Shown: positions 1 through 64,000 of the stretch, piece after piece
Layout of the letters: each line of letters opens with the position of its first letter
How positions within the stretch are numbered: position 1 is the stretch's first letter
Notes under the pieces: generated by a model
Database searches by the model: none
What the model saw: only the letters and a program-made list of their open reading frames with translations
What the model was told of the DNA's origin: nothing
Origin: Burkholderia vietnamiensis LMG 10929
GTDB taxonomy: Bacteria > Pseudomonadota > Gammaproteobacteria > Burkholderiales > Burkholderiaceae
DNA length: 64,000 bases
Assembly: GCF_000959445.1 (NCBI RefSeq)
Contig: NZ_CP009631.1
Span: 372,001-436,000 of the forward strand
Direction: 5' to 3'
Translations under genes and position numbers: made by a program

Positions 1-3000
1 AACCTGCGTCAGCGCGTCCAGGAGCTGACCGAAAAGCTCGAAGTGTTCGCACCGGTCTACGTGATGTTCACGAAGGCCGACCTGATCACCGGCTTCACCG
101 AATTCTTCAGCAGCAGCGACAAGCACGAATACGACCGCGTGTGGGGCGCCACCCTGCCCTACGAACCGGACGAGAAGCGCGACGTCGTCACGCTGTTCGA
201 CGAGCGCTTCGAGGAGCTGTACGAGGGGCTGAAGGAGATCAGCGTCGCGCAGCTGTCGCTGTCGCGCGGCAACCAGCTGTCGCCGGGCCAGCTCAGCTTC
301 CCGCTCGAATTCTCGACGATCAAGCCGGCGCTGCGCGCGTTCCTCGCGACGCTGTTCGAGAACAACCCGTTCCAGTACAAGCCGATCTTCCGCGGCTTCT
401 ACTTCACCAGCGCACTGCAGGAAGGCGAGACCAACAGCGCCGCCGCGCAGCGCATCGCTCAGCGCTTCGGCCTCGACGCGAGCGCGCTGCCGAAGCCGCA
501 CAGCGCATTTTCGAAGAACGGCTTCTTCCTGCGCGACCTGTTCTCGAAGGTGATCTTCGCGGACCGTCAGACCGTGCGCCAGTTCGCGAGCCCCACCAAG
601 ACGCGGCTGCGTTACGCGACCTTCTTCGGCTTCGTCGCGGCGCTCGCGCTCGCGCTCGGCGGCTGGACCTGGTCGACGATCGGCAACCAGCAGCTCGTCG
701 CCAACGTGCAGGCCGACCTCGACAACGTCACGCGCCTGCAGCAGGGCCGCAACGACCTGCAGTCGCGGCTGCAGGCGATGGACATTCTCGAAGACCGCAT
801 CGAGCAGCTCGAGCAGTTCCGCCGCGACAAGCCGATGTCGGTGTCGCTCGGCCTGTACCAGGGCGACCGCCTCGAGCAGCATCTGCTGACCGAGTACTAC
901 AACGGCGTGCGGCAGATCCTGCTCGCGCCGGTGTCGCAGAATCTCGCGTCGTTCATGAAGGACGTGAACGCGCACCCCGAGCAGCTCGTGCCGATGACGC
1001 GTCCGCCCGAATCGGGCGCGGTGCAGGGCGGCGCGATGCCGGTCTCGACCAATCCGCCGGGCGCCACGCCGCTCGCCGGCGCCGCGCAAGGCGCGTCGGC
1101 CACGCCGGCCGCCGCGCCGCAACAGCCGGCGGCGCCGCAGGGCGGCCTCTACAGCGACGCGTCGCCGACCAACGTGCAGGACGCGTACAACGCGCTGAAG
1201 ACCTACCTGATGCTCGCCGACAAGCGTCACGTCGAGCAGGCGCACCTGACCGACCAGCTTGCGCGCTTCTGGCGCGGCTGGCTGGAGACGAACCGGGGCA
1301 ACATGCCGCGCGACGAGATGATCAAGAGCGCCGAGCGGATGATCTCGTTCTATCTGTCGCGCGTGAACGACGACGACTGGCCGATGATCGACGCGAACCT
1401 CGCGCTGGTCGACCAGACGCGCGAGAACCTGCGCCGCGTCGTGCGCGGCATGCCGGCGCGTCAGCGCGTCTACGAGGAAATCAAGGCGCGCGCGTCGACC
1501 CGCTTCGCGCCGATGACCATCGCGCGCATCGTCGGCGACGGCAACCAGGGGTTGATCGCCGGCAGCTACGCGATTCCGGGCACGTTCACGCGCGAAGCGT
1601 GGTTCGACTACGTGCAGCCGGCGATCCGCGACGCGGCGACCAAGGAACTGCAGGCGAAGGACTGGGTGCTGAACACGTCGACGCAGGACGACCTGACGCT
1701 CGAGGGTAGCCCCGAGCAGATCCAGAAGACGCTGGTCGGCATGTACAAGACCGAATACGCGCAGCACTGGCAGAAGTTCATGCAGGGCATCGCGGTGCAG
1801 GGCTTCACGAGCTTCGGCCAGGCCGTCGACGGGATGAACCGCCTGGGCGACCCGCAGGATTCGCCGATCCGCAAGATCCTCGAGACCGCGTACGACCAGA
1901 CCTCGTGGGACAACCCGTCGCTCGCGAACGTGACGATCAAGAAGGCGCAGACGGGCGTCGTGAACTGGGTGAAGCAGTGGTTCACGCGCTCGCAGGCCGG
2001 CCAGATGGCCGCCGCGAACATCGACATCAACGGCAATCCGGCCGAGGTGCCGATGGGTCCGATCGGCCAGGAGTTCGTCGGGCTCGCGCGGATCGTCGCG
2101 ACGCACGACGGCACGTCGATGCTCAAGGGCTACATGGACACGCTGTCGAAGGTGCGCACGCGCTTCAACGTGATCAAGAACCAGGGCGACCCCGGCCCCG
2201 GCGCGCGTCAGCTGATGCAGCAGACGCTCGACGGCAACGGCTCGGAGCTGGCCGATTCGCTGAAGTTCGTCGACGAGCAGATGCTGACGGGCCTCACCGA
2301 TTCGCAACGCAAGTCGCTGCGTCCGCTGCTGGTGCGGCCGCTGATGCAGGCGTTCTCGGTCGTGATCCAGCCGGCCAGCGCGGAAGTGAACAAGGTCTGG
2401 AACGCGCAGGTGTACCAGCCGTTCCAGAGCTCGCTCGCGACCAAGTACCCGTTCGCGCCGAACGCGAAGGTCGAGGCCGGCGCCGGTGAAATCGCGCAGG
2501 TGTTCGGTCCGGACGGCGCGATCGCGAAGTTCGTCGGCACGACGCTCGGGCCGCTCGCGGTGCGCCGCGGCGACACCCTCGCCGCGCGCACGTGGGGCGA
2601 CATGGGCATCGGCCTCACGCCGGACTTCACGAACGGCTTCGCGCGCTGGGTCGCGCCGCTCGCGGGCGGTGCGGCAGGCGGCGCGGCCGCCGCGTCCGAA
2701 CCGCAGACCGTGTTCCAGATCCTGCCGCAGCCGAGCACCGGCACGACCGAATACACGATCGCGATCGACGGCCAGCAACTGCGTTACCGCAACACGCCGC
2801 CGCAGTGGACCAACTTCGTGTGGCCGAACCCGCAGGGTTCGCCCGGCGCGACGCTGTCCGCGACGACCTTCGACGGCCGCACCGTGCAGCTCGTCAACGA
2901 GCCTGGCCGCTACGGTCTCGAGAAGCTGATCAACTCGGCGCAGCGCAAGCGCCGCCCGGACGGCACGTTCGATCTGACGTGGGTTCAGGGCAGCGTGAAC

Positions 3001-3219
3001 GTGTCGGTGACGATGCGCATCATCAGCACGTCGCAGCCGACCGGCGGCGGCGGCGACCAACCTCAGCAGCAGAGCCTGCGCGGTCTGCAGCTGCCGTCGT
3101 CGATCGCCGACGCGAGCGCCGGCGCCGCACAGAACGCGACGCAGGCGGGCGCCGGCGCGCCGGCCGCGGCACCGGCCGTCGCGGCCGCCACCGCAACGAA
3201 TGCACAGGGGGCGCAATGA
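1..3219 (+). CDS. tssM: TssM (IcmF-type) inner-membrane T6SS protein, 5'-truncated by window edge
   Basis: The frame is open from base 1, so the true start lies upstream; about 1072 residues are visible, and TssM proteins usually have 1100-1300. TssM joins TssL and TssJ in the trans-envelope complex that docks the T6SS baseplate. The visible part begins in the cytoplasmic NTPase-like domain, with a G4-like FTKAD motif near base 70. A strong transmembrane segment follows (FFGFVAALALALGG, about bases 625-666), and the rest is the long periplasmic domain with Ala/Pro/Gly-rich linkers near 1010-1150 and at the C-terminus. The stop overlaps the start of the next gene by 4 bases (ATGA), so translation is probably coupled. 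Confidence 0.95.
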   Translation, partial: NLRQRVQELTEKLEVFAPVYVMFTKADLITGFTEFFSSSDKHEYDRVWGATLPYEPDEKRDVVTLFDERFEELYEGLKEISVAQLSLSRGNQLSPGQLSFPLEFSTIKPALRAFLATLFENNPFQYKPIFRGFYFTSALQEGETNSAAAQRIAQRFGLDASALPKPHSAFSKNGFFLRDLFSKVIFADRQTVRQFASPTKTRLRYATFFGFVAALALALGGWTWSTIGNQQLVANVQADLDNVTRLQQGRNDLQSRLQAMDILEDRIEQLEQFRRDKPMSVSLGLYQGDRLEQHLLTEYYNGVRQILLAPVSQNLASFMKDVNAHPEQLVPMTRPPESGAVQGGAMPVSTNPPGATPLAGAAQGASATPAAAPQQPAAPQGGLYSDASPTNVQDAYNALKTYLMLADKRHVEQAHLTDQLARFWRGWLETNRGNMPRDEMIKSAERMISFYLSRVNDDDWPMIDANLALVDQTRENLRRVVRGMPARQRVYEEIKARASTRFAPMTIARIVGDGNQGLIAGSYAIPGTFTREAWFDYVQPAIRDAATKELQAKDWVLNTSTQDDLTLEGSPEQIQKTLVGMYKTEYAQHWQKFMQGIAVQGFTSFGQAVDGMNRLGDPQDSPIRKILETAYDQTSWDNPSLANVTIKKAQTGVVNWVKQWFTRSQAGQMAAANIDINGNPAEVPMGPIGQEFVGLARIVATHDGTSMLKGYMDTLSKVRTRFNVIKNQGDPGPGARQLMQQTLDGNGSELADSLKFVDEQMLTGLTDSQRKSLRPLLVRPLMQAFSVVIQPASAEVNKVWNAQVYQPFQSSLATKYPFAPNAKVEAGAGEIAQVFGPDGAIAKFVGTTLGPLAVRRGDTLAARTWGDMGIGLTPDFTNGFARWVAPLAGGAAGGAAAASEPQTVFQILPQPSTGTTEYTIAIDGQQLRYRNTPPQWTNFVWPNPQGSPGATLSATTFDGRTVQLVNEPGRYGLEKLINSAQRKRRPDGTFDLTWVQGSVNVSVTMRIISTSQPTGGGGDQPQQQSLRGLQLPSSIADASAGAAQNATQAGAGAPAAAPAVAAATATNAQGAQ

Positions 3220-4205
3220 CGCAAACCGTTCAGGCGCAGATCGCCTACTTCGGCAAGATTCCGTCGCGCGGCGACTTCGTGAAGAGCCCGCACAACCCGC
3301 AGCTGCTGCAGACGCTCGATCGCTGGATCGCGCAGGCGCTGGAGCTGCTCGCGGAGGATCCGCGCTGGAAGATCGTCTACGAGGATGCGAAGCCGATGCA
3401 TTTCGCGTTCCTCGGCTCGCGCAGCAAGCTGGCGATCGCGGGGCACATGGTCGCGAGCCATGACGTGTCGATGCGCCGCTTCCCGTTCCTCGGCGCGACC
3501 GCGCTGGAGGTCGAGCGGCCGCTCGCGTTCCTCGCGCGCAGCCCGCTCGCGTTCGCGCGGCTGTGGTCGCGCGTCGCCGCGCAGATGCCGGCGCTGCTCG
3601 CGAAGGAGGAGCCGCCCGGCGCGCTGCAGGCGCTCGGCGACACGCAGGTGCCGATCGACGTCGGCGGCCCCGGCACGTCGCACGACGGCACCTTCAACGA
3701 CTTCGTCGAACACCAGTCGCTGTACGGGCTGCAGCAGATGCTGCTCGAGAGCGGCCATCCGGTGCGGCTGCGCGGCGCGATGCTCGCGCTCGGCTCGCTG
3801 CTGCGGCCGGTGATGCAAAGCGGCTCGTCGCACATCGAGCGCGGCCTGACGCTGCCGCTGCCGGTCGATCCGTTCTACCGAAGCCTCGTCGCCGCGTTCT
3901 GGCTCGAACTGATTGCACCGTTCGTCGCGCAGGCCGATTTCGAGCTCGCGATCTTCATCGGCACGATCGCCGAGCGCGAACGACTGATCGTCGGCTTCAA
4001 CGGTGCGTCGTCGAAGACGCTGCTGAGCGTCGTCGATCCGCAGACCTACGCCGCCCACAACATCGACATCGACGATCCCGAGTGGATCGACGCCCATGCG
4101 CAAAACGACCACCGGATCAGCAAGCTCGTCAGCTACCTCGACCAACCGCAACTGTCGCTGCGCGTCGCCATCGACGCGTTCCGCGAAGCGTTCATCGGAG
4201 GCTGA
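3216..4205 (+). CDS. tagF: TagF-type T6SS accessory protein
   Basis: The 329-residue protein starts with AQIAYFGKIPSRGDFVK, a form characteristic of the TagF N-terminal domain (DUF2094). Members of this family repress T6SS activity post-translationally, alone or fused to the PppA phosphatase; no phosphatase domain is visible here. The ATG overlaps the tssM stop in an ATGA junction, and tagN begins 4 bases after its stop, so the three genes form one transcription unit. Family assignment is confident. The regulatory role in this organism is inferred from other T6SS. Confidence 0.9.
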   Translation: MTQTVQAQIAYFGKIPSRGDFVKSPHNPQLLQTLDRWIAQALELLAEDPRWKIVYEDAKPMHFAFLGSRSKLAIAGHMVASHDVSMRRFPFLGATALEVERPLAFLARSPLAFARLWSRVAAQMPALLAKEEPPGALQALGDTQVPIDVGGPGTSHDGTFNDFVEHQSLYGLQQMLLESGHPVRLRGAMLALGSLLRPVMQSGSSHIERGLTLPLPVDPFYRSLVAAFWLELIAPFVAQADFELAIFIGTIAERERLIVGFNGASSKTLLSVVDPQTYAAHNIDIDDPEWIDAHAQNDHRISKLVSYLDQPQLSLRVAIDAFREAFIGG

Positions 4206-4209
4206 CGCG

Positions 4210-5169
4210 ATGCAACGCACGATTCACGCACGGCGCACGCGCCTGCTGCCGTTCTTCGCCGCGCTGGCTGCGGCCGGCCTCGTCGCCGGCAGCGCCTACG
4301 CGCAGAACACGGGCGGCGCGACCGTCACGCCGGTCGGCAACGGCACGGTCGCGACGACGGCGCTGCCGTCTACGCCGAATGCGAGCGACGCACCGGGGGC
4401 CGCGCCCGGCACGGCGTCGGGCACGGTCGTGCACGGCACGGCCGGCACGATCACGCCGCCGCCGGCGAACGCGACGCCCGGCCAGGTGGTGGCCGGCGGC
4501 AAGGTGCCCGACGAGGCGACCAAGGCCGCGGTACTGCAGAAGCTGCGCGACACGTACGGCGCGGCGAACGTGGTCGACCAGATCGAGGTGGGCGACGTCG
4601 CGACGCCGCCGAACTGGAGCACCAACGTGCAGAAGCTGCTCGGCGCGCAGCTCAAGCAGATCAGCAAGGGCCAGTTGAAGATCAACGGCACGCAGATCGA
4701 GGTGAAGGGCGAGGTGCACAACGAAGCGCAGCGCCAGCAGCTCGCGAGCGACATGGCGAATTCGCTGAACCCGACCTACACGATCAAGAACGGGCTGCGC
4801 GTGTCGGCGTCCGAACAGGGCGTGCTCGACCAGACGCTCGCGAACCGCACGATCGAGTTCGAGACCGGCAGCGCGACGCTGACGCCGCAAGGCAAGCAGA
4901 TTCTCGATCAGATGGCGGCGGCGCTGGCGAAGATGCAGAACCGCACGGTCGACATCATCGGGCACACCGACAACTCCGGGAACCGGACCTCGAACATCGC
5001 GCTGAGCCAGGCGCGCGCGGATGCGGTGAAGGGCTATCTGATCACGAAGGGCATCCAGCCTCAGCAGATGACGACGACGGGCGTCGGGCCGGATCAGCCG
5101 ATCGCGCCGAACGATACGGCGGACGGGCGGGCGAGGAATCGACGGATCGAGTTCCGGGTGGGGCAGTAG
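4210..5169 (+). CDS. tagN: OmpA-like peptidoglycan-binding T6SS accessory protein (TagN-like)
   Basis: The 319-residue protein has an N-terminal signal peptide ending near SAYAQ (about residue 30), a low-complexity Thr/Ala/Gly linker, a BON-like middle region (about 100-200) and a C-terminal OmpA/MotB domain. That domain carries IEFETGSATLTPQG, the peptidoglycan-contact stretch IIGHTDNSGN, and NRRIEFRV near the end. It probably anchors the secretion apparatus to the cell wall, the task done by TagL or TagP in other systems. It follows tagF by 4 bases and is the last gene of the tssM-tagF-tagN unit. The symbol follows Burkholderia usage; the domain call is firmer than the name. Confidence 0.85.
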   Translation: MQRTIHARRTRLLPFFAALAAAGLVAGSAYAQNTGGATVTPVGNGTVATTALPSTPNASDAPGAAPGTASGTVVHGTAGTITPPPANATPGQVVAGGKVPDEATKAAVLQKLRDTYGAANVVDQIEVGDVATPPNWSTNVQKLLGAQLKQISKGQLKINGTQIEVKGEVHNEAQRQQLASDMANSLNPTYTIKNGLRVSASEQGVLDQTLANRTIEFETGSATLTPQGKQILDQMAAALAKMQNRTVDIIGHTDNSGNRTSNIALSQARADAVKGYLITKGIQPQQMTTTGVGPDQPIAPNDTADGRARNRRIEFRVGQ

Positions 5170-5310
5170 ACGCGCGGGTGTGGGCATGGCGAGCCGACGG
5201 CAGGACGCCGGTGAACGCGGAACGTGGATCGCGCGGGCGCGATCGATGGGCCGCGTCCTGGTCAATGCACCGGTCCGCTGGTCGGTCGATCGTTCGATCC
5301 GGCCGTCTCC

Positions 5311-5886
5311 GTGAAAGACGCACTGCGCTGCCTGCGGTCGGCCGTTCTGCTGCTCGTTGGCGCGACGCTCGTGCTGATGGGTGCGGCGGACGCGATCGAT
5401 TCCGCCATCCTCGTTCGCGCCCGTGCGTGGCCTCGCGTGCCCGCCGTCGTTGAGCGATGCGAGTTGTCGCTCCGATATGGGAAATCCGCCGTGACCTGGG
5501 AGGCGCGCGCCGTGTTCCGGTATGGCGCGGAACATACGCGGCAGTACGACACGACGTGGCGGCCGGCCGGGTCACCGGTGTATTCGCGTTCGGAAGCGTC
5601 CAAGCTCAGCCGCGAACAGTTCGGCGCATTCACCCATACATATTGCAGCGCGGCCGCGACCGACGGGCTGCGCGTTTCGCCGATGTTTCCCGGCGTTGCT
5701 CGGCGTAACGATGCGGTTGTTGGCGGAGCATGGGTGCGTGAAACCGGATTCGCGCTGTTCGGTCTGGTTGGCGGGTTGATGCTGTGTGCGGTGAGCGTTT
5801 CGCTGTTGCCGTGGGGCGAGGATCGCAAAAAGCAGGCGGTGAAACACAAGGCGCGGCGAGCGCGGAGTCGCGTCAGCGGTTTATGA
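5311..5886 (+). CDS. Predicted membrane protein, DUF3592-like
   Basis: The 191-residue protein has a hydrophobic helix near the N-terminus (AVLLLVGATLVLMGAA) and one near the C-terminus (FALFGLVGGLMLCAVSVSLLPW), separated by about 110 extracytoplasmic residues. This layout and the central segment resemble the DUF3592 family. A GTG at 5311 is chosen because it directly precedes the first helix; an upstream in-frame start at 5224 would add 29 residues unlike a signal. It lies 140 bases after tagN and is convergent with tssA. Nothing ties it to the T6SS except position. Confidence 0.6.
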   Translation: MKDALRCLRSAVLLLVGATLVLMGAADAIDSAILVRARAWPRVPAVVERCELSLRYGKSAVTWEARAVFRYGAEHTRQYDTTWRPAGSPVYSRSEASKLSREQFGAFTHTYCSAAATDGLRVSPMFPGVARRNDAVVGGAWVRETGFALFGLVGGLMLCAVSVSLLPWGEDRKKQAVKHKARRARSRVSGL

Positions 5887-6085
5887 CGCAACGTGCGAGC
5901 TCGCCGATAGCGTATCGGCGAGTCCGTAAAACCGCATCGCGCTACTGCGTCGTCTGTACGTGTGGCCGAGGTTTTCAGTGTCTCGAGGAACGCAGGCCAC
6001 TCCGGCTCGCGTGGATTCGGTTCTGCTCCTGCCAGTACCGCATGTCGCTGCGGAACCTGAGGCTCTCAGCTCACACGGCCATCGC

Positions 6086-7207
6086 TCACGACTGCTCGTC
6101 GGGCCTCACGCCGAGCAGCTCGCGGATATGCGACAGCGATCCGTCGTCCTTCACGACGCTCTCGAGCCACTTGTGCAGCGGCATGTCGGCCCATTCCGCG
6201 GCCTTGTCCGCGAGATACGCGACCGGGCTGTGCGGCTCGGTCTGGCGGAAGTAACGCGCGACCGCGCGCAGCTGGTCGACGGCCTGCGCGCGGTTCTGGA
6301 TGCCGGCGATCATTTGCGCCACCGGCGCACGCGAAGCGGTCTGCGTCTGCACATGGGTCTCCTCGGTGTGGAACGCGTCGCCGAAGCTCGGTTCGACGCG
6401 CTCCGGCTGCGCTTGCTGCGCCGACGGCGCGTGCGGTGCGCTGCCCGTATATCCCTGCTCGCGCGCGAAACGCTCGACGAGCCGATACACGGTCTCGAAC
6501 GCATCGCGCGTCTGCCGAAAGCTCGGCGCCGAATCGCCCGCGCGTTCGACCAGCCGCTCCTCGAACGCGTCGAGCGCGAACTCGAACGCCTTCAGGTTCG
6601 CGAGCAGCGCCGTGTAGAACGCGATCGGCGTCACGCGCCGCGATGCATCGATCTGCTCGACCGACGGCTTGCCGCGCGCGATTTCCTCGGCGTGTTCGGG
6701 ATCGCGCTTCACGGCCTGCGCCACATGCTGCGCGACCTCCCAGTCGAGCGTGGTGAACGCGTTCGACGCGCCGTCGGTCACCGCGACGCCGCGCAGCAGC
6801 TCGGCCGTGCGCCCCGACAGCCACGCGACGTTGCCGAGCCGGTATTCGACGTCGTCGCCTTCGGGCAGCGGATGCACGGTGTCCCAGTAGTCGCGGCACA
6901 GGCCTTCCAGCAGCGCATAACCTTCGGTGAGGCCGGTGATGCCGTCCTCGAGCGCCAGCGCCTCGGTCAGCCACACGGCGAGCCGCAGGTCCTTGGTGCG
7001 CGTGCGCAGCAGCTCGCCGGCATGGTCGACGACGAAGCCCCAGTCGGCCTCCTTGATGTCGGTCACCCATTCGCCCTGGTCGAGCGTCGGATCGTCATGG
7101 CGCCGCGCATCCTGGATCGCGTCGAATTCGTTCGAGAACAGCAGGTCGTCGCCGCTGGGCGACGCATCGCTGATCGGCGTCAGCAGCTCGGGGAGATTGA
7201 TCGGCAT
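6086..7207 (-). CDS. tssA: TssA baseplate/cap protein
   Basis: The 373-residue protein starts MPINLPELLTPISDASPSGDD and matches the ImpA N-terminal domain that defines TssA; the pattern WLTEALALEDGITGLTEGY near residues 80-100 is typical. TssA links baseplate assembly to sheath polymerisation and caps the growing tail. It is the last gene of the long minus-strand run and lies 39 bases after tssH. The C-terminal part (about 280-373) should be the oligomerisation domain. Confidence 0.92.
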   Translation of the reverse strand: MPINLPELLTPISDASPSGDDLLFSNEFDAIQDARRHDDPTLDQGEWVTDIKEADWGFVVDHAGELLRTRTKDLRLAVWLTEALALEDGITGLTEGYALLEGLCRDYWDTVHPLPEGDDVEYRLGNVAWLSGRTAELLRGVAVTDGASNAFTTLDWEVAQHVAQAVKRDPEHAEEIARGKPSVEQIDASRRVTPIAFYTALLANLKAFEFALDAFEERLVERAGDSAPSFRQTRDAFETVYRLVERFAREQGYTGSAPHAPSAQQAQPERVEPSFGDAFHTEETHVQTQTASRAPVAQMIAGIQNRAQAVDQLRAVARYFRQTEPHSPVAYLADKAAEWADMPLHKWLESVVKDDGSLSHIRELLGVRPDEQS

Positions 7208-7246
7208 GGTGGGTTCAGTTCGTCATTGCAGAGAGCGCGGCCGCGC

Positions 7247-9919
7247 TCATTCGACGGTGTACGCGAATTCGCCCGCGTCGTCGGCGCGCACGGCGATGCG
7301 CGCGATGGCCGCACCGTCGGCGATCCGGCCGAGCACGTGGCCGGCGATCTCGGGCAGCAGCGTGCCGTTCAGGATATGGTCGACGTTGCGGGCGCCCGAA
7401 TCGACTTCGGTGCAGCGCGCGAGCACCGCATCGACGAGCGACTCGTCCCATTCGAACGCGGCCTTGTGGTTCGCTTCGATGCGGCGGCGAATGCGCTCGA
7501 GCTTCAGCTCGATGATCTCGGCCAGCACGTCGTCGGAAATCGGGTAGTACGGCACGACCTTCATCCGGCCGAGGAACGCCGGCTTGAAGGTCTTGTACAG
7601 CTGCGGACGCAGCGCCTCGGCGAGCGCGTCCGGGTCGGGCAGCTCGTCGGCCGTCTTGTTCAGGCACGCCTGCATCACCGCGGCCGACCCGACGTTCGAC
7701 GTCAGGATGATCAGCGTGTTGCGGAAGTCGATCTCGCGCCCTTCGGCGTCGTCCATCGTGCCCTTGTCGAACACCTGGAAGAACATCTCGAGCACGTCCG
7801 GGTGCGCCTTCTCGACTTCGTCGAGCAGCACGACGGAGTACGGATTGCGGCGCACGGCCTCGGTCAGCACGCCACCCTCGCCGTAGCCGACGTAGCCCGG
7901 CGGCGAGCCCTTCAGGCCCGACACGCTGTGCGCCTCCTGATACTCGCTCATGTTGATCGTGACCATCTTGCGCTCGCCGCCGTACAGGATGTCGGCCAGC
8001 GCGAGCGCCGTCTCGGTCTTGCCCACGCCCGACGGCCCGACGAACATGAACACGCCGCGCGGCTTGTTCGGATCCTCGAGGTTCGCGCTCGCGGTGCGCA
8101 CGCGCTGCGCGATCGCGTCGAGCGCGTGATCCTGGCCGATCACGCGCGCACCGAGCAGCGGCTGCAGGTTCAGCACGGTGTCGATCTCGTCCTTCACCAT
8201 CCGGCCGAGCGGAATGCCCGTCCATGCGGCGACGATCTCGGCCACGACGTGTCCGTCGACCTGCAGCGGCACCATCGGCTCGCCGCCCTGCAGTGCATGC
8301 AGCGCCGCGACGCGCTCGGCGAGCTTCTCGCGCGTGGCCGGCACGTCGACCGGCTCGCCGTCTTCCGATGCGTGGCGCGCGCGGTCGAGCGTCTCGCGCA
8401 GCTCGGTGATCTCGGCGACGATCGCGCGCTCCGCTTCATAGCGCGCTTCGTCGTCGCTCAATTGCGCGAGCGCCGTGTCGCGCGCGCCGCGCAGCTCGCC
8501 GAGCCGCTCGTCGTGCGACGCGCCGCCGGCCGCTTCGCGCTCGAGCGACGCGATCTCCGCGTCGATGCGCTCGATGCGCTTCTTCGTGTCGTCGATCGCC
8601 GCCGGCGTCGCGCTGTGCGCGAGCGCGACCTTCGCGCATGCGGTGTCGAGCACGCTGATCGCCTTGTCCGGCAGCTGGCGGCCGCTGATATAGCGATGCG
8701 ACAGGCGCACGGCCTCGGTGATCGCATCGTCGAGAATCCGCACGTTGAAGTGCTTCTCCATCAGCCCCGACATCCCGCGCAGCATCGCGGCCGCGAGCGG
8801 CTCGCTCGGCTCCTCGACCTTCACGACCTGGAAGCGCCGCGCGAGCGCCGCATCCTTCTCGAAGTACTTCTTGTATTCGCTCCACGTCGTCGCGGCGATC
8901 GTGCGCAGCTCGCCGCGTGCGAGCGCCGGCTTCAGCAGGTTGGCCGCATCGTTCTGGCCGGCCTGGCCGCCCGCGCCGATGATCGTGTGCGCCTCGTCGA
9001 TGAACAGGATGATCGGGTGCGCGCTCTTCTTCACCTCGTCGATCACGCTCTTCAGGCGGTTCTCGAACTCGCCCTTCACGCTCGCGCCGGCCTGCAGCAG
9101 CCCCATGTCGAGCACGTGCAGCGCGACGCCGCGCAGCGGCGGCGGCACGTCGTCCGCGGCGATCCGCAGCGCGAGCCCCTCGACGACCGCCGTTTTGCCG
9201 ACGCCGGCCTCGCCGGTCATGATCGGGTTGTTCTGGCGGCGGCGCATCAGGATGTCGATCGCCTGGCGGATCTCGGCTTCGCGGCCGATCACCGGGTCGA
9301 TCTTGCCGTCGCGTGCGCGCTGCGTGAGGTTCGTCGTGTACGTGTCGAGCGCGGGCGTCTTCGACGGGCCGGCCGCCGACGCGCCCGGCGCCACGCCGGA
9401 CACCGCATCGCCGCCGTCGTCGCCATCGGGCTGGCGCGGCTCGGCTTCGCTCGAGCCGGCCATGATCTCGTCGAACTTGTGCTTCAGGTCGGTCACGTTC
9501 ATTTCCGCGAACTGCGCGGACATCCGCTGCGCGAACTGCGCGAGATCGGGCGCGGTCAGCAGCGCGAGCAGCAGATGGCCCGAGCGGATCCGGCCGAGCT
9601 GCGAATCGAGCGACGCGATCAGCCACGCCTGCTCGAACAGCGCGATCAGATGCACGGAGAACACCGGCGTGCGCGTGTTGCCCGTCTTCAGCCGCGTGAG
9701 TTCGCGCTCGAGATCGGCACGCAGCGCATGCGGATCGACGCGGCTCGCGCGCAACGCGAGCGGCAGATCGCCCGTCGCCTCGTCGAGCAGCGCGATGAAC
9801 AGGTGCTCCAGATCGACCTCGTAATGGCCGCGCGCCAGGCACGCGCTCGCCGCGCGTTCGGCCGCGTGCCGGCACAGCGGGTTCAGTTTCGTGATCAGGG
9901 TCTTCAGGGGCGTGCTCAT
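7247..9919 (-). CDS. tssH: TssH (ClpV) AAA+ ATPase
   Basis: The 890-residue Clp/Hsp100 ATPase disassembles the contracted TssBC sheath so that subunits are recycled. In order it shows an N-terminal Clp-repeat domain (1-160), first AAA+ module with Walker A GEAGVGKT (about 235) and Walker B ILFIDEAH, a short coiled-coil middle domain, and second AAA+ module with Walker A GPSGVGKT (about 625) and Walker B VLLDEVEKAH. The start at 9919 (MSTPLKTL) is preferred: the frame stays open upstream, but that stretch only shadows tssG. It sits between tssG and tssA in the minus-strand operon. Confidence 0.96.
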   Translation of the reverse strand: MSTPLKTLITKLNPLCRHAAERAASACLARGHYEVDLEHLFIALLDEATGDLPLALRASRVDPHALRADLERELTRLKTGNTRTPVFSVHLIALFEQAWLIASLDSQLGRIRSGHLLLALLTAPDLAQFAQRMSAQFAEMNVTDLKHKFDEIMAGSSEAEPRQPDGDDGGDAVSGVAPGASAAGPSKTPALDTYTTNLTQRARDGKIDPVIGREAEIRQAIDILMRRRQNNPIMTGEAGVGKTAVVEGLALRIAADDVPPPLRGVALHVLDMGLLQAGASVKGEFENRLKSVIDEVKKSAHPIILFIDEAHTIIGAGGQAGQNDAANLLKPALARGELRTIAATTWSEYKKYFEKDAALARRFQVVKVEEPSEPLAAAMLRGMSGLMEKHFNVRILDDAITEAVRLSHRYISGRQLPDKAISVLDTACAKVALAHSATPAAIDDTKKRIERIDAEIASLEREAAGGASHDERLGELRGARDTALAQLSDDEARYEAERAIVAEITELRETLDRARHASEDGEPVDVPATREKLAERVAALHALQGGEPMVPLQVDGHVVAEIVAAWTGIPLGRMVKDEIDTVLNLQPLLGARVIGQDHALDAIAQRVRTASANLEDPNKPRGVFMFVGPSGVGKTETALALADILYGGERKMVTINMSEYQEAHSVSGLKGSPPGYVGYGEGGVLTEAVRRNPYSVVLLDEVEKAHPDVLEMFFQVFDKGTMDDAEGREIDFRNTLIILTSNVGSAAVMQACLNKTADELPDPDALAEALRPQLYKTFKPAFLGRMKVVPYYPISDDVLAEIIELKLERIRRRIEANHKAAFEWDESLVDAVLARCTEVDSGARNVDHILNGTLLPEIAGHVLGRIADGAAIARIAVRADDAGEFAYTVE

Positions 9920-9957
9920 GGCGTCGATCTCAGGTTCGATTGCTTGTTTGTTGTCAG

Positions 9958-11058
9958 TCAGTGAATCACGTGCAGCTCGTAGCGGGCGTCGGAGCGATCC
10001 TCCGCCGCGTCGCGCGTGCAGAGGAACGCGTCCCAGCCGAGCCGCGAGCCCGCGCCGAGCACGCTCGCGCCCACTTCCGTGCGCTTGAGCACGAGCTTGA
10101 CCTCGTATTCGAGCGTGACGCCGGCGAGCAGCGTCAGCATCCGTTCGAGCGCGATCGCGTGCGGGCCGCCGGGCAGGAACGCTTCGTAATCGCGCTTGGA
10201 CAGCGGGCCGACGACGATCCGCGCGCGCATGTCGCGCTGCCACACCCGTTCGCCGACCAGCGCCGTCGCGCCGAGCACGGCGTTGACTTCGCCGAGCACG
10301 CTCAGCTGATCGGGCGGCACGTCGTACCACTTGCCGACGAACTGGTCGATCTTCACCGGCACGCGGAAGTAGTCGGACAGCGTGCGCTGCAGGTACGCGG
10401 CCGACATCGGCCGATGCCGCGCGGCCAGCGCGTAGCCGGCGACGGCTTCGTCGAGCACGCCGCCCGCGCCGGCCGCGAGACTGTCGCGCACCTCGTCGCT
10501 CGGCACGCCGGCGATCGCGAGCAACAGCGGCAGATAGCGCTCGTCGCGGTCGAGTTCGTAATGGAACGGCAGCCGGTACTTCTTCCACGCAGCGTAGAAC
10601 AGCGCGGTCGCGCGGTTCGAGAACACGTCGAAGAACGCGCGCGCCGCATGGTCGCGCTTGAGATGCTCGCGCGCGACGATCTGCTCGGTGTAGTGCAGCG
10701 GCAGCGCGCCCTGCCCGCCGAGCAGCCCGAAGAACGCGGGCGTCAGCTGGACGCGGCCGAGCTCGCCGGCGGCGAGCGCCGCGCCGCGCGCGTCGCCCGA
10801 ATCGAGCGGCGTGCCGTCGTCGTCGAACGAGCGCGCGCCTTCGATTTCGCTCGGCGGGAAGCCGATCGACAGCGTGTTGCGGAACTCGATGCGCTGCGCG
10901 ACGACGTCGCCCTGCCGCCACGCGCCCGGCGCATCGGACGCCTGCCGCGCGAACAGCCCCTCGAGCACGCGCACGGCCTGGAAGAACTCGAAGCGGTGCG
11001 GCTCGTCGAGCAGCGCGTCGACTACGCCAGGATCGATTCGCCGGTTCGGGGCTTGCAT
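9958..11058 (-). CDS. tssG: TssG baseplate wedge protein
   Basis: The 366-residue protein begins MQAPNRRIDPGVVDALL and contains RFEFFQAVRVLEGLF, the classic TssG (ImpH/VasB) N-terminal signature. TssG joins TssF and TssE in the baseplate wedge. The chosen ATG lies inside the 3' end of tssF, a 37-base overlap in a different frame. This suits the family N-terminus and suggests translational coupling. Confidence 0.93.
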   Translation of the reverse strand: MQAPNRRIDPGVVDALLDEPHRFEFFQAVRVLEGLFARQASDAPGAWRQGDVVAQRIEFRNTLSIGFPPSEIEGARSFDDDGTPLDSGDARGAALAAGELGRVQLTPAFFGLLGGQGALPLHYTEQIVAREHLKRDHAARAFFDVFSNRATALFYAAWKKYRLPFHYELDRDERYLPLLLAIAGVPSDEVRDSLAAGAGGVLDEAVAGYALAARHRPMSAAYLQRTLSDYFRVPVKIDQFVGKWYDVPPDQLSVLGEVNAVLGATALVGERVWQRDMRARIVVGPLSKRDYEAFLPGGPHAIALERMLTLLAGVTLEYEVKLVLKRTEVGASVLGAGSRLGWDAFLCTRDAAEDRSDARYELHVIH

Positions 11059-12857
11059 CGGATGATCTCCTCGCCGGTGCGCTTCGACACCACGACTAGT
11101 TGAACGAAACTGTTGAGGTGCACGTACAGCCCGAAGAAGCTGTCGAGCACGCGCACGAACGACGCGAGGCTCGCGCCGACGAAATGCTCCTCGTCGATGG
11201 TCAGGCGAATCTCGATGCCGCGCACGAAGGTGGCGAACGGCTTGCCGGGCAGCCACTGCACGGCGCCGCGCTGCTCGACGCCGGCGAGGCCGTCGATCTG
11301 GCGCATCGACACCGCGGTGCGCCGCAGGTCGTACAAGGTCAGCATTTCCTTGAGCGGCGCGAGCCCGTGCGCGACCAGCGACACGTGGTTCAGCGCGAGA
11401 TGCGACACGAGCCGCCAGTGCGCGGCGCGGCCGCGCTCGAAGCGCACGCTCTGCGTCGGGCGCCGCAGCATCGAGATGCCGCTCGTCTGCGCGCCACCTT
11501 CCTGGAACAGGTCGCCGCCTTCGAGGCCGAACGCGAGCATCGCCGGCAGGTCGCGGTTGGTGCAGGTGAGGTCGAGGCTCAGCGTGTCGGTTTGCGGCGA
11601 CGTCGGCTCGAAGTCGATGTCGACGATCGAGATCTCCGTTTCGTAGCCGGGGCTCTTTTGCGCGACCCAGTCGTTGCGGCGCGCGAACCAGTAGTGGCCG
11701 ATCCGCGCCGATTCGCCGTGATGCAGCGAGTAGAACGGCCGGAACTCGATCACCGATTCCTCGTGCGCCTGCTGCCTGACGAGCTTCACCGAATCGATCG
11801 AGTACACCTCGTACGCGAACGCGCGCCGCGCCTCGGCGATCACCGGATACGACACCGCGCGGTGCGTGATGCGGATCGGCTCGCCGTGCTGGCGGAACAG
11901 GTTGACGATCGGCGTGCAGAACAGCCGGAAATGGCTGGCCGTCAGCAGCTCGAGCAGGCGCGCGACATGCGAATCGCTGCGCACGTCCTGCAGCACGAGA
12001 TGCAGCGTCGCGCGCTGGCAGCGGCCCGCCGCGCGCGCGATCGCCGCGACGTCGAAATCGACGAAGTCGAACTTGTCGGGAAACGCGAAGTATTCGGTCA
12101 GCAGCCGATAGGCGGGATGCGACTTCGCCGGGTAATCGATCAGCGCGTCGTCTTCGTCGAAGCCGGCCTGCGCGGTCGGCAGGTTGCGCAACGCGGTCCA
12201 GCGGCCATTGCGCTCGGGCTCGACGTACGCGGCCAGCACGTTGACGAACAGGCAGTCGGTCAGCGCGGCGACGAACGACTGCTCGCCGTGCAAGTGCGCG
12301 CGCAGCGACGGCAGCTTCAGCGCGCCGAGGTCGAGCTGCGCGGCGAGCGATTCGAACGTGATCGAGATCACGCCCGTCGCGTTGGACGGCAGCACCGTCG
12401 CGCTCGGCGCGAGCGCGACCGGCGTGAAGCGTGCCTCGGAGATGCGGATCGGCGCGAGCGTCACGTCGTAGGCGGTGCGGAACCGGCATTGCACGCCGCG
12501 AATCGGGCGGCTCTTCAGCTCGGTGCCGCGCTGGATCACGACCGGTTCGGTCTGCTGGCCGGGCGAGGCCGGCGTGAACTGCGCGATCGAGCACGACGGG
12601 AACGGCCGCAGGTAGTGCGGATACAGCACTTCCAGCAGCGCTTCGGTGAACTCGGGGTAGTCGTCGTCGAGCTTCTTGTTGATGCGCGCGCCGAGCAGCG
12701 CGAACGACTCGATCATCCGCTCGACGTGGGGATCCTCGCAATGCTCGCCCGACAACGCGAGCCGCGCCGCGATCTTCGGATAGCGTTCCGCGAAATCTTG
12801 CGAATAGCGCCGCAAAAACGATAATTCGCGCTCGTAATACGGCAGCAATTCTTCCAT
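11022..12857 (-). CDS. tssF: TssF baseplate wedge protein
   Basis: The 611-residue protein has the typical N-terminus MEELLPYYERELSFLRRY followed by AERYPKIAARL, a TssF (ImpG/VasA) hallmark. TssF forms most of the baseplate wedge with TssG. It is between tssE and tssG. It is full length and gives a reference for the truncated second tssF copy at 45365-45593, which shares the same N-terminal layout. Confidence 0.95.
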   Translation of the reverse strand: MEELLPYYERELSFLRRYSQDFAERYPKIAARLALSGEHCEDPHVERMIESFALLGARINKKLDDDYPEFTEALLEVLYPHYLRPFPSCSIAQFTPASPGQQTEPVVIQRGTELKSRPIRGVQCRFRTAYDVTLAPIRISEARFTPVALAPSATVLPSNATGVISITFESLAAQLDLGALKLPSLRAHLHGEQSFVAALTDCLFVNVLAAYVEPERNGRWTALRNLPTAQAGFDEDDALIDYPAKSHPAYRLLTEYFAFPDKFDFVDFDVAAIARAAGRCQRATLHLVLQDVRSDSHVARLLELLTASHFRLFCTPIVNLFRQHGEPIRITHRAVSYPVIAEARRAFAYEVYSIDSVKLVRQQAHEESVIEFRPFYSLHHGESARIGHYWFARRNDWVAQKSPGYETEISIVDIDFEPTSPQTDTLSLDLTCTNRDLPAMLAFGLEGGDLFQEGGAQTSGISMLRRPTQSVRFERGRAAHWRLVSHLALNHVSLVAHGLAPLKEMLTLYDLRRTAVSMRQIDGLAGVEQRGAVQWLPGKPFATFVRGIEIRLTIDEEHFVGASLASFVRVLDSFFGLYVHLNSFVQLVVVSKRTGEEIIRCKPRTGESILA

Positions 12858-12934
12858 CGACGCCCCCGAAGCTCAATCTTTCCTGCCGGACCCTGGTCCG
12901 CCACCGGGCGGTCCGGCCCGCTCGGCAGCTTGAT

Positions 12935-13420
12935 TCACTGCATTCTGGCCGCGCGTGCGCGCGTGACCGAATACTGCAGCGTCGACGGCTGCAGCATCGC
13001 GTCGAAATTCACCGGCTCCTCGGCCGGATGCACGACGAGCAGCGCCTGGATCGCGAAGTACAGCGCGTTGGTCGACTGCTCGTTCAGCTCGAACGTCACC
13101 TGTACCTGCTGCAACCGCGGCTCGTGGCGTGCGATGGCCTGCTGGATCGACTTGCAGATGAACGCGCGGTCATAGTGACTCGCGAGGCTCAGGCCCGCGA
13201 AGTCGTTCAGCCCGTAGGTAAGCACCGATTTCTGGCATTCCGGCAGCGCCGCCAGCTCGAGTTCGGTGTGCGCGATACGGGTGTTGAGGATCGCCTCGAC
13301 GTCGCGGGCGACCGTGTTCTTGAGCTCGTCCAGCGACAATTGCCGCATCGCTGCCGAGGCCGGCAGGTGCGGTTCGTCGTCGAACAGCTTGTCGAGAAAA
13401 CTGGGTTCGAAGCGTTTCAT
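12935..13420 (-). CDS. tssE: TssE gp25-like baseplate protein
   Basis: The 161-residue protein has the gp25/lysozyme-like fold pattern of TssE. Landmarks are ELKNTVARDVEAILNTR, YGLNDFAGLSL near the centre, and the helix CKSIQQAIARHEPRL, which carries the E-x-R-L motif that aligns sheath handedness in gp25 proteins. Start at 13420 gives MKRFEPSFLDKL, the usual T6SS N-terminus. It lies between hcp and tssF. Confidence 0.92.
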   Translation of the reverse strand: MKRFEPSFLDKLFDDEPHLPASAAMRQLSLDELKNTVARDVEAILNTRIAHTELELAALPECQKSVLTYGLNDFAGLSLASHYDRAFICKSIQQAIARHEPRLQQVQVTFELNEQSTNALYFAIQALLVVHPAEEPVNFDAMLQPSTLQYSVTRARAARMQ

Positions 13421-13482
13421 CGGTCGGCGTTCACAGCGAAAACGGCAACGGGACGCCCAGCGCCCCGTTGCCGCAACCGACC

Positions 13483-13986
13483 TTAGACCGCGTAGGTCTT
13501 GTCGTTCTTCGTCAGACTCCAGGCGCCCTGCGTGTTGCCGCCCTGGTTGCCGCCGATCTTCTGCTGGGTTTGCTTCCACTGCACGGCTGCGTACTTGAGC
13601 GAGAACGTCTCGATCGGCAGACCTTCTTCACGCACGCTCGGCGCGATGCTCGAGATGATCACGTACTTGAGCTTCACTTCCAGATACTGCACGCGCTTGC
13701 CTTCGCCGTCCGCGCGCGAGAAATGGACCGTGACTTCGTCGAACGTGGTGCCGCCCGAAGCGTGCTGATACAGCAGCGGGCTCGACGAATCGATCTCCTT
13801 CGTGAAGATCATGTCGCCGTGCTCGCAACGCGTCATCGTGTGACCGCCTGCGGTCGATGCCGTTGCCGAACGCGGCTGAACGATCGAGTGATCCCACGAT
13901 TTCAGTTCGATCCAGCCCTGATGGTCCTTGTCGGCGGACTCGCCCTTCACCGCCGGACTACCAAACTGCATGTGCATATGTAACAT
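13483..13986 (-). CDS. hcp: Hcp tube protein (TssD)
   Basis: The 167-residue protein is the inner-tube subunit of the T6SS. It stacks as hexamers and is secreted. Family marks are KGESADKDHQGWIELKSW near the N-terminus, TRCEHGDMIFTKEID in the middle and the C-terminal KIGGNQGGNT/AWSLTKN region. The first ATG (13986) is preceded by purine-rich sequence suited as a ribosome binding site. The gap of 70 bases to tssC is the widest among tssB-tssC-hcp-tssE, which may allow extra hcp transcription; no promoter could be fixed by eye. Confidence 0.96.
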   Translation of the reverse strand: MLHMHMQFGSPAVKGESADKDHQGWIELKSWDHSIVQPRSATASTAGGHTMTRCEHGDMIFTKEIDSSSPLLYQHASGGTTFDEVTVHFSRADGEGKRVQYLEVKLKYVIISSIAPSVREEGLPIETFSLKYAAVQWKQTQQKIGGNQGGNTQGAWSLTKNDKTYAV

Positions 13987-14056
13987 GGCCCTTCGACTCC
14001 CCAAAGAGGTGGTTTTAACGTCCTACCCAGGCGGCCCGCCCGGGCGAATTGCTCGC

Positions 14057-15547
14057 TTATGAATTTGCCGGTTTGGGCAGATCAGCGACAAGTCGCAGAG
14101 AAATCGAGAGTTCGTCGAGCTGAAAGTGCGGGCGCAGGAACGCGACCGAACGATACGAGCCCGGCTTGCCCGGAATCTCCGATACTTGTATGGATGCCTC
14201 GCGCAGCGGAAATTGCGCTTTCTGCTCCTGCGATGCGTTGTCGTCGAGCAGAACGTATTGCGAAATCCACCGGTTGAGGAAAGTCTCCACGTTCTGCGCC
14301 GATGCGAAGCTGCCGATCTTGTCCCGCATCATCGCCTTCAGGTAGTGCGCGACGCGCGATACCGAGAAGATGTACTGAAGCTGGGCAGACAGGACGGCGT
14401 TCGCATTCGCGCTGTCGGTGCTGTACTTTTTCGGCTTCTGCACCGATTGCGCGGCGAAGAACGCAGCGTAATCCGAGTTTTTGCAATGCACGAGCGGGAT
14501 GAAGCCGAGGTCGCTCAGCTCCTTCTCGCGGCGATCGGTGATCGCGATTTCGGTCGGGCACTTCAGCGCGACTTCACCGTCGTCGGTCTTGAACGTGTGG
14601 GTCGGCAAGTCCTCGACGAGGCCGCCGCCTTCGACGCCGCGAATCGCCGCGCACCAGCCGAAGTCGTCGAACGCGGCCGTCAGGCGTGCCGCGAAGGCCC
14701 ACGCCGCGTTGCACCACAGGTATTTGTCGTGCTCGGTGCCGTCGACGTCCTCGACGAAGTTGAAGTTCTCTGCGGTCTGGCCGTCCTTCGGATTGAACGG
14801 CAGGCGACCGAGGAAGCGCGGCAGCGTGAGGCCGACGTAGCGCGAATCTTCGGCATCGCGGAACGACTTCCACTTCGCGTATTCGACCGTGTCGAACACC
14901 TTGCCGAGGTCGCGCGGCTTGCCGAGATCGGCGAACGACTCGAGGCCGAGCAGCTCCGGCGACGCCGATGCGATGAACGGCGCGTGCGCGGCGGCCGCAA
15001 CGTGCGACATCTGCTCGATGAAGTACATGTCTTCCGGCTGGCGCGAGATCTCGTAATCGCCGATCAGCGCGCCGAACGGCGAGCCGCCGAACGTGCCGAA
15101 CTCTTCTTCGTAGACCTTCTTGAACAGCGCGCTCTGGTCGAACTCACTCGCGCCCTTGAAGTCGCGCACGAGGTCGCGCTTCGGCGCGTGCAGCGCCTTG
15201 ATCTTGATCGTCTGGCCGGTGTTGCTTTCCTTGACCAGATAGTCGAGGCCGCGCCACGTGCTTTCGAGGCGCTGGAACTCCGGCGCATGCATCACCGCGG
15301 ACAGCTGCGTGGAGATCAGGCGGTCGAGCTCGGCGACCCGCGCGTCGATCGTCGCCGACAGGTTGTCGGACACGATCACCGTGCCGTCGAGCACCTGATG
15401 CACGAGTTCGCCGATCAGGTCCTTCGCGCGCGCATGCTCGGAATCGGATTTCGCGACCTTGCTCTTCTCGACGATGTCGTCGAGCAGCGAAGTCCCGGCG
15501 GCGTATTCCGCGCCGCTCGCTTGGGCCGCAGCCGTTTGCTGGTTCAT
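14057..15547 (-). CDS. tssC: TssC sheath large subunit
   Basis: The 496-residue protein forms with TssB the contractile sheath around the Hcp tube. Typical TssC (VipB/ImpC) stretches include LESTWRGLDYLVKES, GALIGDYEISR, FGWCAAIRGVEGGG and the C-terminal FLRPHFQLDELSISLRLV. Length is normal. The start is 15 bases after the tssB stop, so the two sheath genes are cotranscribed at matching level. Confidence 0.97.
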   Translation of the reverse strand: MNQQTAAAQASGAEYAAGTSLLDDIVEKSKVAKSDSEHARAKDLIGELVHQVLDGTVIVSDNLSATIDARVAELDRLISTQLSAVMHAPEFQRLESTWRGLDYLVKESNTGQTIKIKALHAPKRDLVRDFKGASEFDQSALFKKVYEEEFGTFGGSPFGALIGDYEISRQPEDMYFIEQMSHVAAAAHAPFIASASPELLGLESFADLGKPRDLGKVFDTVEYAKWKSFRDAEDSRYVGLTLPRFLGRLPFNPKDGQTAENFNFVEDVDGTEHDKYLWCNAAWAFAARLTAAFDDFGWCAAIRGVEGGGLVEDLPTHTFKTDDGEVALKCPTEIAITDRREKELSDLGFIPLVHCKNSDYAAFFAAQSVQKPKKYSTDSANANAVLSAQLQYIFSVSRVAHYLKAMMRDKIGSFASAQNVETFLNRWISQYVLLDDNASQEQKAQFPLREASIQVSEIPGKPGSYRSVAFLRPHFQLDELSISLRLVADLPKPANS

Positions 15548-15562
15548 CTCAACACTCCGTCG

Positions 15563-16078
15563 TCATTCGCCGTCTTTGTCGCCGCCGGTGCCCTTCGCGA
15601 GCTCCTGCAGCTGCTGCGTGTTCTTCAGCACCTCGGACAGCAGATCCTCGAGCTTGTCGTTGCCGGCAAGCTTGTTGCGCAGATCGGCGAGCTTGGAGCG
15701 CGCCTCGAGCAGGCGGCGCAGCGGCTCGACCTGCTCGACGACTTCGTCCGGGCTGAAATCCGACAGCGAGCGGAACTTCAGGTCGACCGCGAACTTGCCG
15801 CCGTCCGCGCTCAGGCGGTTCTCCACCTGAAACGCGGCGCGCGGCTCGATCGCCTTCATCACGTCGTCGAAGTTGTCGCGGTCGATGTTGACGAACTTGC
15901 GGTCGCGCAGCTTCGGCTGCTCGACTTCCGACTGGCCCGCCAGATCGCCGACGACCCCGACGACGAACGGCAATTCCTTCACCTCGATCGCGTCGCCCTT
16001 CTCGACCTCGTAGGTCAGCTGGACACGCGGCGGCCGTATCTTCTGCAGACTTTTCTGAATGCTCTCTTTCTTGGCCAT
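15563..16078 (-). CDS. tssB: TssB sheath small subunit
   Basis: The 171-residue protein is the small sheath subunit (VipA/ImpB family). The family stretch PRVQLTYEVEKGDAIEVKEL follows the N-terminus, with GVVGDLAG and KFVNIDRDNFDDVMKAI downstream and a C-terminal helix that binds TssC. It is the first structural gene after tagM, 54 bases downstream of it. Confidence 0.97.
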   Translation of the reverse strand: MAKKESIQKSLQKIRPPRVQLTYEVEKGDAIEVKELPFVVGVVGDLAGQSEVEQPKLRDRKFVNIDRDNFDDVMKAIEPRAAFQVENRLSADGGKFAVDLKFRSLSDFSPDEVVEQVEPLRRLLEARSKLADLRNKLAGNDKLEDLLSEVLKNTQQLQELAKGTGGDKDGE

Positions 16079-16132
16079 CTCGACGGCTCCCAGGTTAGTT
16101 GTGGTTATCGCGTCAGTTGCGTGCTGTTGCGC

Positions 16133-16768
16133 TCAGTTGCGCAGCGCGCTGAACGGATCGGCGCCGCCCTTCTGCGCGGCGGCGGCCTGCGGCGGAGCCG
16201 ACTGCGCCGGCGCTGCAGCCTCGGCGGCCGGCGCCGCGCCGGCCTTCGGACGATGAATGATGCGGCGCGACGTGCGCGGCTTCGCGACGCGTTGCTCCGG
16301 CGGGAACAGCGCGGATTCGCCGAGCGTGTCGCGCAGCTGCTTCGCGAGCGCCTGCGCGTCGGACTTCGCGTCGCCCGCGAGCGATGCATCCTGGCGCAGC
16401 TCGCCGAGCGACTGCGTCGCGATCCGCAGGCCCGCGACCGCGAGCACGCTCTTCGCCTGACGGTCGGTCGCATCGCGCTGCAATGCTTCCTGCGCGGCGA
16501 CGATCGCCTGGCCGTAGTGGTTCTGCGCGAACTGGATCTGCGCGATGCGCGACCACGGCTCTTCGCGCGTCGGGTCCGACTTCGCCAGCTGCTGGTACAG
16601 GCCGAGCGCCTTGTCCTGATCGCCCGACTTCGCGACGGCGTCCGCATCGGCCAGCGACTTGTTGAATACCTCGGCGCTCGGCGGTGCGGACGGCTGGGTC
16701 GCACAACCGGCGATGACGCCGCAGGCCAGCACTACCCCAGAAAGTTTTGCGAAGAGACGGTCTTTCAT
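16133..16768 (-). CDS. tagM: TagM-like TPR lipoprotein of the T6SS operon
   Basis: The 211-residue protein begins MKDRLFAKLSG with a lipoprotein signal ending in GVIAGC. The mature part has TPR-like helices (ALGLYQQLAKSDP, AWSRIAQIQFAQ-type repeats, about 50-115) and an Ala/Pro-rich tail. The ATG at 16768 places the signal at the extreme N-terminus; a GTG four codons upstream is possible. The gene leads the tssB-tssA run, the position of tagM in Burkholderia T6SS-1. Its task is not established from sequence; TPR lipoproteins often stabilise envelope complexes. Confidence 0.8.
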   Translation of the reverse strand: MKDRLFAKLSGVVLACGVIAGCATQPSAPPSAEVFNKSLADADAVAKSGDQDKALGLYQQLAKSDPTREEPWSRIAQIQFAQNHYGQAIVAAQEALQRDATDRQAKSVLAVAGLRIATQSLGELRQDASLAGDAKSDAQALAKQLRDTLGESALFPPEQRVAKPRTSRRIIHRPKAGAAPAAEAAAPAQSAPPQAAAAQKGGADPFSALRN

Positions 16769-17141
16769 CGTTATATCCACCGGCGCGTGAGTATTAAATT
16801 CGTTGAGAATCTGGTTCTTTTGCTTTGCAAGAAGCGCGCGGGTATAGTACCGATCAATTTTTCATAATTCAATCGTTGCGTGCAGAGTAATTCCTTTTAA
16901 AAGTGTGCGCCCCCCTCGAAACGCCTTCCGCAATGGGCCGCGGACAGCCTTTCCAGCGAAGGGAATGCGCAACTTTTACTTGCTTCGTGGCGTGGCGCAC
17001 CGAGGACGGAAAAAATTTCCGAAACACGCTGCGGCGCCCGCATGTTTAATAGTTGAAGGCCGATAAGCCGGGCATGCGCGCGATGCGCAGCAATACCGGC
17101 AGTTTTGACAGGGGAGTTAAAGGCGGCACGCCGGAAACACG
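16769..17141. promoter_or_regulatory. Divergent T6SS control region between tagM and tssJ
   Basis: This 373-base stretch separates the two divergent T6SS operons and must hold both promoters. It is AT-richer than its flanks near 16790-16870. A perfect inverted repeat with 6-base arms CGGAAA/TTTCCG and an AAA spacer lies at 17007-17021, placed as an operator could be. No -35/-10 pair could be fixed with confidence on either strand. A run GGGGAG at about 17110 could serve tssJ translation. Confidence 0.5.
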
Positions 17142-17753
17142 ATGAAATCGACCATGATTCGCTATGCGCTGCCGCTGCTCGCGAGCGCGCTGCTGGCCGG
17201 ATGTGCGGCCGCCCCGTTGCTCGGCTCGGCCGCGAGCGCCGTGATGCAGGCCGCCGGCATCGGCAAGCCCGAGCTCCCGGATTCGCAGAAGCCGCCGCGC
17301 AACATCGGGCTTACGCTCGCGGCGGCGTCGAACCTGAACGCCGCGAACGATCGCAAGCCGCTCGCATTGGTGGTGAGACTCTACTCGCTGAAGGACCCGA
17401 CTTCGTTCCAGCAGGCGCCGTTCGACGCGTTCACCGATCCGACCAAGGAAAAGGCCGCGCTCGGCGCCGATCTGCTGAACGTGCGCGAGATCACGCTGAT
17501 TCCGGGCCAGCGCTATACGGCGACCGAAAAGGTGTCGCGCGAAGCGCAGGCATTCGGCATCGTCGCACTGTTCCGCGATCCGGCCATCCAGCGCTGGAAA
17601 CTGACGTTCGACCCGGCAAAGTCGGAGAAATCCGGCATAATCATCGGCCTGCATAATTGCGCGATGACGGTCACCGATGGCACCGTGATCGCACCGCAAC
17701 AGGGTGCGCCTTCGCAACCGCTGAATTTGCTTTCGTCGGTCACCTGCGGATAA
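17142..17753 (+). CDS. tssJ: TssJ outer-membrane T6SS lipoprotein
   Basis: The 203-residue lipoprotein carries a signal peptide ending in ALLAGC. It has the TssJ (SciN/VasD) pattern: VVRLYSLKDPTSFQQAPFD, then PGQRYTATEKV and FGIVALFRDPAIQRWK. TssJ sits in the outer membrane and binds the periplasmic tip of TssM. It opens the tssJKL operon, with tssM encoded about 17 kb away on the same strand. Confidence 0.92.
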   Translation: MKSTMIRYALPLLASALLAGCAAAPLLGSAASAVMQAAGIGKPELPDSQKPPRNIGLTLAAASNLNAANDRKPLALVVRLYSLKDPTSFQQAPFDAFTDPTKEKAALGADLLNVREITLIPGQRYTATEKVSREAQAFGIVALFRDPAIQRWKLTFDPAKSEKSGIIIGLHNCAMTVTDGTVIAPQQGAPSQPLNLLSSVTCG

Positions 17754-17855
17754 GCATGACGCACGAATGTCAATTAACAAGAGTTAACAAATTGGCGATT
17801 AATTCGGGCACGACCAAATCGATTAGATCGCAACGCTACATTAACCGGATTTGAC

Positions 17856-19202
17856 ATGAGTTATTCGGCCAAGGTGCTGTGGGGGGAAGGGCTGTTCCTC
17901 CGGCCTCAACACTTTCAACGGCAGGACGCCTATCACGAGGCGCGCCTGTTCGAATCGATCCAGGCGATCCAGCCGTACAACTGGGGCTTGCGCTCGGTGC
18001 GCATCGATCGCGATGCGCTCGGCAGCAACGTGCTGCGCGTGGCCGAGCTCGCGCTCGTGTTCCCGGACGGCGCGCTGTATGCCGCGCCGCAGGCCGACGA
18101 CCTGCCGCCGCCGATCGCGCTCGACACGCTGCCCGACGGCATCAACGAATTCGTGTTCTACCTCGCGCTGCATCCGCTGCGCGAGAACGGCACCAACTAC
18201 AGCGACGATCCGGCGTCCGGCTTCACGACGCGTTTCGTCAGCGAGCAGACGAGCGTCGCCGACAACTTCACCGACGCGGCCGAAGCCGACATCACGTTCC
18301 TGAAGACGCAGGTGAAGCTGATCGCGCACAGCGAGCCGCGCGACCAGTTGCTGTCGGTGCCGCTCGTGCGCGTGCGGCGCACGGCGACGTCCGGCTTCGA
18401 GCTCGACGACAGCTTCGTGCCGCCGTGTCTCGCGATCGAAGCGTCGCCGATCCTGCACCAGCGGCTGCGCCAGCTGGTCGACGCGCTGCAGGCGAAGGTC
18501 AATGCGCTGTACGGCTTTCACCGCGAGCCGTCGAAGAACATCATCGAGTTCCGTTCGGGCGACATCGCGTCGTTCTGGCTGCTGCACACCGCGAACGCTG
18601 CGTTCGCGACGCTCGCGCATCTGCATCAGCATGCGGCACTGCATCCGGAGCGGCTGTTCCAGGAGCTGCTGCGCCTCGCGGGCCAGCTGATGACGTTCTC
18701 GAAGGGCTACACGCTCGCCGACCTGCCCGTGTATCGCCACGACGATCCGGGCCCGAGCTTCGCTCGTCTCGACCTGATGCTGCGCGAGCTGCTCGACACC
18801 GTGATCTCGACGCGCTACTTCGCGATCACGCTCGACGAAGTGCGTCCGTCGTTCCACCTCGGCCGCCTCGATTCGGGCAAGATCGACGACAAGACCGAGT
18901 TCTATCTGGCCGTGTCCGCCGACATGCCGAACGTCGAACTCATCGACGCGGTGCCGGCCCGCTTCAAGGTCGGTGCGCCGGACGACGTCGACAAGCTCGT
19001 GCTGTCGGCGATGCCCGGCGTGCGGCTGTCGTACATGCCGCAGGTGCCGCCCGCGATTCCGGTGCGGCCCGGTGCGTGTTACTTCCAGCTCGACTCGCGC
19101 GGCGCGCTGTACGAGCGCATGCTGCAGGCCCAGTCGGCGATGATCTATGCGCCGACTGGCATCAATGACCTGAAATTCGAACTGATCGCGGTCACATCAT
19201 GA
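17856..19202 (+). CDS. tssK: TssK baseplate connector
   Basis: The 448-residue protein starts with KVLWGEGLFLRPQHFQRQD, an unmistakable TssK (ImpJ/VasE) signature. TssK links the baseplate wedge to the TssL/TssM membrane complex. Its stop overlaps the tssL start by 4 bases (ATGA). The 102-base AT-rich gap from tssJ is wider than other gaps in this operon and could hold an internal promoter. Confidence 0.96.
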   Translation: MSYSAKVLWGEGLFLRPQHFQRQDAYHEARLFESIQAIQPYNWGLRSVRIDRDALGSNVLRVAELALVFPDGALYAAPQADDLPPPIALDTLPDGINEFVFYLALHPLRENGTNYSDDPASGFTTRFVSEQTSVADNFTDAAEADITFLKTQVKLIAHSEPRDQLLSVPLVRVRRTATSGFELDDSFVPPCLAIEASPILHQRLRQLVDALQAKVNALYGFHREPSKNIIEFRSGDIASFWLLHTANAAFATLAHLHQHAALHPERLFQELLRLAGQLMTFSKGYTLADLPVYRHDDPGPSFARLDLMLRELLDTVISTRYFAITLDEVRPSFHLGRLDSGKIDDKTEFYLAVSADMPNVELIDAVPARFKVGAPDDVDKLVLSAMPGVRLSYMPQVPPAIPVRPGACYFQLDSRGALYERMLQAQSAMIYAPTGINDLKFELIAVTS

Positions 19203-19981
19203 GCTACGCGCCTTCCCTGTTCGGCGACAACGCGCCGGCCCCGTTGCATACCCCGGCGTCGACCGACGCCGCGTTCCAGGCCCGCTCGCTGCTCGACCTG
19301 TTGTACGACGGGTTCTTCATGCTGTTCCTGCTCAAGAACGGCCGCGCGCCGGACAGCGCGAGCGAGTTCAGCACGAAGATTCAGGAATTCCTGTCGGACT
19401 TCGAACGCGGCGCGAAGAAGCTGAATATCGCGGCGGAGGACGTGTATGCGGCGAAGTTCGCGTATTGCGCGGCCGTCGACGAGATGGTGCTGTCGTCGCA
19501 GTTCAAGATCCGGGCCGACTGGGAACGCCGGCCGCTGCAGCTGGTGCTGTTCGGCGAGCAGCTCGCGGGCGAGAAGTTCTTCCAGTATCTGGAGGAATGC
19601 CGGGCGCAAGGTGCGGCGCGGCTGCAGTCGCTCGAGGTGTTCCACATGTGCCTGCTGCTCGGGTTCCAGGGCAAGTATCTGCTCGAGGGGCCGGAGAAGC
19701 TCGCTTATCTCACCGCGCGGCTCGGCGACGAGATCGCGCATATGAAGGGCAAGCGCGCTGCGTTCGCGCCGCATTGGCCGCTGCCGGATCAGATTGCGCA
19801 CCGGTTGAAGCGCGAGGTACCGGTGTGGGCGATCGGTGCGGTGTTCGCGCTTGTGGCGCTGCTCGGGTATCTCGGGCTCAACACCTATCTGAAGGACAAG
19901 ACGCTGCAGGCGCTCGCGCCTTATTCGCAGGTGATCAAGGTCGGGCCAGAGTCGGCGAATTTGACGATTTCGTTGCCTTGA
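19199..19981 (+). CDS. tssL: TssL (DotU-type) inner-membrane protein
   Basis: The 260-residue protein has the DotU cytoplasmic domain and one C-terminal transmembrane helix (AIGAVFALVALLGYLGL, about 205-228), followed by a short periplasmic tail. Family marks include LLDLLYDGFFMLFLLKNG and FAYCAAVDEMVLSS. There is no C-terminal peptidoglycan-binding domain, so cell-wall anchoring is probably left to the TagN-like protein at 4210-5169. It is the last gene of the operon. Confidence 0.95.
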   Translation: MSYAPSLFGDNAPAPLHTPASTDAAFQARSLLDLLYDGFFMLFLLKNGRAPDSASEFSTKIQEFLSDFERGAKKLNIAAEDVYAAKFAYCAAVDEMVLSSQFKIRADWERRPLQLVLFGEQLAGEKFFQYLEECRAQGAARLQSLEVFHMCLLLGFQGKYLLEGPEKLAYLTARLGDEIAHMKGKRAAFAPHWPLPDQIAHRLKREVPVWAIGAVFALVALLGYLGLNTYLKDKTLQALAPYSQVIKVGPESANLTISLP

Positions 19982-20015
19982 GCTTGCGGTGAGCGGACGT
20001 TGTCGCGTTGGAGGG

Positions 20016-20040
20016 AAGGACCGCTTGGCGGTCCTTTTTT
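20016..20040 (+). terminator. Rho-independent terminator after tssL
   Basis: A perfect stem GGACCGC/GCGGTCC with a TTG loop, extended by flanking A-T pairs, is followed by six T residues, 35 bases after the tssL stop. It closes the tssJKL operon. Confidence 0.92.
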
Positions 20041-20073
20041 GCTGTGGCGTGGGGCGTGGCGTGGCGGGCGCGT

Positions 20074-20391
20074 TCAGAGAAGAATGAACTCGTCGTTGTC
20101 GACGTAGAACACGAACGCGTCGAGCAATTGCGCGATGCTTGGTTCGTCGACCTGATCATGCGCGTTGATGACGATGTCCTCGATCGTCGCGCTGTTCAAG
20201 GTCACGCGCCAACCTTCTAGTGGAGCGGTGGCGGGTGGCGTCGCGCCTTCGGCGTGAGCGGTGCCTTCGGCGAACTCGCCCTCCGTATCGAGCGTCCACG
20301 GCATCTGCGGCAAGCAGAGCCACCCGTGGAAATCGCCAGGGTGTTCAAGAATGTGCTTCAGCGACACGGTGGTCGCGGTGATCGTTGACAT
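20074..20391 (-). CDS. Orphan DUF7716-like putative immunity protein
   Basis: This 105-residue acidic protein resembles the immunity candidate at 23639-23968. Both end in a matching block, SIAQLLDAFVFYVDNDEFI here and TVSDLVSAFVYYYDNDAYI there, and both have an acidic N-terminal half. The family looks like DUF7716, small proteins often next to Rhs toxins. No toxin gene precedes it: immediately upstream on its strand is an IS256-family end, and beyond the insertion sequences lies an Rhs remnant. I infer that it once guarded against a toxin that has been lost. Confidence 0.65.
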   Translation of the reverse strand: MSTITATTVSLKHILEHPGDFHGWLCLPQMPWTLDTEGEFAEGTAHAEGATPPATAPLEGWRVTLNSATIEDIVINAHDQVDEPSIAQLLDAFVFYVDNDEFILL

Positions 20392-20590
20392 GGATGTTGC
20401 GGTGGTGACGGGAGTCGAATCGATGCGTTGGGCGATCGGGAAGGGGCGCGTAGGGGCTGCGGGGTAGCCGCTTGCGGCGGTGAGGGGGGATTATGCCAAT
20501 TTCGTGTGCGGCGCGTGGGTTCGGCGGAGAGTGTCGGGCGGTTGGCTGAACCTGTCCGCATTTTTGTGGGCGAGGCGGTTGAACAGCACG

Positions 20591-20800
20591 TTATCCACGC
20601 GCCTGCATAAATCGCTCTCCGAACAGGATAGCAAACTGATTCATTGCTGATTTCCAGTCGAAGGCGGCCCGCACGGTCTTGGCCAGCACGTTGCGCAACG
20701 CCAGCCAGAGCAGCTTGATGGCCGCCTCGTCATTCGGGAAGTGACCGCGGGTCTTGATGATCTTGCGCAGCTGCATGTTCAAACTTTCTATCGCGTTCGT
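20591..20800 (-). pseudogene. IS256-family transposase, C-terminal fragment
   Basis: The frame encodes TNAIESLNMQLRKIIKTRG and then FPNDEAAIKLLWLALRNV, which are C-terminal landmarks of IS256/mutator transposases. It continues the N-terminal part at 22325-23397. Joining the two across the IS110 insertion restores VVYTT-NAIESLN in frame. A TAA at 20591-20593 ends the gene 41 bases from the left terminal repeat. Confidence 0.85.
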
Positions 20801-21047
20801 AACCGGCATGATATAGCCGGTGCCTCGCGTTCCCGCGCCGAGCGGTTTGAGCGTATGGTGTGACCATCCGGGACATGGGGCACTGGGGAGCACTTCGGGT
20901 GGGCAGGCCGTTCCTATACGATGAGCCGCGAGCTCGTGTTAGTAGTTGGCCGCCCCTGCGACCCGCCCGGTTGCGCTGCGAGCGCGAATCCGTAGTTGTC
21001 GTGCTGTCCCACCGGCTCCCAACAGTGATCTGAAACGGGAGACGGTT
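20801..21047 (+). ncRNA. Candidate bridge RNA region of the IS110-family element
   Basis: IS110-group elements make a bridge RNA from the non-coding end upstream of the recombinase; this is the only long non-coding stretch here. It folds locally: CCGGC/GCCGG at 20803-20820 and ATGGT/ACCAT at 20855-20867. Between them TCGCGTTC (20825-20832) is identical to the eight host bases just left of the GT core (20791-20798), as expected of a target guide. Further on, CATCCG (20865-20870) matches the element's own right end (22320-22325), as expected of a donor guide. The RNA ends are unknown. Confidence 0.55.
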
Positions 21048-22283
21048 ATGCGAATCGTAGGGTTAGATGTGTCGCGCTCCGTGGCCGAGATCGCGTACCT
21101 GGAGGATGGCACGCTGCATGCAGGCGGCCGCACCGGGTTGCGACGCGATGAACTGGAGCGCTTTGCGGCAAAGCTGCGTGCCACCGATCATGTGGTACTC
21201 GAAGCGACCGGCAATACCACTGCCATCGTCAACGTCTTGCGCGCGCATGTCGCGCGTGTGGCGATTGCCAATCCGCTGCAAGTTAGGCTGATCGCGGAGG
21301 CTCGCGTCAAGACGGACAAGATCGATGCAGCCGTGCTGGCACAGCTGTATGCGAGCGGTTTTCTGCCGGAAGTATGGATGCCGGACGAGCACACGCTGGC
21401 GTTGCGTCGACAGATCGCGCGCCGCTCACAGCTGGTGCGGCAACGTACACGGCTGAAGAACGAGATTCACGCAGTCCTGATTGCACACCTGATCGAGCGG
21501 TGTCCCGCCACCGATCTTTTTGGCAAGAAGGGGCGTGCGTGGCTCGGTGTTCAACCGCTGCCACTGGATGAACGACTGGGTGTTGAGCAGCGACTGCGCG
21601 AACTGGACCGCCTCGGCGACGATCTGCGCGAGGTGGAGCAAGCGCTCGCGCAAGCGACCATCGACGATGCGCGATTGCGCGTGATGCTAACGATCACTGG
21701 CGTGAACACCACAGTGGCGATCGGACTGCTATCGGCCATCGGCGACATCGCGCGGTTTCCGAATCCGGAGAAGTTGGTGAGCTACTTCGGTCTCAATCCA
21801 TCAGTCTATCAATCCGGTCCGGCACCGGCCAGGCATGGTCACATCACCAAGCGCGGGCGCTCTTATGCTCGGGCGATGCTGGTCGAAGCCGCTTGGGGTG
21901 CAACGCAAGCGCCCGGGCCGCTGCGCGCCTTCTTCCTGCGCGTGCGCGATCGCCGCGGCCAGCAAATTGCCGCCGTCGCGACTGCTCGCAAACTCGCAGT
22001 AATCGTATGGTATGTGCTGACACGCGGTGAACCGTTCGCGTGGGATCGCCCGGCGTTGACTGCGCACAAACTGCGTGCGCTGGAACTGCAGGCTGGAATG
22101 CCGGCGCAGCATGGCCCGCGCAAAGGTTCGGCTGCGGCCTACAGTCTGAAGAGTGTGCGTCAGCAAGAGCGAGCCGTGGCCGAGCAGTCTGAGCGAACCT
22201 ATCAGAGACTGTTTAACCGGTGGAAACAGTCGCGCCCCAAATCAGACAGCGCGCCGATACGGTGGCCGCAGGCGCGAACATAG
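21048..22283 (+). CDS. IS110-family recombinase (DEDD/serine transposase)
   Basis: The 411-residue protein starts MRIVGLDVSRSVAEIAYLE. It has the RuvC-like DEDD domain: Asp in GLDVS, Glu in VLEATGNT, and two Asp in TDKIDAAVLAQLY. The C-terminal Transposase_20 domain contains FPNPEKLVSYFGLNPSVYQSG, with the serine used for strand exchange in this family. The ATG at 21048 follows a GGGAG ribosome binding site. No frame disruption is visible, so the element may still be active. Confidence 0.93.
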   Translation: MRIVGLDVSRSVAEIAYLEDGTLHAGGRTGLRRDELERFAAKLRATDHVVLEATGNTTAIVNVLRAHVARVAIANPLQVRLIAEARVKTDKIDAAVLAQLYASGFLPEVWMPDEHTLALRRQIARRSQLVRQRTRLKNEIHAVLIAHLIERCPATDLFGKKGRAWLGVQPLPLDERLGVEQRLRELDRLGDDLREVEQALAQATIDDARLRVMLTITGVNTTVAIGLLSAIGDIARFPNPEKLVSYFGLNPSVYQSGPAPARHGHITKRGRSYARAMLVEAAWGATQAPGPLRAFFLRVRDRRGQQIAAVATARKLAVIVWYVLTRGEPFAWDRPALTAHKLRALELQAGMPAQHGPRKGSAAAYSLKSVRQQERAVAEQSERTYQRLFNRWKQSRPKSDSAPIRWPQART

Positions 22284-22324
22284 CGAACGAGCGAAGCGCG
22301 GTGCGGGACTTGTGCATTTCATCC

Positions 22325-23397
22325 GTTGTGTAGACAACTCGTCGAATCTCCGGCGGAAACACGAAGAACGGTATGACGTGCTCCCATGCACGCTGCCACG
22401 ACTGCACGATGGTCGGGTACTTCGCGCCCCAAGGGCCGTCAGCGAAGTCTTGCAGTGCCTGCCTTGCCGCCTCCTCGCTGGCGGCCGCGTAGATCGGGCG
22501 CAGCGCTGCGGCGAGCGCCTTACGGTCCTTGTAGCTGGCGTACTCGAGACTGTTGCGGATCAGATGCACGATGCAGGTCTGAACGGTCGTGCGGGGATAG
22601 GCTGCGCTGATGGCCTCGGCCCGCCCCTTCAGGCCATCGACGACGGCGATCAGGATGTCCTGACAGCCACGCGTCTTGAGTTCGTTGAACACCTTGAGCC
22701 AGAACTTGGCGCCCTCGGTCTGCTCGATCCAGAGGCCCAGCACGTCGCGCTGGCCGTCGGCCTGAATGCCCAAGGCCAGATAGACGGCCTTGTTGCTGAC
22801 CACGCCGTCGTCGCGGATCTTGACGCGCAGCGCATCGAAGAACACCACTGGATACATCGTTTCGAGCCGGCGGCTTTGCCAGCTCAGCGCCTCGGCCATC
22901 ACCTCGTCGGTGACCGAACTGATGAAGTCGGGAGACACCTCGGTGCCGTAGCTCTCAGCCAGAAAGGCCTGAATCTCGCGCACGCTCATGCCGCGGGCGT
23001 ACATCGCGATGATGCGTTCGTCGAAGCCGGTGAAGCGGCGCTCGTGCTTGGGAATCAGGATCGGCTCGAAGCTGCCGTCGCGATCGCGGGGGACTTCGAC
23101 CCGAACCGGGCCACGATCGGTGATGACCGTCTTGCCGCTGGCGCCGTTGCGCTCGTTGGCCTGACCGGGCGGCTTGGACTGGCCTGGTCGGTAGCCCAAA
23201 TGCAGATTCATCTCGGCGCCCATCGCGCGCTCGATGACTGCCTTGTTGAACGCCAGCATCAGGTCCTGAACCTCGGCCGGCGTCATCGGCCCCTTGACCA
23301 ACTGGTCCAGCAGTTCCTTGGGCAGTTCAGGCAGCGGCCCGCGGGCCGCTGCCTGACGCGCTACAGTTTGCCTTTTCTTCTTCATTGGCATATCCAT
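22325..23397 (-). pseudogene. IS256-family transposase, N-terminal fragment
   Basis: About 357 residues of a mutator-type DDE transposase, starting at 23397 or at the inner ATG 23385 (MKKKRQTVARQ). Typical stretches are MSVREIQAFLAESYG, VVFFDALRVKIRDDG with the first Asp, ILIAVVDGLKG with the second, and TCIVHLIRNS. The frame reaches the GT core at 22325 inside VVYTT and then runs into the IS110 element, giving a false tail. Confidence 0.88.
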
Positions 23398-23445
23398 GAC
23401 TTTTACACCTCATGATATGCCTCGCCCACGAAATCGCGGATAGGT

Positions 23446-23533
23446 CCCCATGGAGAGGTGTCTGATGCCGAAGCAACGTCGTTCGTTTTCCCCCGAGTTC
23501 AAACAGCAAGCAGCCAATCAGTTGACCACTACA
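23446..23533 (+). pseudogene. IS3-family orfA remnant with one element end
   Basis: From ATG 23463 the frame reads MPKQRRSFSPEFKQQAANQ, the N-terminus of an IS3-type OrfA helix-turn-helix protein. It then stops matching and runs into TCAGTTGACCACTACA (about 23518-23533), which read backwards looks like an IS3 terminal repeat starting TGTAGTGGTCA. This is an internally deleted scrap squeezed between the IS256 right end and an Rhs remnant. Confidence 0.55.
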
Positions 23534-23607
23534 GATCGGGTCCTTGCTGACGAACCGGCCGCTGTTGGGATCATAGTACCTGTGCCGGTTATAGTGCAGC
23601 CAGTTTC
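23534..23607 (-). pseudogene. Rhs core 3'-end remnant
   Basis: On the minus strand this reads LHYNRHRYYDPNSGRFVSK then DPI, nearly identical to the end of the intact Rhs core (LHYNRYRYYDPHSGRFVSK then DPIG). One base appears missing upstream, where ETGLH would be restored by one extra G. The match ends at DPI, where the IS3 scrap begins, so the toxin tip that followed is gone. It lies directly downstream of the DUF7716-like gene of the intact Rhs, the usual place of an orphan rhs-CT module. Confidence 0.8.
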
Positions 23608-23638
23608 GGTACCGTGCCGAATTCGCAGACGTGTGACA

Positions 23639-23968
23639 TCATCCGTTTGACCAGTCGATGTAGGCGTCGTTGTCGTAGTAGTAGACGAAGGCGCTTACCA
23701 AGTCCGACACAGTCGCGCCTTGCCGCTGTGCTCTAGCATTTTCGACGACGCTTTTGATCACTTGAATTCCAAGTGCGTAGTGCAATCCGTGATCGACGGC
23801 GAATCTCGGCCTGTCGGGATCTGGCTCATTGTCGAAATCGTCTGGATTGAGCACTGCGCAAGGCGTGCCTTCATTCCAGTCGACTCCGTGTGGCATGTAT
23901 AGCGCGAAGTCCCAAGGTTGCCTGTCGATGCCGTCAAGCACGTCTCGAAGGGTCGTGATCTTGTTCAT
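23639..23968 (-). CDS. Putative Rhs immunity protein (DUF7716-like)
   Basis: The 109-residue acidic protein (MNKITTLRDVLDGIDRQPW at the start) overlaps the Rhs stop by one base in a TAATG junction, the close coupling expected of a toxin and its immunity partner. Its C-terminal block AFVYYYDNDAYI is shared with the orphan gene at 20074-20391. Since it lacks a signal peptide it should act in the cytoplasm, where a nuclease toxin would act. The immunity role is inferred from position. Confidence 0.75.
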   Translation of the reverse strand: MNKITTLRDVLDGIDRQPWDFALYMPHGVDWNEGTPCAVLNPDDFDNEPDPDRPRFAVDHGLHYALGIQVIKSVVENARAQRQGATVSDLVSAFVYYYDNDAYIDWSNG

Positions 23969-26900
23969 TAGCGAGCGCGTCCGCCTCCCCAATTTTGTTT
24001 GCCACCTTGGCCGCCCGGATGCAGCACAGCTTGAACAGGGCCAGGCGCCTGATGCTGAGACATCGGGACCAACTGCAGAACCCCCTTACGGCACGGATGA
24101 TGATGCCACGAGAACCCGGGCGGGGCACTTGATTTGTATCCGCCTCGTGGGCCAGCCGCAACGTGATCCGAAACCCCGGAATAATGTTGATCCATCATTT
24201 GCTTGAACTGTGGATCGCTTTGCATTGCTGCATCGAACTGTCGATTTGCTTCCCTGAAATGCGATGGGTCGCTACCCACCTCCTGACCAGGAGCAAGCTG
24301 AACCTCATGAAGCACTGAATATTGGCTACTGCTTAAAGGGCGGTTTGAACTATCGCATCCAGACAGCTCACGCGCTAGACCGAGTGCATCTGTCCACAAG
24401 ATCGGGTTGGGCGCGTACTGATAGATGTTCGGGCCGCCTTGCAAACCAATCGGATCTTTGCTAACGAACCGGCCAGAATGAGGATCATAGTACCGATACC
24501 GGTTGTAATGCAGCCCCGTCTCATCATCCCCCCACTGCCCCTGAAACCGCAGCGCATTCTTCGCCACGATCCCCGTCGCCTTCGACGCGCGCGCGATCAC
24601 CTCCCGCGCTTCACCCCACGCCTTGTACGACGCTTCCCACACAACGTCACCGTCGTCATCGGTCAGCAACTGCGGCGTCCCGATCTGGTCGCAGTGGTAG
24701 TAAAACACTGCCGCGTCGCCCCGCCGCTCCGGCATTTTCTGTAGCGGATCCTCCTCCGGCACATAGCGATCGGTGCTCTTCCACTGCGGCGTCGCAATGC
24801 CCTCCACCGGCTCCGCAACATACTGCGCCAGCGGCACGAACGTCCGCGGCTCGTACAGATAGTGCGTACCGCGCTCGCCGTCGCTCTCGTACGCCAGCGT
24901 GTCACCATCCCAACCGAACACCGTCCGCTCGCCGTTCACCTCCTTCGCAATACGCCGGCCGAACGCGTCATAGAAATACCGCGCCTCGCTCTGCCGAGAC
25001 GTCTCCGCAACACGCGCGGACAGCAAGCGATTGAACTCATCCCACTCGTATTGCTGCTCGCCCACCGGCGTCCGCTTGCGCACCAAATTCCCGCGCGCGT
25101 CGTACTCGAAGTGCATCCCCGCATACGCCTTCAGCAGGTTGCCCAGCACCTTCGGCACCTCGACCGGCAACGTGCTTTCCGGCCGCACCGGGCTCGGACG
25201 CGATGCCGGCGTCTCGGCAGTCCGCACCGGATCGATGATGTTGCTCGCCGGATCGAACGCGAAGCGCTCCTTCGCCACCGGACTGATCGCCTCGACCAAC
25301 CGTCCGACCGGATCGTACCGATAGTCGGTCCCGCCCTTGCGGCTGTCCTCGATTCGCGACAGTTGTCCCACCGCGTCATAGCGATACCGCCGCTCGACCA
25401 GTGGCGCGGGCGCCGTCGACCGTTGAATCGTCTGCTGCAGCACGCGCCCCGCCGGATCGTAGTGCGTGCGCTGCCCCACCTTGCTCGACAGCACGCGCAC
25501 CGTCTCGCGATGCAGATCGTCGCGCTCGAACTGCACGCGCTCCTCGCCATCGAGCAACATCCCGTGCACATGCCCCGAGCCGTACATCAGCCAGTCCACG
25601 ACATGCCCGTCCGGCCGCACGCTCCGACGCCGGTTGCCGAGTTCGTCGTAGTCGTGATGCCACACGTAGCTGCGCTGTTCGCCGAACAGGTCGTATGCAT
25701 GATGCTCGCGCACCAGATTGCCGACCGGATCGAAGAAGAACTGCACGCGGCTGTATCGATTCACCGCGTCGATCAACCGGCCGCTGCGGTCATACGCAAA
25801 CCGCTCTTCGCTGCCCCCCGCGACGCGCTTCAGCAGACGGCCGTTCACATCGACGTCGACGGACGTCACGCAGCCCGCTTCGTCCATCGATACGAGGCTG
25901 CCGCTGTCCGGATCGTATTGATAGCGCGTCGACTTGCCGTCGAACGCGACTTCCTCGATCAACCTCCCCGCCGGATCGTAGTGGAACTGGTACGTCGCAA
26001 AGTTCGCATCGGTGAGCGCCGTCAAACGTCCCAGGCGGTCGTAGCGGTAAGCGATCGTCTGCCCGAGCGCATCCGCGCGGCTCGCGATGCGGCCCACCGC
26101 GTCGTAGCCATAGCGCGTCGACCGATTGAGCTGATCGGTATGCGCGAGCAATCGGCCTTCGGCGTCGTACTGCACGTGCTCGACACCGGCCGGTGAGCGA
26201 ATCTCGCTCAATTGGCCGCTCGCGCCGTATGCATAAGCGATCACGCCGCCGGATGCGTCCTTCGTCTCGATCACGCGGCCGATATCGTCGTACCGCCACT
26301 CCGTCTTCTTGCCGGAGCAATCCGTGTAGCTCGTGACCTGCCCGGCATCGTTGTACTCGAGCGCCTTCGAGCCGCCCTTCGCATCGGTGATCTGCGTCGG
26401 CAACCCCTTGTCGTTGTACGCGTACTTCGTCGAGCGCTCGAGCGGATCGATCTCTTCGACGAGATTGCCCGCATCGTCGTACTTGCGTTGCCACACGTGC
26501 CCGTTCGGATCGACGAGCCGGATCATCTGGTCCTTGTCGTCGTAGGCCATTTCGACGACGCTGCCGTCCGCGCGTTCGTGCTCGACGAGATTGCCTCGCG
26601 CGTCATACTCGCGCCGCTCGATGCTGCCGTCCTGACGGATATGCAGCACCAGATTGTGATGCGCGTCACGCCGGAACCACTCCTGGTTGCCGTCCGGATA
26701 GACGATCCGGTACACGTAGCCATGAATGTTGAAGTAGTAGCGCGTCATCTGACCGAGCGCGTCGGTCACGTAGGTGAGGCGGATATTCGGGTTCCACGCG
26801 AGACGCAGATCGAGGCTGCCGTCATCGGCATATTCGCGGATGCATTTCGCGTTCGCGTTGTCGTCGGCCTCCGCGCCATCCCATTCGAGCGTCATCCCGC

Positions 26901-28620
26901 GGCCGGTGCGGTCGGTGTAGCGCGTCACGAGGTGACGGTGATACCGATACGTCCGCGCATTGCCATGACGGTCGACCGCGCGCACGAGGTCGCCCGCGGT
27001 GTCGTACTCGTAGCTCGCCAGCGTCCGGCGCGCGCCGTCCTTCAGCACATGCTCGATCCGTACGATCCGCCCATGTCGGTCGTGCTCGAATGCGAGCACG
27101 TTGCCGCTCGCGTCGATCAGCCGCGCAAGGCGGTCGAGCGCGTCGTAGTCGAGCGTGATCGTGTTGCCGGCGCGATCTTTCTGCATCGCGAGCCGGAACG
27201 CGTCGCCACGACGCTCGTACGCATGCAGCGCGTCATGGCCGTAGGCGATCGTCACCCAGGTGTCGTCGAGTCGCGACAGCGTCAGGTTTTCCGACAGATC
27301 GTCGTGCACTGCGCCGGCCGCCAGCGCCGGATACTCGATGCTGCGTCCTTCCGCATCGCGATAGATCCACTGACCGTCCGCGATGTCGATCCGCGTCGTA
27401 TAGGGCGTGATCCATCGCGCACCGAGCTCGCCGTCGTCATACGCGGAAAGCCGCGAACGGTACGTACGCTCCCACACGAGCGGCAGCGCGCCCGGCAGAT
27501 CGAAATCCACGTGCGAGAAGGTTTCGTCGCCGAACGCGAAATCGATCGAAGCCGGCGACGCGCCGATGCCGCACGCCTTGCACGCGCTCTTGCCCGGACC
27601 TTCGGCCGGCGCTTGGCCGCTGGTCTTCTCGAGACCTTCCTGCCCGCGCGTCTTCTTTGCCTGGCTCGTCCCGGCAGCCTTGACGTCGGCCGTCTGCGCA
27701 TGGAGCTTCGCGCGTGCCTTGACGCGCCCGACGGCCTCGATCAGCTGCAACACCAGCCACATCATCTTGCCTTCTTCGCTGCCGGCAAGCGAACGGATCG
27801 ACGTCGCGATCTTCGGCGCCTCGGTCCGCAGGAACGTCACCGCGCCGCGAAACGGCTCGAGCCACGCGTCGGGCGCGAGCTTCGCCATCGTCCCGGCCGT
27901 CTTGTTGACGACCTGCTTGCCGAGCGCCTTGGTGCCTTCGTATGCGAACTGGATGCCATCGCCGACCCGGCTCGGGCTGTACCACGGCCGGTCGTCGGCC
28001 ATCTTGGTGGCGAGCTGCTGCTGGCGCTTCAGGTTTGCGTTGGCGTCGAGCAGTTGCCCGTGCAGCGCGCGGTCCATGCCCGTCGCCAGCGCGAGCATGA
28101 GCTCCTCGGATTTCGATGCGCAGCCGTCCAGCAGTTCGACGAGGCCCGCCTTCAGCTTGTTGAGGAAATCCTCGATCTCGGTCGCGCACGTCGCGTTGAC
28201 GTGCGTGACCAGCACGGAGATGATCGCCGCGCCGAGATTGCTGCGCGTGGCCAGCAACTCGTGACGCACGAGCGCGAGCAACGGGCGCGCCGACATCCGG
28301 AACGGCGCGAGCGTCGGCGGAATCGGGATGATGCCGAGCAGGTTGATCGCGAGGCTCATGTAGTCGAGCACCTGCCCGCCGCGCTTCTCGACGATCTCGG
28401 CGATGTCGCCGAGCGCATCGACCATCGCCATGATGTTGCCGACGATCGGCACCGCGCCGGCAAACGTCTTCACGTCTTCGAACGTGATGTGATTGCCGCT
28501 GATGCGGCGCAGCCATGCATCGAAGCGGTTGCCGACCGCCGCGACGTCCTTCGCCGAAACGTCACTGAGCCAGGTGACGGCTTCTTCCTTCTCGGCGCCG
28601 GGTGGAAGTTGTTGTGCCAT
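23968..28620 (-). CDS. rhs: Rhs polymorphic toxin with HNH/WHH-type nuclease tip
   Basis: The 1550-residue T6SS cargo has an N-terminal region (1-330) with hydrophobic helices near 55-75 and 90-115. A DUF6531-like entry to the Rhs cage follows (about 345, after KSACKACGIG), and then some 25 YD repeats. The core ends with RYYDPHSGRFVSKDPIGLQG and the self-cleavage segment NPILWTDALGL. The last 135 residues are the toxin: FSWHHH, GVLQLVPMSQH and HPGGQGG fit the HNH/EndoVII superfamily with a conserved WHH. No PAAR motif is obvious at the N-terminus, so delivery probably relies on the adjacent VgrG. It is 50 bases downstream of vgrG and overlaps its immunity gene. Confidence 0.9.
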   Translation of the reverse strand: MAQQLPPGAEKEEAVTWLSDVSAKDVAAVGNRFDAWLRRISGNHITFEDVKTFAGAVPIVGNIMAMVDALGDIAEIVEKRGGQVLDYMSLAINLLGIIPIPPTLAPFRMSARPLLALVRHELLATRSNLGAAIISVLVTHVNATCATEIEDFLNKLKAGLVELLDGCASKSEELMLALATGMDRALHGQLLDANANLKRQQQLATKMADDRPWYSPSRVGDGIQFAYEGTKALGKQVVNKTAGTMAKLAPDAWLEPFRGAVTFLRTEAPKIATSIRSLAGSEEGKMMWLVLQLIEAVGRVKARAKLHAQTADVKAAGTSQAKKTRGQEGLEKTSGQAPAEGPGKSACKACGIGASPASIDFAFGDETFSHVDFDLPGALPLVWERTYRSRLSAYDDGELGARWITPYTTRIDIADGQWIYRDAEGRSIEYPALAAGAVHDDLSENLTLSRLDDTWVTIAYGHDALHAYERRGDAFRLAMQKDRAGNTITLDYDALDRLARLIDASGNVLAFEHDRHGRIVRIEHVLKDGARRTLASYEYDTAGDLVRAVDRHGNARTYRYHRHLVTRYTDRTGRGMTLEWDGAEADDNANAKCIREYADDGSLDLRLAWNPNIRLTYVTDALGQMTRYYFNIHGYVYRIVYPDGNQEWFRRDAHHNLVLHIRQDGSIERREYDARGNLVEHERADGSVVEMAYDDKDQMIRLVDPNGHVWQRKYDDAGNLVEEIDPLERSTKYAYNDKGLPTQITDAKGGSKALEYNDAGQVTSYTDCSGKKTEWRYDDIGRVIETKDASGGVIAYAYGASGQLSEIRSPAGVEHVQYDAEGRLLAHTDQLNRSTRYGYDAVGRIASRADALGQTIAYRYDRLGRLTALTDANFATYQFHYDPAGRLIEEVAFDGKSTRYQYDPDSGSLVSMDEAGCVTSVDVDVNGRLLKRVAGGSEERFAYDRSGRLIDAVNRYSRVQFFFDPVGNLVREHHAYDLFGEQRSYVWHHDYDELGNRRRSVRPDGHVVDWLMYGSGHVHGMLLDGEERVQFERDDLHRETVRVLSSKVGQRTHYDPAGRVLQQTIQRSTAPAPLVERRYRYDAVGQLSRIEDSRKGGTDYRYDPVGRLVEAISPVAKERFAFDPASNIIDPVRTAETPASRPSPVRPESTLPVEVPKVLGNLLKAYAGMHFEYDARGNLVRKRTPVGEQQYEWDEFNRLLSARVAETSRQSEARYFYDAFGRRIAKEVNGERTVFGWDGDTLAYESDGERGTHYLYEPRTFVPLAQYVAEPVEGIATPQWKSTDRYVPEEDPLQKMPERRGDAAVFYYHCDQIGTPQLLTDDDGDVVWEASYKAWGEAREVIARASKATGIVAKNALRFQGQWGDDETGLHYNRYRYYDPHSGRFVSKDPIGLQGGPNIYQYAPNPILWTDALGLARELSGCDSSNRPLSSSQYSVLHEVQLAPGQEVGSDPSHFREANRQFDAAMQSDPQFKQMMDQHYSGVSDHVAAGPRGGYKSSAPPGFSWHHHPCRKGVLQLVPMSQHQAPGPVQAVLHPGGQGGKQNWGGGRAR

Positions 28621-28670
28621 GTCGTGGTTCGTTCAATTCGTTTTCTCAAGACGGCTGACGCGCCGCCCTC

Positions 28671-31600
28671 TCAGGATTTCAACGGTCCGCCGAAGCCGCT
28701 CGTCGGCAGCTTCATGCCGCCCGCTGCCGACGCCGTCGCAGTCGTCGTTGCGGCCTTGCCCGCGACTCCGGCGACACCGGGCAACGCGCTCTGGAGCGCG
28801 CCCGACGCAGCATTTGCGGCAGGCGCGGCGAGCGCAGCCAGGCCGCCCTGGCGCGCGGTCTGCACCATTGCAGCCACCTGCTTTGCCGCGCCACTAAGGC
28901 TGGAGGCCGTCTGCACGGCCGACGCGACGCCCGCTCCGCCGACCGCAGCCGCCGCGGCCGGCAACGCGGCGCCCGCGAGCCCGCCAAGTGCGGCGCCGGC
29001 GCCGCTGCCGCTCGCGAACCCCATCGCCGCCGTGGATGCCGCCGGCGCCATGCCTTGCAACTGGCTCGCAAGCTGTCCGCTCGCCGCCGCCTGCGCGGCT
29101 TCCGGCGAAGGCGCCACCGGCTCGGCCGGCCACTTCGCCTGCTTGAAGTAATTCGCCGGCTGGTCCGACGCGCGCGGATCCTTGCCGAACTCGACGCGCA
29201 CCGCGCCCGGCGGCAAGCCGCTGACGACGGTATAGCCGCTGTTGTCGAGCGCGCCCTTCTTCAGCACCGTGCCATTCACGTCCTTCACCGTGAAGAGCCC
29301 GCCCTTCACGGCCTCGCCGTTCATGTACTTGTGGAACAGCTCCAGCTGGCCCGGCTGATCGGGCCGCGCGCTCGGCAACGGATAGCCCAGGCTCGCCGGT
29401 CCGGCGAACGTATGCGACGCGCCCTTCACATCGATCTTGCCCGGTGCGTGGATTTCGACGTTGCCATCCTTGACTCGGATGTACGCCCCGCCGCTCGTCA
29501 GCAGAATCCCCTGATCGGCCGCGATCTCGATCCGGTCGGTTGCGGATACAACCTTCACCGCCTTCTGCGCGGTCACCTCGACGTTGTCCGACTGCGCCTG
29601 GATCTCCACCTTGCCCTTGCCCGCGAACAGCTTCATCCCCGCGTTCTGCACGAACAGGCTCAGCTTCTGGCCGATGCTGCCGATCAGCGATTTGCCCGCC
29701 GCGACATGCACGCTCTGGCCGCTCGCGACGTTCACGTGATCGTTCGCGACCATGTGCAGCGACTCCTGCGTCGACATCGCGATCCCCGACGGGCTGCCGA
29801 ACAGCATCACCGGCTCCTTGAACGCGTTCGCGCTCCCCGTGCCGCCGCCCGCGGTGCGCCCGCCCGATGCGTTGCCCGATGCACGGTCCTGCGTCGCATC
29901 GGTGAACGCACGCATCGCCTCCTGCGCGTCTTTCAGGCTTTCGGCCTGATGCTGCTCGCTCACGCCCGACAGCGCCTCGATCAGGCTCTCCCCGGACACG
30001 AGCTGCTGCTGCGCTTCCGTCACGTCGAGCGGCTGGCTGTTCGCTGCCTTCGGATGGGTCGTCACGTACAGGCCGCGGCTCGCCCGCACCGCGCCGTATG
30101 CGTCCGAGCGCAGATCGAAGCCGCTGCCCAGATACGACCCGCGCGTGTTGCCGTTCTGGTCGATGATGTAGCCGAGATGCAGCAGGCTGTTCGCGCTGCT
30201 GCTCATCAGCTGCACGCGGTTCTGCCCGGTCGCGTCGTCCATCACGAGCTGGTTGTAGCCGCTGCCCGAATATTCCTTCGAGCGGTATCCGGAGAGAATG
30301 CCGTCGCTATGCCACTGCGGCTGGTTCGCGCCGTTGTACACGCGCCCGACCGCCAGCGGCCGGTCGCAGTCGCCGCCGACGTAGTCGATCAGCACTTCCT
30401 CGCCGATGCGCGGCACGTGCACGCCGCCGTAGCCGCCACCCGTGTCCGACTGCACGACGCGCACCCAGCACGACGCGTTCTCGTTGCCCGGATTGAGGCG
30501 ATCCCACACGAACTGCACGCGGATCCGGTTCAACTCGTCCGTATAGACTTCCTCGCCCTGCGGGCCGACGACGATCGCCGTCTCCAGATGCATCTTCGGC
30601 TTCTCGTGCTCGAACGGGCTGCGATACGGCACGCTCACCCGCTGCGCTTCGACTTCGACGAGATAGAAGCCCACCGAGCCGTCGTCGTGCGGCACGCGAA
30701 ATGCCGGATCGGCCCCGTAGCCTTCCTGAGCTTGCGTCAACGCTTCGCGCAGACTGTACGGAAAGTCCGCGCTGCTGCTCGCGACCGGCAGGTTGTTCTC
30801 GATCCACCAGTCGACGCCGATCGTCGCGAACTCGCGCTGCTCGGCCGGATCGCGATCGTGTTCGGGATGATCCGACAGCGTGAAGCGCCGGCCCGCATCG
30901 ATCGCACGCACGCCGCCCGCGCCGTGGAAGCGCTTCGCCTGCGACTCCCATGCCTCCATCCGGATCTTCGTCAGATGGTCGCCGCGGGTCTGGTCGAGGT
31001 ACGTGTACGCACCGGTGTACTCGTAGACTTCGAGCTGGTCGGGCAATTCGCCCTGATCGGCCATCGTCGGCAGCGTCGTGCCCTTCGGATTCGACGGCTG
31101 GGAAGGGTTCTTGTAGTCGAACGTGCGTGTCGTGCGCGTGACGCTCTGCAGCGTGCGCGTGCCCGACCACTGCGTGAACGCGTCGGCATCGCTCGCCGTC
31201 CCGCCGCGATAGAAACGCACGGTTTGCGGCGACAGCGGCGCAAACGCCTGCAGGTTGTCGGTGATGACGAGCGTGTGCGACTTGCCGTCGTCGGCCTGCT
31301 GCCATGTGGTGTAAAGGCCTTCGCTCTCCATCAGCCGATGCACGAAATGCCAGTCGGTGTCGTGCTGGCGCGTGTACGAGCGGCTTGGCAGCGGCTGCGA
31401 CAGCGCGAAGCGGAAATGCCCGCGCGCCTGCGGATGCTGGTTCAGCACATCGCTGATGATCTGGTCGACGGTCGTGTCGTTCCAGATGCGCTGATCGCGA
31501 CGGAACTTCAGGAAATGGGTGAAATCGGCGAACGTCAGCTGGTAGGTGGTGAGCCCGCCGTCGGCGCCCAGGCGCCGCGCCGTGTGCACGTAGCCGTTGA

Positions 31601-31850
31601 CGGGCCGGTAGCTGCGGTCGGCTTGCTGAATCCATAGCGTGACCGGTTGCGCGATCAGCTTTTTCAGCTCCACGTCGCTGTCGGTCGACAGCACGTCGAG
31701 CGTGAATTCATAGGCCCGGCCGATGCGCGCACGGCCGACCGCTCGTTGCACGGTCAGCACGTTGGCACCCAGTGGCGTATCGAGCTTCAACAGCCGGTCC
31801 TGCTGAAGCAACCCGCCGCGCAATGCGGCAACAGTGTTCTGCATGTTCAT
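28671..31850 (-). CDS. vgrG: VgrG spike protein with C-terminal extension
   Basis: The 1059-residue spike has the gp27-like base (about 1-400), the gp5-like OB region with VQFVWDRLNPGNENASCWVRV and PRIGEEVLIDYVGGDCDRP, then a DUF2345-type beta-helix (about 660-850). It ends with an unusual extension: a transthyretin-like segment (KYMNGEAVKGGLFTVKD) and a low-complexity Ala/Gly tail of about 140 residues. The tail may help load the Rhs protein encoded next. Start at 31850 (MNMQNT) or two codons downstream. Confidence 0.93.
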   Translation of the reverse strand: MNMQNTVAALRGGLLQQDRLLKLDTPLGANVLTVQRAVGRARIGRAYEFTLDVLSTDSDVELKKLIAQPVTLWIQQADRSYRPVNGYVHTARRLGADGGLTTYQLTFADFTHFLKFRRDQRIWNDTTVDQIISDVLNQHPQARGHFRFALSQPLPSRSYTRQHDTDWHFVHRLMESEGLYTTWQQADDGKSHTLVITDNLQAFAPLSPQTVRFYRGGTASDADAFTQWSGTRTLQSVTRTTRTFDYKNPSQPSNPKGTTLPTMADQGELPDQLEVYEYTGAYTYLDQTRGDHLTKIRMEAWESQAKRFHGAGGVRAIDAGRRFTLSDHPEHDRDPAEQREFATIGVDWWIENNLPVASSSADFPYSLREALTQAQEGYGADPAFRVPHDDGSVGFYLVEVEAQRVSVPYRSPFEHEKPKMHLETAIVVGPQGEEVYTDELNRIRVQFVWDRLNPGNENASCWVRVVQSDTGGGYGGVHVPRIGEEVLIDYVGGDCDRPLAVGRVYNGANQPQWHSDGILSGYRSKEYSGSGYNQLVMDDATGQNRVQLMSSSANSLLHLGYIIDQNGNTRGSYLGSGFDLRSDAYGAVRASRGLYVTTHPKAANSQPLDVTEAQQQLVSGESLIEALSGVSEQHQAESLKDAQEAMRAFTDATQDRASGNASGGRTAGGGTGSANAFKEPVMLFGSPSGIAMSTQESLHMVANDHVNVASGQSVHVAAGKSLIGSIGQKLSLFVQNAGMKLFAGKGKVEIQAQSDNVEVTAQKAVKVVSATDRIEIAADQGILLTSGGAYIRVKDGNVEIHAPGKIDVKGASHTFAGPASLGYPLPSARPDQPGQLELFHKYMNGEAVKGGLFTVKDVNGTVLKKGALDNSGYTVVSGLPPGAVRVEFGKDPRASDQPANYFKQAKWPAEPVAPSPEAAQAAASGQLASQLQGMAPAASTAAMGFASGSGAGAALGGLAGAALPAAAAAVGGAGVASAVQTASSLSGAAKQVAAMVQTARQGGLAALAAPAANAASGALQSALPGVAGVAGKAATTTATASAAGGMKLPTSGFGGPLKS

Positions 31851-32164
31851 GGCAACGGCCTTTTCTTCTTTTGACGCACCCTCGGATGGCGCGTTGAGCG
31901 ATTTCGCTCGCGCGATTTTACAGACAAATTACGGCGCGATTCGGAAAAATTCCCTGACTCGAATGGGTACTTTTAAGCGTGTCCTGAATGGCGCCGACGA
32001 TCGGTTCGCCCGCATTCCGTTCGCTGAAATCGATTGCAATCGGGGCCAATTCGACTTCCGGTCGGGGCCGGTTGCGCGTAATGTCTACGTGCCCGTAGTC
32101 CGGCCCGGTTCGGGCACGACGATGCCCGGCACCCTCTGACCACATTGAACACTGGAGATCCGCG
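31851..32164. promoter_or_regulatory. Divergent region between vgrG and an ABC transporter gene
   Basis: This 314-base gap separates minus-strand vgrG from the plus-strand binding-protein gene and must contain both promoters. The vgrG side (about 31890-31980) is AT-rich. CTGGAGATCC at about 32151 supplies a ribosome binding site for the binding protein. No hairpin or clear promoter pair could be fixed. Confidence 0.35.
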
Positions 32165-32965
32165 ATGAAACGTTCGAAGTTCCTGCTGTCGGGCCTGCTG
32201 CTTGCGTCGGCCCTTGGCTTCACGGCCGTCGCCGCGCACGCTGAAGATCTGCTCGACTCCGTGAAGAAGGCCGGCGTGCTGCGTGTCGGGCTCGAAGGCA
32301 CGTATCCGCCGTTCAACTCGCGCGGCACGTCGGGCCAGCTCGAGGGCTTCGACGTCGACGTGGCGAACGCGGTGGCCGGCAAGCTCGGCGTGAAGACGCA
32401 GTTCGTGCCGACCGAATGGAGCGGGATCATCGCGGGGCTGCAGGCGGGCAAGTTCGACGTGATCGTCAACCAGGTCACGATCACGCCGCAGCGCAAGGAA
32501 GCGCTCGACTTCAGCGAGCCGTACACGTACTCGGCCGCGCAGCTGATCCAGCGCAAGGACGACACGCGCAACTTCAAGTCGCTCGAGGATTTCAAGGGCA
32601 AGAAGCTCGGCGTGACGCTCGGCACGAACTACGACCAGATGGCGCGCAGCGTGCCGGGCATCGAAGTGCAGACGTATCCGGGCGCGCCGGAAAAGCTGCG
32701 TGATCTCGCCGCGGGCCGGATCGAGGCCACGCTCGACGACCGTCTGATGCTGCCGTACATGATCAAGACGTCGAACCTGCCGCTGCGCTCGGGCGCGGTG
32801 TTGAACGGCGGCAAGCAGGAGATGGCGATCCCGTTCCGCAAGGGCAATCCGAAGTTCGAGAAGGCGATCAACGACGCGCTGGATTCGCTGCGCAAGGAAG
32901 GCACGTTGAAGAAGATCTCGATGCACTGGTTCGGTAGTGACGTGACGGTGCCGGTTGCGCAGTAG
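32165..32965 (+). CDS. Periplasmic amino-acid ABC transporter binding protein
   Basis: The 266-residue family-3 solute-binding protein has a cleavable signal peptide (to AAHAEDLLD). The characteristic stretches are GVLRVGLEGTYPPFN, GQLEGFDVDVANAVAGKLG, FDVIVNQVTITPQRKEALDFSEPY and KKLGVTLGTNYDQ. The pattern is closest to cystine/polar amino-acid binding proteins (FliY/TcyA type). No permease or ATPase gene is adjacent in the window. It is probably core genome lying between the T6SS module and the island. Confidence 0.9.
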   Translation: MKRSKFLLSGLLLASALGFTAVAAHAEDLLDSVKKAGVLRVGLEGTYPPFNSRGTSGQLEGFDVDVANAVAGKLGVKTQFVPTEWSGIIAGLQAGKFDVIVNQVTITPQRKEALDFSEPYTYSAAQLIQRKDDTRNFKSLEDFKGKKLGVTLGTNYDQMARSVPGIEVQTYPGAPEKLRDLAAGRIEATLDDRLMLPYMIKTSNLPLRSGAVLNGGKQEMAIPFRKGNPKFEKAINDALDSLRKEGTLKKISMHWFGSDVTVPVAQ

Positions 32966-33287
32966 GCGGTCTCTTGGGGGCGATGCGTCACGTTCTTCGC
33001 GTTGGGGAGGGGGTGACGCGTTGGTACCTGCTGGGCGCGAGAACTCGGTCGCGGCCGTTCCTGACGATGGCACGCTGCCGCCACGTCGCTGCGCATGGTG
33101 CGCATCACTCGCCACAACCCAGACGGTGCCTAGGACGTGTCCAACAACAGCTGCATGACGTACGTGATGGACGTGCTCAACGCCGGGGGGAGCCGACGTT
33201 CCGGCGAAGAGCTGACATGCGTGGGCATTCCTCAACCGACATGACGTCGGTCCACGCGTGAAGTAGTGGATGACGAGGTAACGACAG
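32966..33287. other. Intergenic stretch, nothing recognised
   Basis: These 322 bases lie between the binding protein and the next hypothetical gene. Short open frames exist but lack family resemblance and good ribosome binding sites. No convincing terminator, tRNA or repeat was seen. Confidence 0.4.
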
Positions 33288-33989
33288 ATGAGGTCTCAGA
33301 CGTTGTGCGCCAGGCACCGCGTGCGGTCATTCACGGTCGCTGCGAAATGCATTGGCGACCGAATTCGCGAGCGCGGACGATTCGAGCCCGATGAATTGGT
33401 GCGGGTATCGCTGGATCGACCCAAACGCAGCCACGTCGTATGGATGACGCGCGCGGATCTGGACGAGCATGCGGTCACCGCCAACCATGTCGACGACGTC
33501 GCGCATGTCACCGAGTTGCGAAAGTTCGCGTTGCTCGACCGGGCGTGCGAGCATGTTTGCCCGGCTTGCCTGGATGAATTGCTCGTACGTTCAGGCGAAC
33601 AACCGGACTCGCCAACGCACGTGTCACGCGCGTTCGACACGGCGGTCGTCGCCGACAATGCGACGGTGGAGGGTCCACTCGTCAAGTGCGATATCCACGG
33701 GATTACGTTCGGTTCGCGCACATCGCCCGCCCTGGCAGGCTTGATCGATCAGCGTGACGCGGGGCCGCATGGCCGACTAATCAATGTAGTCGTGATCTCA
33801 ACGAAAGCAGAAAACAGATTCTGGTTCGACGAAGCCTTCCTTCTTCGTGCGCTGGGACCGGATATCGATCTCTCTACAGGCATCTATCGAACGGAATCGG
33901 GCGACCGCAGCCGCGCCCTGCTCGAAAGCGGGACATCGGTATGCAAGTACTGCCTTCGAGACTGGCTGCAGTGCAACGGCGTCGGTTAG
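33288..33989 (+). CDS. Hypothetical protein with two CxxC pairs
   Basis: The 233-residue reading frame is not recognised. It has CPAC near residue 91 and CKYC near residue 222, each flanked by a further Cys (CEHVCPAC, CKYCLRDWLQC), so it could bind a metal. Codon positions look coding, but no signal peptide or membrane helix is seen. It stands alone, 92 bases before the terminator that marks the left edge of the island. It could be core genome or an older insertion. Confidence 0.5.
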   Translation: MRSQTLCARHRVRSFTVAAKCIGDRIRERGRFEPDELVRVSLDRPKRSHVVWMTRADLDEHAVTANHVDDVAHVTELRKFALLDRACEHVCPACLDELLVRSGEQPDSPTHVSRAFDTAVVADNATVEGPLVKCDIHGITFGSRTSPALAGLIDQRDAGPHGRLINVVVISTKAENRFWFDEAFLLRALGPDIDLSTGIYRTESGDRSRALLESGTSVCKYCLRDWLQCNGVG

Positions 33990-34073
33990 CGATGCGCTGC
34001 GGCAATCGGGGGATGCGGGCGTCGGGTCGCGAAGCAAGCATGCGCCCGGAATCACGTGTGTCGCGCGGGGAAG

Positions 34074-34118
34074 CAGAAAAGACGAAGGGCCGGGAGAATC
34101 AATCTCCCGGCCCTTCGT
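34074..34118 (-). terminator. Strong terminator at the left island border
   Basis: A perfect 16-base stem (ACGAAGGGCCGGGAGA at 34082-34097 and its complement at 34103-34118) with a five-base loop is followed on the minus strand by CTTTTC. It lies six bases beyond the tRNA-like remnant at 34125, the place of a tRNA terminator, and is probably the original terminator of the tRNA-Thr gene. Confidence 0.8.
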
Positions 34119-34124
34119 TCAATA

Positions 34125-34146
34125 TGGTGCGGCTGCAGGATCAACA
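34125..34146 (-). repeat. Degenerate tRNA-Thr 3'-end copy, putative att site
   Basis: Plus-strand TGGTGCGGCTGCAGGATC then AAC matches the tRNA-Thr 3' end (TGGTGCCGGCTGCAGGACTC then GAAC at 63088-63111) if three single bases have been lost from the left copy. On the minus strand it reads as a tRNA 3' end with CCA, then a terminator. The losses imply an old integration. Confidence 0.6.
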
Positions 34147-34201
34147 ATTCTTATCCAATCCATTGATTCAAAACGAAGATGGAATCGACGATTGGAACAT
34201 G

Positions 34202-34222
34202 AACCCCCAAACATACCCCCAA
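34202..34222 (+). repeat. Left-end copies of the ACCCCCAA repeat
   Basis: AACCCCCAAAC (34202-34212) and CATACCCCCAA (34212-34222) stand side by side. The same orientation and sequence recur near the integrase at 62932-62942 and 62968-62977. Direct repeats shared by both ends near a tyrosine integrase are what arm-type binding sites look like. Confidence 0.5.
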
Positions 34223-34308
34223 TCGGTTGAGCCCATGCGTATGAGGTCATCAAGCGAAAAAATTGTGGCGCAAGTCGCCGATCGTCGGCCGCCCGAACAG
34301 AAAACTTC

Positions 34309-34423
34309 TGGAGATTTGGAGATATATGCTCAATTCACCCCGGAAGCCTTACTGGTCAAGGGTCCGACTATCTCCAAGTGTATCTCCAAGACACTCATTT
34401 ACTTGGAGACAAAGTTGGAGATA
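34309..34423. repeat. TCTCCA/TGGAGA repeat cluster at left island end
   Basis: Six copies of TGGAGA or its complement occur in 115 bases, several as the longer TATCTCCAAG or TTGGAGATA, in both orientations. A similar six-copy cluster lies at 61231-61335, and both regions contain GAAGCCTTAC. They may be protein-binding iterons for replication, excision or packaging of the island. Confidence 0.5.
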
Positions 34424-34617
34424 GCCGGCAAATACGTCGCATGACGCCAGCCGTGTCGAGTAGCACCCTGCGGTCTGGAACGCTGCGCGCAAAGAAGCTC
34501 CCATGCCGCAGCCCTCCCCGATGCCACAGCAAAGGCTGGCCTTGCGTTCAATGAAAAGTGACTTTGGACGGTCAAAAATCGCACCGCGCCATTCACCTGC
34601 GAAGCCTCCCGGCAACT

Positions 34618-34635
34618 TTGACAGGGTAGTTACCC
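34618..34635. promoter_or_regulatory. Candidate -35 box and palindrome upstream of PAAR gene
   Basis: TTGACA at 34618-34623 is directly followed by the perfect palindrome GGGTAGTTACCC (arms GGGTA/TACCC). It lies about 50 bases upstream of the PAAR start, which also has a good AGAGGA ribosome binding site. A matching -10 box is not obvious. The palindrome could bind a repressor. Confidence 0.35.
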
Positions 34636-34685
34636 TTATTCGGTGCGTGCTACAGTCCTCGCAAAACTTCAACAGAGGATTCGGC

Positions 34686-35213
34686 ATGAGTTCTGCGTTC
34701 ATTCGGGAAGGCGATACGACTTCGCACGGTGGCCGGGTGCTCGCCTGCACGTCTACCAACCTCGTCTTCGGCAAGCCACTCGCGCTCGAGGGCGACATGG
34801 TGTCGTGTCCCAAGTGCAGCGGCGTCTACCCAATCATCGGCGTCCGCGTTCGCAGCATGACGTTTGGCGGCCGGGCTGTGGCGACCGAAGGCGACAAGAC
34901 TGCATGCGGTGCGACGCTGATAGCATCGCAAGGCATGGCGACGGTAGAGCCGACCTCCGGCGCAGGCGGCTCGGTTGGCGCAGGCAAAAGTGTGGTCACG
35001 CAGACGACCGCTCAAGACGATGGCGCATATCGCGGCCGCTTCCAGCTCGTCGACGACAAGACACGCGCGCCGATCCCGAATCACCCATACACGGTCACGT
35101 CGGCGGACGGCCAAACGATCCAGGGCACGACGGACGCGAGCGGCCACACCGATTGGATCAGCAGTAACCAAGCTGCATCGCTGTCGTTCCATCAGCCCGG
35201 GAGCGATGCATGA
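34686..35213 (+). CDS. PAAR-domain spike-tip protein with C-terminal extension
   Basis: The 175-residue protein begins MSSAFIREGDTTSHGGRVL and shows the PAAR pattern with metal-binding residues in HGG, CPKC and KTACGA. PAAR proteins cap VgrG and carry effectors. After residue 90 there is a small beta-rich extension (GRFQLVDDKTRAPIPNHPY), probably an effector-linking domain. The stop overlaps the next gene by 4 bases. The start is set by AGAGGATTCGGC before the ATG; the open frame upstream is not protein-like. Confidence 0.88.
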   Translation: MSSAFIREGDTTSHGGRVLACTSTNLVFGKPLALEGDMVSCPKCSGVYPIIGVRVRSMTFGGRAVATEGDKTACGATLIASQGMATVEPTSGAGGSVGAGKSVVTQTTAQDDGAYRGRFQLVDDKTRAPIPNHPYTVTSADGQTIQGTTDASGHTDWISSNQAASLSFHQPGSDA

Positions 35214-35950
35214 CCGGCCCCTACTCCCCAGGGTCGTCAACTGGGGGCTCGAGCACCGGTGGCCAGACAACGCAGGTTGGATTAAGCGCCTCCAAACTCT
35301 CCCCGAAGGACCGGAAAGTTCTGTGTCATACGTTCTGCGAGTGCCGTCGGATCGGCGTCGCGACGAAAGCCGGAACAATCCAGCGGCAGCGCTGCGTCGA
35401 AATGCGCCTCGGGCTGCCGAACGAGGTGTCGAAGATGCAGACGGGCGTTCCAACAGAATACCGGCCGGAACAACCGTACGATATGACGACGAATCCACCC
35501 GAGCCGATCATGGACTACGACGATCCGCTAGAGCCCAATACGGGCATTCGCCAGTGGATCAAGGACGTATGGCCCAGCAAGGGCAAGAAATACGAGAAAG
35601 GCGACGTCCGCCGCCCTGACGTCGTCATCGTGAACGACCCGTCGAAACCTCCCGAGCAATCAAATATCAAGACCGTCGTGGAAATGAAATTCCCCGGCGA
35701 CAGCTACGGCCCCGACCAGGAAGACGATTACATCGAAATCGCGGGCAGCCCGTCGAAGTTTGTCCACCTCGGCGCAGCCGATTGCGGATGTGGTGACGAC
35801 GACGGCCAGAAGGAAACTTCGCGCTCGAAGCAATCCGCGCGACAATCCGAGCTTGACGACTTGTTCGGCGGCAATAGTAGCGCGCCCGGAGACCCACCGC
35901 TCCCGACCACGCCCTCGTTCCCGCCGCCTGCACTCCCGCTCCCGCTTTGA
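35210..35950 (+). CDS. Putative T6SS nuclease effector, PD-(D/E)XK / VRR-NUC-like
   Basis: The 246-residue protein has a Gly/Ser/Thr-rich start, a Cys-containing segment (LCHTFCECRR) and then a nuclease-like core. RRPDVVIVNDPS is followed after about 17 residues by TVVEMKFPGD, which fits the D...E-x-K active site of PD-(D/E)XK enzymes such as VRR-NUC. The C-terminus is Pro-rich. It overlaps the PAAR gene and is followed 4 bases later by a DUF3396 immunity gene, the usual order of PAAR, toxin and immunity. DNA degradation in the target cell is inferred. Confidence 0.75.
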   Translation: MTGPYSPGSSTGGSSTGGQTTQVGLSASKLSPKDRKVLCHTFCECRRIGVATKAGTIQRQRCVEMRLGLPNEVSKMQTGVPTEYRPEQPYDMTTNPPEPIMDYDDPLEPNTGIRQWIKDVWPSKGKKYEKGDVRRPDVVIVNDPSKPPEQSNIKTVVEMKFPGDSYGPDQEDDYIEIAGSPSKFVHLGAADCGCGDDDGQKETSRSKQSARQSELDDLFGGNSSAPGDPPLPTTPSFPPPALPLPL

Positions 35951-35954
35951 CGCC

Positions 35955-37073
35955 ATGACGAACGACGAAATTGAAGCTTGGGCCAAAGATCCGCGCCGTG
36001 CGGACACAATGCCTTTCGGACTTTACGAGCCCGCGCACCAAAAAGGGATTACAGGGGCCGCCCTTGTGGTGCGGGGCGTGCTCTACTTCCGCAACGGTTT
36101 CACGTCGGAGGTTCGGCAAGCGCTGGTGCGCTGCTTCAAGCAGTACAGCGCGGCGATTGATGAGTATCAGCACGCGCTCGAAGTGGCGGCCGGCCAGACG
36201 CCGTCGAAGTTCGGGCCGCTGCGTTGGTTCTATTCCGAGGGAGAAGAACCGATCCAGTACGACAAGTCTCCGGGATTCGAAAGTCTCGCGACGAGCGTCC
36301 CCGCCGACGAGGCCCTTGCGGTCGCGATGACCAGCGCCGAGCACAAGCTCGCGACCGGGTTCTATGAATTCACGGTGTTCGCGCTTAGCGAAAAGAAGGC
36401 TGCACGGAAACGCGGGCTCGACGGGCTGGCCTTCACGGTGCCACGAGCATTTATCGCACACCGCCCCGGCGTATTCGAAGCGATGTTCCGCGCGTTCGCT
36501 GAAGCGCTGCCGACGGTTAGCGGCCATGGAGGACTAGCCGTGAACGTGCCGCCAATGGGGCGGCGACCGAACGAAGCCAGCGAGTATTTCTACGCGCGCC
36601 GGTTCGGGCCAGGCATCGATGTCGGCGATCCAATGCGCTCGACCGTTCGAAAGCTCGACACGAAGATCAAGACCGTTGACTGGCTCAACGCGCTCGATGC
36701 GGACTTAGTCACGGCTGTCGGCGGCGCATCGGCACTCGGACTCCCGCCAGATTGGTTCGCCCGTATTCCACTGGGCAACGGAGGCTTAATCATTCAAGCC
36801 GGCGTCGCCCCGCAGTCCGGCGTATCAAATGGCCCCGGCATACCCGTATCGCCGCCGGCCGCGTACGTCATTCTGAATCGCGCACTGCGGCCGATCATCG
36901 CGGACGACGTCGATACGCTGCAAGACGGGACACTGGACAGTACGGCACCTCTGCTAAACACAGTCGTAGCAACCGAAAGCTGGTTGCGCCGGTTCAACGT
37001 ACAAGACGATCAACTCAACGACTTCTGGGTCGAGCTACATAAGACGCCGAAGCTGGGCGGCGAAACTGCCTGA
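35955..37073 (+). CDS. DUF3396-family T6SS immunity protein
   Basis: The 372-residue protein matches the type VI immunity (DUF3396) family, seen in VRGVLYFRNGFTSEVRQALVRC, LRWFYSEGEEP and WFARIPLGNGGLIIQAG. DUF3396 proteins pair with nuclease-like T6SS effectors encoded just upstream, as here. No signal peptide, so it should act in the cytoplasm. The ATG at 35955 is preferred to the longer open frame because that frame overlaps the effector coding sequence. Confidence 0.82.
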   Translation: MTNDEIEAWAKDPRRADTMPFGLYEPAHQKGITGAALVVRGVLYFRNGFTSEVRQALVRCFKQYSAAIDEYQHALEVAAGQTPSKFGPLRWFYSEGEEPIQYDKSPGFESLATSVPADEALAVAMTSAEHKLATGFYEFTVFALSEKKAARKRGLDGLAFTVPRAFIAHRPGVFEAMFRAFAEALPTVSGHGGLAVNVPPMGRRPNEASEYFYARRFGPGIDVGDPMRSTVRKLDTKIKTVDWLNALDADLVTAVGGASALGLPPDWFARIPLGNGGLIIQAGVAPQSGVSNGPGIPVSPPAAYVILNRALRPIIADDVDTLQDGTLDSTAPLLNTVVATESWLRRFNVQDDQLNDFWVELHKTPKLGGETA

Positions 37074-37270
37074 TGTGGAGACCCGAGAGCGGCTTGTGAT
37101 CGACCATACGCAACAACGAGCAACATGCTTCAGTGGGGGGCACTTACCAACACAAACCTACCACTCGATCCTCCAAACTTCGAACGTTGGCTCGTCGAAA
37201 GCAGACGCTAAACGCCGCGCAAATAATGTGAAATCCCGAACTGGTCTCACTCAGCAGCTCCGGCGCACTC

Positions 37271-39604
37271 TTAACGGCCATGGCATTTTTTGTACTTTAA
37301 GCCACTGCCACACGGACACGGATCATTCCGCCCCAGCTTTTTGGTCTTCGCAGGCGATACGACATTTTTCGGCTGGTTGAAATTCACTGTCCGCTTAGGT
37401 TGGGCCATTCGCGTAGCGTCTTCGTAAATATGGGCGTTTTCTTCCGTTCGCTCAGTCGGTATGTTGACCACGAATGACTGCGCCCGATGGTAGGTTCCAT
37501 CGGCACTAGCCTCTGCCACAATGCCAACGACATTAGAAGCCTTGACGCCCACAGCGGCGGCACTGGCTTTGTCATTCACTTTGCCCCAATCAACTTGGTG
37601 GTTGTGTTGTTGAAGCCAGACGAAGAGCGGTTCACCGTCCCCGCACAGAACAAAGTAACGAGCGGGGTGCTGGTTCAGGGTTTGGCGAAGGTCGAACAGC
37701 ATCTTAGCTAGGTTACTCCGCCCCTCCTCTCCCAAGTCTCGGATATGACTCTCCGCTGAAAGCCATCCGCGTGCTCGGGTGCCGTCAAGCGCTCCGAGCA
37801 GCTTCCGCACCTCCTTCGGGAAGTCTTGCGTCGGAAACGGCCGGCTTTCCCAGTCCTCACCCTCGAAACTCTTGTCGACGATGTCGCTCATGCCGCTCCA
37901 GATGACCATGTTCATCTTGCCGTCCTTCAGTTGATCGGCAATGTCCTGATCGAAGCGGTTCTTCTTCAGATACGCGCCCAAGTGGTCGAGCTCGTCAAAT
38001 AAATGAGCGCGACGCGTCCCCGCCACGGCCTGCCGCACTTCCATGTAGTGGGCGAACTCGCCCGGTGTGGGCAGGAAGCGCTTGAGGACAAACAGGTCAT
38101 CAATGGAGAGAGAGATAAAGGCATGCCGTCCAAGCAACGGCTCAACCTGCGGTAGCTCCTTACAGTACGTGGAAAAAGGTGAGAACGACTCGACCGTCAG
38201 CCCGATCGGTACCATCACGCGGTAGTCAGCGCGGCGGACTCGGCCGCACTCTTCGTATTTACCGTCCACCAAGTGATACAGAGGTACTTCGTCCGACGAG
38301 TTCAGATAATTGAAGAAGCGCTCACATTGCTTGTAGGCCTTGAGCACCAAGTCCTGTACGGACTGGGCGTGGCGGCCGAAATCAAGCGCTGGCGATGCGA
38401 TGGTGGCAGCCGCACCGGCCTTGGCTTCAACCAAGAACAACACGTCGTCGACCAGGATGAGGGTATCGTTTTCGGACCACTGCTTGCTGGAAGGATCCTT
38501 GTAGTAGACCTCCTGGAAAACCGTGGCGTCGGGAAGCTGGGCGGCCAGAATGTCGGCGAAGGCAGCTTCGCTCATTGTCTTCTGCCGACCTTCAAAGGTC
38601 TTCTTGTAGTCAGGTCTTCGCTGAAGGAGGTTGTAGAGAAGCGCACGATACCCCGCATCGCGGGCGAGGCACGGGTCGACGGCATAGTAGTCCGATCCAA
38701 GCTGGATTAGTGGTTTCTTCCGGGCAGGCAGTGTCCGATAGGGTGTCCCCGCAAAATCGCCCGCTGCGAAAAACTCGGTTTCTTCTCCGCGCTGGTACGC
38801 TAGGTCCGCCAACAGCGTCGGCGGCAGCTTCGTGTGACGGCTCACATTAGCGATGCCGCCCCGGAACATGTCATCCATCGCCCGCCCGGCGTCTTTCGAT
38901 TGTTCAGCATTGGCCGCAACCCACGCCTGCATGACGTCTTCCAGAGGTTGGTCCTGTGTCGCAGCGAAGGCCTGTGCAGCCTCAAACTGCTTCATCATCA
39001 CCGTGATAGCGTCGGCATGCCCAGAACGCGTGGCGTTGGCCATGGCCTGGAAACCTTCTGCGATATCGGCGGCTTCAACGCCGTACACTTCTTTCAGGAC
39101 GTCATTGTGAGGCGTCAGAACGTAGCGGTAGAACTCGCCTTCCAAGACTTGGTAGCGGTTCCCGCGTAGCGTGACCCAAGTGGATTTCGCGTGGAATTCA
39201 ATGTCAGCCGTGTCGGGACCGAAAACGCCGTCTTTGGTATCCGCGGACGTGGCCATGGCAAAAAACAAGGCCTGCTGTCGCAGTTTGCGGCCAAGTTCAT
39301 ATAGCTCGGCGCACTTGGCTTCGTCGAATGCCAAGTCCGCAGGGGCGACATCTGACGCGAGAACCGCGTGCACGTACTCCAACAGAAACTGATTCTCGTT
39401 GATCAGATCATCCGGGCCGTCCTCTTTGTATTGATCCTGAGTGTCGCTTTGGTCTGCCATCGCTTTGATCATGCGCTGGGCGTAGATGTAGCCAAGCAGA
39501 TCATGCGGAGGCATGGCGACAATCAGCTCGCGCATTCGGGCGGCAACGGCTTCCATGTCCGTCAACAAGGAAGCAGCAGCCTCCTTCCGGTTTATTTCAT
39601 CCAT
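37271..39604 (-). CDS. SEC-C motif protein with nuclease-like core
   Basis: The 777-residue protein is not a named family to me. The last 20 residues are a clear SEC-C zinc motif (GRNDPCPCGSGLKYKKCHG). Around residue 390-420 it has NDTLILVDDVLFLVEAKAG, which fits a PD-(D/E)XK nuclease (Asp, then E-x-K). The N-terminal third is helical. It is divergent from a PHP-SMC ATPase gene with 224 bases between. Base composition looks less GC-rich than the T6SS genes, in line with transfer. Large SEC-C proteins with nuclease domains occur in defence islands; that role here is inference. Confidence 0.6.
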   Translation of the reverse strand: MDEINRKEAAASLLTDMEAVAARMRELIVAMPPHDLLGYIYAQRMIKAMADQSDTQDQYKEDGPDDLINENQFLLEYVHAVLASDVAPADLAFDEAKCAELYELGRKLRQQALFFAMATSADTKDGVFGPDTADIEFHAKSTWVTLRGNRYQVLEGEFYRYVLTPHNDVLKEVYGVEAADIAEGFQAMANATRSGHADAITVMMKQFEAAQAFAATQDQPLEDVMQAWVAANAEQSKDAGRAMDDMFRGGIANVSRHTKLPPTLLADLAYQRGEETEFFAAGDFAGTPYRTLPARKKPLIQLGSDYYAVDPCLARDAGYRALLYNLLQRRPDYKKTFEGRQKTMSEAAFADILAAQLPDATVFQEVYYKDPSSKQWSENDTLILVDDVLFLVEAKAGAAATIASPALDFGRHAQSVQDLVLKAYKQCERFFNYLNSSDEVPLYHLVDGKYEECGRVRRADYRVMVPIGLTVESFSPFSTYCKELPQVEPLLGRHAFISLSIDDLFVLKRFLPTPGEFAHYMEVRQAVAGTRRAHLFDELDHLGAYLKKNRFDQDIADQLKDGKMNMVIWSGMSDIVDKSFEGEDWESRPFPTQDFPKEVRKLLGALDGTRARGWLSAESHIRDLGEEGRSNLAKMLFDLRQTLNQHPARYFVLCGDGEPLFVWLQQHNHQVDWGKVNDKASAAAVGVKASNVVGIVAEASADGTYHRAQSFVVNIPTERTEENAHIYEDATRMAQPKRTVNFNQPKNVVSPAKTKKLGRNDPCPCGSGLKYKKCHGR

Positions 39605-39828
39605 AATTATTTATGCCTGATGTTGCCGAGGCCCCGATCCATGAAGAGTCGATTCTAGCCTCGGTGCACGTAATTGATAGCAACGTAAGAGACCGGTTCT
39701 GTGTGCAAGTCGCGATCGCTTGACCGAGAGCAGCATCATCCCGTGGTCGCTCGCGAGTTGGAAGTAGTCATACGGCGGCCACGGTCGAACATGATTAGCC
39801 GCACCTGGCCAAGAGATTCAGGGGGAAT
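39605..39828. promoter_or_regulatory. Divergent promoter region of the putative defence pair
   Basis: The 224 bases between the SEC-C gene and the PHP-SMC gene must drive both. CAGGGGGAAT just before the ATG at 39829 is a strong ribosome binding site. The minus-strand start is preceded by an AT-rich stretch without a clear one. No operator or strong promoter pair was identified. Confidence 0.4.
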
Positions 39829-42483
39829 ATGAGCGATCAATACACTTACGCGAGATTTTGGCGCTGCGCATTACAGGTCAATCCTGTCGGCTACAACGAA
39901 ACTTACAGAGGTGCCGACCACGGACTGGGCGAAGATGGATACAACCAAGCATTGCTCCAAAAATGCCTTGAGCTACATATCTCGGTTGTTGGCTTGGCCG
40001 ATCATGGTAGCGTCGCCAGTGTCGATGCCTTGCGTCAGGTGCTACAGCCGCATGGGATTGTGGTGTTCCCCGGCTTCGAGATCTCGTCGAACGACAAGAC
40101 CCATTATGTCTGCCTGTTTTCGGAGCAAACGACAGGACAGCAACTCGAACGATACCTTGGCAGCCTCGATCTTCTTGACCCAACAGATGGGGTTCGGCCG
40201 TCTCGATTAAGTTCTGAGCAATTGATCGAGAAAGTCGATCAACTCGGAGGCTTCATCTATGCTGCGCACTGCACGTCGGACAGTGGCCTCCTGAAGAACC
40301 GGCTCAACCATGTGTGGAAGCTTCCCAAGTTGCGCGCTGCCCAGATTCCGGGACCGATAGACGACTTGGCGGGGGTGGAAGGCAATTTCTACCGCAAGGT
40401 GCTGCTGAACAAGGATGATGCCTACCGGCGCGAGCGGCCTGTAGCTGTCATCAATGCCAAAGATGTCGCCAAGCCCGAGGACTTGCAGCAGCCTGGCGCC
40501 ACTTGTCTCATCAAGATGACGCGGCCCAATTTCGCTGCGTTCAAGGTCGCATTCCTCGATCCGGGATCGCGAGTCCGCCTCAATTCCCAAAGGGCCCAAA
40601 GCCCAATTGGCAAGGTTATTCGCATGACGGTGGTCGGTGGCTACCTTGATGGTGTCCGGGTGGATTTTTCCGATCATCTCAACACTGTCATCGGTGGACG
40701 CGGAACGGGGAAATCGACCTTGCTCGAATGCTTGCGCTACGCCTTGGACTTTCCGCCCAAAGGCAAGCAGGCCCAAAAGCTCCACCAAGACATCATCAAG
40801 GAGAACCTTGGTCGATCAGCCGGTCGAGTTGAGCTTACAGTGGTGTCATCTGCTCAGAACGGCAAGCAGTACGCCATCTCCCGCCGTTACGGCGAGCCGC
40901 CGATGGTGCGGGACATGGACGACAATGTCTCCACCCTACTACCACGCGATTTGCTGCCGGGCGTCGACATCTATGGCCAGAACGAGATTTACGAGTTGGC
41001 TCAAGATGAAACCAGCCGGGTGCAATTGCTGGATCGCTTCCTTCCTCAAGATGGGGGCTACGAGGCCAAGAGCGCAGATGTGCACCGGCGCTTGAAGGAG
41101 AACCAGCAGACGCTCGCGAAATCCTTGACCGATCTCGACGAGCTGAAAGCGCAGGTTGAGCGCCTGCCGAAGCTGGAAGAACAGCTACGCGGGTTTGACG
41201 AGCTGGGGATCAAAGAGAAGCTGGCCAATACTTCGTTGCTTGCTCGTGAGCGTGAGATTGCCAAGACTGCAAGCGAGAGCGTGCAGAGCTTTCGAGACGC
41301 GATTGCCAACCTTCGTGACAGCTTGCCCGACCTCGCCTTCATCAACGACGAAGCGCTCGATGGGTTGCCAGACGCAGCTCAGCTACTTGCTATGCGCACG
41401 ACACTAGATGGGATTAAGCACGGCCTTACAACCCATCTGGCAGCTATGCAGGCCCTGTTGGATGACGGTGCGGAACAGTTCGCCACCCACCAGGAGGCGT
41501 GGCAGCAGGCCGTTAAGGAGCATGATGCCGTGTTGGAAAAGGCGCTTAGGACGTTGCCTGCAACTGCTGGAAAGAGCGGGCAGGAGGTCGGTGCGGCCTA
41601 CCAGCGCCTTATGATCGAGATCGAGCGCATCAAGCCGATGAAATCGCGAGTAGCTGCCCATGAGTCTCAGCTCGACGCCTTGCGACAGGAGCGACGCAAT
41701 CTGTTGGCCGAATTATCAGATTTGCGAGGACAACGCATACGCGCCTTGCAGAAGGCCGCGAAGAAGCTGAGCAAGCGGCTTGAAGGCAAGCTCAAGGTGG
41801 AAATCGTACCGGAAGCCGACCGCACTCCGCTGATGACGTTCCTTCTGGGATGCAAGCTGGACGGTGTCGGTGAAAAGCGGCTCTCATTTGTTCATGAAGC
41901 GGAGACGATCAGTCCGTTGTCGTTCGCCCAGTCGATTCAAAAAGGGGCGGCCCACGTTCAACTAGATTGGGGGGTCACGCAGATGGTGGCCGATGCTCTC
42001 ACCAAGCTCCAATCCACCCAGCTCATGGAGCTGGAGGCGTTGGAGTTGGAGCACCGCGTGGACATTTTCTTGAATGTCGCGCATGGCCAAGCAGATCCGG
42101 TGTTTCGTCCGCTCAACAAACTCTCGACAGGCCAGCAGTGCACAGCAATTCTGCACATGTTGCTTTTGGAAAACGTCGACCCGCTTCTCATGGATCAGCC
42201 GGAGGACAATCTGGACAACGCTTTCATCGCGGACCGGATCGTCACCGAACTGAGGGAGGCCAAGACGAGTCGGCAATTCGTGTTCGCGACACACAACGCC
42301 AACATTCCCGTGTTTGGAGACGCCGAATGGATCGGAGTGTTTACGGCTGCTGAAAACCATGGGTGTCTCGGACTGGAAGCGCAAGGCTCGATTGACGTGC
42401 CTGTGATCCGAGATCAGGTGGCTAGCATTCTAGAAGGCGGGCGCGATGCCTTCATCCAGCGCAAAGAGAAATATGAGTTCTAG
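39829..42483 (+). CDS. PHP-SMC ATPase, TrlF-like
   Basis: The 884-residue protein joins an N-terminal PHP phosphoesterase-like domain (GLADHGSVASVDAL near 55, FPGFEIS near 80, IYAAHC near 145) to an SMC/RecN-like ATPase. Walker A is GGRGTGKST (about 288), coiled coils span about 400-640, the signature is LSTGQQCTA (about 765) and Walker B is LLMDQPEDNLDN (about 785). This is the layout of TrlF-family AAA-like ATPases. PHP domains often hydrolyse phosphodiester bonds, so a DNA- or RNA-cleaving sensor is plausible. With the divergent SEC-C/nuclease gene it looks like a two-gene defence unit on the island. Confidence 0.78.
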   Translation: MSDQYTYARFWRCALQVNPVGYNETYRGADHGLGEDGYNQALLQKCLELHISVVGLADHGSVASVDALRQVLQPHGIVVFPGFEISSNDKTHYVCLFSEQTTGQQLERYLGSLDLLDPTDGVRPSRLSSEQLIEKVDQLGGFIYAAHCTSDSGLLKNRLNHVWKLPKLRAAQIPGPIDDLAGVEGNFYRKVLLNKDDAYRRERPVAVINAKDVAKPEDLQQPGATCLIKMTRPNFAAFKVAFLDPGSRVRLNSQRAQSPIGKVIRMTVVGGYLDGVRVDFSDHLNTVIGGRGTGKSTLLECLRYALDFPPKGKQAQKLHQDIIKENLGRSAGRVELTVVSSAQNGKQYAISRRYGEPPMVRDMDDNVSTLLPRDLLPGVDIYGQNEIYELAQDETSRVQLLDRFLPQDGGYEAKSADVHRRLKENQQTLAKSLTDLDELKAQVERLPKLEEQLRGFDELGIKEKLANTSLLAREREIAKTASESVQSFRDAIANLRDSLPDLAFINDEALDGLPDAAQLLAMRTTLDGIKHGLTTHLAAMQALLDDGAEQFATHQEAWQQAVKEHDAVLEKALRTLPATAGKSGQEVGAAYQRLMIEIERIKPMKSRVAAHESQLDALRQERRNLLAELSDLRGQRIRALQKAAKKLSKRLEGKLKVEIVPEADRTPLMTFLLGCKLDGVGEKRLSFVHEAETISPLSFAQSIQKGAAHVQLDWGVTQMVADALTKLQSTQLMELEALELEHRVDIFLNVAHGQADPVFRPLNKLSTGQQCTAILHMLLLENVDPLLMDQPEDNLDNAFIADRIVTELREAKTSRQFVFATHNANIPVFGDAEWIGVFTAAENHGCLGLEAQGSIDVPVIRDQVASILEGGRDAFIQRKEKYEF

Positions 42484-42564
42484 GAAGTGATAGCACCGTT
42501 CCGATGCAAATTGCGGCCTCGGACTGTCACGGCTACCGAAAAGTGAATTTGAGCGATGCGGGAC

Positions 42565-42908
42565 TTACGCCGCGTCGCGCACCCGCATGATCGTCTGACG
42601 GCTTGTGCCGAATTGTCGGGCAAGCGCGGCCACGCTCGCCCCCGCGTCCAGCTCGCGCAGCACGTCCGCCCGTTGTTCGTCCGACAGGGCGGACGGCCGC
42701 CCCATCGCCTTGCCTTCCGCCTTAGCGCGAGCGATGCCGGCATGCGTTCGCTCGATCAGCAGATCGCGTTCGAACTCGGCCACCGCGTTCAACACCTGCA
42801 TCGTCATCCGGCCGGCCGCGCTCGTCAGATCGACGCCGCCCAAGGCGAGACAATGCACCCGGATACCGCGTTCGGCCAAACCCTCGACCGTGGCCCGCAC
42901 GTCCATTG
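42565..42908 (-). pseudogene. Serine recombinase, C-terminal part
   Basis: The fragment starts at [19 protein letters not shown] and contains [19 protein letters not shown] (the E helix of resolvases), then a C-terminal helix-turn-helix ([18 protein letters not shown]). It continues the N-terminal part at 44866-45102; removing the IS21-family element and one CATTG copy restores LGRNAMDVRATV in frame. Confidence 0.88.
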
Positions 42909-43000
42909 TGTTGGGCGCAAAGTAATAATGAGCCACTTCGCGCGAAGTAAATCTAAGCCACCTTTCAGTACAGTCAGCCTTTTGCGCGCAAAGGCTGGCG

Positions 43001-44799
<1,799 letters not shown>

Positions 44800-44865
44800 C
44801 GACTGGCTCAGTTTTACTTTGCGCGATCAGGCGCGAAGTGGCTCAGATTTCAAATGCGTTTGACA

Positions 44866-45102
44866 CATTGCATTGCGGCCGAGCCGATCGAGCTTCGTCA
44901 CGATCAACACATCGCCTTCTTCCATCCGATCAAGTAACTTTGCGAAGCCCGGCCGCTGATCGGCGCTCACGCTCCCTGAGATGCTTTCCGACACGACGCG
45001 GCGCTTGTCGACCGAGAAGCCGGCCGCCTCGATCTCGCGTAACTGGTTCGTGGTGGTCTGGTCGGACGTACTGACGCGGGCATAAGCGAAGGTTCGGGAC
45101 AT
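44866..45102 (-). pseudogene. Serine recombinase, N-terminal catalytic part
   Basis: From ATG 45102 it reads [20 protein letters not shown] with the catalytic Ser in RVSTSDQ, then [16 protein letters not shown], the resolvase/invertase core. The gene is split by the IS21-family element after GRNAM. The rest is at 42565-42908. The rejoined protein of about 190 residues matches Tn3/plasmid-type resolvases. Confidence 0.88.
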
Positions 45103-45118
45103 ATCGGGCACCCAATCT

Positions 45119-45221
45119 GTACGAAATAGATGTCCGAATATAAATGCCTGTCCAAAATACTTCAACCCTTACTTTCGGACAGATCGGAAAGGGGATGTCC
45201 GAAAGGGATCGGTTTCGGACA
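45119..45221. promoter_or_regulatory. Candidate res site upstream of the serine recombinase
   Basis: TGTCCGAAA (45196-45204) and TTTCGGACA (45213-45221) form an inverted pair spanning 26 bases. TGTCCAAAA (45149) and TTTCGGACA (45173-45181) form a second pair spanning 33 bases. TGTACGAAA and TGTCCGAATA (45119-45140) lie nearest the gene. Three subsites of unequal length directly upstream of a resolvase gene match the layout of Tn3-type res. Confidence 0.55.
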
Positions 45222-45364
45222 GTCTATCTCGGGCGTAATCTGGCGGCCGTCACGTGCTGGCGTCCATCGTTACGCTTGGCGAAGTGGATGACCGACGATC
45301 GCCCGTGGTTCGAATCGTGCAATCACACACGATGGCGCGGTTCGCGGATAGTGCGGACCGGACA

Positions 45365-45593
45365 ACCTCTAGCAGCGCCTTGGTGAATTCGGGGTAGTCT
45401 TCGACCCGCTTCGGACGAAGCGCGCTGCAAGAGACGAAAAGGTCTGAATCTGACGCGTCACTTGCGGATCGTCAGTCCGCCCGCTCTGGATGCCGAGCCA
45501 GGCGGCGGTCTTTGGGTATCGGATAGCGAAATCGCCCAGTGCACGCACGAACAACCCGAGTCCGTATTCGTAACGCGACAACAGGTGATCCAT
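45365..45593 (-). pseudogene. Truncated, frameshifted second tssF
   Basis: The frame begins MDHLLSRYEYGLGLF and continues FAIRYPKTAAWLGIQSGR and QIQTFSSLAARF, aligning with the first 65 residues of the intact TssF (MEELLPYYERELSFL, FAERYPKIAARLALSG). A one-base shift follows: the alternative frame reads VEDYPEFTKALLE, matching DDYPEFTEALLE of TssF. Similarity stops near 45365. It starts 4 bases after the previous gene's stop, as if still in the operon. Confidence 0.82.
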
Positions 45594-45597
45594 TCGG

Positions 45598-46737
45598 CTA
45601 CAGCCCCAGTCGGTCGGGACGAACGAGCGTTGGGCCGACGAAGATAAGTTTGCGCAATGACGCTTGCGGGCCGTATGGCTGCATCCGGAAGTGCGGCCGC
45701 CGCCAGTGGCCGCTTACTTCGCGCTGCGCGCTGTCCGATGGGACTGATCCGGCCGCCTCGGCGTCGAGAATCGCGGGGCCGACGACGTGTCGATCGTAGA
45801 GCTGTTCGATTTCGGCGAGCCGTTCCGTGCGCTTACGCTTGCCGAGCCCCGGAAAGTGGCGCGGCGCGTTTGAATAAGCGCGATCATGGACCACCTGCGC
45901 GTCGCGCGCGTTGAGGTACAACAACATCTTGATCGCATAGTCCAAGGCCTCGCGCCAGAACTGCTGTGCGTCAGGCGGATCGGGCATTCCGTCAGCTGCG
46001 GGCCGCTGGAACAAGTCGTCCACCAATTCACGGATCGTCTTGTCGGGGTCTTCCAGCGGCAGCGTAATCGAATCCATCGTAGCACCGTCGTCAGGACCGC
46101 CGGCCATTAGCCATGTCGCAAATCCGATCGACCGGTCATTCTTGAATATCGCAATCGCCTCAATGTCGCCAGCTTGTTTCCAGCGGGTGGGTTCGGGAAT
46201 GATGCATAGCGTATCGGTCGGCATCTTCAGCATGCCGATCGGCACATCCTCCGCGATATAGGCGGCGTCAAGCAGGCGGTGCAGCGGAGGGGTCGGCTCG
46301 TAAAAAGCCCCTTTTCGTACCTCGAACGCGAGCCACACGGCGCTGTATTGAGCGACCCCGGCGAGTGCATCGGTCGAGCGGCCGTCCGCGCCGTGCGGCA
46401 GGAGGTCCCGCGTGAAGCGATCGAAATAGCGAGTCAGACGCAGGATGCCATGCGAGCGCAGCATTTCGGTTAGCGTCGGCGACGCCACACGGTCTGTTGC
46501 GGCCCTTAGCGCGTCCCACGCGGCGAGCGCGCCTGTGACCCGATAGCGAATCGGTCCGGGTAAGCGAGCGAGCTTGGGATCGGTGACGGCATCGCCCGAG
46601 TGCATCAACGCAGTAACCAGCCGCTGACGGATGTCGGCACGCAGCGCTTCACGTTGAGCATCGGATATCAAGACGGTGTTGCGAGGCGATGCCCCCGTCA
46701 AAGTTACTTTCTCCGCCCGGCCTACCGAACCGCTCAT
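45598..46737 (-). CDS. Uncharacterised protein, faint AcrVA2-like C-terminus
   Basis: The 379-residue protein is not securely recognised. It is mostly helical, has no signal peptide or membrane segment, and ends with a basic aromatic stretch (GHWRRPHFRMQPYGPQ, then KLIFVGPTLV). That ending, and a preceding helix LLYLNARDAQVVHDR, recall AcrVA2-type anti-CRISPR proteins, but the likeness is from memory and weak. It starts 11 bases after the PAAR stop and precedes the tssF fragment by 4 bases, so it is cotranscribed with a T6SS effector cassette. It could instead be a T6SS cargo or accessory protein. Confidence 0.55.
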   Translation of the reverse strand: MSGSVGRAEKVTLTGASPRNTVLISDAQREALRADIRQRLVTALMHSGDAVTDPKLARLPGPIRYRVTGALAAWDALRAATDRVASPTLTEMLRSHGILRLTRYFDRFTRDLLPHGADGRSTDALAGVAQYSAVWLAFEVRKGAFYEPTPPLHRLLDAAYIAEDVPIGMLKMPTDTLCIIPEPTRWKQAGDIEAIAIFKNDRSIGFATWLMAGGPDDGATMDSITLPLEDPDKTIRELVDDLFQRPAADGMPDPPDAQQFWREALDYAIKMLLYLNARDAQVVHDRAYSNAPRHFPGLGKRKRTERLAEIEQLYDRHVVGPAILDAEAAGSVPSDSAQREVSGHWRRPHFRMQPYGPQASLRKLIFVGPTLVRPDRLGL

Positions 46738-46748
46738 GCGCGATACCT

Positions 46749-47009
46749 CTATTCAAGCGACGAAATCAGTCGCGCCCCGCACTCCGTCAGATCGTCGTGG
46801 AAGGCGACCGGTGTACCGTGATGATTTCGAGTGCTGCTTTGCGGAATGATCCTGAACTGCCCGCCGCACTTCGGACATTCGGTCAGGTGCCCTTCGAGCG
46901 CGACGGGAATTCCCTGCGCTTTCAGATCGTCGCTTGCGGTGATCACGTGGCCGCCGTGCGTCGTCTTGTCGTTCAGGCGGATCACGCCGCGCCCGTTTTC
47001 ATCCTTCAT
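46749..47009 (-). CDS. PAAR-domain protein
   Basis: The 86-residue protein is a minimal PAAR cap: GVIRLNDKTTHGGHV, then ECPKCGGQF and LTECGARLISS provide the His/Cys zinc ligands. It would sharpen the VgrG2 tip encoded six genes upstream in the same unit. The start at 47009 follows a good AAAGGA ribosome binding site; the longer open frame upstream overlaps the lipoprotein gene. Confidence 0.9.
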   Translation of the reverse strand: MKDENGRGVIRLNDKTTHGGHVITASDDLKAQGIPVALEGHLTECPKCGGQFRIIPQSSTRNHHGTPVAFHDDLTECGARLISSLE

Positions 47010-47070
47010 GATCCTTTCCGCATCGTTTGCATTGTCATGCTGTTGAACAAGCGAGACCTGATCGGTCAGG

Positions 47071-47547
47071 TCACCCGTCGCTCTTCGGAGCGACTCCGCT
47101 ATAAGTTTTCGGATGCTGAGCATTGGCGCAAACTCGGTTCCATCCGGAGAATTCGAACGCGGTCGCGTACCGGCCGCCACTGCCGTCATCACGAATCCCG
47201 TAATTCAACTCGGGCTTCTCCAAGTTAAGCGGGCCATAGTCGGCGAGAGACGGATCATCCGAATGGGCCACATAGATAAAGCGCACTCGAACTGGTTTTC
47301 CATCCTGCTTTTTGTAGGTGGCGTATCCACAAATGAACGTGCGCTTGTAGTTCGGCGTTTGACTTATTCCATGCAAATCGGGAGTGCTTTCGTATAAGTC
47401 GAAAAACTCGATGTCCTGGTCATCGGACAGTGCTGCCCGAACCGCTTTTTCCGCAGCATCGAATTCTTTTGCCGACGCACTGGGCGTACATCCGACGAAC
47501 AATGCAAGCGCGGTGGCTAGCGTCGCTACGATTCGCCTTTCTATCAT
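47071..47547 (-). CDS. Small lipoprotein of the vgrG2 cassette
   Basis: The 158-residue protein has a lipoprotein signal (ALALFVGC) and a mature domain with two later Cys (TFICGYATY, NRVCANAQ) that may form a disulfide. It is not recognised as a family. It lies between the membrane immunity gene and the PAAR gene, so it may be a second, periplasmic immunity factor. The ATG at 47547 is chosen for its GAGGG site and signal placement; a start at 47565 would add six residues. Confidence 0.65.
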   Translation of the reverse strand: MIERRIVATLATALALFVGCTPSASAKEFDAAEKAVRAALSDDQDIEFFDLYESTPDLHGISQTPNYKRTFICGYATYKKQDGKPVRVRFIYVAHSDDPSLADYGPLNLEKPELNYGIRDDGSGGRYATAFEFSGWNRVCANAQHPKTYSGVAPKSDG

Positions 47548-47574
47548 GCCGGAAACCCTCGTCATCAATTACCG

Positions 47575-48666
47575 TTAGCTACGGGCCGCCGCGTGCATCA
47601 TGTTGGCACCAGGATTTTCGAGCCAAGCCGCTGCATACATTCTGCCATCGGGTTCTCCCCCCCAGTCTTCGACCCGTGCTTTCGGATCATTCGGGTACTC
47701 GCCGCGCTGTTGGGCCAGCACGGTATCGCCCCATCCGACAGGTGTTCCGGAGCGGGGTTCCGCGTAAAGATCGTCGGGAGCGATCACGGAGATTTGCTCG
47801 ATTGCGGCAGGCCAGACGGGATCGCGGCACGTTGCATTCGCAAGGATTCGCATGACGGTGAAAACCAGAATCAGCGGCATCATCAGCATGCGAATGAAGA
47901 CCGGCGCACGCATCCCGAAGCTATACAGCGAGAACAGGAACGACTCACGCGGAGTCTCGCGCTGCGTGTGAAACAGCATCGGCTTGGGCAAACCGTTAGG
48001 GCCGTCGTTCATGTATGCGCACCAGTAGTTCCATTGCGCTAGTGCCATTTCGACCTGCCGCTTGCCGGTCCATTCCCGACCGATCGAGAACACACTCATG
48101 ACATTGCCGTGGTCGTCAACCGTATAGTGCCGAATGTGGAAGATCGTGCCGAAGGACGTGTTCTCGCGGTGCAAACAAAAGATCGAATCTTCCGTCCACG
48201 GTGCTTCCCAAACGACATCACCCTTGCCGGACTTCGCGAAGAAGCGGCGAGCGCGAATCGCAAAAAGCTTGCGGGCTTCACGATGAAAGCGGATCGGGCG
48301 ATAACGCAGACCAAAGAACAGGCCGCGCCCAAGCTTCCATGCGATTCCGCCAAACACCACTACGAATGACAGAGCCATCAGGTCCGCTATAAACAAGTCA
48401 GAAGCGGAAGCGTCGCCAGTGTGAGTATAGCTATACAGATATGGCCCATATAAGGCGGCCAGAAACACGACAAACACGCCAGTAACAAACCATTGTTTTT
48501 CTAGAAAGGACGGCTCAATCACGTCCATGAAGGTCGAGTTAATGCTGAACGTTGACCCGAAATCCTGAACGTCCGGACCGAGAAATCGATTGATCAGCAA
48601 GCGATGCGCTAGATCCCACTCCGGTACCGGCTTGCCGATACACTTTTTCATGACGCGCTCGTCCAT
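47575..48666 (-). CDS. DUF6708-like membrane protein, putative immunity
   Basis: The 363-residue protein has hydrophobic helices at about 60-82 (WFVTGVFVVFLAALYGPYL), 95-115 (LMALSFVVVFGGIAW) and 265-285 (MLMMPLILVFTVMRI). The soluble middle contains REWTGKRQVEMALAQWNYWCAYM. It resembles DUF6708 proteins that follow T6SS membrane-acting effectors. It starts 3 bases after the effector stop, so immunity against that effector is the best guess. Confidence 0.75.
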   Translation of the reverse strand: MDERVMKKCIGKPVPEWDLAHRLLINRFLGPDVQDFGSTFSINSTFMDVIEPSFLEKQWFVTGVFVVFLAALYGPYLYSYTHTGDASASDLFIADLMALSFVVVFGGIAWKLGRGLFFGLRYRPIRFHREARKLFAIRARRFFAKSGKGDVVWEAPWTEDSIFCLHRENTSFGTIFHIRHYTVDDHGNVMSVFSIGREWTGKRQVEMALAQWNYWCAYMNDGPNGLPKPMLFHTQRETPRESFLFSLYSFGMRAPVFIRMLMMPLILVFTVMRILANATCRDPVWPAAIEQISVIAPDDLYAEPRSGTPVGWGDTVLAQQRGEYPNDPKARVEDWGGEPDGRMYAAAWLENPGANMMHAAARS

Positions 48667-48669
48667 GCG

Positions 48670-51246
48670 TCAGTCTCCCGCCGCCGAGCTAAATGCTTTG
48701 AGCTCTGCCTCAAGCGAGTCGTAGTGTTCCCCCGTGCTGAATTTGCAACGCGAGACCCAATCCTTGAGAGCGGACGCCTTAAAAATCGCGATCGCTATTC
48801 CCACCAGAATCGACAAAATCAGCGCCGGCCAGAAAAGTGGCCAACCGAAGAACGCGGCGGCGGCAACGTATACCCCGAGAGCACCACTCACATTGTAGAG
48901 AACCCAAAGCTTGGTTTCTTTGTTGCGATATGCCTCTGGGGCATTTTTGATTAGGTCAAACCCAGCCAACACGATGCCAGCGATCGCGCCAAGACCGCGA
49001 CCGACCTTCGCCCCGACTTCAGCCCATTCACTGGCACCGGCCCACTGCTTCATGAGGAACGCCGACAAAGGATGAGCCGGCGCTTTCACCACGGTTTCCG
49101 ATGCAGTTTCTATGACGGTCCCTAGGATCGAAACAACAGCACCGACTGCCTTTAAACCGGTTTCGCCTTGACTGAACTGATCACTACCCGCCCAATCTTT
49201 GGCCGCAAAGGTGAGTGTTGCCATCTGGAAAATCACCGTTACGACGCCGAGATTGAATTCCCGGGCCGAACCGAGCCACTTCTTGGCAGTATCAACACCC
49301 GGAACCTTGACAGCCTTGATCGCGCTGGCCTCCAACTTTCCGTCCTTGACGAGAGCATCGACATCCATCTCATAGGCGACGATATTCGGATCGCTCGGTG
49401 GCGCCGTCCTCATGACCTGCTTCCCAACCTGTGTTGCCGACGCGCGCTGTTCAGTCCGGTTGCCATCCAGTTTGACACCCAGTTCTCGGGCCTGCTGCAG
49501 AGCCCAATCACGAATTGCAAGCTTGCTGACTTGTGATGGTTTGAGCCGAACACCAGCCTGCATCGCCAAACGAATCGTCACGAAACCGAGTGCGACACCG
49601 CGGGTAGTTTTCGTAAGTACGCCAACGACGTGGTTGGCGGTCGTCACAATAAGCCGATCCCGCAGGTTGGCCGCGTTGCCGAGATTCTCGATCTTCTTGA
49701 ACGCTTCCTTGTAGAGGTTCAGGAAGTTTTCGTACTGAATATCAGAACCGTGCACCTGCGCATCCGCAGCCTTTAGCATCGCGTCCTGATTGAACATCAG
49801 GGCACGCACGTACAGATTGCGGATATTTGAAGCTTGACCACTCAACCACTCGTCGAGCACTTTCTTGCAGGGCTCGGTGCCGACCGCCGAGCCGATCACC
49901 TGTGCGCACGACTCACTGTACGCGTAGCCGCTCCGAAGGTCCTGCGGATCATGGACGCCCGCCATCCATTCGGCGAGCATTTGCGACTTGAGCCAATCAG
50001 CATGTGCCTGTACCAATGGCTGCCATTTTGGCTTGAAGGCATCGAGTGCTTGTTGATACTCCTGTGGGAAGCGTTTGAGGGCTTCCTCATCCAGTACACT
50101 GGTCCGCCTGCCATCCGACCCAACCTTGGTCGACGCCTCTTCCCATGCATCGTTGGCCGAGGCCTCTACCGTTGCGGGAACGTTGGCCATCCTTGCATCT
50201 TCTTCCTTCGCCGCCTGTTCAAAACTACCGGTCCGGAATACCCCCTTAACAAGACGGTAAAGGCCGGCAAAGTCTGCCATAGGTGGAGCGTTGTAATTTC
50301 CAATGCGTGAATTGACGTCATTTACTCTTTGAGCCGTCTGCGACATCTCGTAAGACAGTCCAGTCAATGCCTTGGCGTTGGCGCGAATACCTTGTTCAGC
50401 CCGCTCAAGCAGCTGCGCCGACATCCACTTCCAGTACACCTGCTCGTCGAAACCGTTGTTCAGGTTGGGGACGGTCAGTTCGGCGAGGTCATTGGTAAGG
50501 CCGACGGGATCGTTAACCGCGATAACGAAACCCTTCTTGTTCGGCGATTCGAGCATCGCATCGCCGATCCGTTTGGCGACGTTCCGCTGACGCAGACGAA
50601 TCTCGTCTCTGGGAACGCGGTTGCTAAAACCGAACGCAGCCTTCATCGCCTGAGCGTCCATCGCGAAATGCGCGATCTTGCTCTGGGTGGCTTGAAATTC
50701 GCCCGTATCGGTCGCCCCCCCAGCCAGCATCGCGGGAACGTTGATGCACTGCATATGCTGCTTGCGCCAAGCAGCATCATTGATTTTGTTGTGTACGAGG
50801 TCCTTGGTCCATCGCACGTTCGACCAGCCAATCCAGAGGTTGGTCGCTTCGTCACTTCCGGGCGTGTGCTCGACACTCACGCAACGGCCAAAGGATTCGA
50901 AAGCCAAGTCTCCGTTCATCGCGCAGCCTTGGGTAAGCGCGCTCTCCGCGTCACCTGGCGGCGGCGTCACGTCCGGGGGGAAATTCCACATGATCCCGTC
51001 GTCGAGAACCATATAGGCGGCCAGCTTCTTCCGTTTCTCGTCGTACGTGTATAGATAGCCAGGGCGCAATGCGCGCAGCGTGTACTTGGCGGTGGCAACG
51101 GCCTGAGGGGCGCGCGCGTCGATCCGAAAATTGCCGGACAGGGCCGGCGCTTTGGACGCGCCACGCGGGCACGCGATCGCGTATCGGACGGGATAGATCA
51201 GCAGCGACTGGCGATCGCAAAGCGGACAGCCTTTAGTGGTCGGCAT
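48670..51246 (-). CDS. VasX/BTH_I2691-like membrane-acting T6SS effector
   Basis: The 858-residue protein begins with CPLCDRQSLLIYPVRYAIA, the signature of the VasX N-terminal region, then YLYTYDEKRKKLAAYMV. The N-terminal half is soluble. The C-terminal third has several hydrophobic helices (VGAVVSILGTVIETAS, GLGAIAGIVLAGFDLI, and a long one at GWPLFWPALILSILVGIAIAI), fitting a pore-forming toxin such as VasX or the BTH_I2691 family. It follows vgrG2 and a DUF4123 adaptor and precedes a membrane immunity gene. Confidence 0.85.
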   Translation of the reverse strand: MPTTKGCPLCDRQSLLIYPVRYAIACPRGASKAPALSGNFRIDARAPQAVATAKYTLRALRPGYLYTYDEKRKKLAAYMVLDDGIMWNFPPDVTPPPGDAESALTQGCAMNGDLAFESFGRCVSVEHTPGSDEATNLWIGWSNVRWTKDLVHNKINDAAWRKQHMQCINVPAMLAGGATDTGEFQATQSKIAHFAMDAQAMKAAFGFSNRVPRDEIRLRQRNVAKRIGDAMLESPNKKGFVIAVNDPVGLTNDLAELTVPNLNNGFDEQVYWKWMSAQLLERAEQGIRANAKALTGLSYEMSQTAQRVNDVNSRIGNYNAPPMADFAGLYRLVKGVFRTGSFEQAAKEEDARMANVPATVEASANDAWEEASTKVGSDGRRTSVLDEEALKRFPQEYQQALDAFKPKWQPLVQAHADWLKSQMLAEWMAGVHDPQDLRSGYAYSESCAQVIGSAVGTEPCKKVLDEWLSGQASNIRNLYVRALMFNQDAMLKAADAQVHGSDIQYENFLNLYKEAFKKIENLGNAANLRDRLIVTTANHVVGVLTKTTRGVALGFVTIRLAMQAGVRLKPSQVSKLAIRDWALQQARELGVKLDGNRTEQRASATQVGKQVMRTAPPSDPNIVAYEMDVDALVKDGKLEASAIKAVKVPGVDTAKKWLGSAREFNLGVVTVIFQMATLTFAAKDWAGSDQFSQGETGLKAVGAVVSILGTVIETASETVVKAPAHPLSAFLMKQWAGASEWAEVGAKVGRGLGAIAGIVLAGFDLIKNAPEAYRNKETKLWVLYNVSGALGVYVAAAAFFGWPLFWPALILSILVGIAIAIFKASALKDWVSRCKFSTGEHYDSLEAELKAFSSAAGD

Positions 51247-51286
51247 GGGTTGATCCTCGGAATTTCATGATATGAAGTGACAGCCT

Positions 51287-52051
51287 TTATTCGGTCAGGA
51301 AAGCGTGCTGCATACGTTTAACCGCATCGTCGACGAGCGCATCGGTGGTCATCGCGTCCTGTCCGCCCGCCGAGCACAAGACCTGATCGAGTGCAGCCGG
51401 TAACTGCGCTGCCTGATCGACCGACAGTGCCGGCAGCCGCCGGCGAATCTGGTCGGCAATCTCGCTGCGGTTGATGCGTGGCCACTGGTCCGGGCGCGGC
51501 CAGCCAGACTGTTGATCGTCCGGCGGCACGATATCGGCACCTAGGCCGGCGCTGCGCCAGCGATGGCCGGCCCAAGCGAAGCACCATTCGTGGACGGGTC
51601 CCAAGAGGGCCAGCCGCTGGGTCGGATCGAACTCCGCAAGCGTGAGGCTCAAGACACGCGGATCGTAGTACCGCCAGAACACTGGCTGGCCGCCCTCGCC
51701 AGGCCCCACCAGATACCGCGCGATGTGTTCGGCGAGCGCATCGACATCCGCGGCGCTGTCGATCCACGCGCAAATCGCGGGCGGTCGTTCAACCTCCGGT
51801 TCCTCTTGCCATCGTTCGGTCGCGATCCGTCGCCCCTTCAGATCGAGCGCGGCGAGGTCGATCAACCTCGGCATCAGTTCTTCGCGATGGGCCAGCACGC
51901 GTGGCGTGCAGGCACGCATGTCGAGCGCGGCTAGATCAGGCACGTGCGCGAGGGTCGCAGGTTCCACCAGCAGGAATCCGGTCGTCATCAGTTCCTGATG
52001 ATCTGGTACAGCCTGCATCGGAGGCGTGGGCGTTTTCATTCGGCCGTCCAT
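51287..52051 (-). CDS. DUF4123 T6SS effector adaptor (Tap/TEC-like)
   Basis: The 254-residue protein matches DUF4123 adaptors, with FWRYYDPRVLSLTLAEFD and LLGPVHEWCFAW as landmarks. These chaperones load a specific effector onto its VgrG. Its ATG shares one base with the vgrG2 stop, and the effector gene follows after 40 bases. This order (vgrG, DUF4123, effector, immunity) is the standard cassette. Confidence 0.88.
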   Translation of the reverse strand: MDGRMKTPTPPMQAVPDHQELMTTGFLLVEPATLAHVPDLAALDMRACTPRVLAHREELMPRLIDLAALDLKGRRIATERWQEEPEVERPPAICAWIDSAADVDALAEHIARYLVGPGEGGQPVFWRYYDPRVLSLTLAEFDPTQRLALLGPVHEWCFAWAGHRWRSAGLGADIVPPDDQQSGWPRPDQWPRINRSEIADQIRRRLPALSVDQAAQLPAALDQVLCSAGGQDAMTTDALVDDAVKRMQHAFLTE

Positions 52052-54522
52052 CAGGCGAGCGCGATCGACGCTTGACCGGTTTGTGCGGCACCGTCAGCCA
52101 ATTGCGAGCACAAGTCCGATCCAGGGAACTGCGCCGGCATGCTCTGCGGGCCCACCGTATCGTGGCTGCCCGCATGAATCTTGTTTTCGCCAGGCGTGTA
52201 ACCGACGATGCCTTTTGCGCTGACTTCGAGCTGGCTGTTGCCGGCCGTCAAGCGGATACCCTGCTTGGCCGTGATGTTGATCCAGTCCGTCGTGCTAATG
52301 ATCGACAGGACCTTCTTCGCCAGCAGTTCCAGCTCGTCGTTTTCTGCATGCACCTGCACCTTGCCGCTCGCCGCGATAAGCTTCATGCCCATCTTGTGCA
52401 CGAACAGTGAGAACTTGTCCGATACGCTCGCGAAGAACGATTTGCCTGTCGCGACCGACATGCTTTCGCCGGCCGTGACCGCTACGTGCTGCCCGCCCGT
52501 GACGTGCGCCGTCGCAGGCGTCGTGACCGCGATGCCGGCCGCGCCGGCCAACAGCAGATGCGCTTCATTGAGTTCAGGGAATTCGCCCTTGTCACTGCTG
52601 CCCGTCGCACCCGCGCCCTGGATACCATCCACCTGCGATTTCAGCGCGTCGGCAATCGGCGTCTGGTCCCCTCCGTTGTCCTGTGCCTGATAGTGCTGCG
52701 CGAGCTTGCCAAGTTGCCCGTGTAACGTTTGCGCTTTAGTCAGGCGTGATGCCGGCTCTCCGATATCCGAGAGATGCCCCTGCGCGGCGGGACGCACCTC
52801 CGTGCTGATCACCATGCCCTTGCCGGTGCGGATCGCGCCGACCTCATCCGTACGCAGCTCGAAGCCCTCGCCACGGGCATCCTTGCGCCCCTGCCAATCC
52901 TCGATTCGCTTGATCTTGCCGAGCGAGAGCTGGCTTGCCGCATGGTCGGATCGAAGTTGCACCTGAATCGCGTTCGCCGTATCGTCGAAAATTAGATGAT
53001 TGCTGCGACCTGACGACGCGTTGCCGTCCGCACCGTTCAGCTCCCGGCTGCGAATGCCCATTAGCGCATTCTCGTCCGGCAGCTTCCACGACGGGACGTT
53101 GCGCGCGTTCATCACGCGGCCCGTAATGATCGGGTGGTCCGGATTGCCGTCGAGCCATTGCACGATGACTTCCGAACCGATCCGCGGCAGTGCCGCCATC
53201 CCCTGGCCGCCGCCAGCCCAGCCGCTTGCGACCCGCACCCACGTCGAATACTTGCCGTCGCGATCCCAATGGAACTGAACCAGCACGCGGCCGTGTTCGT
53301 CGGTGTGAATGCTTGTGCCGGACTGGCCGACGACGATCGCCGTCTGCGGCGCGAGAATCTTCGTGTCGACGCTGTTGAAGCCGCGCCCGGGCCGCCAGGC
53401 GGTTGCCCTGGGTACGCACGTGAACTCATTGCGGTATTCCGCCAGTACCCCTGTGTCCTGCAAATAGTTGTTGGTCGCCACATGCCGAACCGCGATGATC
53501 AGGTATTCGTCGTCGCTCTGATCGCGGCTCAGCGCCGAGCCATAACGGTCCGTCAGCCGGAACCAGCGGCCCGGCTGCACGAAGCGATTGTTGCCCTTCG
53601 CGTCGAAGCGCTTGATCGTCGCTTCGATTTCCTCCATCCGGCGGTTTGCGACCTGATAGCCGTGCTCCATGTTCCGATAGCCGTACGCACCGGCGTACTC
53701 GTTCCATTCAAGCTGCGGCAGCGCGGCTTCGGGGTTCAACAGACTCGTTTGAACGTGGGTCGGCGTCGGGCTCTTGAAGTCGAAACGTGACAGTTCCGCA
53801 TGCGTCGAAGTGGTCTGCTGGAACGGGGACCAGCTCAGAACGCTGTCCGATTCCTCCGCGCCCATGCCATTGTGGAAGCGGATTTCGTGCCCCCTGCCGT
53901 CGATCGCTGGCGCGGGACGCGTCGGATCAGAGACGGTCAGCTTGTGCGACGTGGCCGTGTGCTCGTACCAGTACAAATAACCAGCGTGTTCCCAGCGTCG
54001 ATGAACGTAATTGTGGTCGTCTTCGTCGAACTGGCAGGCCATCGTCATGCGCGGATCGGCTTCGCCGACCCGCCACGCCCATTCTGGCAACACGCCGTAG
54101 TCCTGAAAAACTGTCGCCGTCTGGTCGTGCAGGTTCTGATCGAGGAACAAACGATTGTGCTTGCCATACTTCAGATAGCGTAGCCAAGGACCGACGTGCG
54201 CCTCGTAGAACACCCAGCCGCCGTCCGTGCGAACATGCCGGAATGCGAAGATGTGGCCGTTGAAATACCGCTGACTGCCGTCGCCACGCAACAGACTGAC
54301 CGTCACGCGCTTGCCGATGAAATCCTTTGGCGCAAGGTGGTCGTTGTCCGACAGGATTTCGATCTTGTACGCGAAATCCTTCGATAGCGCTTCGACCGCC
54401 TCGAATGCGTTCGGCAGTAGGATTTTGTAGGGCGCGTTATCGTCCGGAAAGGCTATCTGCACCTGCCGGTTGTGCTGCGGCCCTAGCGCAAGTTCTCTCA
54501 GGGCTTGTGCCGTATTCTGCAT
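52051..54522 (-). CDS. vgrG: VgrG spike protein (island copy)
   Basis: The 823-residue spike has the gp27-like base (1-390), the gp5 OB region with HGRVLVQFHWDRDGKYSTWVRV and PRIGSEVIVQWLDGNPDHP, and a C-terminal DUF2345 region (about 640-800, KMGMKLIAASGKVQVHAEND). It lacks the long Ala/Gly tail of the other VgrG. It differs strongly in the N-terminal half from the vgrG at 28671-31850 and so is not a recent duplicate. It heads the minus-strand seven-gene cassette. Confidence 0.93.
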   Translation of the reverse strand: MQNTAQALRELALGPQHNRQVQIAFPDDNAPYKILLPNAFEAVEALSKDFAYKIEILSDNDHLAPKDFIGKRVTVSLLRGDGSQRYFNGHIFAFRHVRTDGGWVFYEAHVGPWLRYLKYGKHNRLFLDQNLHDQTATVFQDYGVLPEWAWRVGEADPRMTMACQFDEDDHNYVHRRWEHAGYLYWYEHTATSHKLTVSDPTRPAPAIDGRGHEIRFHNGMGAEESDSVLSWSPFQQTTSTHAELSRFDFKSPTPTHVQTSLLNPEAALPQLEWNEYAGAYGYRNMEHGYQVANRRMEEIEATIKRFDAKGNNRFVQPGRWFRLTDRYGSALSRDQSDDEYLIIAVRHVATNNYLQDTGVLAEYRNEFTCVPRATAWRPGRGFNSVDTKILAPQTAIVVGQSGTSIHTDEHGRVLVQFHWDRDGKYSTWVRVASGWAGGGQGMAALPRIGSEVIVQWLDGNPDHPIITGRVMNARNVPSWKLPDENALMGIRSRELNGADGNASSGRSNHLIFDDTANAIQVQLRSDHAASQLSLGKIKRIEDWQGRKDARGEGFELRTDEVGAIRTGKGMVISTEVRPAAQGHLSDIGEPASRLTKAQTLHGQLGKLAQHYQAQDNGGDQTPIADALKSQVDGIQGAGATGSSDKGEFPELNEAHLLLAGAAGIAVTTPATAHVTGGQHVAVTAGESMSVATGKSFFASVSDKFSLFVHKMGMKLIAASGKVQVHAENDELELLAKKVLSIISTTDWINITAKQGIRLTAGNSQLEVSAKGIVGYTPGENKIHAGSHDTVGPQSMPAQFPGSDLCSQLADGAAQTGQASIALA

Positions 54523-54862
54523 TGTTTCTTATCCGTCGATCCGAGCGCGAATGCCACTGGGCCGCCCGTGCGCCCTGGAATGCGCCAGCAAGGCAGGGGG
54601 CGATGCTCGTGCCCGTCCCGACATGCTGCGATAAGCTCAGACGTATACCACAAAGCCCCTCAAAGGCACACGGTGAGAATTGTTAGCGATGTCAAAGGGC
54701 GGGTTCACACCTCGCCCTCATCCGGCACCATTTATTACTGGTACCTTACTGGATTTGTTGAGAAAATATTGGGGTCAAGCCTAGGGCGGCCACCCGAATC
54801 CCGGATTCCTTCACCGGCTGGCTTGACACCTTCCGAAGGAGACCGCACAGAAGGGTGCCTCA
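54523..54862. promoter_or_regulatory. Divergent region between vgrG2 and a DNA-binding-like gene
   Basis: The 340 bases hold the start signals for vgrG2 (minus) and the gene at 54863 (plus). AGGGCG/CGCCCT (about 54695-54720) form a short hairpin, and GCTTGACACC (about 54820) contains a -35-like box. GAAGGGTG at 54850 is the ribosome binding site for the plus-strand gene. No gene-like frame was seen. Confidence 0.35.
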
Positions 54863-55561
54863 TTGCTCGACAAGAACAACGCTCGTCCGTATTCCGCATC
54901 GCCCAAGTCCAGGCCGTTTCAGCAAAAGCGCCGTACGTCTCTCAAGCAGCATCTCCGTTCTGACGCATATGTCGCCGAGCGGCACCGTGCAGCACAGTCG
55001 AACACCGATGATGCTGGACACGAGCGGCTCGATCGCCTCCCCGATCTGTTGCCTGCGAGCGCTTCCACCGAAGAGGCAACGGAGATACTGGCGGGTCTGA
55101 TCGTGCGATGCATTGACGCCAACCATCTGCATTCTGTGGACGATTTGATTCGGCACCCATTGTTCAACAGTGAGATGCTTCGGGCTGTTGTTCAATTTGC
55201 GCGTCGCGATATGGCGACCGCTTTGCGCCAGCAGATCGACGAACTGCAGACGCAGGTCAAGGAAATTGAGAATGCTGACGCATTCCGTGTTGCGACCGCG
55301 CGCGCGGAAGAGCGAGCACGTCAGCAGCACGCCAAGGAGCGGGCGCGCGAGCGGATTGGTCCGGCTCAACAAAAGCGGCTCGCCTACGCCCAGAAAAACA
55401 AGATTCTGGACGCGTTCAAGCGCAAGTTGCGCAATGGGGAAGATTTGATGGCCCGGTCCGTCAGTTCGGAATTGGCGAAGCGCTTCAACGTGTCGCAAAG
55501 TCACGTCCGTGAGCTTCGAAAGAACTGGTTGAGAACGTTAAAACCTGACAAACGCAACTGA
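54863..55561 (+). CDS. Hypothetical coiled-coil protein with C-terminal helix-turn-helix
   Basis: The 232-residue protein starts at a TTG behind AGAAGGGTG, as no ATG fits. It is basic, with a long charged coiled coil (about 115-185, rich in Ala/Arg/Glu) and a C-terminal segment SVSSELAKRFNVSQSHVRELRKN that fits a helix-turn-helix. I do not recognise the family. Its stop codon lies between the arms of a perfect hairpin (55549-55581), which hints at self-regulation or coupled termination. It is the first P4-like backbone gene on the island's right arm. Confidence 0.6.
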   Translation: MLDKNNARPYSASPKSRPFQQKRRTSLKQHLRSDAYVAERHRAAQSNTDDAGHERLDRLPDLLPASASTEEATEILAGLIVRCIDANHLHSVDDLIRHPLFNSEMLRAVVQFARRDMATALRQQIDELQTQVKEIENADAFRVATARAEERARQQHAKERARERIGPAQQKRLAYAQKNKILDAFKRKLRNGEDLMARSVSSELAKRFNVSQSHVRELRKNWLRTLKPDKRN

Positions 55562-55621
55562 CGAAACCACAGTTGCGTTTGTGAAATCGTAAACGCAGTT
55601 GTCGATACGACAGTTGCGTTT
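55549..55621. repeat. Tandem hairpins built from four AACGCA(A/G)-type repeats
   Basis: CAAACGCAACTG (55549-55560) pairs perfectly with CAGTTGCGTTTG (55570-55581). A second hairpin follows: AAACGCA (55591-55597) with TGCGTTT (55615-55621), and inside it TGTCG with CGACA. All four arms are versions of the same word. The first hairpin spans the end of the gene at 54863. Confidence 0.7.
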
Positions 55622-55684
55622 CAGCCTGCATGCTTCGCGTTATCCCGTGCAAACCCGCACGGTCCCATAACTAGCGGAGCATAG

Positions 55685-55891
55685 ATGCAAAACACGTCGT
55701 ACCCGATCAATCGCGTTGTGCGCATGCGCTGCCTCCTCGGCCGCGTCGGTCTGAGCAAAAGCGAAATCTACCGACGCATTCAGGCAGGCGCGTTCCCGAA
55801 GCCTATTCCGCTCGGCACCCGCGCCGTCGGCTGGCTAGAGTCCGACATCAATGCATGGATCGACACACAGGCGAAGCGGGGACAGGCATGA
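55685..55891 (+). CDS. AlpA-family excision/transcription regulator
   Basis: The 68-residue protein is a typical AlpA/excisionase-type winged helix: VGLSKSEIYRRIQAGAFPKP followed by GWLESDINAWI. In P4-like satellites AlpA proteins activate the integrase gene and assist excision. The stop overlaps the next start by 4 bases. Confidence 0.9.
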   Translation: MQNTSYPINRVVRMRCLLGRVGLSKSEIYRRIQAGAFPKPIPLGTRAVGWLESDINAWIDTQAKRGQA

Positions 55892-56421
55892 TCGCGCTCA
55901 ACTTGATGGCGATCGGCCGAGGTGGTCCATATGGTGGTGCGATAGGCGCTGCCGCGATGGCTCGCGATGCAGCGTACGGTCGCTGTAAAGACAAAAAACT
56001 TCGCATAGTCGCGGCTCTTCTCGACGATGTTGAGGGGACTCTGTGGAATCAGGGTGACGACGCCCTTAAGCTTGTCGCGGTGGCCATCACGCTAGCCGCG
56101 ACGCTAATGCTCGAATCCCCTCGCCTGACGCCCGATCGACTCGGCTCGGCTTCCGACAAGCTGGTCCAAGCGATCATCGCTGCCGCGCACGACGCACGGG
56201 CCTATCATCGCGAGCACAACCGCGACCTGCTGGCGGCACATCGCGCTGTTTATAGCGATATCTACGCGCACTGCACAGACGTGTCGCGTCGCTCGTCAGC
56301 ACAGGCTCTCTTACGCGGTGCCGCGCTCGGCCAAACGCTCGCGCATCGTGATCCGTCACGCATAGACATCGAAGCGATAAAGCTGGCCATTGCTGTACTC
56401 AAGGAGCGCGAACAAGCATGA
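55888..56421 (+). CDS. Hypothetical P4-like backbone protein
   Basis: The 177-residue protein is not recognised. It begins with a Gly-rich stretch (GRGGPYGGAIGAAAMARD) and is otherwise helical. Its ATG overlaps the AlpA stop (ATGA), so the two are translated together; it ends where the Ash-like leader begins. Confidence 0.65.
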   Translation: MIALNLMAIGRGGPYGGAIGAAAMARDAAYGRCKDKKLRIVAALLDDVEGTLWNQGDDALKLVAVAITLAATLMLESPRLTPDRLGSASDKLVQAIIAAAHDARAYHREHNRDLLAAHRAVYSDIYAHCTDVSRRSSAQALLRGAALGQTLAHRDPSRIDIEAIKLAIAVLKEREQA

Positions 56422-56733
56422 TGCCAGCCGAAAGTCACTTTGCATTGCGAGTATTGCGATTTGCGTCGCGCGGCGGTGCGCAGTATCCTATGGGCGTCGC
56501 TGAAACAACAGTGACCCGGTTTGGCGACCGGAATTTGTCAAAGGCGGACAACCGCCTGAGCGCGGTTTTTTTGCGTCCGCACATCATGTGCCTTCTATGG
56601 TCGGGCCTGATGGGGGTGCGTTCGCGCACGCCGGTTTCCTTTGACGCCGGTTCGCCAACCCTGTCATGTGCCCGGCCACCCCATTTGGCGATGGGAGCCG
56701 GGTTCGTCAACCCGTCAAAGGAGGTCGCACCCA
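56418..56733 (+). other. Ash-like leader / P4-type immunity region
   Basis: An open frame from ATG 56418 reads HFALRVLRFASRGGAQ and then DRNLSKADNRLSAVFLR, as in proteins called Ash next to P4-like immunity regions. The frame has no stop before 57410, where it coincides with a real downstream gene, so its true extent is unknown. Within it, GGCGG/CCGCC (56544-56557) and ACCGC/GCGGT plus a seven-T run (56552-56573) share bases and cannot form together. This resembles an attenuator or the RNA-based termination used by P4. Confidence 0.45.
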
Positions 56734-56910
56734 ATGCGCCAGCCGTCGCACGCCCGTACCGGGCACCAAACCCACCTCATTCAATCCATCGTCCGCGCAG
56801 CACTGCGCGACGCAGCAACCGCCAACACGTATCAAGACGCGCTCGATGCAACCGGCGCGGCACTGGCCGCGATCGCAGCACTCGTTCGCGCGGAGGTGCG
56901 CCATGGCTGA
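56734..56910 (+). CDS. Small hypothetical protein of the P4-like backbone
   Basis: The 58-residue protein starts behind an excellent AAAGGAGG site (56718-56725). It is helical and Ala-rich (YQDALDATGAALAAIAALV), with no recognised family. Its last codons (EVRHG) encode GGAGGTG, which also serves as ribosome binding site for the next gene, overlapping by 8 bases. Confidence 0.65.
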   Translation: MRQPSHARTGHQTHLIQSIVRAALRDAATANTYQDALDATGAALAAIAALVRAEVRHG

Positions 56911-57205
56911 CCTGCGCTGCAAGATTGGCGATCTGGCGATCGTCACGAAATGCGATGCTCGCTCGCGTATCGGCATGCTGGTCGAGGTGGCATCGGCTCG
57001 TCCGACGCCCGATCACGATTGGCGCGTGCGGATCTTGGGCGGCCCCGTCTCGGGGCGTAGCGTCTGCGGTCGCCGGTCTAGCGATTTCACGCATGCGGCC
57101 GTCTACGACTGGAACCTCACGCCGATTCGCGGCGAAGCGGAGCTGGATTGCACGATCGACGTCGGGCAACTCCTCGCGTCGATTCTGGAGGTGTGCCATG
57201 TCTGA
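56903..57205 (+). CDS. Small hypothetical phage-type protein
   Basis: The 100-residue protein begins MADLRCKIGDLAIVTKC and has a beta-rich, SH3-like feel (GMLVEVASARP, WRVRILGGPVSG). Proteins of this type are common in phage-like operons, and their function is not known to me. It overlaps both neighbours by 8 bases. Confidence 0.7.
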   Translation: MADLRCKIGDLAIVTKCDARSRIGMLVEVASARPTPDHDWRVRILGGPVSGRSVCGRRSSDFTHAAVYDWNLTPIRGEAELDCTIDVGQLLASILEVCHV

Positions 57206-57410
57206 ATTCCGCCTGCCGAACGAAGTCAAGATGATCGCCATGTGTGCGGCCCATCAGTTCGCCCAGCTCGAAGCCCTGTTCGATGCCGTCCGTTCGCATC
57301 TTGCGGAGGGCACCTACGAGCGGGCGCTCGTCGACATGGGGCAAAGCGTTGCGAGCCGGTATTCAGCCGAAATGCGTCGCACTGCGCAGCCGGAGGTGTG
57401 CCATGACTGA
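57198..57410 (+). CDS. Small hypothetical protein of the P4-like backbone
   Basis: The 70-residue protein (MSEFRLPNEVKMIAMCAAHQ at the start) is helical and not recognised. It starts inside the end of the previous gene behind GGAGGTGTGCC and ends PEVCHD, again encoding a Shine-Dalgarno for the next gene. Confidence 0.65.
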   Translation: MSEFRLPNEVKMIAMCAAHQFAQLEALFDAVRSHLAEGTYERALVDMGQSVASRYSAEMRRTAQPEVCHD

Positions 57411-57750
57411 CCAGCGCATCCGAACCGCCGTTGTCGACGGATTCGACAACGCACCGCCACTCGATACCGGCGCTCCGATCGAGCTGCAATTCGCCGTCGA
57501 CCTGGGCGCGATCTGCGCCGACGCATGGCTCGACCTGAAAGGCGATGTGCGGCTGCACGACTACGCGGCCCATCAAGCCGCCGCATTCGCGCGCGGCATG
57601 GAAGCCGCCATGCAGGACGCGGGCGACGTCGACGCGCACCGCGTGACGATCAGCCGTCAGGCGTTCGCGGCCGGCCTGATGGGGCGCGTACAGCAGCATC
57701 TGTTCGCAGCCCTCGGCATCGTCACGCGCGAACCGCGCACGACGCACTGA
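57403..57750 (+). CDS. Hypothetical protein of the P4-like backbone
   Basis: The 115-residue protein has an N-terminal strand region followed by helices (AAFARGMEAAMQDAGDVDAH). No family recognised. It is joined to the previous gene by an 8-base overlap with an internal GGAGGTG and is followed after 10 bases by the next small gene. Confidence 0.65.
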   Translation: MTDQRIRTAVVDGFDNAPPLDTGAPIELQFAVDLGAICADAWLDLKGDVRLHDYAAHQAAAFARGMEAAMQDAGDVDAHRVTISRQAFAAGLMGRVQQHLFAALGIVTREPRTTH

Positions 57751-57760
57751 CGGAGCGACC

Positions 57761-58087
57761 ATGGCAAAGACGAACAAGAACGCCGTGCAACCGCTCGCGC
57801 CACACTTCGTGGCCGAGGTGAACCGCCCCGATCGCAACCGCATCGGAACGCGGATCAACGATGCGATGGAGCTGCTGGACAGCCTGCATTGGGCGGCCGA
57901 CAAGGCCATGTCCGATGACGACTACTGGCTTGTGCTGAGCCTGTTCCGCGCGTCCCTTCCGTCTATCGGCGCGGCGCTGGAGGCGGCCAACGACGCCCTT
58001 GGCGAGTCGCGGCTCGGCCGCTACGTCTACAGCAACGACGTCACGGCCGGCGGGGCGGTTCTGTCGGTGCCTCGCGCGGCCGGCTGA
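57761..58087 (+). CDS. Hypothetical protein upstream of the primase
   Basis: The 108-residue helical protein (RINDAMELLDSLHWAADKAM in the middle) lies 112 bases before the primase-helicase gene. DUF3077-like small proteins with a similar layout occur in phage operons, but I cannot confirm the family. It is the last of five coupled small genes. Confidence 0.6.
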   Translation: MAKTNKNAVQPLAPHFVAEVNRPDRNRIGTRINDAMELLDSLHWAADKAMSDDDYWLVLSLFRASLPSIGAALEAANDALGESRLGRYVYSNDVTAGGAVLSVPRAAG

Positions 58088-58199
58088 CGCCCCGCCGCAA
58101 GGCATCGTCACATCATTCAATTCTTCGCGCGTCGGGTAGCTGCTTGCCCGATATGGACTACTAATCGGAAGCCGACCGACGCGCGTCCAGTGGGAACCT

Positions 58200-61076
58200 A
58201 TGAGTAACGCACCCATGTCCGAATTCGAGCGGGCGAGAGTCGCGCTCGGCTATGTTCCGCCCGACGACCGCGACACGTGGAGTCAGGTGGGGATGGCGCT
58301 CAAGGCCGAGTTTGGCGAGGAGGGCTTCGCCCTCTGGAACGAATGGAGCCAAGGCGCGCAGAACTACAACGGCAAGGACGCGCGCGATGTGTGGAAGTCG
58401 TTCAAGGGCGGCAAGATCACCATCAACACGCTCTTTCACCTCGCCAAGCTTGGCGGCTTCGATCCGCGCGCGCATCGGGCCAAGCCCGTCGACCCAGCGG
58501 AGCGCGAGCGGCAGAAAGCCGAACGTGCGGCCCGCGAAGCGGCCGAGCTGGCCGAACTGACGGAGAAACAGCAAGCCGCGTCGGCGCTCGCCGAATCGAT
58601 CTGGTCGGCGGCCGAGCCCGCGCCGGCCGATCATCCGTATCTTGTTCGCAAGCGCATTCCGGTCGACGCGCTGCGCGTCTATCGCGGCGGCTTGTGCATC
58701 GGCACGGCCGTATGCGACGGCGCACTCGTCATCCCGGCGCGTGACGCGGACGGCAAGCTGTGGACGCTGGAATTCATCCTGACGGACGGCCAGAAACGCT
58801 ATCTGCCGAACGGCCGCAAGGCAGGCTGCTTCTCGTTGATCGGCGGCCCGCTATCTTCCGCGCCGTCCACGCTGCTGATTGGCGAGGGTTACGCCACGTG
58901 CGCGACGCTCGCGGCCGCGACGGGCCATCCGGCCGCCGTCGCGTTCGACGCCGGCAATCTGCACGCGGTCGCGACGGCGCTGCGCGGTCAGTATCCGGAC
59001 GCCCGCATCGTCGTGTGCGCCGATGACGATCACACGACGAAGGGCAATCCGGGCGTGACGAAGGCCCGCGCGGCGGCCGAGGCCGTCGCCGGCATCGTCG
59101 CCGTGCCCGACTTCGGTCCGAACCGCCCGGCAGCCGGCACCGACTTCAATGACCTGGCTGCGCACCTCGGCCCGGATGCGGTGTCCGCCGCCGTGCGCGC
59201 TGCGCTTGCGTCGGCCGGCCTGTCGGATGCCGGCAAGGGCAAGGCTGCTCCAGCCGCCGCGAAGCCCGCCAAGCGCCCGAAAACGGCCCGCGCGCAGGAC
59301 GGCAAGTCGCGGTTCGTCGTCGACGACAAGGGCGTGTGGTTTCACGGCTTCAACAATCAGGGCGACCCGCTCCCGCCGCATTGGGTCAGCACGCGTATCG
59401 ACGTGATCGCGGAGACGCGCAACGAGATGAACAGCGAGTGGGGCTACCTGCTCGAATTCACGGATCGCGACGGCATCCTGAAACGGTGGGCGGTGCCGGC
59501 CGGCCTCTTTGCCGGCGACGGCACGGAGCTGCGCCGCATGCTGCTCGACATGGGCGTGAAGCTCGGCGTCACGCAGATCGCCCGCACGCAGATTGCGAAC
59601 TATGTGCAGATGGCGCAGCCGGACGAGCGCGTGCGCTGCGTGCCGCGCGTCGGCTGGCATCACGGTGCGTTCGTGCTGCCCGACCGCGTGATCGGGACGG
59701 GCAAGGAGGCGCTGATCTATCAGGCCGATACGCCGATCCAGAGCCAGTTTAAGGAGCGCGGGACGCTGGACGACTGGCAACGCGAGGTCGCCGCCTACTG
59801 TGTCGGCAATAGCCGGCTGCTGTTCTGCGTCGCTACCGCCTTCGCTGGTCCGTTGCTGCACTTCTCCGGGCTTCAGTCGGGCGGCTTTCACCTGCTCGGC
59901 ACGACGTCCAAGGGCAAGTCGACCGGCGGCGTCATCGCCGCGTCAGTGTTCGGCTCGCCGGATTACGTGCGGAGCTGGAAGGCGACCGACAACGCGCTCG
60001 AAGCCGTGGCCACGCAGCATAGCGACGCGCTGCTGATCCTCGACGAAATCGGGCAGGTTGAGCCGCGTTTGGTCGGCGATGTGATCTACATGCTTGCGAA
60101 CGAGTCGGGCAAGGCCCGCGCGTCGCGTAGCGGTTCGGCAAAGCCGGTTCTCACGTGGCGGCTGCTGTTCCTGTCGAACGGCGAAAAGAGCGTGTCCGCG
60201 CTGATGGCCGAGGGCAACAAACCGATGAAAGGCGGTATCGAAGTGCGCTTGCCCGCGATCCCGGCCGAGGTTGGCGAAATGGGCGTCGTGGAGAAGCTGC
60301 ACGGGTTCCCGACGCCGGCCGCGCTGATCGAGCATCTAGAGCGGCACGCCGGCATGCACTACGGCACGGCCGGCCCTGCGTTCATCGAGTGGGCGTCGTC
60401 GCAGGCCGGCGAGCTGGCCGAGCATCTGCGCATGCGCGTCGACGAGCTGGTCGGGCAATGGGTGCCGGATGGTTCGCATTCGCAGGTCGCGCGCGTCGCC
60501 AAGCGGTTCTGCCTCGTTGCAGTGGCCGGCGAGCTGGCGACGGCACACGGGCTGACCGGCTGGCCGCAGGGCGAAGCGGTCGAGGCCGCGCGTCGCTGTT
60601 TCGAAGGCTGGCTCGAACTGCGCGGCGGTACCGGCAATTCGGACGAGGCGGAAGCCGTGCGGCAGGTTCAGCATTTCCTCGCCGCGCACGGCGACAACCG
60701 TTTCGTGTGGATGAACCGGGCACAGGACGACCATCGGCCGAACGTGCCGCATCGAGCGGGCTTCAAGCAGCACGTGAAGCGCGACGAGCGGCGCACGCCG
60801 ATCGCATCCGATCGGGAGTATTACGCCGAGTTCGGCGGCAAGATGAGCGCCGACGATGCGGAAAGCGTCGAGACGGAATACCTGATCGAAGCGGCCGTGT
60901 TTCGCAAGGACGTGTGCGCCGGCTTCGATCACAAGATCGTCGCCAAGGCACTGATGAAGCGGGGCGTGCTGATGCCGCGTAGTGACGGCTATCCGTACCG
61001 GCAGGAGTACATCCCCGGTCACGGCAAGTTCATGGTCTATCGCGTGCTTCCGTCGATCTTCACGCTTGAGTTGTGA
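58200..61076 (+). CDS. PriCT/TOPRIM/DUF927 primase-helicase
   Basis: The 958-residue replication protein has a PriCT_2-type start (ARVALGYVPPDDRDTWSQVG, WKSFKGGKI). Next is a primase/TOPRIM part (IGEGYATCATLAAATG near 225, RIVVCADDDH near 275). The DUF927 ATPase follows, with Walker A LGTTSKGKSTGG near 570 and LILDEIGQV near 615. P4-like satellites and islands use such proteins to start their own replication. The C-terminus is probably the origin-binding part. Promoter and small-gene operon lie upstream. Confidence 0.9.
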   Translation: MSNAPMSEFERARVALGYVPPDDRDTWSQVGMALKAEFGEEGFALWNEWSQGAQNYNGKDARDVWKSFKGGKITINTLFHLAKLGGFDPRAHRAKPVDPAERERQKAERAAREAAELAELTEKQQAASALAESIWSAAEPAPADHPYLVRKRIPVDALRVYRGGLCIGTAVCDGALVIPARDADGKLWTLEFILTDGQKRYLPNGRKAGCFSLIGGPLSSAPSTLLIGEGYATCATLAAATGHPAAVAFDAGNLHAVATALRGQYPDARIVVCADDDHTTKGNPGVTKARAAAEAVAGIVAVPDFGPNRPAAGTDFNDLAAHLGPDAVSAAVRAALASAGLSDAGKGKAAPAAAKPAKRPKTARAQDGKSRFVVDDKGVWFHGFNNQGDPLPPHWVSTRIDVIAETRNEMNSEWGYLLEFTDRDGILKRWAVPAGLFAGDGTELRRMLLDMGVKLGVTQIARTQIANYVQMAQPDERVRCVPRVGWHHGAFVLPDRVIGTGKEALIYQADTPIQSQFKERGTLDDWQREVAAYCVGNSRLLFCVATAFAGPLLHFSGLQSGGFHLLGTTSKGKSTGGVIAASVFGSPDYVRSWKATDNALEAVATQHSDALLILDEIGQVEPRLVGDVIYMLANESGKARASRSGSAKPVLTWRLLFLSNGEKSVSALMAEGNKPMKGGIEVRLPAIPAEVGEMGVVEKLHGFPTPAALIEHLERHAGMHYGTAGPAFIEWASSQAGELAEHLRMRVDELVGQWVPDGSHSQVARVAKRFCLVAVAGELATAHGLTGWPQGEAVEAARRCFEGWLELRGGTGNSDEAEAVRQVQHFLAAHGDNRFVWMNRAQDDHRPNVPHRAGFKQHVKRDERRTPIASDREYYAEFGGKMSADDAESVETEYLIEAAVFRKDVCAGFDHKIVAKALMKRGVLMPRSDGYPYRQEYIPGHGKFMVYRVLPSIFTLEL

Positions 61077-61695
61077 AATGCACCGTCGCCGTCCGGGAGG
61101 GCGGTGGCGGGCATTCCTTTGCGCGGCATTTTGGCCCGCGCGTCAAAGTTACTTTGAGCGATACGCTCCAGACGGAACTGGGCGGGCGGTTGCCGCGAAT
61201 CTTGCCGTAGCCGTAACAATCCAGCCCGGTTTATCTCCAGTATCTCCAGCGTTCTCCAAATCGTTTGGAGACACGCGAAGCCTTACCCCGTATGGCTTTG
61301 CGGCCGATTCAGACGTTTATCTCCAAATCTCCAACTCGTTTTGCACTGAGCGGACAGGCGTCGACCGACCGTAGCGACCGCGAAGCTATGCGGGGCGCGG
61401 CTCTCCGGGATTCCAAGGGCATCGACGACGTGTTTTCGAGGGGGTGTCCGCGATGCGCCCCGATCGGGCATTGTTGCGCCGGCCGCAAGTGACGGGGTGG
61501 CCGGAAAGCGGGGGACCCTGCGTCTAGGGCAAAGACGCGGGGGCTCACACCCGCGTGTTTTCTCTACTGACGGCGGAAACAAGGGGGGCACATAATAATA
61601 AGGGGCCAAATCATCGGCTTACCCTATGCCTAGGCCGTGTCCGTTTTACTGGTGGGAGACGCACGGAAGGGGGTCATACTCGCAGCGGTACGGAC
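61077..61695. other. Non-coding region between primase and integrase, with repeats
   Basis: No credible gene is seen in these 619 bases. They contain the near-palindrome TCAAAGTTACTTTGA (about 61143-61157), the TCTCCA cluster (61231-61335) and a GC-rich stem ending in a T-rich stretch near 61545-61565 that may terminate primase transcription. Position next to the replication gene suggests an origin, but this is inference. Confidence 0.5.
61231..61335. repeat. TCTCCA repeat cluster near the right island end
   Basis: Six copies of TCTCCA or TGGAGA occur here: TTATCTCCAG, TATCTCCAG, GTTCTCCAAA, TTTGGAGA, TTATCTCCAAA and ATCTCCAAC. Each lies in a 9-11 base context similar to the copies at 34309-34423. 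GAAGCCTTAC occurs in both clusters. Such spacing fits iterons or protein-binding boxes. Confidence 0.55.
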
Positions 61696-62913
61696 CTATC
61701 CTGCCGCCGCGATCGGGATGATCTGCGCCCCACTCTGCTTGTCGAGATAGTCCGCCCACCACTGCATCATTCGATGGCGCTCAGACAGATACTCGGCATG
61801 GTTGTATGCCGCCCGCACCCCGTCCTGCTCCGAGTGGGCGAGCTGGCGCTCGATCCAGTCGGAATTGAATCCCTTCTCGTTCAAGATCGTTGAAGCGAGA
61901 CCACGGAACCCGTGCCCGGTCATACGGCTGCGATAGCCCATCCGGTATAGAGCGTACAGAATCGTGTTCTCGCTCATCTGCTGCAACGGTCTGCGGCTGT
62001 TCGGGAACAGCCAGCGACGGTGGCCCGTCAGCGCGCGCAGCTCGGAAAGCAGCGCGATCGCCTGCTCGGCGAGCGGCACGATATGCACGCGGCGCATCTT
62101 CATCTTCTCGGCCGGAATGCGCCACTCTCGGCGCTCCAAGTCGATCTCCGTCCACTCGGCCTGCCGCAGCTCGATGGTGCGAACGAACGTCAATGCCAGG
62201 AATCGCAGAGCGAGCCGGGTCTCGGGCTCGCCTTCATAGGAGGCGATCGAGCGAAGCAACTCCGGCAGCTCGCTTTCGCCGACTCGCGCCATATGCTTGA
62301 CGCGCACCGCCTTCAATGCGCCTCGCAGGTCAGGCGACGGATCTCGCTCGGCACGGCTCGTTGCAACGGCATAGCGAAAGACTTGGCCGCATGTCTGCAA
62401 CGTCTTGCGCGCCGTCTCGAACGCCTCTCGTCCTTCGATTCGTCGAACGACCGCGAGCAAATCCGGGGCGCCGATCGAAGAAATCGGGCGCTGGCCGATC
62501 AGGGGAAACACCTCGCGATCGAGCTGTTTCTTGACTCGGTTCGCGTGCGAAGCGCTCCATGTCGCTTGCTGCGCCTCGTACCACTCCAGCGCGACGGCCT
62601 CGAAGGTGTTCTGTGCGGCAATGGCGCGAGTCTGCTTCTCGACGTCACGCTCGAACGCAGGGTTCTTCCCTTCCGCTAACAGCCGCTTCGCTTCGTCACG
62701 CCTCGACCGAGCATCAGCGAGCGATGTCGCGGGATAGTCGCCGAACGTCAGCAGGTTTTCTTTGCCATTGAACCGGTATTTGAGCCGCCATTTCTTCGAA
62801 CCACTGGAGCGCAGATCGAGATACAGGCCGCCGCCGTCGAAGAGTTTGTTCCCCCCGGCCTCATCGAATCTAGCGTTGCGGCACTTGGCGTCGGTAAGAG
62901 GTTTGGTTTTCAT
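61696..62913 (-). CDS. int: P4-type tyrosine integrase
   Basis: The 405-residue protein has the DUF4102 arm-binding start (PLTDAKCRNAR, GGLYLDLRSSGSKKW), a core-binding middle and the catalytic part. There Arg lies in FVRTIELRQAEW, H-x-x-R in GHGFRGLAS, His in LAHSEQDGVRAAYNH and the nucleophile Tyr in AEYLSERHRMMQWW. The start MKTKPLTD at 62913 is preferred to 62934. It lies 175 bases from the tRNA-Thr and on the same strand, the arrangement of islands that use a tRNA 3' end. Confidence 0.95.
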   Translation of the reverse strand: MKTKPLTDAKCRNARFDEAGGNKLFDGGGLYLDLRSSGSKKWRLKYRFNGKENLLTFGDYPATSLADARSRRDEAKRLLAEGKNPAFERDVEKQTRAIAAQNTFEAVALEWYEAQQATWSASHANRVKKQLDREVFPLIGQRPISSIGAPDLLAVVRRIEGREAFETARKTLQTCGQVFRYAVATSRAERDPSPDLRGALKAVRVKHMARVGESELPELLRSIASYEGEPETRLALRFLALTFVRTIELRQAEWTEIDLERREWRIPAEKMKMRRVHIVPLAEQAIALLSELRALTGHRRWLFPNSRRPLQQMSENTILYALYRMGYRSRMTGHGFRGLASTILNEKGFNSDWIERQLAHSEQDGVRAAYNHAEYLSERHRMMQWWADYLDKQSGAQIIPIAAAG

Positions 62914-62931
62914 TGTTCGTCGGGGGTACGG

Positions 62932-62977
62932 CATACCCCCAAATCCCGGAAGTCATACCCCGAATCTTACCCCCAAA
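62932..62977 (+). repeat. Right-end copies of the ACCCCCAA repeat
   Basis: CATACCCCCAA (62932-62942) and TACCCCCAAA (62968-62977) flank the integrase start and match the left-end copies at 34202-34222 in sequence and orientation. CCCGGAAGTC (62946) and its complement GACTTCCGGG (63057) also bracket this control region. Confidence 0.5.
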
Positions 62978-63015
62978 TTTTGGGGATGCCCCGGCCTCTC
63001 ACGGGACGTCCTGAA

Positions 63016-63056
63016 ACAAAAAACCCGCGTCAGCGCTAGGCTGGACGCGGGTTTTG
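63016..63056 (-). terminator. Terminator after tRNA-Thr
   Basis: On the minus strand the stem AAACCCGCGTC/GACGCGGGTTT (arms 63044-63054 and 63021-63031) ends in a run of six T residues, 35 bases beyond the tRNA 3' end. It would stop tRNA transcription before the integrase gene. Confidence 0.85.
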
Positions 63057-63087
63057 GGACTTCCGGGTACTACTTGAAACTAGTGTT

Positions 63088-63163
<76 letters not shown>

Positions 63164-63182
63164 GTAAGCCCGCGATTCTACC

Positions 63183-63689
63183 TCATTTCACGATCTTGAG
63201 GCGAGGTCTGCTACCGCCTTTCGAGCCGTCGCCGTCGGTGTTCGGCGGCTCGTCGGCGCCTTCGGACGGCTCCTCGTTCGCCCCGCTTTCAGCGACCGGC
63301 GTCAACGGCGACGCAGCATCGTCGCTCGGCATGCCCTCGTCTTCGGCCACGCCCGAATCCTCGCCCTCACCCGCCACCGCATCGACCTGGAACGCCATCC
63401 CCTGCCCGTTTTCCCGCGCATAGATCGCGAGCACGTTGGCCACCGGAATCTCGATCTTGTGCGCCTTCCCGGAAAACCGGGCGGTGAACTCGATCCACTC
63501 GTTACCCATCTGCAACTGGCTCGTGGCCTCGAAGCTGATGTTGAGCACGATCTCGCCGTCACGCACGAACTGGCGCGGCACGCGCGTCGACTGGTCGACC
63601 CTCACCGCGATATGCGGCGTGTATCCGTTATCGGTGCACCACTCGTAAAGCGCGCGCAACAGATACGGCTTCGTTGAAATCTCTTGCAT
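63183..63689 (-). CDS. sspB: SspB ClpXP adaptor
   Basis: The 168-residue protein has the SspB fold marks: KPYLLRALYEWCTDNGYTPH, NISFEATSQLQMGNEW and FSGKAHKIEIPVANVLAIYA. It ends with a long acidic linker and the ClpX-binding tail RPRLKIVK. SspB hands ssrA-tagged proteins to ClpXP. The start at 63689 (MQEISTKPYLL) is the family start; upstream codons are not conserved-looking. It lies downstream of sspA. Confidence 0.95.
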   Translation of the reverse strand: MQEISTKPYLLRALYEWCTDNGYTPHIAVRVDQSTRVPRQFVRDGEIVLNISFEATSQLQMGNEWIEFTARFSGKAHKIEIPVANVLAIYARENGQGMAFQVDAVAGEGEDSGVAEDEGMPSDDAASPLTPVAESGANEEPSEGADEPPNTDGDGSKGGSRPRLKIVK

Positions 63690-63760
63690 CACAATCCTCG
63701 AACCCGGAGCGGGCACGCGGCACGCCGCGCCGCCCGCTCCGTCATGCACTCATTGCACCA

Positions 63761-64000
63761 TCAGCGACGCATGACCTTTTCGGACGGCGTCAGTGCTTCG
63801 ATATACGCGGGACGGCTGAAGATCCGCTCGGCATACTTCATCAGCGGCGCAGCGTTCTTCGACAGCTCGATGCCGTAGTGATCCAGACGCCACAGCAGCG
63901 GCGCGATCGCGACGTCGAGCATCGAGAACTCCTCGCCGAGCATGTACTTGTTCTTCACGAAGATCGGCGCAAGCTGCGTCAGGCGATCGCGGATCGCAAG
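63761..64000 (-). CDS. sspA: SspA stringent starvation protein A, 3' part
   Basis: The frame is open to the window edge, so only the last 79 residues are seen. They form the helical C-terminal domain of the GST-like SspA (YMLGEEFSMLDVAIAPLLWR and RIFSRPAYIEALTPSE). SspA binds RNA polymerase in stationary phase. The sspA-sspB pair is conserved in beta- and gammaproteobacteria. Confidence 0.93.
   Translation of the reverse strand, partial: LAIRDRLTQLAPIFVKNKYMLGEEFSMLDVAIAPLLWRLDHYGIELSKNAAPLMKYAERIFSRPAYIEALTPSEKVMRR

What the first reader, a model, noticed from the sequence alone, without database searches (positions are those of the whole stretch)
37271..42483. Divergent pair: PHP-SMC ATPase and SEC-C/nuclease-like protein, candidate two-gene defence system
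A TrlF-like PHP-SMC ATPase with complete Walker motifs and signature faces a 777-residue protein with a VEAKAG nuclease motif and a terminal SEC-C zinc motif. Both lie on an island, share a promoter region and seem lower in GC. A sensor ATPase beside a nuclease is a common defence design. I do not know this exact pair as a described system.
Basis: partly seen in the sequence, partly recalled or inferred. Interest (0 to 1): 0.75.

Follow-up and report, generated by a model that had tools for sequence, protein, structure and literature searches.

The report
Two solo defence genes, side by side
Two real bacterial genes, a motor-like ATPase and a zinc-tailed nucleic-acid-cutting enzyme, sit back to back here, but in the relatives examined each occurs without the other, so they look like two separate candidate anti-virus genes that landed in one mobile patch, and the cutting enzyme belongs to a little-studied family worth testing.

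Summary

The two-gene idea fails its own refutation test. Of 43 loci with a relative of the nuclease and 12 with a relative of the ATPase, none holds both. DNA similarity to relatives stops near each gene's own ends. No other gene family recurs near the nuclease in more than 5 of 33 loci. TrlF relatives often sit beside methylase, restriction, BrxL or SLFN_AlbA_2 genes.

The parts
37271..39604 (-). 777-aa PD-(D/E)XK (NERD-like) nuclease with C-terminal SEC-C zinc motif; helical N-terminal part (about residues 1-290), nuclease core about 331-470, C-terminal domain about 597-712, SEC-C 759-777
39829..42483 (+). 884-aa TrlF-family ATPase: degenerate PHP domain (about 1-250) plus SMC/ABC-type ATPase
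39605..39828 (.). 224-bp divergent intergenic gap; its middle (about 39650-39795) matches none of the 47 loci compared
42565..43098 (-). Serine resolvase piece (C-terminal part), next to an IS21 insertion; described only
43001..44799 (+). IS21-family element, istA 43001-44029 and istB 44026-44799
44827..45165 (-). Serine resolvase piece (N-terminal part); described only
45289..45289 (.). Right edge of the variable block: similarity to five genus relatives starts exactly here
37131..37135 (.). End of left-flank (TsiV effector-immunity block) similarity in the two closest-matching genus relatives; in most others it ends near the TsiV gene end (37073) or earlier

Best explanation
Two independent one-gene modules sit next to each other in a mobile block of about 8 kb (about 37.13-45.29 kb) within type VI secretion cargo. 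(1) The 777-aa protein is most likely a single-gene anti-phage nuclease: the helical N-terminal half senses an infection cue or holds the enzyme off, the PD-(D/E)XK core cuts nucleic acid, and the SEC-C zinc tail docks on a partner protein. Shown: conserved nuclease residues, confident PD-(D/E)XK model, SEC-C motif, spread without a fixed partner, neighbourhoods somewhat richer in known defence genes. Inferred: the cue, the target and the tail's role. (2) The 884-aa protein is a TrlF-family SMC-like ATPase that probably inspects DNA, as its cousin Ppl does (inferred); because its clade lacks the PHP H-x-H motif, it may act with altered chemistry or with a partner (methylase or SLFN_AlbA_2 protein) that is not beside it here.
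For: Independence: 0 of 43 and 0 of 12 loci with both genes; at most 5 of 33 loci share any other gene family; in 25 of 33 genome loci one DNA alignment spans the nuclease gene and reaches at most 45 bp upstream and 133 bp downstream of it, and in the 5 close TrlF relatives similarity reaches at most 33 bp upstream. Defence context of the nuclease: in an every-fourth sample of 30 of its 118 neighbours (sampling checked), 6 hit PADLOC models other than the generic mads ATPases (DitA, AbiEi, PDC-S06, type III methylase, PifA, PDC-M01B) against 4 to 8 of 115 control ORFs, Fisher p 0.006 to 0.042. Among 6 annotated loci, 3 have named abortive-infection or exclusion genes within 10 kb: Lit; AbiE, AbiV and CBASS; AbiE. 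Nuclease. TrlF: a restriction-modification or BREX gene directly adjacent in 6 of 12 loci, and a TrlF relative between gpA and gpQ of a P2-type phage without such a partner.
Against: Counting mads hits too, the enrichment is 7 of 30 against up to 13 or 17 of 115, p 0.13 or 0.28. Ten further neighbours picked by hand gave 0 of 10 at E <= 1e-20; adding them gives 6 of 40, p 0.019 to 0.20. The 43 loci have uneven flanks (3.4 to 39 kb in total, 39 of 43 with 10 kb or more), so a partner farther away would be missed. Close relatives dominate the sample, and the TrlF sample is small. No activity was measured. Divergent neighbours can still cooperate without being a fixed pair.
Confidence: 0.68

Rival explanations
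1. The two genes form a genuine two-gene defence system in this lineage: the ATPase senses and the divergent nuclease executes.
For: Divergent genes 224 bp apart with similar low GC; the TrlF clade has lost PHP H-x-H, so a separate effector would make sense; 99%-identical copies of both proteins carry the same species name.
Against: 0 of 43 and 0 of 12 loci with both; DNA similarity confined to each gene and its close edges; other genes sit beside TrlF elsewhere.
Confidence: 0.1
2. The 777-aa protein serves a mobile element (transfer, stability or exclusion of rival elements) rather than defending against phages.
For: In E. coli it lies in an integrated element with trb genes beside guaA; three plasmid records hold a relative over at least 80% of its length; many hosts over several proteobacterial classes; the defence enrichment of its neighbours is modest.
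Against: No fixed transfer-gene neighbour; neighbours include named defence genes.
Confidence: 0.2
3. The 777-aa protein is a protein-export or quality-control factor, as the database names YecA family or SecA subunit suggest.
For: SEC-C motif at the C-terminus; the SecA metal-binding domain binds SecB, and YecA is suggested in a preprint cited there to be a chaperone (PMC8076867, passages).
Against: Matches to such proteins are confined to the C-terminal tail, about 20 to 70 residues; two distant relatives lack the motif in the same reading frame while keeping the nuclease core; patchy distribution: only the own genome has more than the tail among 101 genomes searched.
Confidence: 0.05

Closest known systems
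Ppl (single-gene PHP-NTPase defence, E. coli)
   Same: Same PHP plus NTPase layout; the TrlF protein scores 171.6 bits with the Ppl model
   Different: Far below the Ppl cut-off of 1000 bits; PHP H-x-H replaced by Q-x-N, while Ppl is described as a PHP ssDNA exonuclease (PMC12904381, passages)
TrlF family (NCBIfam NF045780)
   Same: Above the family cut-off: 564 against 350 bits
   Different: Neither the methylase nor the SLFN_AlbA_2 gene found beside some relatives is next to it here
AAA-like ATPase plus RNA-binding protein cluster in the RptR paper (PMC12255303)
   Same: In 4 of 12 TrlF loci a SLFN_AlbA_2 or RNA-binding gene follows, in two of them within hsd loci
   Different: That partner is not beside TrlF here; that the published ATPase is TrlF is my inference from one passage
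Upx (PDB 9wuf)
Shedu SduA and NERD-type nucleases
   Different: The window protein itself shows no NERD hit at E <= 1; long N-terminal domain and SEC-C tail

Membership tests
TrlF family (NF045780) | Whole-protein score above 350 bits | tested here: met
   564.2 bits over residues 7-883
Ppl | NF042955 score above 1000 bits | tested here: not met
   171.6 bits
Ppl | PHP H-x-H metal motif (a defining feature by recall) | tested here: not met
   Q16-V-N18 in the window; Q and N in 69 of 70 aligned proteins, the last row gapped there; H-x-H is present in two distant TrlF relatives
PD-(D/E)XK nucleases | Conserved acidic residues, E-x-K and alpha-beta-beta-beta-alpha-beta core | tested here: met
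NERD (PF08378) | Pfam gathering score 22.1 bits | tested here: not met
   No hit for the window protein at E <= 1; distant relatives score 24.1 and 22.1
SEC-C (PF02810) | Pfam gathering score 20.4 bits | tested here: met
   40.4 bits at residues 759-777
Upx | Sequence and fold similarity over the Upx protein | tested here: inconclusive
A conserved two-gene TrlF plus SEC-C nuclease system | Recurrent neighbourhood | tested here: not met
   0 of 43 and 0 of 12 loci
Anti-phage defence | Protection in a plating test | not testable with these tools
   None; only context

The most novel reading that the evidence does not exclude
The 777-aa protein founds an undescribed, widely transferred family of single-gene defence nucleases, a compact structural cousin of Upx, that uses a SecA-type zinc tail to dock on SecB, the export machinery or the ribosome, so that the nuclease fires when phage takeover disturbs that site. 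Separately, the TrlF clade beside it carries a PHP domain with a rebuilt Q-x-N metal site.
Probability: 0.2. Interest if true: 0.65.

Novelty: new variant of a known kind. Interest (0 to 1): 0.4.

Why it matters
If the nuclease defends cells alone, it adds a solo effector found across alpha-, beta-, gamma- and other proteobacteria, at up to 87% identity between distant hosts, under names that point elsewhere (YecA family, SecA subunit). It would also raise a testable question: why join a nuclease to the zinc tail of the protein-export motor. The pair result matters as a caution: two defence-like genes facing each other in one genome need not be one system.

Tried and rejected
Pair hypothesis: rejected. 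Fixed partner for the nuclease: none found. Phage records (E <= 1e-5): the nuclease had only two short C-terminal matches among 50,697 records; TrlF matched 7 records, 4 of them over 80% or more. Viral contigs: nuclease two loci, one complete; TrlF none. Promoter scan and Rfam on the locus: nothing. My first enrichment reading was too strong: 242 PADLOC families in the neighbour set against 8 in the control counts models, not proteins, so I replaced it by a sampled count of proteins. For that reason the confidence of the best explanation went from 0.72 to 0.68. SecA neighbourhoods (20 stretches) were fetched as a control and not used. One TrlF relative on a short stretch (L070, 4.4 kb) was not counted among the 12; it showed no nuclease match. 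The neighbours of one counted TrlF locus (L076) were not annotated. Literature: searches; nearly all of the 20 papers listed (of 149) for 'TrlF' concern an unrelated spectroscopy method. In the DefensePredictor paper (PMC13092281, term search of the main text only) SEC-C, YecA, NERD, PHP and TrlF do not occur. One pangenome paper (PMC12409351, one passage) lists a NERD-domain nuclease in an association cluster with phage nodes in Vibrio; whether it is this family is unknown. Attempts to reach an Upx family by trying accession numbers gave PP2C, TerY and IteS. Foldseek libraries pdb and viral could not be run, so only the VIA-align second look is available. A second structure job (TrlF) was not run.

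Full report
Observation. The two ORFs are open at the stated coordinates. The plus-strand protein (884 aa) is a TrlF-family ATPase: NF045780 564 bits against a cut-off of 350, with AAA_23 and AAA_21 matches above and SMC_N below their cut-offs. The Walker A, signature and Walker B residues checked and the late histidine are invariant in 70 of 70 aligned proteins. The minus-strand protein (777 aa) ends in a SEC-C motif (40.4 bits, cut-off 20.4). Its nuclease residues E346, E378, D380, E393 and K395, and the four SEC-C metal residues, are invariant in 119 of 119 aligned proteins. In an alignment of nine proteins reaching down to about 20% identity, E346, E378, D380 and K395 stay invariant in 9 of 9; position 393 is Q in one of the nine.

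TrlF clade. The canonical PHP start H-x-H is present in two distant TrlF relatives but is Q-V-N in the window and the four nearer relatives aligned with it. In the 70-sequence alignment Q16 and N18 occur in 69 of 70 (one row gapped), and position 214, where one distant relative has the last PHP histidine, is A in 69 and C in one; D58, H59, E84, H92, H147 and D212 are kept in 70 of 70. Which residues bind metal in PHP enzymes is recalled knowledge. A review describes E. coli Ppl as a single-gene PHP ssDNA exonuclease with an NTPase domain (PMC12904381, passages only). The Ppl model scores 171.6 bits here against a cut-off of 1000, so this is a cousin and not a Ppl.

Are they a pair? The genome-contig scan with the nuclease gave 33 loci with 61-87% identity, in alpha-, beta-, gamma- and other proteobacteria. 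With plasmid, E. coli, viral-contig and unnamed-genome loci added there are 43 loci of the nuclease family and 12 of TrlF (bit score over 90); none holds both, and the window itself is not counted. Flanks total 3.4 to 39 kb in the nuclease loci, 10 kb or more in 39 of 43. In 25 of the 33 genome loci one DNA alignment spans the whole nuclease gene: it starts between 37138 and 37277 and ends between 39577 and 39649. In the five close TrlF relatives similarity starts between 39796 and 39841 and ends at 42481-42483. The middle of the gap matches none of the 47 loci compared. No other gene family recurs in more than 5 of 33 nuclease loci. In the genus, TrlF was found in 2 of 65 genomes, the own one included, and more than the SEC-C tail of the nuclease only in the own genome among 101 searched. 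At E <= 1e-100, TrlF was found in 5 of 399 genomes of the order; at E <= 1e-30, the nuclease profile in 3 of 369 of the class.

What goes with TrlF instead. A restriction-modification or BREX gene is directly adjacent in 6 of 12 loci: a 1084-aa Eco57I-like methylase in two, a type ISP enzyme, BrxL, hsdS and hsdR. A SLFN_AlbA_2 or RNA-binding gene follows in 4 of 12, two of these being among the six. The neighbours of one of the 12 (L076) were not annotated. A paper on the regulator RptR mentions a two-gene cluster of an RNA-binding protein and an AAA-like ATPase at such sites (PMC12255303, one passage); that this ATPase is TrlF is my inference. Outside the 12, a TrlF relative sits without such a partner between gpA and gpQ of a P2-type Yersinia phage.

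Defence context of the nuclease. From the 33 genome loci I took up to two ORFs of 150-1300 aa on each side, 118 in all. An every-fourth sample of 30 (checked) gave 6 with PADLOC hits at E <= 1e-10 other than the generic mads ATPases, and one more with mads hits only. One of 116 control ORFs was left out to meet a size limit. With mads hits the contrast is 7 of 30 against up to 13 or 17 of 115, p 0.13 or 0.28. Ten other neighbours chosen by hand gave 0 of 10 at the stricter E <= 1e-20; adding them gives p 0.019 to 0.20. Six annotated loci: Lit next door; AbiE, AbiV and CBASS; AbiE; DUF262 genes and a second NERD/SEC-C protein in an integrated element; two show no named phage-defence gene. The evidence is weak to moderate.

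Setting. GC is 56.9% and 56.5% against 63.1%. Left of the block lie PAAR, VRR-NUC and TsiV genes, whose similarity to two relatives ends at 37131-37135; on the right, similarity to five relatives starts exactly at 45289. In those relatives about 1.57 kb or more further left is conserved among themselves; in the own genome it was found only as diverged pieces (64-67% identity) elsewhere and two matches under 50 bases. An IS21 element lies between two pieces of a resolvase gene; these are described only. That the block is mobile is inferred from these edges and from the spread of its genes.

Host. Near-identical proteins (99%) are named Burkholderia pseudomallei. The species of the window is not established, and its proteins are not identical to those records. 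For that reason bench tests are proposed only with relatives from harmless bacteria.

Verdict. Observation sound; pair not supported; each gene is a credible solo defence gene, unproven. The nuclease is the more interesting of the two. No held paper describing it was found, but the library lacks most subscription journals.

Noticed in passing
42565-45165: An IS21 element (istA 43001-44029, istB 44026-44799) lies between the two pieces of a serine resolvase gene on the minus strand.
   Followed up: partly
45289: Five genus relatives share a sharp similarity edge exactly here; they carry about 1.57 kb or more of conserved sequence to the left that the window lacks at this place.
   Followed up: partly
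34503-37073: PAAR, VRR-NUC and TsiV genes: by their Pfam names a type VI secretion nuclease effector with its immunity gene, directly left of the block.
   Followed up: partly
L054:17112-21972: In E. coli EcPF16 the nuclease relative is in tandem with a 716-aa NERD plus SEC-C protein about 25% alike over its C-terminal part, inside an integrated element beside guaA; a partial DNA match to a related gene was found in 7 of 5426 E. coli genomes.
   Followed up: partly
L161:5989-8607: A TrlF relative sits between gpA and gpQ in a P2-type Yersinia phage, annotated as chromosome partition protein Smc.
   Followed up: no
L058:5358-8718: In a Lactococcus plasmid the NERD gene and a separate SEC-C gene are parted by an IS30 transposase gene.
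   Followed up: no
L060:6655-12655 and L074:7379-13379: A 1084-aa Eco57I-like methylase directly precedes TrlF on the same strand in two relatives: a possible methylase-TrlF module.
   Followed up: partly
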